Shown in pieces: positions 1 to 46,369 of a stretch of DNA of 46,369 bases (positions within the stretch are counted from its first letter, which is position 1; every line of letters begins with the position of its first letter). The notes below the pieces were generated by a model that saw only the letters and a list, made by a program, of their open reading frames with translations, did not search any database and was not told where the DNA came from. Origin of the DNA: Actinomycetes bacterium (GTDB lineage Bacteria > Actinomycetota > Thermoleophilia > Gaiellales > F1-60-MAGs149); NCBI GenBank assembly GCA_025360225.1, contig JANYCN010000053.1, forward strand, positions 1 through 46,369, in the 5' to 3' direction. Position numbers and translations under genes: made by a program.

Positions 1-17
1 CCAGCACGCCCGCGATC

Positions 18-60
18 AGCAAGCCCTGCGCGACGCGCAACGCTGACAATCACACCATTA
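18..60 (-). repeat. Dispersed intergenic repeat, copy A (short, internally deleted)
   Basis: Positions 18-44 are identical over 27 nt to the reverse complement of 35153-35179 in copy E. They are followed directly by GACAATCACACCATTA (45-60), which resembles the family end GACAATCAGACCACTA. Copy E has about 35 further bases between these two parts, so this copy looks like a deletion derivative. It lies downstream of the molybdenum hydroxylase operon, which reads leftward toward it. The window edge may cut off more of it. Confidence 0.6.
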
Positions 61-71
61 GGAGTGGTGGC

Positions 72-98
72 GAGCCGCTCGCGGCGGGCGAGCGGCTC
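72..98. other. Perfect 10-bp stem-loop
   Basis: GAGCCGCTCG (72-81) pairs with CGAGCGGCTC (89-98) around a 7-nt loop. It stands in the non-coding stretch 1-173 beyond the end of the minus-strand operon, next to repeat copy A. It could be a second terminator hairpin or part of a repeat; no T-run follows on either strand. Confidence 0.45.
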
Positions 99-120
99 TA
101 CGGCGACCGCTGCGTCGAGC

Positions 121-161
121 GCCGTCTCCGCTCGCGGCGAGAGGCCACGACCGGAGACGGC
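121..161 (-). terminator. Probable terminator of the molybdenum hydroxylase operon
   Basis: GCCGTCTCCG (121-130) pairs perfectly over 10 bp with CGGAGACGGC (152-161), with a 21-nt loop. It begins 12 nt past the stop codon of the 2Fe-2S subunit gene. There is no U-run, which is common for actinobacterial terminators, so it is a hairpin-only call. Confidence 0.5.
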
Positions 162-173
162 GCAACGTCGTCG

Positions 174-653
174 TCAGGCGCCCTGTGCGGCGAGCTCGCC
201 GGCGGTGATCAGGACCGCCTTGACGATGCCGTCGTACCCGGTGCAGCGGCAGAGATTGCCGGAGAGCGCGATGCGCACCTCATCCTCCGTCGGCGACGGG
301 TTCGCCTGCAGGAGCGCGCTCGCGCTGATCAGCATGCCCGGTGTGCAGAAACCGCACTGCACGCCTCCCTGCTCAAGGAAGTTGGCCTGCAACGGGTGCA
401 GGTCATCTCCCTCCGAGAGGCCCTCGATCGTCGTGATCTTGTGACCCTGTGCCTGCAGCGCGAGGTACGAGCAGGAGTTCACTGCCTTGCCGTCGAGCAG
501 CATCATGCAGGCGCCGCACTCGGAGTCGTCACAGCCCTCCTTCGGCCCGGTCAGGCCGATCTCGGTCCGTACGACGGAGAGGAGGCTGCGCTCTGCCTCG
601 ATCTCGACGGGATAGTCAATGCCGTTCACGTTCAGCGTTGTGGAGTACTTCAT
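174..653 (-). CDS. Molybdenum hydroxylase, 2Fe-2S subunit (xanthine/CO dehydrogenase family)
   Basis: This 159-aa protein is the electron-transfer subunit of a heterotrimeric molybdenum hydroxylase and passes electrons from the Mo site toward FAD. The plant-ferredoxin-type cluster cysteines are at 41, 46, 49 and 61 (motif CDDSECGACM). The second, Mo-proximal cluster uses the CGFCTPGM motif (Cys100, Cys103) and the CRC motif (Cys135, Cys137). Length is normal for the family. It is the last gene of a minus-strand operon, 8 nt after the FAD subunit. The substrate cannot be read from this subunit; xanthine, nicotinate, isoquinoline-type or aldehyde substrates are all possible. Confidence 0.93.
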   Translation of the reverse strand: MKYSTTLNVNGIDYPVEIEAERSLLSVVRTEIGLTGPKEGCDDSECGACMMLLDGKAVNSCSYLALQAQGHKITTIEGLSEGDDLHPLQANFLEQGGVQCGFCTPGMLISASALLQANPSPTEDEVRIALSGNLCRCTGYDGIVKAVLITAGELAAQGA

Positions 654-661
654 CGGTGTCC

Positions 662-1561
662 TCAGACGGCGCCGTGAAGCGCGGGGCTGGCGGGGATGGA
701 GACGGACTGGCCGGTCGCGCGGGCAACCGCCGCCTCGATCGCTCGGCGCGTCATCACTGCCGCCATCGCGCGGCGGTAGTCGGCGGAGCCGCGAACGTCC
801 GAGATCGGTGCTGATGCGCTGGCGGCGAGCGCGGCCGCGGCATCAGCGGCAACGCGGCCGCCGTCGGTGCCGACGAGGGCGGCCTCGGCCTCGGGGACGC
901 GCCGGATCGTCGGTGCCAGCGCCGTGATCGCGACCCTCGCCGCTGTCACGGTGCCATCGACGACGGTCACGACCGCCGTTGCGCCGACGATCGCGATCTC
1001 CATCTGGCGTCGGTACTCGAGCCGGCAGTAGCACGACCCGGTGCCAGCCGGTTGTGCCGGCACGTCGACGGAGACGAGCAGCTCGCCGGACTCCGCGACC
1101 GTGCGGCCGGGGCCGGTGAACAGCTCATCCACCGCCACCGTGCGGGTGCCCGAGGTGGACTGCAACGTGATCGTCGCACCGAGACACATCAACGGGCCGC
1201 CGGACTCCATCGCTGGCGACGCGTTCATGATGTTGCCACCGATCGTCCCGACGTGGCGGGTGGCGTGTGAGCCGACGATCGCCGAGGCGTCCGCCAACGC
1301 GGTGAGATGCTCGCGGATCACGGGATGGTCGACGATCTCCTCGTGGCTGGCTAGCGCTCCGAGCCGGACGCCGCCACCGGAACCGGTGATGCCACGCAGC
1401 TCGTCGATCTCGTGGATCGCGACGAGGCTTTGCGGGATCGGCGCCTTGCCGTGGCGCGCGCCGACGACGAGGTCGGTGCCGCCCGCGATCGCACGGGCGC
1501 CGCCCGCGAGGGCGGACACCGCTTCCGTGACCGAGGTCGCGGCGAGGTATGTCCGGCTCAC
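662..1561 (-). CDS. Molybdenum hydroxylase, FAD-binding subunit
   Basis: This 299-aa protein belongs to the CoxM/XdhB family of FAD subunits, which take electrons from the 2Fe-2S clusters and pass them to the final acceptor. The two pyrophosphate-contacting motifs are visible: AGGTD at residues 26-30 and TIGGN at 106-110, the latter followed by NASPAMES. The C-terminal CO_deh_flav_C-like part (about residues 180-285) is complete. Its ATG overlaps the stop of the Mo subunit gene (ATGA at 1561-1558), so the two are probably translationally coupled and made in equal amounts. Confidence 0.92.
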   Translation of the reverse strand: MSRTYLAATSVTEAVSALAGGARAIAGGTDLVVGARHGKAPIPQSLVAIHEIDELRGITGSGGGVRLGALASHEEIVDHPVIREHLTALADASAIVGSHATRHVGTIGGNIMNASPAMESGGPLMCLGATITLQSTSGTRTVAVDELFTGPGRTVAESGELLVSVDVPAQPAGTGSCYCRLEYRRQMEIAIVGATAVVTVVDGTVTAARVAITALAPTIRRVPEAEAALVGTDGGRVAADAAAALAASASAPISDVRGSADYRRAMAAVMTRRAIEAAVARATGQSVSIPASPALHGAV

Positions 1562-3843
1562 TTCGAGCCCTCCTGGATCGTGTTCCAGACGCGCTCAGGC
1601 GTCATCGGCAGCTGCTTCACCTGGTTGCCGATCACCTTCGTGATGGCGTTCGCGACTGCTCCGGAGGTCGGGACGCTCGGCGGCTCTCCGATCCCCTTCG
1701 ACCCCTCCGGGCCGCCGTCGACCGCCGCGTACTCGACCCACGCGATCTGGATGCGCGGCGTGTCCGCGACCGTCACGAGCTTGTAGTCGAGAAGGTGCGG
1801 GTTCTTCTGGCGGCCGTCCGCGCCGATCTGCGTGCCCTCGCTGAGGGCCTGACCGATGCCCATCACGACGCCGCCGTACACCTGGCCGTTCGCGCCGATC
1901 GGGTTGAGGATCGTGCCGGAGTCGTGTGCAGCGGCGAAGTCGACGACGCGCACGACGCCCGTGTCGCGATCGACGCGCACACGCGCCGCCTGGGTGATCA
2001 GCTGCGGCGCGAGGAACGCCCCGACGCCGAGGTCGCCGACGCAGGCCGACATGTCGGCACCGACGGATGGTTCCGGCGCCTCACCCGATCCCTTGCCGAG
2101 CAGCGCGGCGCCGGAGCCGGTGAGCTCGGCGATCGCGATCGACCGATCGTGCGAGCCCTTGACCCGCACGACGCCGTCGGCGAGCTCGAGATCGCCACGC
2201 GCGGCCTCGAGCTCCTTCTCCGCCATGTCGAGCAGCTGCTCGCGCACCTCGCCGGCTGCGGCGATCACCGCTCGGCCGTTGTTGAACGTCGTCTGCGAGC
2301 CGGACGAGCCCATGTCCCACGGGCCCGCGTCGGTGTCCTGGTAGACGATCGCGAAGTCCTCGGGCTTCATCCCGAGGACCTTGGCGGCGAGGATCGGCAG
2401 GCCCATCACGGCGCCCGTTCCGCTCTCCTGCGCACCGGTGACGATGACGCCCGAGCCGTCGGCGTTCAGCTTCACGTACGCGCCGGACGGCACGCCGAAC
2501 GACGGCCACCAGCCGCACGCGACGCCGATCGCCTCGTCCTCGGGCAGCTCCTGGCCGTAGCCGATCAGCTCCGTCGCCTTCTCGAGCGTCTCAAGGATGC
2601 CGAGACGGTCGAACACCTGTCCTGTCGGGCCGGCAGCGCCCTCGTGGATCAGCGTGCGGCGACGCAGCTCGACAGGGTCGATGCCGAGCTTCCGCGCGAG
2701 CTCGTCCATGTGCTGCTCGACCGCCCAGCAGACCTGAGGTGCCGTCGGGGCGCGGATCGAGCTTGACGGCTGGTTGTTCGAGTAGTTCAGCGAGGACTCG
2801 ATGTTGACGTTCGTGATCTTGTACGGGCCGGCGGCATGCATTGCCGCCATCTGCGCGAAGAAACCGCCCTCGCCGCAGTATGCGCCGCCGTCGATCGCGA
2901 GCCGTCCCCGGCGCGCGACGAGGGTGCCGTCTGCCATCGCGCCGGTCTCGATCTCGATCGTGATGCCCTCGCGTCGATGGTCGATCGCGACGAACTCCTC
3001 GTGGCGCGAGAAGACGAGCTTCACCGGGCGTCGCGCCGCCTTCGCAAGCGCCGCGACGTGCCCTTCGAAGTGGAAGTCGCACTTCGCTCCGAAGCCACCG
3101 CCGAGCAGCGGCACGATCACGCGGACGTGCGACTCGGGGATGCCCAGCGTACGCGCTACCCCACCGCGAGCGGCGAACGGCACCTGGGTCGATGTCCAGA
3201 CGGTGACCCGATCGCCGGTCCACTGGGCGATCACGGCGTGCGGCTCGATCGGCACGCCATGCGAGCAGTCGGCGACGTAGCGCCCGCGCACGATGACGTC
3301 CGCGGTCGCCATCGCGCCGTCCGCATCGCCCTTGACGATCGTCGAGAAGCCGAGCCGGTTCCCGTCGCGCCCCATCGACTCGTCGCCCGAGTCGGTCTCC
3401 CACGCGTCATGTACGAGCGTCGCGCTCGACGGCGACGTCTCGTAGTCGGTGATCACCGGGAGGAGTTCGTACTCGACCTCGACCAGCGCGGCGGCCGCCG
3501 CGGCGATCTCCGGCGTCGTCGCTGCGACGCCAGCGATGATGTCACCCTCGAAACGCGCCTTCTCCTTCGCGAACAGCCGGCGGTCCTGCACCATCCCGCC
3601 GTACTTCACGTCTGGCACGTCCTCGTGCGTCAACACCGCGAACACGCCAGGCAGCGCGCGCGCCTTCGACGCGTCGATGCGCGTGATGCGCGCGTGCGGA
3701 TGATCGGTGTACCGGAACTTCGCGTGCAGCTGGCCGGTGAGGGTCATGTCGGCGGTGTATCGCCCGACCCCCGTCACCTTCTCCTTGCCGTCAGGCCGGA
3801 TGAACGGCCTTGCTGCGGCGCGCGGCTCTTCGACTGTCGCCAA
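1558..3843 (-). CDS. Molybdenum hydroxylase, molybdopterin-binding large subunit (TTG start)
   Basis: This is the catalytic subunit of the enzyme, 761 aa from the start chosen here. GGGFGAK (about residues 248-254) is the Mo-cofactor-contacting loop, SIRAPTAPQ aligns with the substrate-site arginine loop of xanthine-dehydrogenase relatives, and KGIGEPP near the C-terminus carries the expected catalytic Glu (about 720). I see no AYRCSFR loop, so form I CO dehydrogenase is unlikely. The frame stays open upstream to an ATG at 3915, but GGGAGG at 3851-3856 lies 7 nt before TTG at 3843, and homology-like sequence begins only after that point, so I place the start there. It heads the order large-FAD-2Fe2S. 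No XdhC or MobA-like assembly gene is in the window. Confidence 0.9.
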   Translation of the reverse strand: MATVEEPRAAARPFIRPDGKEKVTGVGRYTADMTLTGQLHAKFRYTDHPHARITRIDASKARALPGVFAVLTHEDVPDVKYGGMVQDRRLFAKEKARFEGDIIAGVAATTPEIAAAAAALVEVEYELLPVITDYETSPSSATLVHDAWETDSGDESMGRDGNRLGFSTIVKGDADGAMATADVIVRGRYVADCSHGVPIEPHAVIAQWTGDRVTVWTSTQVPFAARGGVARTLGIPESHVRVIVPLLGGGFGAKCDFHFEGHVAALAKAARRPVKLVFSRHEEFVAIDHRREGITIEIETGAMADGTLVARRGRLAIDGGAYCGEGGFFAQMAAMHAAGPYKITNVNIESSLNYSNNQPSSSIRAPTAPQVCWAVEQHMDELARKLGIDPVELRRRTLIHEGAAGPTGQVFDRLGILETLEKATELIGYGQELPEDEAIGVACGWWPSFGVPSGAYVKLNADGSGVIVTGAQESGTGAVMGLPILAAKVLGMKPEDFAIVYQDTDAGPWDMGSSGSQTTFNNGRAVIAAAGEVREQLLDMAEKELEAARGDLELADGVVRVKGSHDRSIAIAELTGSGAALLGKGSGEAPEPSVGADMSACVGDLGVGAFLAPQLITQAARVRVDRDTGVVRVVDFAAAHDSGTILNPIGANGQVYGGVVMGIGQALSEGTQIGADGRQKNPHLLDYKLVTVADTPRIQIAWVEYAAVDGGPEGSKGIGEPPSVPTSGAVANAITKVIGNQVKQLPMTPERVWNTIQEGSK

Positions 3844-3916
3844 CGTCTCGCCTCCCTGGATCTTCTCGGAACGTCCGTGCCGCGGTAGCGTAGGCGTTCT
3901 CGCCGGCGATGCCAAC

Positions 3917-3922
3917 TACCCT
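3917..3922 (+). promoter_or_regulatory. Possible -10 box of the cyclodeaminase gene
   Basis: TACCCT ends 8 nt before the GTG start at 3931, the spacing seen at several genes in this window where transcription would begin at or next to the start codon. No clear -35 hexamer was found. It lies in the 87-nt divergent gap to the molybdenum hydroxylase operon. Confidence 0.35.
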
Positions 3923-3930
3923 TCGACATC

Positions 3931-4566
3931 GTGGACGCCGCCGACGACCTTCTCGCCCTCCCGCTTGGCGAGCTGCTCGCTCGGCTCGCCTCCGAAGCTC
4001 CGTCGCCGGCCGGTGGTGCGCTCGCGGCAATCGCCGCCGCGGGAGCCGCAGCGATGGTCGAGATGGGCGCTACGCTGACGATCGGGCGCGAGCGGTACGC
4101 GGCGTCCTGGGCGGAGATGGAGGTCGTGCGAGGGCGTGCGAGCGAGCTGCGGATGGCGCTCGTGCGGCTCGTTGCGGAGGACGCCGACGCCTACACCGGC
4201 GTGCTCACGGCGCTTCGGCTTGGCGAGGATGAGCGGCCCGCCGCCCTTGACGCGGCGGCGCTCGCCGCAGCTGAGCCGCCGCGTCGAATCGTCGAGGCTG
4301 CCGCTGAGGTCGCCGAGCTCGCCGCCCGCGTCGCCGAGGTCGGGAACGTCAACCTCGTTGGTGACGCGATGACCGCCGCAGTGATCAGCGAGGCGGCCGG
4401 TCGCGCCGCCACCTCGCTCGTCGAGATCGACGCCGGCATGAGCCGCGCCCCGGGAGCCGTGGCGACGCTCGTTGACGCCCGCGCGGACTCCGTCCGGGCC
4501 GCCGAGGCCCGCACCCGCGCGTTAGCTGCCGCAGACATGCGGCGCCCCCGCGCCAGGCCGCGTTAG
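3931..4566 (+). CDS. Cyclodeaminase/cyclohydrolase family protein (FTCD C-terminal-like)
   Basis: This 211-aa, Ala-rich, mostly helical protein matches the formiminotransferase-cyclodeaminase C-terminal fold, which in bacteria includes methenyltetrahydrofolate cyclohydrolases (FchA-like). Visible landmarks are SPAGGALAA near residues 25-33 (family consensus P-x-P-G-G-G-S) and NVNLVGDAM at about 136-144, followed by AAVISEAA. The usual GGGS is GGAL here, so activity on folates is not certain. GTG at 3931 gives the normal length. It is divergent from the molybdenum hydroxylase operon and monocistronic; a role in one-carbon folate metabolism is inferred from the family. Confidence 0.8.
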   Translation: MDAADDLLALPLGELLARLASEAPSPAGGALAAIAAAGAAAMVEMGATLTIGRERYAASWAEMEVVRGRASELRMALVRLVAEDADAYTGVLTALRLGEDERPAALDAAALAAAEPPRRIVEAAAEVAELAARVAEVGNVNLVGDAMTAAVISEAAGRAATSLVEIDAGMSRAPGAVATLVDARADSVRAAEARTRALAAADMRRPRARPR

Positions 4567-4640
4567 CCGCGTCCACCCCGACGTGACCCGCGCGGGAGCC
4601 GTACCGGACGCGCAAAGGGGTTTGGCGGGGGCCATGCGCG

Positions 4641-4757
4641 GGTCGCGGGACGCTCCCGCGAAGCCCGTTGGCTCCGCCACGCGACGGGTCGTGGAGCGAA
4701 CAAGCGCAGACGATCCAGGCAGGCGGATAACCACGTCATCTCACAATCAGACCAGTA
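4641..4757 (-). repeat. Dispersed intergenic repeat, copy B
   Basis: Read on the minus strand it starts at 4757 with TACTGGTCTGATTGTGAGAT and continues with the conserved block TGCCTGGATCGTC and GCGCTTGT, as in copies D, E and F. It then has a hairpin-forming segment where the other copies have the CCACCC/GGGTGG stem. The leftward boundary is approximate because the copies diverge there. The stretch 4567-4640 holds no gene and may be its diverged remainder. The copy fills the gap between convergent genes. Confidence 0.75.
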
Positions 4758-4761
4758 GCGA

Positions 4762-4800
4762 GGGTTCCGTGCGCCGAGGCAGGCGCGACGCACGGAACCC
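4762..4800 (-). terminator. Terminator hairpin of the GlnT-type synthetase gene
   Basis: GGGTTCCGTGCG (4762-4773) pairs perfectly over 12 bp with CGCACGGAACCC (4789-4800), with a 15-nt loop. It is 26 nt past the stop of the minus-strand gene ending at 4827. The opposite gene ends at 4566 beyond repeat B, so the hairpin could serve both strands. Confidence 0.65.
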
Positions 4801-4826
4801 ACCCCAGATCCGGGCAGAACGGGGGG

Positions 4827-6197
4827 TTAGAACAGCGTCAGGTACTTGCGCAGCTCCCAGTCGGAGATCTCCGAGTGGTACGCCGCGAACTCGGCGCGCT
4901 TGGTCTCGCAGAAGTAGTCGATGTAGCTCTCACCGATGCCCTTGCCGAACCAGTCCTGCAGTGGCGCGGAGGCTTGCAGGTGTCGGGTGGCGTCGAGCAG
5001 GGTTGCGGGCAGCTGCTTGATGCCGCGCGCCTTCACCTCGGCGGGGGAGAGGGTGTACAGGTTCTCCCTGTTCGGCTCGCCCGGGTTGACCGCGCGGTCG
5101 ATCCCGTCGACGCCGGCGGCGAGCAGGGCGGTGGCTGCGAGGTACGGGTTTGCGGCGCCGTCGACGGCGCGGATCTCGATGCGCCCTGGGGCGGGGATCC
5201 GGATCGCCTGCGTACGGTTGTTCATCCCGTACGTCGCGTAGGCGGGCGACCACGTCGCCCCGGAGGTCGGCGCGCCGACGCCGATGCGCTTGTACGAGTT
5301 GACGGTCGGTGCGCCGATCGCGAGCACCGCCTCGGCGTGGTCGATGATGCCGCCGAGGAACTGGTAGGCGAGCTGCGACAGGCCGAGCCCGCGCGGGTCG
5401 TCGTGGTCTTCAAACAGGTTCACCTCACCGGTCGGGTCCCAGAGCGAGATGTGCAGGTGCCCGCCGTTGCCGGTGAGGTTCGCGAACGGCTTCGGCATGA
5501 ACGTCGCGAGATAGCCACGCTCCTGCGCCATGGCGTGCACCATGTAGCGGAAGAAGATCGAGCGATCAGCGGTGATCAGCGCGTCGTCGTAGGCGAAGTT
5601 CGACTCGAACTGGCCGTTGGCATCCTCGTGGTCGTTTGCGTAGTTGCCCCAGCCGAGCTCGTTCTGGTACTTCGATAGCGTCGAGATGAACTCGTAGTTG
5701 CGCGTCAAGCCCTTCATGTCGTAGCAGGGCTGGTCGAGCGTGTCGAGGTCGTCGAGCAGCACGATCTTTCCGTCGCGTTCCTTGATCAGGAAGAACTCCA
5801 GCTCCATGCCCATCTTCAGCCGATAGCCGAGCGCTGCGGCGCGCGAGACGGCGTTCTCGAGGATCGTCCGCGGGCAGTACGGCCACTGCTCGCCCTCGAC
5901 GGTGATGTTGCAGGCGAGGCGCGCGAGCCCCTTCTTGAACGGCACCTTCGTGTACGAGTTCGGGTCGGGGATCGCCGCGACGTCCGGCGACGCCGGCGTC
6001 TGGCCCATCGGCCCTGCCGCAAAGCCGGCGAAGCCTGCTCCCTCGTCAAACAGCCCGTCGAAGTTCTGGATGGGCACCAGCTTTGCGTTCGGTTTGCCGT
6101 GCATGTCGACGAACTGGGCGAAGAGGAACTCGATCCCGTCCTCGTGGGCTTTTCGTCGGACGTCCTCGCGAGTCAGTCCGCCTGCCGTGATCGCCAT
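4827..6197 (-). CDS. glnT: Glutamine synthetase family, GlnT (type III-like) or gamma-glutamylmethylamide synthetase
   Basis: This 456-aa ligase joins glutamate to ammonia or an amine with ATP. It has MELEFF (131-136), QFE (197-199), GNGGHLHISLWD (243-254) with metal and substrate ligands, NSYKR (300-304), and the EIRAVDGAANPY block (341-352), ending in WELRKYLTLF. This matches the GlnT subgroup and not GlnA type I; it lacks the adenylylation-site region typical of GlnA-I. Members of the same subgroup make gamma-glutamylmethylamide from methylamine, so the amine substrate is open. A purine-rich AGGAGAGGA lies upstream of the ATG. It is a single-gene unit, divergent from the threonine aldolase gene. 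Confidence 0.85.
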   Translation of the reverse strand: MAITAGGLTREDVRRKAHEDGIEFLFAQFVDMHGKPNAKLVPIQNFDGLFDEGAGFAGFAAGPMGQTPASPDVAAIPDPNSYTKVPFKKGLARLACNITVEGEQWPYCPRTILENAVSRAAALGYRLKMGMELEFFLIKERDGKIVLLDDLDTLDQPCYDMKGLTRNYEFISTLSKYQNELGWGNYANDHEDANGQFESNFAYDDALITADRSIFFRYMVHAMAQERGYLATFMPKPFANLTGNGGHLHISLWDPTGEVNLFEDHDDPRGLGLSQLAYQFLGGIIDHAEAVLAIGAPTVNSYKRIGVGAPTSGATWSPAYATYGMNNRTQAIRIPAPGRIEIRAVDGAANPYLAATALLAAGVDGIDRAVNPGEPNRENLYTLSPAEVKARGIKQLPATLLDATRHLQASAPLQDWFGKGIGESYIDYFCETKRAEFAAYHSEISDWELRKYLTLF

Positions 6198-6225
6198 GCC
6201 TCGTCCTCTCCTCGGGCTTGTAAGG

Positions 6226-6253
6226 TTGAGAGTCTATACCTTTGGCGTACGCT
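6226..6253 (+). promoter_or_regulatory. Promoter of the threonine aldolase gene, leaderless arrangement
   Basis: TTGAGA (6226-6231) and TACGCT (6248-6253) are 16 bp apart. Only 6 nt separate TACGCT from the ATG at 6260, so transcription should start at the ATG itself. There is no Shine-Dalgarno sequence before this gene, in agreement. Confidence 0.65.
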
Positions 6254-6259
6254 GCGGCA

Positions 6260-7291
6260 ATGCTTGAGTTCCGATCCGACACCTTCACCCGTCCGTCCAC
6301 GGCGATGCGGGCGGCGATGGCCGCGGCAGAGGTCGGGGACGACGTGTGGGGAGAGGACCCCACCGTCCGCGCCCTCGAGGAGCGCGCGGCGGCGCTCGTC
6401 GGCAAGGAGTCCGGCCTCTTCGTCTCCTCCGGATCGCTCGGGAACGCGATCGGCGTCGCGCTCGGCGCCGCGCATGGCACGGAGGCGTACGCGCACGAGC
6501 GCTCGCACATCGTCGAGAACGAGACGGGTGGGCCAGCGGCACTCTGGGGCGTGACCGTTCGCCAGGTGCGCGGGGAGGACGGGTTCTTCACGCCAGCGGA
6601 GCTTGCCCGCTGGGTGCCGGGCGACCCGGACGATCCGCACCGCGCTCCGCCGTCGCTCGTGTGCGTCGAGAACACCTCGATGCACGCGATGGGCGCGGCG
6701 TGGCCGCTGGCGCAGCTCTCGTCCGTCGCCGCCGCAGCGCGGGCGCGGGGGCTTGCGCTGCACATGGACGGCGCACGCCTGTTCAACGCCGTGGTCGCCC
6801 AGGGCGTTGGGGCGGACGTGATCTGCGCGAACGTCGACACCGTCACCTTCTGTCTCTCGAAGGGGCTTGGTGCACCGATCGGCTCGATCCTCGCCGGCCC
6901 GGCGGCGTCGATCGCCCGCGCGCGGCGCTTGCGCAAGCTTCTCGGCGGCGGCACGCGCCAGGCGGGCATCATCGCCGCGGCCGGGCTCTACGCCCTCGAC
7001 CACAACATCGACCGGCTTGCCGACGATCACGTGAACGCGCGGCGCCTTGCGGACGGCATCGCGACCGGCTCGCGGCTCGCGATCGATCCGTCGCTCGTGA
7101 CGACGAACATGGTCGTCGCTTGCTGCGCACGCGAGGGCGACAACGCCGCCGCCGTCTGCCGCGACCTGGCGGCGGTCGGCGTGCTCGCGGCGCCGTACGA
7201 CGCCTTGAGCGTGCGTTTCGCAACCTCGCTCGAGGTCGACGCGGCGGGGATCGAGGCTGCACTGGCGAAGGCCAGCCCCGTGCTACGCTGA
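6260..7291 (+). CDS. ltaE: Low-specificity L-threonine aldolase
   Basis: This 343-aa PLP enzyme cleaves threonine or allo-threonine to glycine and acetaldehyde. The N-terminal FRSDTFTRP matches the family signature (RSDT.T.P). [11 protein letters not shown] carries the PLP-contacting Asp170 and Arg173, and [12 protein letters not shown] carries the Schiff-base lysine Lys201. The ATG at 6260 is preferred over an in-frame start 18 nt upstream because the family begins just before RSDT and because the promoter places the transcript start at 6260. It is the first of a long plus-strand series; L31 follows 4 nt after its stop. Confidence 0.93.
7284..7289 (+). promoter_or_regulatory. Possible -10 box of rpmE
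   Basis: TACGCT, identical to the ltaE -10 box, overlaps the ltaE stop codon and ends 6 nt before the GTG of rpmE. No good -35 hexamer is visible. It suggests an internal leaderless transcript for L31. Confidence 0.4.
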
Positions 7292-7295
7292 GCCG

Positions 7296-7505
7296 GTGAA
7301 GGCTGATATCCACCCGAAGTACGAGATCGTCGCGGTCAAGTGCTCCTGCGGGAACAAGTTCCAGACGCGATCGACCAAGGGCGACATGAGCGTCGAGCTC
7401 TGCTCCGAGTGCCACCCGTTCTACACCGGCAAGCAGAAGCTGATTGACACCGGCGGCCGCGTCGAGCGGTTCCATCGCCGGTTGCAGAAGGTCAAGCCCA
7501 GCTAA
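7296..7505 (+). CDS. rpmE: 50S ribosomal protein L31 (zinc-binding form)
   Basis: This 69-aa protein is L31 of the large ribosomal subunit, at the intersubunit bridge. CSC (residues 16-18) and CSEC (36-39) provide the four zinc-ligand cysteines of the C+ form, followed by [10 protein letters not shown], a hallmark of L31. The GTG start leaves no room for a Shine-Dalgarno sequence after ltaE. Adjacency to DUF1385 and prfA is the usual gene order in many Gram-positive bacteria, interrupted here by two peptidase genes. Confidence 0.97.
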
Positions 7506-7514
7506 CCGCACGTC

Positions 7515-8426
7515 GTGACGCCTGTTGGCGGCCAGGCCGTCCTCGAGGGTGTGATGATGCGCACCCCACGCTTCTGGTCGGTCGCCGTCCGTCGACCGGA
7601 CGGCCGCATCTCCAACGTCGCGCATCCGACGTCGACGCCCGCAGCGCGCTGGCCGCTCCTTCGTCTGCCGATCATCCGTGGCGTCGCCGCGCTCGGTGAC
7701 TCGATGGCGATCGGCTTCCGTGCGCTCTCCGTCTCCGCTCAGTGGGCGGCGACCGACGATGACGCCGTTGACGACGAGCCGGGCGGCGAGCTATCGACCG
7801 GCGCGCTGATCGGATCGTTCGTCGTCGCGATCGGCTTCGCGGTGCTGGCCTTCAAGGTCGGCCCGGGCCTGATCACGAGCTGGCTCGGGCTTCACCCTGG
7901 CGTCCCGTTCGTGCTCGTCGAGGGCGGCATCAAGATCACCCTTCTCGTCGGCTACCTCGCGGGCCTCGGCCTCGTCCCCGACCTCAAGCGGGTGTTCCAG
8001 TACCACGCGGCAGAGCACATGGCGATCAACGCGCTCGAGGACGGCGCCGACCTGACGCCTGACGTTGTCGCGCGCTACAGCCGCATCCACGTGCGTTGCG
8101 GCACCGCGTTCCTGCTCTGGGTGATGCTCGTCTCGATCGTCGTGTTCCTCGTGATCACGCCCTCCCACTGGTACTGGCTGGTCGTCTCGCGGGTCGTGCT
8201 GCTCCCGGTGATCGCGGGCATCGCCTACGAGGTGATCCGGCTCGCTGGGCGGTTCGGTACGAACCCGGCCGTGCGGGTCGTGCTGGCACCGGGCCTCTGG
8301 CTCCAGCGGCTCACGACGCGCGTGCCGACCGCCGACCAGCTCGAGGTGTCGATCGATGCGTTGCGCGAGGTGCTCCGTCTCGAGGAGGAGCGCGGTGGGA
8401 CGCCTCAGGTGGAGGTCATGGCGTGA
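7515..8426 (+). CDS. DUF1385 (YqhQ-like) membrane protein
   Basis: This 303-aa protein starts with GGQAVLEGVMM, the DUF1385 signature, and has the conserved YHAAEHMAINALE segment near residues 160-172. I see about four hydrophobic segments (roughly 95-117, 130-155, 195-217 and 222-245), so it is an inner membrane protein. Its molecular function is unknown. The gene lies between rpmE and prfA, a conserved position for the family, and its TGA overlaps the GTG of the next gene (GTGA), indicating translational coupling. Confidence 0.88.
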   Translation: MTPVGGQAVLEGVMMRTPRFWSVAVRRPDGRISNVAHPTSTPAARWPLLRLPIIRGVAALGDSMAIGFRALSVSAQWAATDDDAVDDEPGGELSTGALIGSFVVAIGFAVLAFKVGPGLITSWLGLHPGVPFVLVEGGIKITLLVGYLAGLGLVPDLKRVFQYHAAEHMAINALEDGADLTPDVVARYSRIHVRCGTAFLLWVMLVSIVVFLVITPSHWYWLVVSRVVLLPVIAGIAYEVIRLAGRFGTNPAVRVVLAPGLWLQRLTTRVPTADQLEVSIDALREVLRLEEERGGTPQVEVMA

Positions 8427-10315
8427 TCCCGGCCGACCTGCAACGGCAGGTCGCGCTCGGCTCGCTTGACCTCTCGCCCGACGGCGAGCTCGTCGTCTAC
8501 ACGCGTCGCTCGACGGTCCGTGGAGCTGACCGGACTGCGCTCTGGCTCGTGCCGTATGCCGGGGGACGTCCGTGGCGCCTCGTTGGCGCCACCGCCGGGC
8601 TGGGTGATCCGCGATTCTCGCCGGACGGCCGTCACGTCGCCTACCTCGCCGGTCAGCTGCACGTCGTCGAGGTCGCAACCGGGCGGAGCGTGCTGGTGAC
8701 ACGCTTTCGTCGCGGCGTCTCTGGTCACGCGTGGCATCCGGACGGTGGCGCGCTCGTCGTCGTCGCCGAGGACGAGCGCACGCCGCGGCTCGTCGGCGAG
8801 GACCGACGCGATGGGCCGACGGCCCGCGTGCTCGAGCGAGCCGACTGGCGACGCGATGGCGTGGGCCTGGCCCTGCACCCGGCGCACCTCCACGTGGTCG
8901 AGCTCGGCGGCGCCGCGCCGCGCAGGCTCACCACCGGCACGTGGTCGGCGACCGCGCCCTGCGTTGACGCAGATGGTCGTGCCGTCGCGTTCCTCGCCGA
9001 TCGCGACCCTTTCGCGGACCTCCGCTGCGGCGCGAGCGCCCACCGGGTGCCGTGGGGGGGTGGAGAGGTGGTCGCGCTGCCAGGTGCACCGCTCGGCGCG
9101 AGCGCGCTCGCAGCCGACGTCGCTGGTGGGATCCTCGTCCTCGCGCCGCTCGGCGGCGCCGCCGAGCCGAACACGCCCACCGCGATCTTTCACGTCGCCG
9201 GCGACGACGCCGTCCGCTGTCTCAGCGCCACGACCGACCGCTGGCTCGGGTGTGGCGCCGCGGGGTCAGACCTGTTTGACTGGACGGCGACCACCCGGTT
9301 CGACGGGCGCCACACCTCCCTCGCGACGGACGGCCTGGCGATCCCCGTCCGCGTCGCCGACGGCGGGATCGTCGAGCTCGTCGCGCGCGAGCTCGAGCCT
9401 GTCTGCTACGCGATCGTCGAGCGACTCGGGCGGGTCGCGGCGGTCCTCTCGACGGGACGCGAGGCCCCGGAGATCGTCGCGCTCGACGCGGCGGTTCCGC
9501 GTCGGCTCACGACGGAGGGCCGGTGGATCGCGACGTATCCGCGGCCCGCTACGACCACCATCGACGTCGGCTCAACGCGCGCGTTCGTCGTCGAGCCGCC
9601 GTCCGCGGTCGGCCCTCCCCGCGCGACGATCATCGCCCTTCACGGCGGTCCGACCGACCAGTGGAACCCGCTGGCGCCGCTCGAGGCGCTGCTCCTGGCG
9701 CACGCCGGATACCGCGTGGTGCTACCGAACATCTGCGGTGGCATCGAGCGCGGCGCTGCCGGCGTCGCCGCGTTGCGCGGACGCTGGGGTGGCCCCGATG
9801 CCGCGGACGTGCACGCGCTCTGCGACGCGCTCGTCGCGGCCGGGGAGGTCGATCCCACGCGGCTCGGACTTCTCGGCCTGTCGTACGGCGGGTTCCTCGT
9901 CAACTGGCTCGTCGGCACGTCTGACCGGTTCGCTGCGGCGGTGTCGGAGAACGGCGTGGCGAACCAGGTTTCGGCGTGGGCGAACTCGGACACCGGCGCC
10001 GTGTACTGCGACGCCTACGGCCTCGGAGCGGCGACCGACCCGGCCGGCGTCGCGCTGTTGTGGCAGCAATCGCCGCTCCGCAACGTCGCTCGTATCCGCA
10101 CGCCATTGCTCGTCCTGCAGGGTGAGGACGACCTGATCTGTCCGCCGTCAGATAGCGAGCAGCTGTTCGTCGCGCTCCGTCGACTCGGCCGTGACGCGAC
10201 CTACGTCACCTACCCCGAGTGCGCCCACGTCTACCAGGGCACCGGTCGACCGGATCGACGCATCGACCGGCACGAGCGCGTGCTCGCCTTCTTCGCGCAA
10301 CGGATGCCAGCGTGA
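8423..10315 (+). CDS. S9 family (prolyl oligopeptidase-type) serine peptidase, paralog 1
   Basis: This 630-aa protein has an N-terminal seven-bladed-type propeller of TolB/WD40-like strands (DLSPDGELVVY and SPDGRHVAY repeats) and a C-terminal alpha/beta hydrolase. The nucleophile is Ser487 in GLSYGG, the acid lies in GEDD (Asp569/570), and the base is His602 in CAHVYQG. Such enzymes act as dipeptidyl or acylaminoacyl peptidases. No signal peptide is seen, so it is probably cytoplasmic. The GTG at 8423 overlaps the previous stop and removes a 109-codon artefactual extension. It is a tandem paralog of the next gene. Confidence 0.9.
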   Translation: MIPADLQRQVALGSLDLSPDGELVVYTRRSTVRGADRTALWLVPYAGGRPWRLVGATAGLGDPRFSPDGRHVAYLAGQLHVVEVATGRSVLVTRFRRGVSGHAWHPDGGALVVVAEDERTPRLVGEDRRDGPTARVLERADWRRDGVGLALHPAHLHVVELGGAAPRRLTTGTWSATAPCVDADGRAVAFLADRDPFADLRCGASAHRVPWGGGEVVALPGAPLGASALAADVAGGILVLAPLGGAAEPNTPTAIFHVAGDDAVRCLSATTDRWLGCGAAGSDLFDWTATTRFDGRHTSLATDGLAIPVRVADGGIVELVARELEPVCYAIVERLGRVAAVLSTGREAPEIVALDAAVPRRLTTEGRWIATYPRPATTTIDVGSTRAFVVEPPSAVGPPRATIIALHGGPTDQWNPLAPLEALLLAHAGYRVVLPNICGGIERGAAGVAALRGRWGGPDAADVHALCDALVAAGEVDPTRLGLLGLSYGGFLVNWLVGTSDRFAAAVSENGVANQVSAWANSDTGAVYCDAYGLGAATDPAGVALLWQQSPLRNVARIRTPLLVLQGEDDLICPPSDSEQLFVALRRLGRDATYVTYPECAHVYQGTGRPDRRIDRHERVLAFFAQRMPA

Positions 10316-12165
10316 TCGACGCCGGCACGATCGTTCGTGACGAGGCCTTGATCGATGAGCTCGCGATTACGCCCGACGGCGCCGCCGTCGTCTACGGGCG
10401 CCGGACCGTCGAGGATGGTCGTCACGTCCGCAACCTGTGGCTCGTGCCCTGGGCGGGCGGGCGGACGCGCCGGCTGACCCGCGGGCGGCACCTCGACCAC
10501 GCGCCAGGTGTCTCGCCCGACGGAACCGTCGTTGCCTTCCTCTCTGATCGGGGCGGCGCCGCCGACCAGGTGTGGGTCGTCGGGGTGAGCGGCGGGGCGC
10601 CGCGGCAGGTGTCGCACCTCGCCGGCGGCGTCACGGCGTTCGCCTGGCGGGCCGATGGCGCCGAGCTGGCCGTCACGGCGCACGCACGGGTCGCGGGGCC
10701 CGCACCGGTCTCGCGCGTCATCGAGCGTCTGGACTGGCGCGACGAGGACGCCTACGGACGGATGGATCGCCCGACCCACGTCGTTCTCGTCGCGCTCGAC
10801 GGCACCGCGTGCCAGGTCACCGACGGGGAGTGGTTCGCGTACGCGCCGGGCTACCTCCCGGACGGTCGGGTCGCGTTTCTCGCCGATCGTCGTCCGGACG
10901 GAGACGTCTCGCCCCACCGCGTGCTCACCGCCGTGACGACGGATCGCCGCCTGTTCGCCCTGGTCGTGCCAGCGGGGATGCCGACGGCGTGGGCGGTACG
11001 ACGCGACGGCTCCCTCGTGATCGTCGCCCACGGCCAGCCCGATGCACCCGACGACGACCCGGCGCAGGTCGCGATCGACGGCGTCCTCGTGCCGGGGCAG
11101 GGAGACCGGTTCGTGACGCTGCTCTCCAGCGATGGTGCCGCTGCCGTGATCGCCGACGGCGGCCGGGAGATCGTCGTGCGGGTCAGCCCGAGCGGCGTTC
11201 GGTGCGTGCTCGGGGTCGAGCACGCTGCATCGATCGACGCGGTGGCGGCCGCCGGTGAGCACGTTGCCGTCGTTGCAACGCTTGGCTCCGGCTTCGCCGA
11301 GGTGTACGCCCTCGAGCCCGCCGGTCAACCGCGCGTCCTGACGAGCCATGGCGCCGCCTGGTTTCGTCGCCTGCCGCAACCGCTCGTCGAGGAGGTGCTG
11401 GTTCCCGGGCCGGAGGGCGGGGTGCACACCTGGATCCTCTCGCCGCCGGATGCCGCCGCGCTCCCGCTGCCAACGGTCATCGCGCTGCACGGCGGGCCGG
11501 TCTGGGCCTGGGGGCCAGCCCCCGAGCTCGGCATCCAGCTGCTCGTCCAGGCTGGCTACCGCGTCGCGTTGCCAAACGTCCACGGCTCGTACGGGTTCGG
11601 TCGTGAGCACGTCGCCGGCCTGGTCGGACGCTGGGGGGAGCCGGACTCGGCCGACGTTCACGCGGTCTGCGACCACCTGGTCGCCAACGGCCTCACCGAT
11701 CCCGCGCGCATCGGCCTGTTCGGCCGCAGCTACGGCGGCTTCCTCGTCAACTGGCTCCTTGGTACCTCGGACCGGTTCGCAGCGGCGGTCAGCGAGTGCG
11801 GCGTGGTGAACCAGGTCTCGGCGTTCGCGAACTCCGACTGCGGCCACACCTACAACCCGGCTGCCGGACTCGGCGAGCCGAACACGCCCGACGGGGTCGC
11901 ACGGCTCTGGCGGCAGTCACCCCTCAGGCACGTTGCGCAGGTTCGCGCGCCGCTCCTGCTCCTGCAGGGCGAGGACGACCTTCGCTGCCCACCCGCCGAC
12001 GCGGAGCAGCTGTTCGTCGCGCTGCGCTGGCTGCGCCGCGACGTGGTCTACGTGCTGTACCCGGGATGCGGCCACGACTACCACCGTACGGCGCGGCCCG
12101 ACCGACGAAGCGATCGGCATGAGCGCCTCGTCGGCTGGTTCGCGCGCCACATGCCGGTACCCTGA
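10312..12165 (+). CDS. S9 family serine peptidase, paralog 2
   Basis: This 617-aa protein has the same layout as its upstream neighbour: an N-terminal propeller (ITPDGAAVVY, VSPDGTVVAF) followed by an alpha/beta hydrolase with Ser473 in GRSYGG, Asp in GEDD and His in GCGHDYH. The hydrolase halves of the two proteins are close (shared SYGGFLVNWL, GTSDRFAAAVSE, EQLFVALR and PDRR.DRHER), while the propellers have diverged, pointing to an old tandem duplication with different substrate gating. GTG at 10312 overlaps the preceding TGA. It ends 5 nt before prfA. Confidence 0.9.
   Translation: MIDAGTIVRDEALIDELAITPDGAAVVYGRRTVEDGRHVRNLWLVPWAGGRTRRLTRGRHLDHAPGVSPDGTVVAFLSDRGGAADQVWVVGVSGGAPRQVSHLAGGVTAFAWRADGAELAVTAHARVAGPAPVSRVIERLDWRDEDAYGRMDRPTHVVLVALDGTACQVTDGEWFAYAPGYLPDGRVAFLADRRPDGDVSPHRVLTAVTTDRRLFALVVPAGMPTAWAVRRDGSLVIVAHGQPDAPDDDPAQVAIDGVLVPGQGDRFVTLLSSDGAAAVIADGGREIVVRVSPSGVRCVLGVEHAASIDAVAAAGEHVAVVATLGSGFAEVYALEPAGQPRVLTSHGAAWFRRLPQPLVEEVLVPGPEGGVHTWILSPPDAAALPLPTVIALHGGPVWAWGPAPELGIQLLVQAGYRVALPNVHGSYGFGREHVAGLVGRWGEPDSADVHAVCDHLVANGLTDPARIGLFGRSYGGFLVNWLLGTSDRFAAAVSECGVVNQVSAFANSDCGHTYNPAAGLGEPNTPDGVARLWRQSPLRHVAQVRAPLLLLQGEDDLRCPPADAEQLFVALRWLRRDVVYVLYPGCGHDYHRTARPDRRSDRHERLVGWFARHMPVP
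12158..12163 (+). promoter_or_regulatory. Possible -10 box of prfA
   Basis: TACCCT ends 7 nt before the prfA ATG (12171), inside the last codons of the upstream peptidase gene. The spacing fits a leaderless transcript; no clear -35 box was found. A short ccggtaccctgaccgg inverted symmetry surrounds it. Confidence 0.4.
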
Positions 12166-12170
12166 CCGGC

Positions 12171-13254
<1,084 letters not shown>

Positions 13255-13262
<8 letters not shown>

Positions 13263-13800
13263 GGTGACGACGGCGCTCGTGATCGTCGACGTGCAGGGCG
13301 ACTTCCTGCCGGGTGGCGCGCTCGCCGTGCCCGACGGCGACGCGGTCGTCGCGCCGCTGGTCGCCGCGGCAGCCGACGTGGACGTCGTCGTCGCGAGCCG
13401 CGACGGACACCCTCTCGACCACTGCTCGTTCTCCGCGCACGGCGGCACCTGGCCGGCGCACTGCGTCGAGGGGACGCCGGGCGCGGAGCTGCACCAGGCG
13501 ATCGCGGCGCTCGCGCCGATCGTCGTCGTCAAGGCAACCTCAGCGGATCGCGACGCGTACTCGGCCTTCGACGGGACCGGCCTCGCTGACCACCTCCGCT
13601 CCCTCGGCGTGGCCGTCGTGCGGGTCGGAGGCCTGGCGACCGACTACTGCGTCCGGGCCACCGCGCTCGACGCGCTCGGCGAGGGGTTCGCCGTCGAGGT
13701 GCTCGCCGGCGCCGTCCGCGCGGTCGACCTGCAGCCTGGCGACGGGGCGCGCGCGCTCACCGAGCTGGCGGCGGCCGGCGCCGCGATCGTCGATGGCTGA
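13255..13800 (+). CDS. pncA: Nicotinamidase / isochorismatase family hydrolase
   Basis: This protein of up to 181 aa likely deamidates nicotinamide to nicotinate in NAD salvage. The catalytic triad is visible as Asp12 (VDVQGDF), Lys93 (VVKAT) and Cys132 (TDYCVRAT). The metal site DGHPLDH (Asp50, His52, His56) is characteristic of nicotinamidases within the isochorismatase superfamily. Start is uncertain: GTG at 13255 overlaps the end of prfA, and GTG at 13264, immediately after it, would give 178 aa beginning VTTALVIVDVQ. Its stop overlaps the prmC start by 8 nt. Its position between prfA and prmC is unusual. Confidence 0.88.
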
Positions 13801-14644
13801 TCGTCCCGCGCCGCGGGCGGTCGTCGCGTTTCTCGCGCTCGCGACGCCATATCTTGCCGCGCGCGGCAGCGCGTCGCCGCGGCTCGACAGCGAGCTCCTG
13901 CTCGGCAACGTCCTCGGGCTTGCGCGGCTCGAGCTGTACCTCCACCACGACCGCCCGCTCGAGCCCGCCGAGGTCGAGGCGTTTCGCGAGCTCCTGCGTC
14001 GTCGGGGCACGGGGGAGCCTGTTGCGTACCTGCTCGGTCGTTGGGGGTTCCGACGGCTCGATCTGCGCACCGATGCGCGCGCGCTCGTCCCGCGCCCCGA
14101 GACGGAGGTCCTCGTCGAGCTCGCCCTCGCCCGCCTGCCCGAAGGTGGGGTGCTCGCGGACGTCGGCACCGGCACCGGCGCTATCGCCCTGTCGGTCGCG
14201 AGCGAGCGGCCCGATGCCCGTGTCGTGGCGATCGACCTGTCGCGGGACGCCCTCGCCCTCGCCCGGGAGAACGCGGCGATGCTCGAGATCGATGTTGCGT
14301 TCCTCGAAGGCGACCTTCTCGACGCGCTGCCGGACGGCGTGCGCGTCGACGTGATCGCCGCAAACCTGCCGTACGTCGCGGTCGGCGACACGCGCATCGA
14401 GCGCGCCGTTCACGACCACGAGCCGCACCAGGCCCTGTACGGCGGTGTCGACGGTCTCGATCACGTCCGGCGCCTGTTGGCGGCCGCGCCGCAGCGACTC
14501 CGCCCGGGCGGCTCGGTGTGCCTCGAGCTTGGCGAGCAGCAGGCGCTGCAGGTCACCGCGATCGCGCAGGCGGCAGGGTTCGCCGACGTCGAGACGGCGC
14601 GTGATCTCGCCGGTATCGAGCGTTTCGTCCTGGCCCGCGTGTGA
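13793..14644 (+). CDS. prmC: Peptide chain release factor N5-glutamine methyltransferase
   Basis: This 283-aa enzyme methylates the Gln of the GGQ motif in RF1/RF2 using S-adenosylmethionine. The N-terminal helical domain ends near GEPVAYLLG (75-82), followed by PRPETE (100-105) and the SAM-binding DVGTGTGAIALS (123-134). The active-site tetrapeptide is NLPY (191-194) where most bacteria have NPPY; the Asn and Tyr that hold the substrate Gln are kept. ATG at 13793 lies inside the end of the nicotinamidase gene. It is co-transcribed with prfA. Confidence 0.94.
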   Translation: MADRPAPRAVVAFLALATPYLAARGSASPRLDSELLLGNVLGLARLELYLHHDRPLEPAEVEAFRELLRRRGTGEPVAYLLGRWGFRRLDLRTDARALVPRPETEVLVELALARLPEGGVLADVGTGTGAIALSVASERPDARVVAIDLSRDALALARENAAMLEIDVAFLEGDLLDALPDGVRVDVIAANLPYVAVGDTRIERAVHDHEPHQALYGGVDGLDHVRRLLAAAPQRLRPGGSVCLELGEQQALQVTAIAQAAGFADVETARDLAGIERFVLARV

Positions 14645-15210
14645 TGCGTCGCGTCGCCTTCGACGACCTCGAGCCGCTCGTCGCCGCGCTCGTCGCCGGC
14701 GAGACGGTCCTCCTGCCGACGGACACGGTGTACGGCCTGGCCTGCCGCGCCGACGACCCGGACGCCTGCCGGCGCCTGCTCCTCGCGAAACGGCGCGACC
14801 TCGCCAAGCCCTCGGCGATCGTCGCCGGATCGGTTATCGCGCTGCCGCTCTCGGCGCCTGCCCGGGCGCTCGTCACGCCGTACCTGCCCGGTCCCTACAC
14901 GCTGGTCGTCGCCAACGACTTGCGGGTCTTCCCCTGGCTCTGCGGACCGACGCCGGAGCGGATCGGTGTCCGGGTGCCGGTCCTCGACGCGCGGCTCGCG
15001 CGGGCGATCGACGACCTCGGGCCGCTGCTCCTGACGTCAGCGAACGCTGCTGGCGAGCCACCGGTCGTCTCCTTCGCTGATGCAACCCGGGTCAAAGCTC
15101 TCGCTGTCGTCGCGCTGGACGGCGGCACCTGCCTCGGCGGCGCGCCCTCGACCGTGCTCGATCTCACCGGCCCGGAGCGTGCCGTCCTGCGGCCCGGGCC
15201 CGTATCCTGA
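14644..15210 (+). CDS. Sua5/YciO/YrdC family L-threonylcarbamoyladenylate synthase
   Basis: This 188-aa protein has a YrdC-like fold and should make threonylcarbamoyl-AMP from Thr, bicarbonate and ATP for the t6A37 tRNA modification. Seen are LLPTDTVYGLAC (residues about 20-31), KRRDLAKPSAI with the nucleotide-binding Lys/Arg, and the late LLTSANAAGEPP segment. It lacks the C-terminal Sua5 domain, so it is the short TsaC/YrdC form. The ATG at 14644 directly follows an in-frame GTG at 14641; both overlap the prmC stop. The neighbourhood prmC-ywlC is common in Gram-positive bacteria. Confidence 0.9.
   Translation: MRRVAFDDLEPLVAALVAGETVLLPTDTVYGLACRADDPDACRRLLLAKRRDLAKPSAIVAGSVIALPLSAPARALVTPYLPGPYTLVVANDLRVFPWLCGPTPERIGVRVPVLDARLARAIDDLGPLLLTSANAAGEPPVVSFADATRVKALAVVALDGGTCLGGAPSTVLDLTGPERAVLRPGPVS
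15203..15208 (+). promoter_or_regulatory. Possible -10 box of upp
   Basis: TATCCT overlaps the stop of the previous gene and ends 6 nt before the ATG of upp (15215). This is the same leaderless spacing as ltaE and rpmE. No convincing -35 hexamer is visible in the upstream coding sequence. Confidence 0.4.
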
Positions 15211-15214
15211 CGCC

Positions 15215-15844
15215 ATGAGGAACGTCGTCGAGGTCAGCCACCCGCTCGTCCGCCACAAGGTCACGCTGCTGCGCGACGCCCGGACCGACACTCGCGACTT
15301 CCGCGCGCTCTGCTCGGAGATCGCCGGCATGCTTGCGTACGAGGCGACACGCGGGCTCGAGCTTGAGCGCGTCGACGTCACGACGCCACTCGAGACCGCA
15401 CCGGGGTGGACGATCTCCGGCAAGAAGGTCGGCGTCGTACCGATCCTCCGAGCGGGCGTTGGCATGCTCGACGGCGTGCTGGCGATGGTGCCGGTCGCGC
15501 GGGTTGGCTTCCTCGGCATGTACCGGGACGAGGACACCTTGCAGCCGGTTAGCTACTACCAGAAGCTCCCCGGCGAGCTCGCCGAGCGCGAGATCCTGCT
15601 GCTCGACCCGATGCTCGCGACGGGCGGCTCCGCAGCCCATGCCGTTCAGGCGTGCAAGGACGGCGGCGCCCGCTCCGTCGCGCTGCTCTCGATCATCGCC
15701 GCCCCCGAGGGGATCGCCGCGCTGCACGACGCACACCCCGACGTGGCGATCTACGTCGCTGCCGTCGACCGTCAGCTGAACGAGCGAGGCTACATCCTCC
15801 CAGGGCTGGGTGACGCGGGCGACCGGATCTGGGGCACCCGCTGA
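15215..15844 (+). CDS. upp: Uracil phosphoribosyltransferase
   Basis: This 209-aa enzyme salvages uracil with PRPP to UMP. The PRPP loop DPMLATGGSA (131-140) and the uracil-binding GYILPGLGDAGDR (192-204) are intact, and the length is that of UPRTases. The ATG at 15215 is supported by the conserved N-terminus (VSHPLVRHKVTLLRD) and by the TATCCT box just upstream. Its TGA overlaps the probable CTG start of the next gene. Confidence 0.97.
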   Translation: MRNVVEVSHPLVRHKVTLLRDARTDTRDFRALCSEIAGMLAYEATRGLELERVDVTTPLETAPGWTISGKKVGVVPILRAGVGMLDGVLAMVPVARVGFLGMYRDEDTLQPVSYYQKLPGELAEREILLLDPMLATGGSAAHAVQACKDGGARSVALLSIIAAPEGIAALHDAHPDVAIYVAAVDRQLNERGYILPGLGDAGDRIWGTR

Positions 15845-16995
15845 GCGCTGACGTCGCCTCGGCGTTCGCCGTCGCCCTCGGCGTCGTTCTGCTCGTCGCG
15901 ACGCCGCTCGCGATCCGGCTTGCGCACCTGCTTGGTGTCGTCGACCGGCCTGGCGGGCGCCGCATCCACGACCGGCCGATGCCGCGTCTCGGCGGGGTCG
16001 GGATCGTCGCTAGCATCGCCGTCGCGACGGCGCTCTTCGTCCCGATACGGCACACCGAGTACGGCGCGATCCTGCTCGGCGCCATCCTGATCAGCGCGGT
16101 AGGAGCGATCGATGACGCCGTCGGGATGACGCCGCCGTTGAAGTTCGCGCTCCAGACGGCGTGTGCCGTCGTGCCGGTCAGCCAGGGCGTGACGATCAGC
16201 CACCTCACGGTGCCGCTCCTCGACCCGATCTCACTGCGGCTTGCGGTGCAGTACCCGCTGACCGTGATCTTCATCGTCGCGGTGGCGAACATCGTCAACT
16301 TCGCTGATGGCATGGACGGGCTCGCGGCGGGGCTTTGCGCGATCTCGAGCGCGACGTTCTGCGTCCTCGCCATGTCGCTCGATCGCCCTGTTCCGGCGAC
16401 GCTCGCGGCCGCCGTCTGTGGCGCCTGCATCGGCTTCCTGCGCTGGAACTTCCATCCCGCGAAGGTGTTCATGGGGGACTCGGGGTCGCTCCCGCTCGGC
16501 TTCCTGCTCGCGACGATGTCGATCACCGGCGTGCTGAAGACCGCTGCGGCGGTGTCGCTCGTGTTCCCGATGATCGTGCTCCTCGCGCCGATCCTCGACA
16601 CGTCGTTCGTGATCCTCAAGCGCCTGAAGACGGGGCAGTCGATCCTCACCGCTGACGCGAACCATCTCCACCACCGTCTGTTGCGGATCGGCTACGGCCA
16701 GCGGCAGGCTGCGGTGATCCTCTACAGCTGGTCGGCGGTGCTCGCCGGCTTCGCGCTCGCCGTGCGTTTCCTCCCGTACCGCACGCCTGCCGGCACGGTG
16801 CACTGGGGCGCGACGATCGCGCTCACGGCGATCGGACTGGTCGCGCTCGGCGTGTCGGCCTACGTCGTCTACGCGCTCGAGATCATCAAGTATGGTCACC
16901 TTCGACGGGTCGGGCTCGCCCGTGGCTCCGGGTTCGGTGATAGCGTTCCCGTCGTGGAGGGCAGACGCCAGCGCCGTGCTGGCGAGCGCCCCTGA
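15841..16995 (+). CDS. WecA/TagO-like undecaprenyl-phosphate sugar-1-phosphate transferase (probable CTG start)
   Basis: This 384-aa multi-pass protein (about 10-11 hydrophobic segments) should transfer a HexNAc-1-phosphate from a UDP-sugar to undecaprenyl phosphate, starting a cell-wall glycan. Motifs: DRPGGRRIH (35-43), Asp91-Asp92, NFADGMDG (153-160), FMGDSGS (210-216) and HLHHR (275-279). The first ATG in frame (15979) would remove the first membrane helix and DRPGGRRIH. No ATG, GTG or TTG exists before it in the open frame (after TGA at 15811), while CTG at 15841 forms a CTGA overlap with the upp stop and restores the usual N-terminus. The start is therefore inferred. Confidence 0.87.
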   Translation: MSADVASAFAVALGVVLLVATPLAIRLAHLLGVVDRPGGRRIHDRPMPRLGGVGIVASIAVATALFVPIRHTEYGAILLGAILISAVGAIDDAVGMTPPLKFALQTACAVVPVSQGVTISHLTVPLLDPISLRLAVQYPLTVIFIVAVANIVNFADGMDGLAAGLCAISSATFCVLAMSLDRPVPATLAAAVCGACIGFLRWNFHPAKVFMGDSGSLPLGFLLATMSITGVLKTAAAVSLVFPMIVLLAPILDTSFVILKRLKTGQSILTADANHLHHRLLRIGYGQRQAAVILYSWSAVLAGFALAVRFLPYRTPAGTVHWGATIALTAIGLVALGVSAYVVYALEIIKYGHLRRVGLARGSGFGDSVPVVEGRRQRRAGERP

Positions 16996-17009
16996 CCTGA
17001 GCGAGCCTG

Positions 17010-17600
17010 ATGCCACCAGCCTTCACCCCCGTCCACGTCGAGCCGTACTCGGCCGAGCTCGCGGCGCGTTGTGCTGCACTCCTGACCCGTGCTGGCTCCT
17101 ACGACGCCGTCGAGCTCGAGCAGCTCGTGCGCGAGATCGCCAAGCACCCCGACCTGTGGCAGCCGTTGATCGTCGTCGACGCCGACCATCGCCGCTACGA
17201 GCTGCTCTACGACGATCAGCGCATCGACATCTGGGTGCTGTCGTGGATGCCGGGGCAGCGCACCGGGTTCCACGACCACGACATCTCGGCGGTCGGCCTC
17301 GTGTGCGTCGATGGTGCCCTGGACGAGGGTCGGCTGGCGCTCGGCGGCGGCGCCGCCGAACCCCTGCGGATGACGCCTGGTGTCTCGCGGAACGGGCCGG
17401 GCGGGTACATCCACTCCTTTGCCCACGTTGCAGGGGAGCCCGCCGTCTCGATCCACGCCTACTCGCCGCCGCTGCTCGTCGTTGGCCAGTACCGCCAGGA
17501 CGCCGAAGGTCGCCTTCGACGCGAGCCCGAGCATGGCCGCAAGGAGCTGCTCGACGACACGATCGCCGTCGACACGATCGCGCTGCGACCGTCTGGCTAG
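17010..17600 (+). CDS. Cysteine dioxygenase type I-like cupin
   Basis: This 196-aa protein has the CDO_I cupin pattern: GFHDHD gives two iron ligands (His88, His90), and GYIHSFAH supplies the third (His135), followed by SIHAYSPPL (147-155), which resembles the IHSYSPPL segment of CDO. It would oxidise cysteine, or a related thiol such as 3-mercaptopropionate, to the sulfinic acid with O2. Bacterial members lack the Cys-Tyr crosslink of the mammalian enzyme, so the thiol is open. It starts 14 nt after the WecA-like gene and is the last gene before the ATP synthase promoter region. The following gap 17601-17703 holds no gene. Confidence 0.85.
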   Translation: MPPAFTPVHVEPYSAELAARCAALLTRAGSYDAVELEQLVREIAKHPDLWQPLIVVDADHRRYELLYDDQRIDIWVLSWMPGQRTGFHDHDISAVGLVCVDGALDEGRLALGGGAAEPLRMTPGVSRNGPGGYIHSFAHVAGEPAVSIHAYSPPLLVVGQYRQDAEGRLRREPEHGRKELLDDTIAVDTIALRPSG

Positions 17601-17703
17601 GTGACCGCTCGCGCGTCACAAGCTCGACGGTCGAAGGCGCGCGCGGCGCTATCGAAAGCGGCTTGCGATGCGCGATCGCGGCCTGTGGCGCGACGGCGCG
17701 CAC

Positions 17704-17731
17704 CTGTCACGAGCGCGGGGATGCCTATGCT
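17704..17731 (+). promoter_or_regulatory. Promoter of the ATP synthase operon
   Basis: CTGTCA (17704-17709) and TATGCT (17726-17731) are 16 bp apart, with an overlapping second hexamer TAGACT (17731-17736). It is the only AT-leaning spot in the 165-nt gap before the atp genes, and predicts a leader of about 28 nt containing AGGAGG (17753-17758). Confidence 0.6.
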
Positions 17732-17765
17732 AGACTCGCCCTTGTAGCTGCCAGGAGGCGCTCCG

Positions 17766-17978
17766 ATTTCCGACCGACGAGAAACGCAACGGGGGCCTGA
17801 CGCTTCCGGGCTCGCGGCAGGGATGACGATCGTCGCTGGCATCCTGCTCGGGACGGGGTGCGGGTACGGCCTCGGACTGCTCGTCGGTGCCGCCACGGTC
17901 CTCGCGCTCTGCGGGGCGGCAGGCGGGATCGTGCTCGCCTTCTACGTCGTCTACCACCGATTCATCCGCATCCGATGA
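17766..17978 (+). CDS. AtpZ-like small membrane protein, probable ATT start
   Basis: This 70-aa protein has two hydrophobic helices separated by GLGLLVG, and ends YHRFIRIR. This shape and its place before atpI and atpB match AtpZ-type proteins, which assist Fo assembly or Mg/Ca uptake. The reading frame opens after TAG at 17745 and contains no ATG, GTG or TTG before Met at 17823. That Met lies inside the first helix and has no ribosome-binding site. AGGAGG (17753-17758) sits exactly 7 nt before ATT at 17766, giving a charged N-terminus (SDRRETQRG) before the helix. ATT initiation is inferred. It overlaps atpI by ATGA. Confidence 0.6.
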   Translation: MSDRRETQRGPDASGLAAGMTIVAGILLGTGCGYGLGLLVGAATVLALCGAAGGIVLAFYVVYHRFIRIR

Positions 17979-18397
17979 CCGAGACCTACCCCGTCTACAC
18001 CGGCATGAAGAGCGCAGGGCCACGGTTCCTTCCGTGGCTCGGCTTCGGCCTGGCGCTGCTCGCGCTGCCCGTGTTCGCGCTGACCGGCCTCTCGCTCCAC
18101 GGGTGGGCGGTCGGCGTCGTGCTGTTCGCTGCCAACCGCGCCGTCGCGGTCGGGATCGACCGGATCGCGCGCGGCAAGATGCAGGTGACCGCCGTCGGGA
18201 TCACCGGGATGGGCTTCATCTCGCGTGGGTGGATCACGTTTGGCATCCTCTTCGCGTACGCCTCCTGGGTCTCGAAGACCGCGGGCGTCGTCGGTGCGAT
18301 CTCCTTCCTCGTCTACTTCACCGTCGACATGCTCGTGCGCTCGCTCGCGCACGTCGCCGGCGGCGGCATCAAGAAGCACCCCCAGGAGACCGTGTGA
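17975..18397 (+). CDS. atpI: AtpI-like ATP synthase accessory membrane protein
   Basis: This 140-aa protein has four predicted membrane helices (about residues 19-37, 42-58, 72-93 and 98-118) with a basic loop GIDRIARGKMQ between helices 2 and 3. Position and topology match the I protein that helps c-ring assembly in F1Fo operons. Sequence conservation in this family is low, so the name rests mainly on context. ATG at 17975 overlaps the stop of the AtpZ-like gene, and its TGA overlaps the GTG of atpB. Confidence 0.7.
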   Translation: MTETYPVYTGMKSAGPRFLPWLGFGLALLALPVFALTGLSLHGWAVGVVLFAANRAVAVGIDRIARGKMQVTAVGITGMGFISRGWITFGILFAYASWVSKTAGVVGAISFLVYFTVDMLVRSLAHVAGGGIKKHPQETV

Positions 18398-19278
18398 GCA
18401 TCGTCCGCCGCGCCGCGCTCAGCCTCGCCCTGCTGCTCACCGTCCCGACGCTCGTGCTGGGTGAGAGCGGTAAGGACTTCAAGCCGGTCAACGAGTTCAT
18501 CCCCGAGAACTGGGTCTCGATCAAGCTCGGCCCGGTCGACATGGGGATCTCGAAGGCGGTCGCGTACCTGTGGATCGCGGCAGCGCTCTCGATCGGCGTC
18601 GCGTTCTGGATCCGTGGCGGCCTGAAGACCCATCCCGGACGCTTCCAGGCCTTCGTCGAGACGTTCTACGGCTTCTCCGAGACGAACATCGGACGCGCGA
18701 CGCTGCCGACCGCCTCGTACACCCGCTGGTTCCCCTACGTCGCGTCGCTGTTCGTCTTCATCTGGACGATGAACATGGTCAGCTTCCTGCCGCTGCCGTT
18801 CGACACCGAGCACATGTGGCACGGCATCCCGGGCCTGACGATCTACGCCGCGACCTCGAACCTCGGCGTCACGCTCGCGCTGACGCTGATCACGATCACG
18901 ATCTCCCACGTCGAGGGCGTGCGAGCGAACGGCGTCCGCAAGTACCTCGGCTCCTGGGTGCCGGACACCGGCATGTCGGGGATTGGCGGCGCGCTCCTGA
19001 AGGGCTTCCTGATCCCGCTCGAGGTGCTTTCACAGCTCCTGCGCGTGATCTCGCTCTCCGTCCGGCTCTTCGCGAACATGCTTGCGGGGCATCTCCTGAT
19101 CATCATGTGCCTCGCGTTCTGCGTGCTGCTCGGCAACGTGTTCATCGCCGCCGTCGGGGTGCCCGTCGCGGTCGCGTTCTACCTGTTCGAGTGGGGCCTC
19201 GTGGCCTCGTTGCAGGCCTACATCTTCGCGATGCTCTCGGGCATCTACATCGGTGGAGCGATCGAGCCCCACCACTAA
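18394..19278 (+). CDS. atpB: ATP synthase Fo subunit a
   Basis: This 294-aa membrane subunit forms the proton half-channels against the c-ring. The essential arginine is Arg224 in SLSVRLFANM (220-229), preceded by LSQLLRV. MVSFLPLPF and the C-terminal QAYIFAMLSGIYI are also typical. The N-terminal 23 residues are hydrophobic and end in GES, resembling a signal peptide. The GTG at 18394 has AGGAG nearby and overlaps the atpI stop; a longer open frame upstream is an artefact. Confidence 0.95.
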   Translation: MSIVRRAALSLALLLTVPTLVLGESGKDFKPVNEFIPENWVSIKLGPVDMGISKAVAYLWIAAALSIGVAFWIRGGLKTHPGRFQAFVETFYGFSETNIGRATLPTASYTRWFPYVASLFVFIWTMNMVSFLPLPFDTEHMWHGIPGLTIYAATSNLGVTLALTLITITISHVEGVRANGVRKYLGSWVPDTGMSGIGGALLKGFLIPLEVLSQLLRVISLSVRLFANMLAGHLLIIMCLAFCVLLGNVFIAAVGVPVAVAFYLFEWGLVASLQAYIFAMLSGIYIGGAIEPHH

Positions 19279-19315
19279 CCACGGTCCCGACCCTTCCACG
19301 GAGGAAGACAGACAG

Positions 19316-19567
19316 ATGGCACTCACTGATACCGGCCTGCTCAAGGCGGCCAAGGCGCTCGAGCTCGGTCTCGGCACCGGCTTCGGCGCGATCGGCCCCG
19401 GCGTGGGCGTGGGCTTCCTGATCGGCAAGACGATCGAGGGCGTCTCCCGCCAGCCCGAGCTGCGCGGCGACCTGCAGGGCATGATGTTCCTCGGGCTCGC
19501 GCTGACCGAGGCGATCACGTTCTACGCCCTGCTGATGTCGTTCGTGGCGTACTTCATCGTTACCTAG
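19316..19567 (+). CDS. atpE: ATP synthase Fo subunit c
   Basis: This 83-aa hairpin protein forms the rotor ring. Helix 1 holds the glycine-rich GLGTGFGAIGPGVGVGF; the polar loop has RQP (45-47); helix 2 carries the proton-binding Glu65 in ALTEAITFY. An Ala follows the Glu where Na+-binding rings have Ser, which favours H+ as coupling ion. A strong GGAGGAAG precedes the ATG at 19316, fitting the high copy number of subunit c. Confidence 0.96.
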   Translation: MALTDTGLLKAAKALELGLGTGFGAIGPGVGVGFLIGKTIEGVSRQPELRGDLQGMMFLGLALTEAITFYALLMSFVAYFIVT

Positions 19568-19570
19568 TCG

Positions 19571-20098
19571 ATGCCGTTCCTCGTCGACACGAAAGCGCTC
19601 ATCAGCCCCTCGCCGGGCCTGATGATCTGGACGATCCTCACGTTCGGGATCGTCTTCCTGGTGCTGCGCGCGAAGGCGTTCGGCCCGATCGCCGCGATGC
19701 TCGAGGCGCGCCGCACCGCCGTCGCCGACAACCTCGCGGCGGCCGAGGCGGCGCGCGATGAGGCGCAGAGCCTGCTGGTGGAGTACAAGCAGCAGTTGGC
19801 GGCGGCGCGCAGCGAGGCGTCCGAGATCGTCGATCGCGCCCGACGCACGGGCGAGGAGGAGCGCCGGCGGATGCAGGCCGAGCTCCAGGCTGAGCGCGAG
19901 AAGGGCGTCGAGGCCGCGAAGGCCGCGATCGCCGCTGAGACGCGGCAGTCGCTCGACCGCATCAAGTCAGAGATCGCGACGCTCACGCTGCAGGCCACCG
20001 AGTCGGTGCTGCGGGCAAAGCTCGACGAGGCCGAGTCGAAGCGGCTGATCGACGAGGCGCTGAGCGGCGTCGACTTCTCGAAGCTGACGGGCGTCTAG
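19571..20098 (+). CDS. atpF: ATP synthase Fo subunit b
   Basis: This 175-aa peripheral-stalk subunit has one N-terminal membrane helix (about residues 17-33, LMIWTILTFGIVFLVL) and then a long charged, Ala-rich coiled coil (about 45-160). It lies between atpE and atpH as in most F-type operons and is the only b gene seen, so the stalk is probably a homodimer. It begins 3 nt after the atpE stop. Confidence 0.94.
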   Translation: MPFLVDTKALISPSPGLMIWTILTFGIVFLVLRAKAFGPIAAMLEARRTAVADNLAAAEAARDEAQSLLVEYKQQLAAARSEASEIVDRARRTGEEERRRMQAELQAEREKGVEAAKAAIAAETRQSLDRIKSEIATLTLQATESVLRAKLDEAESKRLIDEALSGVDFSKLTGV

Positions 20099-20105
20099 CC
20101 GCACG

Positions 20106-20659
20106 ATGGCCGACGCAGCAGCACGCCCGTACGCCGACGCGCTCTACCTCGCCGCGAGCGAGGCGGGCCGCCTCGCGGCCGTGAACGGCGACCTCGCCCG
20201 GTTCGCTCAGGCCCTCGCGGGCTCGCGCGACCTGGCTCGCGCCCTTGCCAATCCTGCCTTTCCGGCGGAGGCCAAGCAGCGCGTGCTGCAATCGATGACG
20301 GCCGGCGGCGAACCGCTCCTGACCGGGTTCCTCCAGCTCCTGATCGACCACGGCCGGCTCTCGCTGGTCGCCGACGCGCAGGCGGCGTTCGCTGCGCGCT
20401 ACGGCCGCGAGCAGCGCGAGCTCGCCGTGCAGCTCACGACCGCGATCGCGATCGACGACGCGCAGGCCGATGGCCTGAAGCGCCGCCTCGAGGACGCCAC
20501 CGGTCAGTCCGTCACGATCCGCCGCACGGTCGATCCGTCGATCATCGGCGGCGTCGTGCTCCGCGTCCGCGACCTGCTCGTTGACGCGTCTGTCCGCCGT
20601 AGGCTCGATGGCCTGCGGCTCAACCTGAAGAACGTCAAGCTCCCCTCCGGAGGAGAAGC

Positions 20660-20663
<4 letters not shown>
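20106..20663 (+). CDS. atpH: ATP synthase F1 subunit delta
   Basis: This 185-aa subunit connects the b stalk to the top of F1. It has the N-terminal helical OSCP domain ([15 protein letters not shown] near the start) and the C-terminal segment [22 protein letters not shown], which matches the family GG.....D...D.S...L ending. It is separate from b, unlike the fused b-delta of mycobacteria. Its TGA overlaps the GTG of atpA (GTGA). Confidence 0.93.
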
Positions 20664-22171
<1,508 letters not shown>

Positions 22172-22224
22172 GACGGTGATGCAACGCCGAACTGACGTGC
22201 TCCTTGCGGTATCTGGATCGCTCT

Positions 22225-22430
22225 CCGCTGCCTGTGGTCTACGCGGCGGAGCGCGCCGACCACGGGCAGCTACGGCGACCGCCGGGTTCCGCGAGAATTC
22301 GCGGAACCCGCGGGCTTCGCAGGCTCGGCGGGCGCCGCTTGTTCTTGCCACCAGCAAGCCCTGCGCGACGCCCGCCGCCCCCGCTCGCTCCAGCCACGAC
22401 CAGCAGCGCGCCACTTCGGCGCCGCACGAC
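22225..22430 (+). repeat. Dispersed intergenic repeat, copy C, between atpA and atpG
   Basis: AGCAAGCCCTGCGCGACGC (22353-22371) and CCCGCTCGCTCCAG (22380-22393) match the reverse complement of 35139-35179 in copy E. GGGCTTCGC and GCGCCGCTTG just upstream also align with copy E. The terminal TGGTCTGATTGT is not present, so this copy is partial or diverged and its edges are approximate. It accounts for most of the 261-nt gap inside the ATP synthase operon, which has no gene. Confidence 0.65.
22283..22310 (+). other. Perfect 12-bp hairpin with GAAT tetraloop inside the atp operon
   Basis: CGGGTTCCGCGA (22283-22294) pairs with TCGCGGAACCCG (22299-22310). The stem resembles the terminator arm GGGTTCCG at 4762. 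With no U-run it could be a partial terminator, an RNase processing site or a stabilising stem between atpA and atpG. Confidence 0.6.
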
Positions 22431-22432
22431 TG

Positions 22433-23311
22433 ATGGCAAGCCAGCAGGACATCAAGCGGCGGATCCGATCCGTCCGGAACACGCGCAAGGTGACGAAGGC
22501 GATGGAGCTCGTCTCCGGCGCCAAGCTGCGCCGCGCGCAGGTGCGGATCGAGGCGTTGCGCCCGTTCGCGGCGTCGATGGCCGAGCTGATCAGCGAGGCG
22601 GCGGGGCGCACGCACCTGCCTGGTCAGCCGCTGCTTGAGCGGCGCGAGGTGCGGACGACCGCGATCCTCGTGCTGACAGGCGATCGCGGGCTGGCGGGCG
22701 GGTTCAACGCGGGCGTTGTCCGCCGTGGGGTCGAGCTCGGACGGACCGAGCTGGCCGCGGGGCATGGCGTCGTGTGGCTCGCTGTTGGCCGCAAGGGTGC
22801 CGGCACGCTGCGCTTCCGTGGGCTCTCGCTCGACCGGTCGTGGACGGGCTTCACGAACCGGCCCACCTACCCCGATGCGGAGGCTGTCGCGCACCGCGTG
22901 ATCGAGCTGTACGCCTCGGGCGAGGTCGATCGTGTCGTGATGGTCTACAACGCGTTCCGCTCCGCGCTCGCCCAGGACGTGACGGCAGACGAGATCCTGC
23001 CGGTGCCGCTCGGCGAGATCGCCGAACGCACGGCGAAGGAGATCGCGCTCGAAGGCACGCTGCTGTTCGAGCCGGAGGCGAAGGAGATGCTCGCCACCCT
23101 GCTGCCGACCGCCGTCGAGACGGCGATCTACCGCGCCCTGCTCGAGTCTGCCGCGTCCGAGCACGGCTCGCGGATGAGCGCGATGCGCAGCGCCTCGGAC
23201 AACGCCTCTGGCATCATCGATGGCCTCACGCTCGCGATGAACCGCGCGCGCCAGAGCGAGATCACGCAGGAGATCCTCGAGGTGGTTGCGGGAGCGGACG
23301 CGCTGCAGTAG
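22433..23311 (+). CDS. atpG: ATP synthase F1 subunit gamma
   Basis: This 292-aa rotor shaft subunit has the N-terminal IKRRIRSVRNTRKVTKAMELVS coiled-coil helix and the C-terminal helix with ASDNASGIIDGLTLAMNRARQSEITQEILEVVAGADAL, the two parts that form the coiled coil in F1. Length is typical. It follows repeat C. In standard operons atpD would come next; here a peptide-type ABC transporter follows instead, and atpD is 6.8 kb downstream. Confidence 0.95.
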   Translation: MASQQDIKRRIRSVRNTRKVTKAMELVSGAKLRRAQVRIEALRPFAASMAELISEAAGRTHLPGQPLLERREVRTTAILVLTGDRGLAGGFNAGVVRRGVELGRTELAAGHGVVWLAVGRKGAGTLRFRGLSLDRSWTGFTNRPTYPDAEAVAHRVIELYASGEVDRVVMVYNAFRSALAQDVTADEILPVPLGEIAERTAKEIALEGTLLFEPEAKEMLATLLPTAVETAIYRALLESAASEHGSRMSAMRSASDNASGIIDGLTLAMNRARQSEITQEILEVVAGADALQ

Positions 23312-23322
23312 TCTCTCCGGCC

Positions 23323-23424
23323 ATGGCGTCTGCGAACCCGGAGAGCATGGTTTCTATGCGTTATGCATCCGGGGGTGAGGTCGTGTACGATCTCGGGCGC
23401 GTGGCGACGGGAGACCGCTCATGA
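23323..23424 (+). CDS. Possible 33-aa leader peptide before the transporter
   Basis: An ATG at 23323 opens a 33-codon frame whose TGA overlaps the ATG of the permease gene at 23421 (ATGA), the coupling style used throughout the window. The peptide (MASANPESMVSMRYASGG and onward to GDRS) has no recognisable domain and no clear ribosome-binding site. It could couple translation of the permease or be a chance frame. A weak TACGAT (23386-23391) is the only promoter-like hexamer in the 109-nt gap after atpG. Confidence 0.3.
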   Translation: MASANPESMVSMRYASGGEVVYDLGRVATGDRS

Positions 23425-24368
23425 GCTCGGTGGTGGCAGCACAGGCTGTTGCGCGCTCGCCGTGGCAGCTCGCTTGGGCGCGCCTTCGTCGCGACCGGGT
23501 GACGATCGTCAGCGCCGCGTTCATCGTCCTCCTCTTCCTGTTCGCGCTGGCCGCACCGCTCGTCGCCCACATTGCGGGGCATTCGGCGGACTACCAGGGC
23601 GTGCTCACCGTCGATCCGAAGACAGGCCTGCCGCTTGGCATGGGTGCCGATGGGCTCCCCCTTGGCATTGGCCAGGGCGGGTACATCCTCGGCGCATCCG
23701 ACCCGAACGGTCATGACATGCTCGTCTGGCTTGCCTACGGCGCACGCACCTCGCTCTTCATCGGTGTCGTCTCGACGATCCTCGTGATGATCCTCTCGCT
23801 CATCGCCGGCCTCACGGCTGGGTACTTTGGTGGATGGGCCGACAACGTGATCAGCCGGTTCATCGACCTGATCGCGGCGTTCCCGTTCCTGCTCTTCGGC
23901 ATCGCGGCGTCGCTGGTGTTCGGGCTTGGGCGCATCTCCGTCGTGGTCGGCGTGATCGTCTTCTTCTCCTGGTTCTACCCGGCGCGCATCTTCCGGTCGG
24001 AGATCATCGCGCTCCGCGAGCGCGAGTTCATCGAGGCTGCGCGAATGGTCGGTGCGTCGAACTGGCGGATCATGCGCACGCACCTGCTGCCGCACCTCGT
24101 GCCGGCAACGGTGGTCTACGCGTCGCTGTCGGTCGCTGCGGCGATCGGCTTCGAGGCGGCCATCTCCTACCTCGGGTTCGGACTGAGCGTCGACACCCCC
24201 TCCTGGGGTTACATGATCAACCTCGCTGCTGGCGGTGGCTACTACCAGCTCGCGCCGCGACTGATGTTCTTTCCCGGAACGGCGCTGTTTCTCACCGTCC
24301 TCGCTTTCAACCTGCTCGGAGACGGGCTCCGCGATGCGCTCGACCCCAAAGGGGGCGTCGGCGCGTGA
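23421..24368 (+). CDS. Peptide-type ABC transporter permease, DppC/OppC family
   Basis: This 315-aa inner-membrane subunit has an N-terminal cytoplasmic stretch and first helix (about 28-53), an external domain, and five further helices. The EAA loop that docks the ATPases is EAARMVGASNWRIMRTHLLPHLVP (about 210-233). EAAISYLGFG and PSWGYMI in the following segment are typical of DppC. It is the first full gene after atpG. Here the C-type permease precedes the binding protein, unlike the usual A-B-C-D-F order. Substrate is probably oligopeptides, but this family also moves nickel and opines. Confidence 0.92.
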   Translation: MSSVVAAQAVARSPWQLAWARLRRDRVTIVSAAFIVLLFLFALAAPLVAHIAGHSADYQGVLTVDPKTGLPLGMGADGLPLGIGQGGYILGASDPNGHDMLVWLAYGARTSLFIGVVSTILVMILSLIAGLTAGYFGGWADNVISRFIDLIAAFPFLLFGIAASLVFGLGRISVVVGVIVFFSWFYPARIFRSEIIALREREFIEAARMVGASNWRIMRTHLLPHLVPATVVYASLSVAAAIGFEAAISYLGFGLSVDTPSWGYMINLAAGGGYYQLAPRLMFFPGTALFLTVLAFNLLGDGLRDALDPKGGVGA

Positions 24369-24409
24369 ACGTCACACCTCAGTCCACTAGGAGAAGGAGG
24401 ATCTCCACC

Positions 24410-26113
24410 ATGAAGAAACCGTACCTGCTCGGTGCGGCGGCAATCGGACTCGTCGCCGCCGCGTGCGGCTCGTCCGGCACGCCGAGCTCGACACCATCGA
24501 CGACCGGAGGCGCGCCGAGCACGACGGCTCCGACCGGGGTGCCCCAGGGCGGCACGCTGAAGATGGTTGGCACGGAGTTCCTCGACCCGTGGGGTGGCGA
24601 CGGCTACTACGGCAAGAACTGGCAGCTCGAGTTCATGACGTCGAACTGCCTCGTCGACCCGGAGCCGAACCCGGGCGACGGCAAGGTGCCGACGTTGCAG
24701 CCTGGCCTCGCAGAGGCGATGCCGACGATCTCCGGCGACGGGAAGACCTACACCTTCACGGTTCGCCAGGGCATCGTCTACTCCGACGGAACGCCGTTCC
24801 AGGCGGCCGACGTGAAGGCCTACATGGAGCGCGCGCTCGATCCTGCTGAGGGCTACCAGGGAGCGCTCGGCTCCGGCTACTACAACGGCATCGTTGGCAT
24901 GGACAAGTACGCACCGTCCGGCGCCACGAAGGCTGGCGCCCCCGACATCTCGGGCATCACGGTCAGCGGCAACGACGTCGTGTTCGCGCTGACGGCTCCC
25001 GACCCGGACTTCGTCGCGAAGATGGGCCTGCGCTTCGTCTGCCCGGAGAAGCCCGGTGGCTCGCACACGCGAGCGATGGTGCCGGAGGCGACGACTGGCC
25101 CGTACATGGTCACGACCGCGACGGACAAGCAGCTCGTCGTCGTGCGCAACCCGCACTGGTGGGACAACGCGAAGATCATGGGTCTTGACAAGTTCAAGGG
25201 CCAGCTCTGGAACATCGACGGCTTCACGCTCGACATCGGCGTCAGCGCCGACGCGCAGCTGCTGCAGCTGAAGAACAACCAGATCGACATGGGCTGGGAT
25301 GCCGGCATGATCACCTCGCTTGCTCAGCGCAAGCAGGTCGAAGGCGATGCTGACCTCAGCAAGCGCTTCCGGGCCGACCTCGACCCGTTCACCCGCTTCT
25401 ACTCGCTCAACACCGCAGTTCCGCCGCTGAACAACGTGAAGCTGCGCCAGGCGATCAACTACGCCATCAACCGGCAGGCGCTCGTCGCGATCAACGGTGC
25501 GGGACAGCCGTGGTCGATGATCGAGTCGAAGGCGCTGATGCCGGGTGCGACTGACGTCTACCCGAACGCCAGCGATGTCGAGAAGGCGAAGCAGCTGATC
25601 AAGGAGTCCGGCGTGAAGACGCCGATCAAGCTGAAGTTCCTCCACGGCGAGAAGCCGCCGGCGCCCGCGCTTGGTGCTGCCCTGAAGGCACAGCTCGACG
25701 CTGTCGGGTTCGATGTCCAGATCATCACCCACCCCGGCAAGGGCTACTACGGCTTCGCCGCTGATGACAAGAACGGCTTCAACATCATGGGCGCCGGCTG
25801 GGCACCAGACTGGGTGGACGGCGCCTCGGCGATCGGCCCGGTTCTGACCAAGGCGGCGATCGGCGGGTTCAACCTGTCGCGCCTGAACGACCCGACCTTC
25901 GAGTCTGGTTTCGCCAAGGTCGACGCGCTGCCGTACGACGCTGCACGAACGCTGGCGTGGGCCGACTTCGCGACGACGGTTACGACCGACATCGCACCGC
26001 TCGCGACCTGGCTGCAGGACGAGGAGCTCAACCTCCTCTCCAACCGCGTCGGCGGGTTCCAGTACGACCCGGCCCACCTCGTCAACATGGCGACCCTCTA
26101 CATCAAGCAGTAG
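24410..26113 (+). CDS. Extracellular solute-binding lipoprotein, family 5 (peptide-type)
   Basis: This 567-aa protein captures the substrate outside the cell. A short lipoprotein signal ends in AAAC with the lipidated cysteine at 19, followed by a Ser/Thr/Pro linker (about 20-47). The family 5 fold shows as GDGKTYTFTVRQGIVYSDGTPF (about 109-129), NPHWWD, and LRQAINYAINR (about 345-355). A strong AAGGAGGA precedes the ATG at 24410; the longer open frame upstream is an artefact. A perfect 14-bp stem-loop follows the gene and may raise its expression over the membrane subunits. Confidence 0.94.
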   Translation: MKKPYLLGAAAIGLVAAACGSSGTPSSTPSTTGGAPSTTAPTGVPQGGTLKMVGTEFLDPWGGDGYYGKNWQLEFMTSNCLVDPEPNPGDGKVPTLQPGLAEAMPTISGDGKTYTFTVRQGIVYSDGTPFQAADVKAYMERALDPAEGYQGALGSGYYNGIVGMDKYAPSGATKAGAPDISGITVSGNDVVFALTAPDPDFVAKMGLRFVCPEKPGGSHTRAMVPEATTGPYMVTTATDKQLVVVRNPHWWDNAKIMGLDKFKGQLWNIDGFTLDIGVSADAQLLQLKNNQIDMGWDAGMITSLAQRKQVEGDADLSKRFRADLDPFTRFYSLNTAVPPLNNVKLRQAINYAINRQALVAINGAGQPWSMIESKALMPGATDVYPNASDVEKAKQLIKESGVKTPIKLKFLHGEKPPAPALGAALKAQLDAVGFDVQIITHPGKGYYGFAADDKNGFNIMGAGWAPDWVDGASAIGPVLTKAAIGGFNLSRLNDPTFESGFAKVDALPYDAARTLAWADFATTVTTDIAPLATWLQDEELNLLSNRVGGFQYDPAHLVNMATLYIKQ

Positions 26114-26127
26114 TTCGAAGGAGCAAC

Positions 26128-26168
26128 GAGCCTGGGTGGGGTCGCGTCGAGCGGCCCCACCCAGGCTC
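26128..26168 (+). promoter_or_regulatory. Perfect 14-bp stem-loop between binding protein and permease genes
   Basis: GAGCCTGGGTGGGG (26128-26141) pairs without mismatch with CCCCACCCAGGCTC (26155-26168) around a 13-nt loop. The right arm ends 9 nt before the permease ATG at 26178 and contains its only Shine-Dalgarno-like bases (AGG). It may stabilise the upstream binding-protein mRNA, partly terminate, and limit permease translation, as in other binding-protein operons. Confidence 0.8.
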
Positions 26169-26177
26169 GGCATCGCC

Positions 26178-27241
26178 ATGATTCGCTACGCCATTCGCCG
26201 ATTTCTCTGGGGACTTCTCACCCTCTTCGTTCTCCTGCTCGCGACGTTCGTGATCTTCGGGCCGGTCCTTCAGGGCCAGAAGGGAGTGTCGGCGGCGAAC
26301 ACGATCTGCGGTGATAAGTGCTCTCCCGAACGGGTGCACGACATCACGATCTTCCTCGGCCTCGACCGGCCGTGGTATGCCCAGTTCGGCACGTACGTCG
26401 AGCGGCTCGTCCTCGGGCCATCCGCCGACGAGATGGCACGGATGTGCCCGCAGAACAACAAGGCCACGACGGACTGTGTCGGACGTCTCGGGCAGAGCTT
26501 CAAGGACCAACGAAGCGTCGACGTGGTGATCGGCGAGACGTTTCCGACGACGCTCTCCCTCGCGATCGTGTCCGTGATCGTCTGGCTCGTCGTCTCGTTC
26601 GCTGCGGGCATTCTCAGCGCGCTTCGCCGCGGCTCGCTCTTCGACCGGATGACGATGGTCGTCGTCCTCTGGGGGCAGGCGCTCCCGATCTACTACTTCG
26701 GGCTGCTCGCACTATGGTTGCTGGCGTTCCTACCGAACTCGGCGCAGTTCGAAAGCTGGTTCGGCTTTCGCGTCGAGCTGTTTCCGATCGGTAACTACGA
26801 ACCGCTCGAGCTGTCGAACCCGTGGCCGTGGTTCTGGCACCTGATCCTTCCCGCCGGGACGCTTGCCCTCCAGTTCGCTGCGCTGTACACCCGTATGATC
26901 CGCAGCGGCATGCTCACGGCGCTCGGCGAGGACTACGTACGTACCGCCCGCGCGAAAGGCGTCTCGCCCCGTCGCGTCGTGCTCCGCCACGCGGCGCGCA
27001 ACGTGCTCCTGCCGATCGTGACGATGACAGGGCTTGACTTCGGTACGCTCCTCGGGGGTGCGGTCCTGACCGAGACAACGTTCGGGCTTCCGGGTCTTGG
27101 ACGTCAGGCGATCATCGCTGTCGGCAACCTCGACGTCCCGATGACGTCCGGCATCGTGCTCTTCGCTGGTGCCGCGATCATCCTTGCGAACATCGTCGTC
27201 GACCTGCTCTACGCGACGCTCGATCCGAGGATCCGGCTCGG

Positions 27242-27245
<4 letters not shown>
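26178..27245 (+). CDS. Peptide-type ABC transporter permease, DppB/OppB family
   Basis: This 355-aa inner-membrane subunit starts MIRYAIRRFLWGLLTLFVLLLATFVIF, the standard first helix of OppB. It has an external domain with four cysteines (C44, C48 and two near 94-102), and the EAA-type loop DYVRTARAKGVSPRRVVLRHAARN (about 254-277). GGAVLTETTFGLPGLG is typical of OppB. The ATG at 26178 fits the family N-terminus; an in-frame ATG 42 nt upstream would start inside the stem-loop. Its stop overlaps the ATPase start (ATGA). Confidence 0.93.
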
Positions 27246-28263
<1,018 letters not shown>

Positions 28264-28267
<4 letters not shown>

Positions 28268-29295
28268 CCGAACCCCTGCTCCGCGTCCGTGACCTCACCA
28301 AGCACTTTCCCGTACGGCGCGGCATCATCATGAAGAAGGAGGTCGGCCGCGTCAAGGCGGTCGATGGCGTGTCCTTCGACGTGAACGCCGGCGAGACCCT
28401 TGGCATCGTTGGCGAGTCCGGTTGCGGCAAGTCGACCCTCGCGCGCTGCGTCATGCGACTCCTTGACGCGACGTCGGGATCGATCGAGTTCGACGGACGC
28501 GACATCACGCGTCTCTCACGCGCCGAGATGCGGCCGATACGACGCGAGATGATGATGGTCTTCCAGGACCCGTACGCGAGCCTCAACCCGCGCCTGCGGG
28601 TCGGCTCGATCGTCGGTGAACCGTTGGTGATCCACAGGAGTGGAACAGACGCCGAGGTCAAGCGTCGCGTGCAGAACCTGCTTGACCGCGTCGGCCTCAA
28701 CCCGGAGCACTACAACCGGTTCCCACACGAGTTCTCCGGCGGTCAGCGGCAGCGCATCGGCATCGCGCGGGCGCTGGCGCTCGAGCCGAAGCTGATCGTC
28801 TGCGACGAGCCGGTCTCCGCGCTCGACGTATCGGTGCAGGCGCAGATCCTCAACCTCCTCGAGGACCTCCAGCGCGAGTTTAACCTCACGTACGTCTTCA
28901 TCGCCCACGACCTCGACGTCGTGCGTCACGTCTCTGACCGGGTGCTCGTGATGTATCTCGGAAAGGTCGTCGAGTCGGGCAGCGGCGCCGAGCTCTACAA
29001 CCACCCGCGTCACCCGTACTCGGCCAGCCTTTTATCGGCCGTGCCGATTCCCGACCCGGCACGCGCGCGCCAGCACCGTCGCATCGTCCTCGAGGGCGAC
29101 CCGCCGAGCCCGCTCAACCCGCCGGCGGGCTGTCGTTTCCACCCGCGCTGCCCGCGTGCCCAGCCCTCCTGCTCGATGGAGACGCCCGAGCTCGTGTCGA
29201 TCGAAGGGACGCACGCAGCAGCCTGCCACTACCCGGTCGAGCGCTGGCCGCTCCGCGACCCCTCGGAGATCCGGACGCCGGACACCGTTCGGTGA
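28264..29295 (+). CDS. Peptide-type ABC transporter ATPase, DppF/OppF family
   Basis: This 343-aa ATPase is the partner of the preceding gene product. Walker A is GESGCGKS (50-57), the signature is FSGGQRQ (157-163), and Walker B is LIVCDEP (177-183). The C-terminal [17 protein letters not shown] segment is typical. The N-terminal insertion [14 protein letters not shown] is the OppF type. GTG at 28264 overlaps the previous stop, and its own stop overlaps the GTG of a small membrane-protein gene. Confidence 0.95.
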
Positions 29296-29594
29296 CGCCC
29301 GCGGAGCGCCGTGCGGGGTTCGCGCGGCTGACGTTCTTCGCCGTGGCGCTCGTGCTCGCCGCGCTGCTGTTCGGGGTCGTGCTCTCGGCTCGGTACGGCG
29401 AGGGGTTCGCGATCGTCGCACTCGGCCTGCTCGCCGCGTCGGTCGCGGGCTGGACTCGCACCGGCCCGCTCGACCGGGCGGCGGTAGGCGTCGGTCCTCG
29501 TTCGGCGGGCGACCGCCGCCAGGCGGAGCGTCAGGCTGCCGGGACGTTCGCGCTTGGCCTGGTGTTCGTTCTCGTCGCACTGGTCCTGCAGTGA
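29292..29594 (+). CDS. Small membrane protein of unknown function
   Basis: This 100-aa protein has two hydrophobic segments close together (about 13-32 and 39-54), a hydrophilic stretch with GDRRQAERQ, and a third hydrophobic helix at the C-terminus (about 83-99). I recognise no family. GTGA overlaps on both sides tie it to the ABC transporter ATPase upstream and to the zinc-finger protein downstream, so it is probably translated with them. Base composition is like its neighbours. Confidence 0.65.
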
Positions 29595-29878
29595 GCGGCA
29601 ACGCTGGCTGCGACGCCATTCGAGCGACGATGACGATCGTCGTCGACCATGAGGCGACGGAGATCGACGAGGCGAGGCTCCGACGACACCTCGCAACCTG
29701 TCCGGCGTGCGCGGTGGCGTTCGACGAGCACGTCGCGATCGCTCGGGCGATGCGCGGCGCCCCGCTCGTTCGACCTCCCCGGCTGCTGGTGGCCGGGCAC
29801 GCTCGACGGCTCGGCGTTGCCCTCCTGGGCGTCGTGGTGCTGGTCGCCGTCGCCCTCCTCGTAACGCACGGCCGGTAG
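29591..29878 (+). CDS. Zinc-finger, anti-sigma-like small membrane protein
   Basis: This 95-aa protein has RRHLATCPAC (31-40), an H-x3-C-x2-C arrangement (His33, Cys37, Cys40) as in zinc-containing anti-sigma (ZAS / zf-HC2) domains, followed by a single C-terminal membrane helix (about 73-92) and a short VTHGR tail. An N-terminal cytoplasmic ZAS domain on one helix is the normal build of ECF anti-sigma factors, but no sigma factor gene is in the window. GTG at 29591 overlaps the previous gene. It may be a regulator without its usual partner or a structural relative. Confidence 0.7.
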   Translation: MSGNAGCDAIRATMTIVVDHEATEIDEARLRRHLATCPACAVAFDEHVAIARAMRGAPLVRPPRLLVAGHARRLGVALLGVVVLVAVALLVTHGR

Positions 29879-29893
29879 GGAGGACCGTCCACC

Positions 29894-31532
<1,639 letters not shown>

Positions 31533-31533
<1 letters not shown>

Positions 31534-31943
31534 TGGCCGAGCTCGCGTGCGAGATCCTCACGCCGGACGGTCGGGTGTTCTCCGGCAACGCCGTGATGAT
31601 CAGCGTCCCGGGAGCGGAGGGCGAGCTCGGAGTGCTGCCGCGCCACGCGCCGATCGTGGCGCGGTTGAAGGCCGGCGAGGTGCGCGTCAAGCTCGACGGC
31701 GGCGAGGTGCGCTCGTTTGCAACCAGCGAGGGCCACTTCAAGATGCAGCGTGACCGTGCGCTGGTTCTCGTCGAGGAGGCCGTCGCGGCCGAGGACATCG
31801 ACGTCGTCGCGGCCCAGGCGTTGGCCGACGACGCGCGCTCACGCCTGGCCGCCGCCGACGGCGGGGACGAGGCGGTCGACCGCCACCGCGCCGAGCGCGA
31901 CCTCGCCGCGGCGGAGAACCAGATCGCGATCGTCGGCAGATAG
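31533..31943 (+). CDS. atpC: ATP synthase F1 subunit epsilon
   Basis: This 136-aa rotor-base subunit has the N-terminal beta-sandwich (CEILTPDGRVFSG, EGELGVLPRHAPIVARL) and a C-terminal helical domain (about 87-136) that can regulate ATPase activity. The start codon shares its first base with the last base of the atpD stop (TGATG). It ends the ATP synthase gene set. Confidence 0.95.
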
Positions 31944-32112
31944 CCTCAGGCGGCGACGATCGTCGGATCGGGGGCGAGCCGTGCAGTCCGAGCCGCCGCG
32001 GCGCTCAAGCGCAAGGGGCGCAGCCTCACGATCACCATGCGCGACGCGGGCGGCCGGCCACGCAGCGTGCTCGGGTTCGACCGCGTCGGGAACCGTCGCT
32101 ACCGGGCGCTGA
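31944..32112 (+). other. Non-coding gap with a start-less open frame, possible gene remnant
   Basis: After the atpC TAG the same frame remains open through 32153 without ATG, GTG or TTG until codon Met at about 32038. It reads RAVRAAAALKRKGRSLTI then RDAGGRPRSVLG. LKRKGRSLTITMRDAGG resembles the repetitive C-terminal parts of actinobacterial surface proteins. It may be a decayed gene end or chance. A CGACGATCGTCG palindrome lies near 31955. No terminator was found. Confidence 0.3.
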
Positions 32113-32862
32113 TCAGTGCGGATCAGCCCAGTACTCAGAGGTCGCGACGCCGGTGAAGCCGGCGCGGGCGTAGATCCGTCTCGCCTCGTCGCTCCCGGGG
32201 GTGAGGACGCAGGTGTGCGCGCCGGCGCCGAACGCCGCCGACGCGGCCGCGGCCGTGGCTGCGCCTCCGATGCCGCGTCCACGGAAGGCCGCGACGCAGA
32301 AGACACCGCGGATCTCGGACACGCCCGTCGCGATCGGCGACCAGGCCGCGCCGCCGACGATCTCGCCGCCTTCCCGGACGACGACCGCGCCGCCGCCACC
32401 TGCTCGCGGGTCGCGGAGCGGGCCGTCGGTGGCCGGCTCGTCGCGGAACGCCCGGGCCTGCCGTGTCCGCCAGGTGCTCAGGTCAGCATCGCCGATCGCC
32501 GCCACCGCGAGCCCGTCGACAGACGGTTGCAGCAGCGCAGGCGCCTCGACAGCCAGCAACGGCGTCGAGAGCTCCCGCTCCATCCCGGCCGAAGCGAGGA
32601 GGTCACGCAGGCCCGGCGCGTGCTCGTGCAGGTACTCGAACCGCGGCAGCCGGTCGCGCTCGCGGAACGCCTGGCGGAGCGCGTCGAGCGTCTCGCGTCT
32701 GATGTCCCGGACGTCGCCGGTCGGGATCGCGTAGTTCAGGTAGCGCAGCGGATCGACAGGGTCGAGGAAGGCCGTGAACGGACCGACGGCAACGACCTCC
32801 CGTCCCGGAGCGGCGACGTCGATCAGGAACCTCTGCAGGTGTTCGACCGAGGACTCGATCAT
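32113..32862 (-). CDS. GNAT family N-acetyltransferase
   Basis: This 249-aa protein has a C-terminal GNAT domain with motif A FRGRGIGGAATAAA (acetyl-CoA pyrophosphate loop R-x-x-G-x-G) and the later EARRIYARAGFTGV, which matches the end of the fold. The first 120 residues form a separate, less conserved domain, as in FR47-like or two-domain GNATs. The substrate is unknown. GTG at 32877 would also be in frame, but it lies within the hairpin of repeat copy D, so I prefer ATG at 32862. It converges with atpC. Confidence 0.78.
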   Translation of the reverse strand: MIESSVEHLQRFLIDVAAPGREVVAVGPFTAFLDPVDPLRYLNYAIPTGDVRDIRRETLDALRQAFRERDRLPRFEYLHEHAPGLRDLLASAGMERELSTPLLAVEAPALLQPSVDGLAVAAIGDADLSTWRTRQARAFRDEPATDGPLRDPRAGGGGAVVVREGGEIVGGAAWSPIATGVSEIRGVFCVAAFRGRGIGGAATAAAASAAFGAGAHTCVLTPGSDEARRIYARAGFTGVATSEYWADPH

Positions 32863-32872
32863 CGCACGGTAC

Positions 32873-32955
32873 GCCACCCGTTGGGTGGCTGCGTCAGCCA
32901 GCGCAGGACGATCCAGGCGCGCGAATGACCACGCTCTCTGACAATCAGACCACTC
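32873..32955 (-). repeat. Dispersed intergenic repeat, copy D
   Basis: Read on the minus strand from 32955 it begins GAGTGGTCTGATTGTCAGAG, then CGTGGTCATTCG, GCCTGGATCGTCCTGCGCT and a GCCACCC/GGGTGGC hairpin, in the same order as copies E and F. It fills the gap between the GNAT and amylase genes, both on the minus strand, and touches the GNAT start. Confidence 0.8.
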
Positions 32956-32968
32956 GCCTGCTCGGAGC

Positions 32969-35131
32969 CTAACCGAGCGGGCGGACCGTCAGCCCGACGA
33001 CCCTGCTGACGCGGATCGTGCCGGCCGTCGAGCGGAAGATCGCGACGAGCGACACACGCTCGTTCCTCGCGAAACGCGCAGGATCGAGGTAGCCACGGTA
33101 CGGGGACGACGGATCAGTCGCGAGGCGTGTCCACGTTCCCGTAGCGTGCTTGACCGCGAAGGTCACCGTGCCCGGGTCTGTCCCGGCGACGGTCGCGGTC
33201 GCCACGTAGAGCGGGTTGAAGGTATCCTCGGCAACGGCGATGGCGACGCGCTTCGGCGCCTTGCCGCTCAGGTGGCGTGCTGACCGGAGCACGACCGATC
33301 CGATCGCCGGGATGCGTAGCGACACGACGCCGGCAGCGGTCGACCGTGCGCTCGACCCGCCGAGGAGTGACGACCAGTTCGACGACGGCGTGACCGACGC
33401 CACCTGCACCATCGCCGGGGAGGATCCTGCGTTGAACGCCTCGAGGTACTCCCGGTGCGACGCGCTATCGATGCGGGAGAGCACGATCACGCCCTTCCGG
33501 GCGTAGCGCACGATCGTCGTCCCGACGGCGAACACGGGGTAGGACGCCCGGAGCGCGTTGAGGCGCGCGATGCGCAATCCGATCGGGTTGCGCGTGTCGG
33601 CAAACGACGAGCCAGAGCCGATCGCCGGAGCGTCGACCCGTTCCTCGTTCTGCCACGCCGAGACGTGCGTCGCGAACAGGTCCTGCCGCGCCGCGGCGTC
33701 ACCGCCGCTCCCCATCAGCCCGAACTCATCACCGTACATGACGACCGGTGTGCCGCGTAGAAGCAGCAGCATGTCAGTTGCTAGCAGCACTCGCGCTGCC
33801 AGGGTTGCGCCGCGGGAGCTCGACTGCGCTGCAACCATCAACGCCGCTCGGCCCATGTCGTGGTTGCCGAGGAACGTCACCGGCACGTATGGTGTCCCGG
33901 ACGGGTTCTGAAAGAGATCGTCCGACTCAAGCCGGTCTGCGACCGCGAGCGCCCCAGTCGCCGAGCCTGCGAGGTGCGTCATGGCGTCCTGCAGCGGGAA
34001 GTCGAGAACGTTCGGCAGCCCACGTGTGCGGGAGAACTGGGCGAGCACGTTCTCGTCCTTCTCGTAGTCCTCGCCGAACGCCTGAAAGCTCTTGATACCC
34101 GCAGCCTTGGCGGCCACGATGATCTGCGGCATGAACCGCCCAAAGAAGGCGCGGTCGACGTGCTTCGCGGTATCGATCCGGAAGCCGTCGACGTGGAAGC
34201 GCGTGATCCACGACGCGTAGACGGCAGCAAGACCGTTCACGACCCGTGGCTGCTCCGTGAAGAGGTCGTCGAGACCGAAGAAGTCGCCCTGCTCGTAGCA
34301 GGTATCGCTGCAGGCGCCCCACGAGATGTCTCCGCGGTTGTGGTACACCGTAACGTCGTTGAGCCAGGATGGTGCGCGCGTCATCCCGGTTGGGATCGTT
34401 GCCACGTAGGGAAACGAGCTCGCGTTCAGGCACGGGAAGACGGCCCACGACGTGTAGACGGAGAGGTCGAAGGTGGATCCATCACAGGCGTGGTACGGCG
34501 ACGTCGACGGCTCGACGAACGAGCCTCCCGGCGACAGCGTCGTGACGTCGGCCGTGTGGTTCACGACGATGTCGAGGTACACGCGCATCCCGATCGAGTG
34601 CGCGCACGTCACCAGCGCGGCGAAGTCCGCCTCGGTCCCGAGGTGCCGGTCGACCGTCGTAAAGTCCGTGATCCAGTACCCGTGGTACGCGGCCGACTCG
34701 CCCTGCACCCAGCGTTGGCCGAACGGCGGCGTCAGCCAAAGTCCCGTGAAGCCGAGGTTCTTGATCCGCTGCAGGCCGGTCTGTGGATCGGTGCACCCAC
34801 CGCGAAGGCCGACGAGGTCGCCGCCGTGGAACCAGGCCGGATCGGTCGGATCGAACCCGTTTGCATAGCGGTTTCCTGCAGTGCCTGCTCGATCGTTCGT
34901 TGGATCGCCATTCGCGTAGCGGTCGGTGACCGCGAAGTAGATGCGCTCGGTCGCCAGCGGTGGGGGTGCGATCGGCACCGAGAGCGCGCGAGCGACCGCG
35001 GCCGACGGCGGTGCCGTGCCTGACGCGCGCGCAACGGTGGGTGCGGCGGCCGTCGTGCTGAGGACGACCGCAAAGGCCAGCAGCGCCGCGAGACGCGCGT
35101 TAGTGGTGCGATTGGGAAATGGAGCGTTCAT
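32969..35131 (-). CDS. Secreted GH13 alpha-amylase family protein
   Basis: This 720-aa protein cleaves alpha-glucans. An N-terminal signal peptide (about 1-37, LAALLAFAVVLSTTAAA, cleaved near ARA-SG) sends it out of the cell. GH13 regions: DIVVNH (187-192), GFRIDTAKH with nucleophile Asp320, FGED with acid/base Glu354, and NHD (423-425) with the transition-state Asp. A beta-domain follows near 560-620 and an extra C-terminal module with HATGTWTR is seen. The frame extends upstream to 35296, but those codons are repeat E. The ATG at 35131 begins the signal peptide; it lacks a clear ribosome-binding site and codons 4-11 overlap the left end of repeat E. Confidence 0.93.
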   Translation of the reverse strand: MNAPFPNRTTNARLAALLAFAVVLSTTAAAPTVARASGTAPPSAAVARALSVPIAPPPLATERIYFAVTDRYANGDPTNDRAGTAGNRYANGFDPTDPAWFHGGDLVGLRGGCTDPQTGLQRIKNLGFTGLWLTPPFGQRWVQGESAAYHGYWITDFTTVDRHLGTEADFAALVTCAHSIGMRVYLDIVVNHTADVTTLSPGGSFVEPSTSPYHACDGSTFDLSVYTSWAVFPCLNASSFPYVATIPTGMTRAPSWLNDVTVYHNRGDISWGACSDTCYEQGDFFGLDDLFTEQPRVVNGLAAVYASWITRFHVDGFRIDTAKHVDRAFFGRFMPQIIVAAKAAGIKSFQAFGEDYEKDENVLAQFSRTRGLPNVLDFPLQDAMTHLAGSATGALAVADRLESDDLFQNPSGTPYVPVTFLGNHDMGRAALMVAAQSSSRGATLAARVLLATDMLLLLRGTPVVMYGDEFGLMGSGGDAAARQDLFATHVSAWQNEERVDAPAIGSGSSFADTRNPIGLRIARLNALRASYPVFAVGTTIVRYARKGVIVLSRIDSASHREYLEAFNAGSSPAMVQVASVTPSSNWSSLLGGSSARSTAAGVVSLRIPAIGSVVLRSARHLSGKAPKRVAIAVAEDTFNPLYVATATVAGTDPGTVTFAVKHATGTWTRLATDPSSPYRGYLDPARFARNERVSLVAIFRSTAGTIRVSRVVGLTVRPLG

Positions 35132-35351
35132 TGGGTGTCTGGAGCGAGCGGGAGCGTTGCGCGTCGCGCAGGGCTTGCTAAGTGCAAGCGGCGCGCGACG
35201 TTCCCGCGAAGCCCACGATCCGGCACGCAGAGCGGGCCGGGGCGCGGTCGCCGGAGCTGAGCGGCGTAGCCACCCGACGGGTGGCAGAGCCGACAAGCGC
35301 AGGACGATCCAGGCAGTCGAATGACCACGCCATTTGACAATCAGACCACTA
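35101..35351 (-). repeat. Dispersed intergenic repeat, copy E (longest, with possible terminal inverted repeats)
   Basis: Read on the minus strand from 35351 it starts TAGTGGTCTGATTGTC. Positions 35351-35243 match copy F at 107 of 109 bases. The other end (35101-35122, plus strand TAGTGGTGCGATTGGGAAAT) resembles the start in inverted orientation with about 19 of 22 matches, suggesting a 251-bp element with terminal inverted repeats. It contains a GCCACCC/GGGTGGC hairpin (35269-35285) and the segment shared with copies A and C (35139-35179). It has no coding capacity. Confidence 0.8.
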
Positions 35352-35361
35352 GCGCTACGCT
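35334..35361 (+). promoter_or_regulatory. Promoter of tRNA-Val, -35 box inside repeat E
   Basis: TTGACA (35334-35339, consensus) lies in the end of repeat E and TACGCT (35356-35361) just outside it, 16 bp apart. The tRNA starts 9 nt after the -10 box. In other repeat copies the same place reads CTGACA or TCACAA, so the consensus -35 is specific to this copy. Confidence 0.6.
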
Positions 35362-35369
35362 GATGGGAG

Positions 35370-35442
35370 GGGCGGTTAGCTCAGCTGGTAGAGCGCCTGC
35401 TTTACACGCAGGATGTCGTCGGTTCGAGCCCGGCACCGCCCA
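35370..35442 (+). tRNA. tRNA-Val (anticodon UAC)
   Basis: The 73-nt cloverleaf is complete: acceptor GGGCGGT/ACCGCCC, D arm GCTC/GAGC, anticodon stem CCTGC/GCAGG with loop TTTACAC (anticodon TAC), five-base variable loop, T arm GTCGG/CCGGC with TTCGAGC, and discriminator A. CCA is not encoded. It reads GUA and other Val codons. Confidence 0.97.
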
Positions 35443-35449
35443 TCGCCCG

Positions 35450-35496
35450 CGATCGGGGGGTGCGTGAACCACGGCGGGCCACGCACCCCTCGATCG
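35450..35496. terminator. Bidirectional terminator between tRNA-Val and the Asp-box gene
   Basis: GGGTGCGTG and CACGCACCC form the inner stem, and CGATCG at both outer ends (35450-35455, 35491-35496) extends it around a 13-nt loop with a small bulge. It stands between the plus-strand tRNA and the minus-strand gene ending at 35501, so it can end both transcripts. Confidence 0.65.
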
Positions 35497-35500
35497 CTGC

Positions 35501-37378
35501 TCAGGGGTTGAGGCGGTAGATCCCGAACCCGCTCACGGTGGCGTAGATCGTGTTGGAGCTGTCGGCAACGACCTGAACGATCGAGCCCGTCGGCAATCCG
35601 TCGTGCACCACCCAGGGTGCGTTCGGTGCGCTCGACACGACGTACCCGTCCCACCCGTCCCAGAGGACGCCGTTGCCGTCGAACTGCGCTGACCCGAAGT
35701 TTCGTTGGGTTCCGAGATCGGCGCGCTTCGTCCACGGCGCTCCGGCGTCGGTGCTCTCGTACCACTCCGGGACGACCTCGTACGTCGCATCGTTCCACGA
35801 CTCGGCACTGAACATGAGGTGGCCTGGTCGGGTCGGGTCGGCCGTGACGTAGATAGACCATGACCAGGTCGTCGACTCGAGCCCGGCCGTTAACGTCTGC
35901 CAGGTAGCGCCGCCGTCGTGGGTGGCGGCCACGCCGCCAGGAAGCGGCAGGTAGGCCGATAGTGGATCCCTCGGGTCGGGTGTGATCGCCCCGGTGCTCC
36001 CGGGCGGAGGGGTGACGGTGACAAACGTGGCTCCGTCGTCGCTGCTGCGATACACCGCTGGGGCACCGTTCGCGTCAGTGTCGAGCCCCCAGACGACTCC
36101 GGCCGGGCCGACCGCGAGGCGAGGAGGGGCGGCGTTCGGCGTTGCGACGGGCGTCCACGTCGCGCCGTCGTCCGTGCTGCGCAGGACTGCGGTCGTCGCG
36201 TCGTCGACGAGCACGGCGTGTGCCGGGCCGGTCGTGACCTCGACGTTCCGCGGTAGGAACGTCGGGTCGCTGCTCGGGGTGATCATGTTCCACGTGGTGC
36301 CGCCATCGCGCGTATGGGCGACCGCCGCCAGACCGTTGAGCCCACACCAGACCGTTCCTGGTGCGGTCGGGTCGGCGGCGAAACCTGTGCAGGAGGCGTC
36401 GGCGAGTCCAGTCGACGAGAACGTCCAGGATGTGCCGTCGTTGGCGCTCATCGCGGCGTTGAACGGCCCTGCCGCGTACAGGAGCCCGCCTCGGTCGGTA
36501 TCGAACCGCAGTCCGATCCCGTACCGAATCCCGACCCACGTTCCCGGCCCAGCGATCGGCATGAATGACCGACCGCCGTCCGTCGAGCGGACGAGGCCGG
36601 CAGAGGTTGAGATCAGGAGCGTCTGCGGGCGCGCCGGGTCGATGACGGGAACCGGGAACTCGCCCGGGATCGCTGCAAGACCCGTCGCGTGCCAGGTCTC
36701 TCCCTCATCGGTCGACTTCAGCAGTGCCCCGGTGATCGCTGCGTAGAGCACGTTGTCATCGGAGCTAGGGTCCGTCGCAAGAAATGCTGCCCAGAGCCCG
36801 TCGGCGGGGATCGGAAAGCGCCCCGCGCGCTTCCAGTGCCGGCCGGCGTCGCGGCTCCTCCAGGTTCCGTCCGGGGCGATCGCGTACATCCATCCGGGAT
36901 GGTGTCCCAGCACCAGGGCGAGGTATGTCCGGTCGGCGTTGCGGACGGTGAACGTCGCGCCGCCGTCACGGCTCACGAGGAGCCCATCCCAGCCGCTGGC
37001 GTAGATCTCCCCGTTGCCCCAGGCGATCGAGCCGTACACGATGCCAGCTGGCCTGAACCACGTGACCCCGCCGTCGCGGCTCTCTGCGACCCCCATGTCG
37101 CCGGCAGAGAACAGGTGACGAGGGTCGCGTGGGTCGACGGTCAGACCGGGAGACTGGCCGATCGTGATGCCGCGAAACGCCCAGGGAGCCCCAGGCGCCG
37201 ACTGCGCCCAGATGCCTCCTGCCTGGCTGGCCGCGTAGGTCAACGTGGAGCCGGTCGCGGGAGCGACTGACGTGAGGTTTCCGCCGGGAGGCCCGATCGA
37301 CGTCCACGTGCTCGCGCCCGCCGTGCTTGGGATGACGAGCGCGGCGGCAAGGCCGACCGCGGCGAACGAGACCTTCAT
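35501..37378 (-). CDS. Secreted Asp-box (BNR/sialidase-type) beta-propeller protein
   Basis: This 625-aa protein has an N-terminal signal peptide (about 1-22, VGLAAALVIPSTAGA) and about eleven Asp-box motifs (S-x-D-x-G-x-T-W/F), for example SRDGGVTWF, STDEGETWH, STDDGATWT and THDGGATWQ. Asp-boxes lie on propeller blade turns, as in sialidases, VPS10 domains and photosystem II assembly factors. I do not see the sialidase RIP motif or catalytic Tyr/Glu pattern, so an enzyme role is not supported; a secreted binding or glucanase-like propeller is possible. GGGGGTG precedes the ATG. It is a single-gene unit. Confidence 0.8.
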   Translation of the reverse strand: MKVSFAAVGLAAALVIPSTAGASTWTSIGPPGGNLTSVAPATGSTLTYAASQAGGIWAQSAPGAPWAFRGITIGQSPGLTVDPRDPRHLFSAGDMGVAESRDGGVTWFRPAGIVYGSIAWGNGEIYASGWDGLLVSRDGGATFTVRNADRTYLALVLGHHPGWMYAIAPDGTWRSRDAGRHWKRAGRFPIPADGLWAAFLATDPSSDDNVLYAAITGALLKSTDEGETWHATGLAAIPGEFPVPVIDPARPQTLLISTSAGLVRSTDGGRSFMPIAGPGTWVGIRYGIGLRFDTDRGGLLYAAGPFNAAMSANDGTSWTFSSTGLADASCTGFAADPTAPGTVWCGLNGLAAVAHTRDGGTTWNMITPSSDPTFLPRNVEVTTGPAHAVLVDDATTAVLRSTDDGATWTPVATPNAAPPRLAVGPAGVVWGLDTDANGAPAVYRSSDDGATFVTVTPPPGSTGAITPDPRDPLSAYLPLPGGVAATHDGGATWQTLTAGLESTTWSWSIYVTADPTRPGHLMFSAESWNDATYEVVPEWYESTDAGAPWTKRADLGTQRNFGSAQFDGNGVLWDGWDGYVVSSAPNAPWVVHDGLPTGSIVQVVADSSNTIYATVSGFGIYRLNP

Positions 37379-37441
37379 CCGACACCCCCGAATTCGATTG
37401 CACGAGATCCTAACAGATCATCCACAGCCTGCGTGATCGCG

Positions 37442-38593
37442 TCAGCCCGCTCGGATCTGGCGGACCGCGCGGCGGAGAGCATCGGTGATCGCAGCTACAC
37501 CCACTGCTGCGACGAGGTACATCATCGGTGTGACATCGAAGACCACTCGCCAGTCAAACGGACGAAGCGGCACCACGAAGGCCGTGCCGCCGAGCGCAAG
37601 GACGGGCAACAGAAGGACCTCTCGCTGGCGTCGTGTGAGCAAGACGGCGACGCCGACGAGCCAAAGGAGACGAACGACCCAGCCGCGGGCGCGGCGGAAG
37701 ATCGGGTTCTCCGTAACGAACATCTGTTCGAACCCGTGGGCGAACCGGGAAACCACCACCCGGGGCGTGTGAAGGCCGAAGATGTAGCCGATCCAGGTCA
37801 CCGGGCGGCCTGCGTACGCGTTGAGCGCGTACTGCGCCGGGGTCGGGCACCCGTCGCAGCGGTGACCCGAGCGGACGAACTCGTGATTGCGATAGAACAC
37901 CGCGTGGACGTTCGTGGAGTGAAACGGGTCGCCGTACGCGTTCTGCTCGTGTGTCCAGTGTGGGACGAGAACTGCGAGAACGACCGCGTAGATCAGCGTT
38001 GCCCGACGGAGACCGAGACGGCCACGCCACGCCGCGTAGGCGATGAGCGGCACGACCGCGGTGATCGAGGCGAGGTTGATCAGCATGACGGCCGCGCCGC
38101 TGATGGCGAGGAGCATGCTCGTTCGGCGCGGGTTCCATGCGCGCGCGAACGCGACGTATCCGAACGATACGAGCGCGATCGACCACGCCTCCAGTCGCAG
38201 TCCGGACGGACTCTGGCGCACGAGCGCGTCGCTCCAGGCGACGAACAGCGACGCGATCAGGCCGATCGAGGGACGGCCGGAGAGCTGACGACCTGCCCAC
38301 CAGACGAGGCCGATGAGAGCCGTCGAGAGCATGACCGTCGAGGTTCGCAGCGCGGCCTCTGACGAGCCGAATACCGTGAACCACGCGCGCACAAGCCATG
38401 GCCATCCCGGCTCGCGGATGCCGGTCTCGTACGGGCTGGGAAGCGTCATGGCGAGGTGGCGGTACACGACCGCGTCAGGCCTGAGCGGGCTTCCGGCGAT
38501 CGCCGCCAGCGACTCGATACGAAGCGTGAGGCCAAACGCCAGGATCGCTCCGATGCTGATCAGTTCGCGACGTCCCGGTGCGCCCAGCTTCAT
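37442..38593 (-). CDS. Multi-pass membrane glycosyltransferase-like protein (GT39/GT83 type)
   Basis: This 383-aa protein has around nine to ten hydrophobic segments. An acidic first external loop ([15 protein letters not shown], following a first helix) and [15 protein letters not shown] resemble the sugar-donor-binding loop of ArnT/PMT-type enzymes, which transfer sugars from polyprenyl phosphates. No strict signature was found, so substrate and activity are uncertain. It faces the UXS-like gene in a divergent arrangement with a 77-nt gap and likely belongs to the same glycan pathway. Confidence 0.65.
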
Positions 38594-38601
38594 GGGCAGG
38601 G

Positions 38602-38607
38602 ACAGTA
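38602..38607 (-). promoter_or_regulatory. Possible -10 box of the minus-strand glycosyltransferase gene
   Basis: On the minus strand TACTGT ends 8 nt before the ATG at 38593, the same near-leaderless spacing as other genes here. No obvious -35 box. On the plus strand TTGGAT (38621-38626) could serve the divergent gene at 38671. Confidence 0.3.
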
Positions 38608-38670
38608 GCCGGGCAGCTCGTTGGATCTGGCTGCGGCGGTTTACCCGTCGTTCTCTGCGAAGATCCGGCG

Positions 38671-39624
38671 ATGCCTACCTCCGTTGTCACCGGTGGCGCC
38701 GGGTTCCTTGGCTCGCACCTCTGCGAGCACTTGCTGGAAGCCGGCCATCGGGTGATCTCCCTCGACAACCTCGACACCGGCTCGCTGACGAACCTCGCCC
38801 ACGTGCGCGACGACGCCTTCAGCTTCCGCAACCACGACGTCACGCAGCACATCCAGATTGACGAGGCGGTCGACTACGTCTTCCACTTCGCCTCGCCCGC
38901 GAGCCCGATCGACTACCTGCGCCTGCCGCTCCAGACGCTGAAGGTCGGGTCATATGGCACGCACAACGCGCTTGGACTCGCGAAGGCGAAGCGAGCGCGG
39001 TTCCTGACCGCCTCGACGAGCGAGGTGTACGGCGATCCGCTCGTACACCCTCAACCGGAGAGCTACTGGGGTAACGTCAACCCGATCGGTCCGCGCGGCG
39101 TGTACGACGAGGCAAAACGGTATGCGGAGGCCCTAACGATGGCCTACTACCGCCAGCAAGGCGTCGACACGGCGATCGTGCGGATCTTCAACACCTACGG
39201 GCCGCGGATGCGGGCGCACGACGGACGGGCGATCCCGACGTTCCTACGCCAGGCGCTACAGGACGAGCCGATCACCGTGTTCGGCGACGGGTCGCAGACA
39301 CGCTCCTTCTGCTACGTCACCGATCTGATCCGCGGCATCTGGGCGCTAGCGCAGTCGGGCGAGCACGAGCCGGTGAACATCGGCAACCCGTCCGAGTTCA
39401 CGCTCCTCGAGCTCGCTGAGCGCGTGATCAAGCACACGGGGTCGGCGAGCACCATCGTGCACGAGTCGCTGCCGATCAACGATCCGAAGCAGCGCCGTCC
39501 GGACATCTCCCGCGCGCGCGAGCTGCTCGGCTGGGAGCCAACGATCGAGCTCGATGAGGGCCTGTCGCGCCTGATCGACCGTTCCTCGCGCGCCGAGCTG
39601 ATTGGCCGGATGCCGGGTGCCTGA
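38671..39624 (+). CDS. NAD-dependent epimerase/dehydratase, UDP-glucuronate decarboxylase-like
   Basis: This 317-aa extended short-chain dehydrogenase has the NAD-binding GGAGFLGS (8-15), the catalytic Ser in STSEVYGD (115-122) and Y145-x3-K149 in YDEAKR. The segments [18 protein letters not shown] and [17 protein letters not shown] are those of UDP-glucuronate decarboxylases (UXS), which make UDP-xylose. dTDP-glucose 4,6-dehydratase is less likely because its DE pair is not seen. It starts the plus-strand glycan cluster, and its end overlaps the GT2 gene by 8 nt. Confidence 0.88.
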
Positions 39625-40324
39625 GACCTCTGCGCCGGCGCTGTCGATCGTCGTGCCCGCCTACAACGAGGAGGCGACGATCCTCGAGATCCTCGCCCGC
39701 GTTCGCGCTGCTCTCGGCGATGCGCCGGAGATCGTCGTCGTCGACGACGCCTCGACGGACTCGATGGCGCGCCTTCTCGCGGAAGCGGCGCTGCCCGGCG
39801 TCCGGGTGATCAGGCACGCGAAGAACGCAGGGAAGGGCGCCGCGCTTCGCACCGGGTTCGCGGCGGCGACCGGTGACGTCATCTGCGTTCAGGACGCAGA
39901 TCTCGAGTACGACCCGGCCGATATTCCGGCCTTGCTCGCGCTGATCAACGACGGCCACGCCGACGTCGTCTACGGCTCGCGCCTCTCCGGCGGACGCCCG
40001 CAGCGCGTGTTCATGTTCTGGCACCTCGTCGGTAATCGCGCGTTGACGACGCTCACGAACGTCCTCTTCAACACGACGCTCACCGACATGGAGACGGGGT
40101 ATAAGGTCTTCCGACGCGAGGTTCTCCACGGCATCGTGCTGCGCTCCAACGACTTCACCGTCGAGCCCGAGCTCACGGCGAAGATCCTCAAGGCGAAGCG
40201 CTGGCGCATCTACGAGGTGCCGATCTCCTACCACGGGCGCACCTACGCCGAGGGGAAGAAGATCACGTGGCGTCACGGCATCACCGCGGTGATCGCTCTG
40301 GTGCGCTACCGGTTCGCTGACTAG
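39617..40324 (+). CDS. GT2 family glycosyltransferase, dolichol-phosphate-mannose-synthase-like
   Basis: This 235-aa GT-A enzyme has VPAYNEE (13-19), the nucleotide-sugar-binding DDAS (43-46) and the DAD metal motif in QDADLEYDP (92-100). [10 protein letters not shown] is typical of the dolichyl/polyprenyl-phosphate sugar synthases, so it probably loads a sugar on a polyprenyl phosphate carrier. It has no C-terminal membrane helices, so it is soluble or peripheral. GTG at 39617 is preferred over TTG at 39602 because it gives the short family N-terminus. Confidence 0.88.
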
Positions 40325-40329
40325 CACCC

Positions 40330-41316
40330 GTGCGGCGGCTCGTCCAGATCGGGGTCGGATTGACGGCGACCGTCCTGTTCGGGTGGTTGGCGCTCCGCTC
40401 GGCTGACGCTTCCCAGGTGTGGGCCGGCATCCGTGGCGCCGACCGCCTTGACCTCGCCATCTCGGTCGTGCTCGTCGTTCTGGCGTTCCTCGTCCGCGGC
40501 TTGCGCTGGCGCTCGATGTTCGCCGACGGCGTCTCCGTCGATCTTGCCGTTGCCACAACGCAGGTTGGCCTGATGCTCAACGCCGTTCTCCCTGCACGCG
40601 CCGGCGAGATCGGCCGTGCGGTCGCGTTGCGCCGGCTCTGTCGTGTTCCGTTGATGCAGAGCATCACGGCGACGCTCGTCGAGCGCGTGCTCGACGTCGC
40701 GGCACTGGCCGTCCTGCTTCTCGCCGTTGCTCCGACCCTGCCGATGACGACGCTCACGCGGTCGTTGCTCGTCGTGTCGGTGGCGGTCGTCGTTGGCGCG
40801 GTCGTGATGGTGCTCGTGGCCGTTCGCTCGCCGGCTCGGGCACGCGACGGCGTTGCCCGCCTCATCGTCCGTGCGAGTCGGACGAAGAGCGTCGAGCCGG
40901 ACGAGGTTCGGACGAGCGTGTCAAGGGGACTGCATGCGATCCGTGGGGTGCGCGCTGGCAGCCGCGCGAGCGCGTACTCGATGGCGAGCTGGATGCTGCT
41001 TGCGGCCGCGAACGGGTTCTGCCTCCACGCCGTCGGCATCGACGTGCCGTGGAGCGCGGCGGTGCTCGTGCTCGTCGCGACGAACTTTGCGGCGGCGCTG
41101 CCGTCAACGGCGGGAGCGATCGGCCCCTTTGAGGCGGCGGTCGCCGCTACGCTGGCGTCGCATCAGATCCTGCCGACCGAGCGGGCGACGGCCGCGATCC
41201 TCATCCATGCCGTCAACCTCGTGCCAGCGTTGGTGCTCGGACTCATGGCGTTTGGTCGCCTTGGCCTGCACCTCCGTGACGTTCGGGCAGGTGCCGACGA
41301 CGGGGGGGCGGCGTGA
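40330..41316 (+). CDS. YbhN / lysylphosphatidylglycerol-synthase-like TM region protein (UPF0104)
   Basis: This 328-aa protein has about eight membrane helices and the family segment NAVLPARAGEIGRA (about 78-91), followed by LVERVLDVAAL. A second conserved stretch is AALPSTAGAIGPFEAAV (about 256-272). The family includes AglD-like archaeal proteins and is often linked to glycan or lipid transfer; here it directly follows a GT2 polyprenyl-phosphate sugar synthase, so a flippase-like role is possible but only inferred. It lacks the cytosolic MprF catalytic domain. Its stop overlaps the next GTG. Confidence 0.8.
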   Translation: MRRLVQIGVGLTATVLFGWLALRSADASQVWAGIRGADRLDLAISVVLVVLAFLVRGLRWRSMFADGVSVDLAVATTQVGLMLNAVLPARAGEIGRAVALRRLCRVPLMQSITATLVERVLDVAALAVLLLAVAPTLPMTTLTRSLLVVSVAVVVGAVVMVLVAVRSPARARDGVARLIVRASRTKSVEPDEVRTSVSRGLHAIRGVRAGSRASAYSMASWMLLAAANGFCLHAVGIDVPWSAAVLVLVATNFAAALPSTAGAIGPFEAAVAATLASHQILPTERATAAILIHAVNLVPALVLGLMAFGRLGLHLRDVRAGADDGGAA

Positions 41317-42839
41317 CCCCGGCTCGTTGGCGGCGCTCGTCCGCGCTGCTCCCACTACTCGCGGCGACGTTCGCGATCGGTGTCCGCCTTGCCTGGCTCG
41401 AGCAGGGGACGACCCGCCTGAACGGTGACGAGGCGGTGACGGTGATCATGGCGCAGCGGATCGCCCACGGCGCCCACTACGTGTGGTTCGCTCACCAGCA
41501 GTACATGGGCGCCTTCGAGCAGTACCTCGCCGCGCCGTTCGTCGCGCTGCTGCCGGCTGGACAGCTCACGTTTCACGCTGCACAGCTTCTGATAATCGGT
41601 GTCACCGCGGGTCTTCTCGTCATGGTGGCCCGGCAGATCGGGCTGTCCGAAGGTCGCGCCGCGGCGGCGGTTGCGTTCTGGACGGTCGGCCCGTGGACGA
41701 ACGTGTTCTACGGCACCGCGACGATGGGGGCGTACGCGACGGCGCAGCTCCTCGGCGTCGGCGGCACGCTGATCGCACTTCGGTACGCCACCACGCCTCG
41801 GCCTCGGCAGGCCGCCTTGCTGTTCGGGTTCATCTGCGGGTTCGCGGTGTACGAGAACATGCAGGCGGCGTTTCTGTTAATCCCGGCAGGCGTGTGGATT
41901 GTTGGTTCGCGGCGCCGGATCGTCTCGTTGCTCGCCTTCGCGGCTGTCGGTGGGGTCATCGGCCTGTCACCGGTGCTGTACTGGGCTGCTGTCCATGGAA
42001 CGGGCGGCAACTTCCTTGGGTTCGCCCACCCGCAGCGTTTGACGACGGCGGCGAGCAGGGCGGCGAACCTCCTCACGCACACGTTGCCGGCGTTCGTCGG
42101 CACGCTCTGGCCCTCGGAGACGCCTGCGGCGTCGTTTCTCCCATGGGATGTCCTGCCACTTGGGCTTCTCGCAGCTCTTGGCGCTGCGGCGCACCGCCTC
42201 CGATGTGACCTTCGTCACGTCGCGGTGCTCGCGAGCGCTCGGGCGCGTCCTCTTGCCCTGCCAGTCTCAGCATTGCTTCTCGCCGTTGTCCCAGTGATCT
42301 TCGTCGAACGGTCGATGTTCGATGTCGTCGGGCAGTACCTGTTCTGTCTCTACCCGTCGACCGCGATCCTCGGCGCCGCCGCGCTTCCCCGCCGTCGATC
42401 ACAGACGTTCATCGTGGGCGCCCTGATCGTGGCGCTCTTGGCGTCCACCCTCGCGATCGCCGATCGGCGTGCGTACCTCTACCGGTTTGGGATCGGGCTC
42501 GCCGGCCTGAGGGATCCGACCTACGCCGAGGATCGCGGGGTGATCCGGTGGCTGAACACGCACCACGTCCGCGCGTTCGGCGCGCATTACTGGCTGTCCT
42601 TGCCGATCAAGGCTCTCGCGACGGACGGGCTTGATGTCTTCACGCTCGACAACGAACGGTTTCCCGTCGACCGTCGCCGCGCGGTGCAGACGGGACTCGT
42701 CGTGCTCGGCGCCCTCCCGTGGGATGCGCCCCGCGTTCGCAAGCTGCTCGCCCGGCGTGGCGCGACTGCCCGCGAAGTCAGCCTCGGGCGGGTGACGCTC
42801 TTCGTCGACGTCCCGGCGAGCGCGATCCACTACCGGTAG
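41313..42839 (+). CDS. Large multi-pass glycosyltransferase (GT39/ArnT-like)
   Basis: This 508-aa protein has about 11 hydrophobic segments and a C-terminal soluble part of about 120 residues. The first external loop contains LNGDEAV (Asp-Glu pair, about residues 36-42), as in the donor-site acidic motif of GT-C enzymes such as PMT and ArnT, and it is followed by GAHYVWFAHQQYMGAFEQYL. It would transfer a polyprenyl-phosphate-linked sugar outside the membrane. It ends the plus-strand glycan operon; a strong hairpin follows 20 nt after the stop. Confidence 0.75.
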   Translation: MTPARWRRSSALLPLLAATFAIGVRLAWLEQGTTRLNGDEAVTVIMAQRIAHGAHYVWFAHQQYMGAFEQYLAAPFVALLPAGQLTFHAAQLLIIGVTAGLLVMVARQIGLSEGRAAAAVAFWTVGPWTNVFYGTATMGAYATAQLLGVGGTLIALRYATTPRPRQAALLFGFICGFAVYENMQAAFLLIPAGVWIVGSRRRIVSLLAFAAVGGVIGLSPVLYWAAVHGTGGNFLGFAHPQRLTTAASRAANLLTHTLPAFVGTLWPSETPAASFLPWDVLPLGLLAALGAAAHRLRCDLRHVAVLASARARPLALPVSALLLAVVPVIFVERSMFDVVGQYLFCLYPSTAILGAAALPRRRSQTFIVGALIVALLASTLAIADRRAYLYRFGIGLAGLRDPTYAEDRGVIRWLNTHHVRAFGAHYWLSLPIKALATDGLDVFTLDNERFPVDRRRAVQTGLVVLGALPWDAPRVRKLLARRGATAREVSLGRVTLFVDVPASAIHYR

Positions 42840-42859
42840 ACCCGCCGTCCCTCGGCCGG

Positions 42860-42883
42860 GGGCCCGACTTCACCGTCGGGCCC
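42860..42883 (+). terminator. Terminator hairpin after the glycan operon
   Basis: GGGCCCGAC (42860-42868) and GTCGGGCCC (42875-42883) form a perfect 9-bp stem with loop TTCACC, 20 nt after the stop of the last plus-strand gene. No T-run follows. Confidence 0.65.
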
Positions 42884-42888
42884 GCACC

Positions 42889-43002
42889 GGCTGGGGGTGG
42901 AGGAGGACACCAACCTACGGGCGAGGTGGCCGCGGGCGCATCCCCCGTACGGGGGAACCGGCGCGCGCTGTCCTCGTAGGACTCCTCGCCAGCCCCGCGC
43001 CT
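42889..43002. other. Highly structured intergenic segment, possible non-coding RNA or bidirectional terminator
   Basis: The outer parts 42889-42909 and 42969-43002 can pair over about 17 bp (AGGACA with TGTCCT, then GAGG/CCTC, TGG/CCA and GGGG/CCCC). The inside holds the perfect CCCCC-GTAC-GGGGG hairpin (42942-42955). GTCCT-CGT-AGGAC (42970-42982) is a competing local hairpin. It lies between convergent genes and has no convincing coding frame. It shows no landmark of RNase P RNA, tmRNA or SRP RNA. High GC makes chance pairing likely, so this is tentative. Confidence 0.3.
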
Positions 43003-43041
43003 CGCCGCGGCCAGACAATCCACCACTCAGCCGACGTGGTA

Positions 43042-43602
43042 TCAGACGATCGCGAGGTGACGTCGGTGCGCGCGCTCGGCGGTCGCGGCGTCGAGGTAGT
43101 GCAGGTCAGCCTCGTGCGCGATGGCGACCTCCCGGCCGAGGCCGTAGCCGGCGAACAGGCAGTCGGGCACGGTGAAGCCGACGTGCGCGAGCGGGAGGTC
43201 GACGAGGCGCCGGTCGGGCCGGTCAAGGAGGGCACAGACAGCGAGCGTGCGCGGCGACTCGCGTACGAGGTGCGACAGCGCGAAACGAAGACGCATGCCG
43301 GTGTCGATGACGGCCGCGACGACGAGCACGTCGCGCTCGAGGAGGGGAATGCCGATCGATCGTTCGAGCGAGGCGCCGCTTCGACCGGCGCTAAGGCGTG
43401 TGACGCGGATCGGATCAACGTCGACGGCGATGCCGCGCTCGTTGAGCCCGGCGACGAGGTCGCAGCAGAAACGTGCACCTTCGGGCAGTAGCGGCAGCAG
43501 GGTCACGCCGTCGGGCGCCGCCGTCGCGATCGCGGCCGTGAGCTCGGCGACCGCTCGGGCGAGCGCGTCCGCATCGATCGCGACGGGTCCGAGCTCGCTC
43601 AC
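43042..43602 (-). CDS. Hypoxanthine phosphoribosyltransferase-like protein with altered active site
   Basis: This 186-aa protein aligns along its length with HPRT: CCDLVAGL, VDVDPIRV, DVLVVAAVIDTG (91-102), LAVCALLDRPDRR and VGFTVPDCLFAGYGLG (141-156). Key residues differ: the acidic pair before the PRPP loop (ED in EDIIDTG) is Ala-Ala, the LKGS/LRGS loop is LPEG, and the late GYG-x-D aspartate is Gly. It may not be a working HPRT; a binding or regulatory role is possible. GTG at 43602 overlaps the stop of the nuclease-like gene (GTGA). A longer frame upstream is that neighbour's shadow. Confidence 0.75.
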   Translation of the reverse strand: MSELGPVAIDADALARAVAELTAAIATAAPDGVTLLPLLPEGARFCCDLVAGLNERGIAVDVDPIRVTRLSAGRSGASLERSIGIPLLERDVLVVAAVIDTGMRLRFALSHLVRESPRTLAVCALLDRPDRRLVDLPLAHVGFTVPDCLFAGYGLGREVAIAHEADLHYLDAATAERAHRRHLAIV

Positions 43603-43943
43603 GCAGCGGTGGCGTCGAGGGTGATCGCGTGGCAGGCGACGAGCCGCTCCACGTCGCGCCGCGCGAACAGCTTGACGCGGACGTCTGGGCGCAGCTGCTG
43701 CAAGCGACGCACCTTGCGCTGCTTGCGCGTCACCAGCGCCTGGCGCATCGTCGTGATCTCGAGGTACGTGTTCAGCTCGGGCAGGAAGAAGTCCGGCGTG
43801 AACGCCTCGCGGACCCGTCCCTGCTCGTCGCGCTCGAGGACGAACGTCGCTGGCTCGTACTCCCAGGCGACACCGAGGTGGTCGAACAGGCGCGCACACT
43901 CGCGCTCGACCGCGCTCGCAAACCGTGGCTCCCGGTGCTCCAC
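43599..43943 (-). CDS. Small PD-(D/E)XK nuclease-like protein
   Basis: This 114-aa protein has the pattern of a restriction-endonuclease-like core: an early ERECARLFD helix (Glu13), FTPDFFLPE (48-56, Pro50-Asp51) and LEITTMRQALVTRKQRK (61-77) in which Glu62 and Thr64 take the place of the E-x-K. WEYEPATFVL precedes the PD strand. This arrangement is seen in TnsA-like and Holliday-resolvase-like folds, but no conserved Lys is at the E-x-K position, so activity is uncertain. It is second in a three-gene minus-strand operon and overlaps the HPRT-like gene by 4 nt. Confidence 0.6.
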   Translation of the reverse strand: MEHREPRFASAVERECARLFDHLGVAWEYEPATFVLERDEQGRVREAFTPDFFLPELNTYLEITTMRQALVTRKQRKVRRLQQLRPDVRVKLFARRDVERLVACHAITLDATAA

Positions 43944-43976
43944 CAGGACGCATGCTACGGCGAGGGTCGGACGGTC

Positions 43977-44270
43977 CTACGCCGCGAGCGGCAGGCTGAT
44001 ACCGACCCGGGCTGCGGCGTCGGTGTCGGGCATCCGCGGCGCACCGTCGGAGTCGACGAGGACGGGCGCCATGAACGACGCCGCCGTGCCGTGGTCGGGG
44101 TGGCGGCTCGCCGCGGTGGCGGTGAGGAGATGGCGTTCGGTGAGAACGCCGACGGGCTCGTCGAGGTCGTCCGTGACGAGCAGGATGCCGACGGCGTTTC
44201 GCTCCATCAACCGCGCGGCCTCGCCGAGCGTCGTCGACTGCGCGATCCGCACCATGCCGGACGTGATCAC
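43977..44270 (-). CDS. Short CBS-domain protein (second CBS incomplete)
   Basis: This 97-aa protein has one CBS motif (about 1-55: STTLGEAARLMERNAVGILLVTDD then EPVGVLTERHLL) and the start of a second (FMAPVLVDSDGA) that ends early. Complete Bateman modules need about 120-140 residues, so it looks truncated at the C-terminus or pairs with another chain. GAGGAGG lies 7 nt before the GTG at 44270, deciding the start. It leads the operon with the nuclease-like and HPRT-like genes and is divergent from typA. CBS pairs bind adenine nucleotides; ligand binding here is inferred. Confidence 0.7.
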   Translation of the reverse strand: MITSGMVRIAQSTTLGEAARLMERNAVGILLVTDDLDEPVGVLTERHLLTATAASRHPDHGTAASFMAPVLVDSDGAPRMPDTDAAARVGISLPLAA

Positions 44271-44411
44271 CTTGGGGCCTCCTCGTATCGTTTGAAACGC
44301 ATCCCCGCGCTCACGCTACGCCTCTTCGGCACATTTCGGCGAAATCTGAAGCCTTCTCTTGTGGGTTGGTTGCTGCTCGCGATTGGAGCACCAACGGCAG
44401 CCGCTCGGCAT

Positions 44412-44432
44412 ACGGTGTAACCTGCACACCGT
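44412..44432 (+). promoter_or_regulatory. typA promoter region with a perfect inverted repeat
   Basis: TAACCT (44418-44423) ends 7 nt before the GTG of typA, a leaderless spacing. ACGGTGT (44412-44418) and ACACCGT (44426-44432) form a perfect 7-bp inverted repeat with a 7-nt spacer that spans the -10 box and the start codon. It has the shape of a repressor operator; no regulator is identified. Confidence 0.45.
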
Positions 44433-46263
44433 GCAAATTCGACAGGACCTCAGGAACGTCGCCATCGTGGCGCACGTTGACCACGGAAAGACGACGCTCG
44501 TCGACGCGATGTTGTGGCAGACCGGCACCTTCCGGGCGAACCAGGACGTCAACGAGCGGGTGATGGACTCGATGGACCTCGAGCGCGAGAAGGGCATCAC
44601 GATCCTCGCGAAGAACACCGCGGTGCGCTACGGCGAGACGAAGATCAACATCGTCGACACGCCCGGCCACGCGGACTTCGGCGGCGAGGTCGAGCGCGCA
44701 CTGACGATGGTCGACGGCGTGCTGCTCCTCGTCGACGCAAGCGAGGGCCCGCTGCCGCAGACCCGCTTTGTCCTGCGCAAGGCGCTCGAGGCACGACTGC
44801 CAGTGATCCTCGTCGTGAACAAGGTCGACCGCCCTGATGCGCGCGTCGCAGAGGTCGTCGACGAGGCCTACGCGCTCTTCCTCGACCTTGACGCGGCTGA
44901 CGACCAGATCGAGTTCCCGATCGTCTACTGCAACGCCCGCGAGGGCCGAGCGTCGACGACCGGTCCCGATGACTTGGCGGCGAACCTCGAGCCGCTGTTC
45001 GAGACGCTCCTTGCGCGCATCCCGGCGCCGGCGTATGAGGCCGATCACCCGCTGCAGGCGCTCGTCACGAACCTCGACGCGTCGCCCTACGTCGGCCGCC
45101 TGGCGATCTGTCGCGTCCGTCACGGCGAGATCCGTCGCGGCCAGCAGATCACGTGGTGCAAGGCCGATGGCACGAGCGAGCGCATCAAGGTCACGGAGCT
45201 CTACGTCACCGAGGCGCTCGATCGCGTCGACGCGGAGTCGGCGGGACCGGGCGAGATCATCGCCGTCGCCGGCTTGCCCGAGGTGACGATCGGTGAGACG
45301 CTCGCGGACCCTGACGACGCGCGCGCGCTGCCGCTGATCCGCGTCGACGAGCCGAGCCTCGCGATGACGATCGGCATCAACACCTCCCCGCTCGCGGGCG
45401 TCGACGGCAAGAAGCTGACGGCACGCCTTGTGAAGAACCGTCTCGACCAGGAGACGATCGGCAACGTCTCGATCCGCCTGATCGACACCGACCGGCCCGA
45501 GACGTGGGAGGTGCAGGGCCGCGGCGAGCTGCAGCTCGCGATCCTCGTCGAGCAGATGCGTCGCGAAGGCTTCGAGCTGACCGTCGGCAAGCCGCAGGTC
45601 GTTACGCGCCTCATCGACGGCAAGCTGCACGAGCCGATGGAGCGTCTCGCGATCGACGTTCCTGAGGAGTTCTCGGGCGTCGTGATCCAGATGCTCGGGC
45701 TCCGTAAGGGCCGGATGGAGGGGATGGTCAACCACGGCACCGGCTGGGTGCGGGTCGACTACCTCGTCCCGGCACGTGGCCTGATCGGGTTCCGAACCGA
45801 GTTCCTCACCGAGACGCGGGGCACCGGCCAGCTCCACCACGTGTTCGAGGGCTACGAGCCGTGGCACGGGGAGCTGCGCACGCGCACCAACGGCAGCCTC
45901 GTCGCCGACCGTCGCGGCCCGGCAACGGCGTACTCGATCCTCAACCTGCAGGAGCGTGGCGAGCTGTTCGTCGCTCCCGGGATCGAGCTGTACGAGGGGA
46001 TGATCGTTGGCGTGAACGCTCGGGCCGAGGACCTGGACGTGAACCCGACGAAGGAGAAGCACCTGACGAACCACCGCAAGGCGTTCTCCGAGGAGCTCGT
46101 CCGGCTCGTGCCGCACCGTGAGCTCTCGCTCGAGCAGGCGCTCGAGTTCATCCGCGACGACGAGTGCATCGAGGTGACGCCGGTGTCGGTTCGCCTGCGC
46201 AAGACGGTGCTCGACTTCAACGAGCGCAAGCAGGCGGCGAAGCGCATGACGCAGCCGCGCTAG
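44431..46263 (+). CDS. typA: Ribosome-binding GTPase TypA/BipA
   Basis: This 610-aa translational GTPase acts on the ribosome, mainly in stress and in large-subunit assembly. G1 is AHVDHGKT (14-21), G3 is DTPGHADF, G4 is NKVD, followed by EF-G-like domains III and V and the TypA-specific C-terminal domain ([17 protein letters not shown] is a hallmark). Length is normal. GTG at 44431 matches the family N-terminus ([14 protein letters not shown]). Its stop codon TAG (46261-46263) is the first three bases of repeat copy F. Confidence 0.97.
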
Positions 46264-46369
46264 TGGTCTGATTGTGAAATGGCGTGGTCATCCGACTGCC
46301 TGGATCGTCCTGCGCTTGTCGGCTCTGCCACCCGTCGGGTGGCTACGCCGCTCAGCTCCGGCGACCGCG
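46261..46369 (+). repeat. Dispersed intergenic repeat, copy F (cut by the window end)
   Basis: It begins TAGTGGTCTGATTGTG at the typA stop codon and runs to the end of the window. It matches the reverse complement of 35243-35351 (copy E) at 107 of 109 positions; the differences are at 46276 and 46292. The GCCACCC-GTC-GGGTGGC hairpin is at 46327-46343. Confidence 0.85.

Follow-up and report, generated by a model that had tools for sequence, protein, structure and literature searches.

Several short bacterial repeats and insertion elements bear on the locus described here, as far as the available parts of the cited papers describe them. RUP of Streptococcus pneumoniae is present in ~110 copies with TA junctions, and an IS630-family transposase acting in trans is believed to mobilize it (PMC2229807, PMC3049150). 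In Yersinia pestis, a copy of the miniature element (MITE) RU-2 forms part of the signal peptide of YPO1552 (PMC2759123, PMC2229807), and BOX repeats of S. pneumoniae contribute to expressed ORFs with the start in the repeat and the stop beyond it, without a good Shine-Dalgarno sequence (PMC3049150). At the other end of a gene, QMITE2 of Coxiella burnetii supplies the C-terminal residues in one strain (PMC5896051). ISY100 inserts into TA, which is duplicated (PMC2170065).

We analyzed a stretch of 46,369 nucleotides (the window), which is one whole contig of a draft actinomycete genome (3,237,251 bases in 89 contigs, 96.9% complete; hereafter the own genome) and both starts and finishes inside copies of one repeat. 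An earlier note, made from the letters alone, had proposed that copy E of this repeat is a 251-bp MITE whose end forms the N-terminus of a secreted amylase. The features of the window are collected in Table 1. We conclude that copy E is a MITE that was probably moved in trans by an enzyme of the IS630/Tc1-mariner type, with its end probably donating the start of the amylase gene. The pattern extends beyond the earlier note in the more than 100 copies, the CTAG junctions, the stop-codon positions, and the related family in a second genus.

Table 1. Repeat copies and neighboring features, in positions of the window
Feature	Position	Strand	Remark
Copy A, terminal part of a copy that the contig start truncates	1-60	-	Second end at 47-60
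Copy B, diverged and truncated	4635-4757	+	Adjacent to the glutamine synthetase gene
Copy C, diverged, with the core only	22304-22396	-	Between two ORFs; inverted repeat with copy E, 54 nt at 83%
Copy D, right-end fragment	32873-32955	+	ORF 32116-32928 ends inside
Putatively secreted alpha-amylase gene, 720 aa, PF00128	32969-35131	-	ATG and codons 1-10 in copy E
Copy E, 251-bp non-autonomous element (MITE)	35101-35351	+	Internally shortened form of the 316-bp family
Left terminal inverted repeat of copy E	35101-35122	+	Outward (- strand), encodes codons 4-10 of the amylase plus a single base of codon 11
Core hairpin of copy E	35136-35222	+	Compensatory changes in the second genus (pair counts, helices 4-6); extent from a covariance model built with copy E
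Small inner hairpin of copy E, GCCACCCGACGGGTGGC	35269-35285	+	
Right terminal inverted repeat of copy E	35330-35351	-	Followed by G, forming CTAG
tRNA-Val(TAC)	35370-35442	+	18 bp beyond the right end of copy E
Copy F, cut by the contig end	46261-46369	-	Its CTAG contains the TAG stop of TypA/BipA

The two ends of copy E, TAGTGGTGCGATTGGGAAATGG on the left and, inverted, TAGTGGTCTGATTGTCAAATGG on the right, are identical at 18 of 22 positions; the earlier note had recognized this inverted pair with a count of about 19 of 22, and the second end in copy A, which it had cited in support, is real. A search of the own genome for the 14-mer end TAGTGGTSYGATTG with at most one mismatch yielded 128 forward and 127 reverse matches versus none for a reversed control, and the copy number of the element is roughly 120-130 (half of the 255 ends). 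BLAST of copy E against the same genome gave at least 76 matches, with 40 of 271 first-look candidates scored. We assembled the ends into 60 pairs, three of which reused an end of another pair and were dropped, leaving 57 distinct two-ended copies; in 51 of these, both ends were within two mismatches of the motif. Copies lacking the second inverted terminus had been named in advance as evidence against a MITE. All 57 have both termini, and a further 24 ends, located away from sequence edges, had no recognized partner within 420 bp, which indicates that truncated copies are present too. Element lengths ranged from 73 to 321 bp, most often 316 bp (12 of the 57 pairs), and copy E lacks ~65 bp of inner hairpins compared with the 316-bp form.

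Conservation over 197 distinct ends was 93% for the C before TAG, 93% for T, 81% for A, and 97% for G. Outside this boundary, position -2 was weakly conserved (G, 51%) and no conservation was found farther out. Because conservation begins at the C just outside, the element coordinates are right to the base. The proposed boundaries of copy E were thus correct, but 251 bp is not the standard size of the family.

Copy E has a GC content of 66% and is predicted to fold on itself at -146 kcal/mol, and two 316-bp copies at -219 and -226 kcal/mol. No transposase ORF was found inside copy E, in agreement with the earlier reading, and the element has no coding capacity of its own. Copy E is a MITE-type element: the family is short and non-coding with terminal inverted repeats, its copies are dispersed, and one orthologous spacer is filled in one genome and empty in another. 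This spacer contains an element in a genome of another genus of the same family (G003), whereas the own genome has ~57 bp there without it (not resolved to the base). REP/BIME sequences with a RAYT (Y1) transposase are described, in the part of the source available, as palindromes of 20-40 bp with a GTAG or CGTC tag (PMC3733652). The present elements fall outside this description, with lengths of 73-321 bp, terminal inverted repeats, and CTAG junctions. In Rfam 15, at the gathering score, only a tRNA was matched in the window, and the element corresponded to no known RNA family; searches of plasmids, phages, and viral contigs (the last with an exact 23-base pattern) found no copy.

The junctions are of the type C/TA...TA/G, and the TA suspected earlier at the element ends is present. 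CTAG stood at both junctions in 25 of the 57 pairs, at one in 21, and at neither in 11, that is, at one or more in 46 pairs, and it was absent from one or both in 32. The commonest substitute was CTCG, found at 14% of ends, usually through replacement of A by C on the inward strand and in many cases at just one of the two ends; this bias is explained neither by TA duplication nor by ordinary mutation. Copy E has TTAG on the left and CTAG on the right. At one locus (L055), two neighboring copies lie in tandem with one common CTAG, and neighboring copies on contig C47 possibly also do so. All junctions were read from filled sites, without an exact empty site, and from filled sites alone TA duplication is indistinguishable from CTAG duplication. 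In the mechanism that we propose, an IS630/Tc1-mariner-type transposase would cut at the ends and insert the element into the TA of CTAG, duplicating TA. With G as its first base and C as its last, the element would rebuild CTAG at both junctions, and a gene ending in C-TAG would therefore keep its stop.

The amylase ORF is intact and matches the alpha-amylase domain at profile positions 3-359 of 446; the gene order at copy E is BNR-repeat gene, tRNA-Val, amylase. From ATG 35131, the N-terminus reads MNAPFPNRTT (element) followed by NARLAALLAFAVVLSTTAAAPTVARA (gene), the element contributing the ATG, codons 1-10, and a single base of codon 11. The earlier note had placed the left end within codons 4-11 and suggested that the insertion supplied the start codon; the 22-bp repeat does cover these codons, and the ATG also lies inside the element. 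The left end is located just upstream of the core of the signal peptide, as judged by eye, and its outward frame is open (ATG AAC GC. CCA ... ACC ACT A). When the flanks of copy E were joined, the amylase frame contained no ATG, GTG, or TTG back to the stop. Within the flank, the first in-frame start to be met is a GTG at 123 bp, which lies beyond the signal-peptide region. ATG 35131 is the only candidate start that gives a complete signal peptide, and ribosomes would start there on a protein that is presumably exported. Another copy with the same left-end variant, at L055, also reads ATG-AAC-GC.-CCA outward, suggesting that the start codon probably came with the element. No Shine-Dalgarno-like sequence was visible in the 30 bases upstream of the ATG, as had been remarked before, and the scan found no promoter for the amylase.

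We compared the N-terminus with those of 82 orthologous amylase loci, since distant orthologs with the same first 11 codons had been named as evidence against an insertion. None aligned with the same first ten residues; 69 of the 82 alignments begin beyond residue 30, which puts their N-termini outside the comparison, and the only five that reach residues 1-11 resemble signal peptides of unrelated origin. Identity to the named amylase loci, all of them distant, is 37-44%. The end motif was present at only one ortholog locus (L197), far from the 5' end of the gene.

It is also conceivable that no insertion took place at the amylase and that recombination between two copies, by deletion or inversion, placed the gene behind an element end. 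The joined flanks hold no in-frame start and the junctions differ (TTAG versus CTAG), so that the two flanks may have separate origins, and more than 100 copies offer ample substrate for such an event. On the other hand, copy E is a complete element, and an altered junction base is common, as seen in the 32 of 57 pairs without CTAG at one or both junctions. We regard recombination as a reasonable possibility, though on balance not the probable one. A different start, or a silent gene, seems unlikely. The ORF is open as far as TTG 35296 inside the element, and the lack of a visible ribosome-binding site or promoter would suit translation from this TTG, translation from the GTG 123 bp downstream, or no expression at all. 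Starting at the TTG, however, would place 55 extra residues, ten of them arginine, ahead of the signal peptide, the GTG lies beyond the signal peptide, and the ORF is intact with a catalytic-domain match. Donation of ATG 35131 by an inserted copy E is the reading that we prefer.

The earlier note had also suggested looking for a transposase gene flanked by the same repeats. No such gene was found in the own assembly among the three families searched, namely PF13683, PF13358, and PF01609, the last of which we take to be 'IS5-like'. The IS630 transposase (PF13358, DDE_3) had no hits in this 96.9% complete draft, so that the partner of the MITE can only be inferred. The two hits of PF13683 and three hits of PF01609 had no flanking end motif (at most two mismatches), except for that of a host copy on contig C26 (L194), where a PF01609 transposase fragment lies within the inner region of the element. 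This nested fragment ends in TGAAACGGACTC, which differs from the MITE end. A transposase in a longer relative was considered and rejected: two element-end motifs on contig C47 (L148, 1638-2734), one of them matching over no more than 13-14 bp, enclose a 1097-bp span with a gene for an AlkZ-like DNA glycosylase. The last codons of this gene are read from a terminal inverted repeat, and its stop lies beyond the element.

At one locus of G003 (L074), the CTAG that borders an element has received an insertion of an IS630-type gene (DDE_3 match). We examined 31 IS630 loci, consisting of 30 fetched from a class-wide DDE_3 search plus L074, with DDE_3 matches that have no locus falling outside the sample. 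CTAG-flanked inverted ends enclosing the DDE_3 match were found in 13 of them, whereas the other 18 gave no CTAG-flanked pair and were excluded from the end comparison. Over positions 4-14, the 26 ends of these 13 elements matched the MITE end at a mean of 5.8 of 11 positions (best, 9 of 11), whereas the background mean, from 170 further CTAG sites of these loci, was 2.9 of 11; the end search carried a scoring bonus for CTAG pairs, and the two ends of one element are not independent. IS630 itself reportedly prefers CTAG, a finding attributed to Tenzen and Ohtsubo in 1991. These comparisons suggest that an IS630/Tc1-mariner transposase is likely the mobilizer of the MITE.

A mobilizer of another family, for example an IS5-type enzyme duplicating the four bases CTAG/YTAR, appears improbable to us, with the reservation that the end survey in the class covered IS630-type elements only. 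MITEPsy1 of Pseudomonas syringae, tentatively related to IS5, duplicates CTAG or YTAA according to the part of the report available (PMC3189936), TA and CTAG duplication look alike without empty sites, and one element copy does contain the PF01609 fragment. The end of that fragment is nevertheless unlike the MITE end, whereas the IS630 elements of the class have both target and end motif in common with the MITE. An enzyme of the IS630/Tc1-mariner type is still the likely candidate.

Across the family, start-codon donation looks like an accident. We rejected it as a family habit, since 8 of 28 outward-reading genes were in frame with the ATG/GTG at +30, about as many as chance would give with one frame in three. 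A further 14 genes have a start inside the element, but for them the flank offers one already at 6-76 bp from the junction, versus 123 bp for the amylase. A script test for flanks with no start in the first 150 bp flagged no copy, copy E included, owing to its GTG at 123 bp.

Stop codons were the more frequent contact. Genes at the junctions were called by a codon-usage score trained on eight window ORFs, not by a gene finder; 73 of the 197 ends had no clear gene and 4 had too short a flank. Of the 92 ends met by a gene, 40 have the junction TAG as the stop, 38 have the stop ahead of the junction, 7 have it 8 bases further inside the element (a TGA in the consensus), and 7 have it elsewhere inside. 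The same position was seen in G003, where the stop is at the junction in 8 of the 12 ends met by a gene. No orientation bias was found at the stop codons (14 left ends, 16 right ends, and 10 unassigned). For TypA, whose stop coincides with the CTAG of copy F, we compared 24 of the 29 other-genome loci (L332-L336 excluded). The orthologs end within -1 to +5 residues of the window TypA in 23 of 24 cases, the other one being cut by a contig end, and none of the 23 has an element within 30 bases after the gene. As these orthologs finish at about the same residue, the junction TAG can be the native end of the gene.

CTAG itself is scarce, with 136 occurrences in a 411-kb sample versus 366 expected. 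The 111 free CTAG sites of this sample included 20 scored as stop codons and 28 inside genes; the sites at element ends were stops in 8 of 25 cases, and 8 of the 28 CTAG sites scored as stops carry an element end. When the 40 stops among ~97 elements were compared with the 20 among 83 free non-genic CTAG sites, the odds ratio was 2.2 (p = 0.018), an approximate value because ends were halved to estimate the number of elements. The excess of element ends at stops is therefore modest and approximate, and the scarcity of CTAG together with the removal of harmful insertions accounts for much of the stop-codon positioning. Insertions at C-TAG stops would be nearly harmless, as the first base G would restore TAG after TA duplication. 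As a speculation to which we give little credence at present, the family may use C-TAG stops as a safe niche, with its branched core serving as a folded 3' end for the mRNA and its outward ATG frames occasionally founding N-termini.

Among 60 relatives compared, clear relatives of the element were found only in G003 (68-86% identity over the matched parts), and two further genomes gave short, weak matches. A search for the end motif in 399 genomes of the class gave matches in 29, with more than two only in the own genome, G003 (22), and G186 (5). The matches in G186 belong to a different element. The reversed control matched at a similar level, which suggests that the single matches elsewhere are due to chance. 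The G186 repeat (L183) is short and palindromic (CTAGTGGTCTGTCCCG...) and occurs in tandem with a common CTAG; its presence suggests that more CTAG-targeting MITE families exist in the class.

The fold was analyzed in an alignment of 7 copies from G003 and 17 from the own genome, with the structure predicted on the same alignment. The 70 predicted pairs were standard pairs in 95.4% of cases versus 89.5% after shuffling. Two-sided changes occurred in 21 of the 70 pairs versus a shuffled mean of 15.1, with none of 500 shuffles as high, and the covariation score was 0.226 versus 0.129 for shuffled and at most 0.072 for slid versions. The number of further pair types was not unusual (53 versus 50.1 shuffled; 66 of 500 shuffles as high), and most of the sequence change in the alignment separates just two groups, the two genera. 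A covariance model of the core hairpin, run with stricter filters on 299 genomes and scoring 14 candidates in each, gave matches in G003 and the own genome only. The model includes copy C, and its match there arises by construction; no end motif was found at copy C, which is probably an old, decayed insertion.

That the repeats are a structured RNA or DNA module kept by the host (a terminator or an mRNA-stabilizing 3' element) and not parasitic copies would fit the fold retained across two genera, with pairing, two-sided changes, and covariation above shuffled levels, and the many copies directly 3' of stop codons, but we find it very improbable: the measure of further pair types is ordinary, the alignment tested also served to derive the structure and its changes fall mostly between two groups, element positions differ between the two genera where compared, short versions lack the core, covariation of the ends could also result from a transposase binding both of them, and no terminator-like signal was found at copy E.

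The MITE also affects the assembly. In the own genome, 20 other contigs were read from their start, and 12 of them have an element end in the first 240 bases, indicating that the element probably causes much of the fragmentation of the draft. Contigs C15 and C24 (L022 and L127) share an identical starting flank and element end at the same position, which is probably an assembly branch at a copy that was left unmerged.

At the right end of copy E, the region 35334-35361 contains TTGACA and, 16 bp on in the flank, TACGCT, 8 bp before the tRNA-Val gene. A hybrid promoter created by the element is possible, as judged from these motifs, and the pair was not among the matches of a strict promoter scan at copy E. 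Outward hybrid promoters were rejected as a family habit: TANNNT at the right spacing was absent from all 12 scorable 'away' ends and all 77 'toward' ends, and was seen at 2 of the 61 others.

The locus offers a testable case in which the end of a mobile element has apparently taken over the start and the first signal-peptide residues of a conserved secreted enzyme. A further suggestion from it is the way in which an element targeting TA/CTAG can reach more than 100 copies in a GC-rich genome with little harm, since CTAG is scarce, many CTAG sites are stops, and insertion would restore the stop. For annotators, gene starts and ends beside copies need checking.

In mode of movement, the closest family is RUP, an IS630-Spn1-type MITE. 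As described in the available portions of the sources, RUP resembles the present family in its short length, inverted ends, TA junctions, ends base-paired in the fold, and copy number. It differs in being 107 bp long and AT-rich, with a presumed partner IS that is common in S. pneumoniae, whereas the present family is 73-321 bp long and GC-rich, has CTAG junctions and a branched core, and yielded no partner among the transposase families searched. IS630 and ISY100, as far as described, share the insertion into TA but carry their own transposase, in contrast to this MITE. Among the gene contacts, MITE-derived starts, signal peptides, and protein parts are already known. YPO1552, in the text available, is a putative protein of 144 residues, whereas here a large conserved enzyme would receive its start and residues 1-10 from the element. 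BOX, unlike this family, is modular, and its ORFs match only hypothetical proteins in the portion of the report at hand. The MITE-encoded C-terminal residues of QMITE2 are comparable to those of the AlkZ-like gene, but the accessible part of that paper describes one gene, whereas junction stop codons are the commonest gene contact here. A literature search of partial coverage turned up no recognizable description of this family or of stop-codon restoration by insertion. Set beside these systems, the family has two unusual traits, namely a branched core that is common to two genera and its positions at stop codons.
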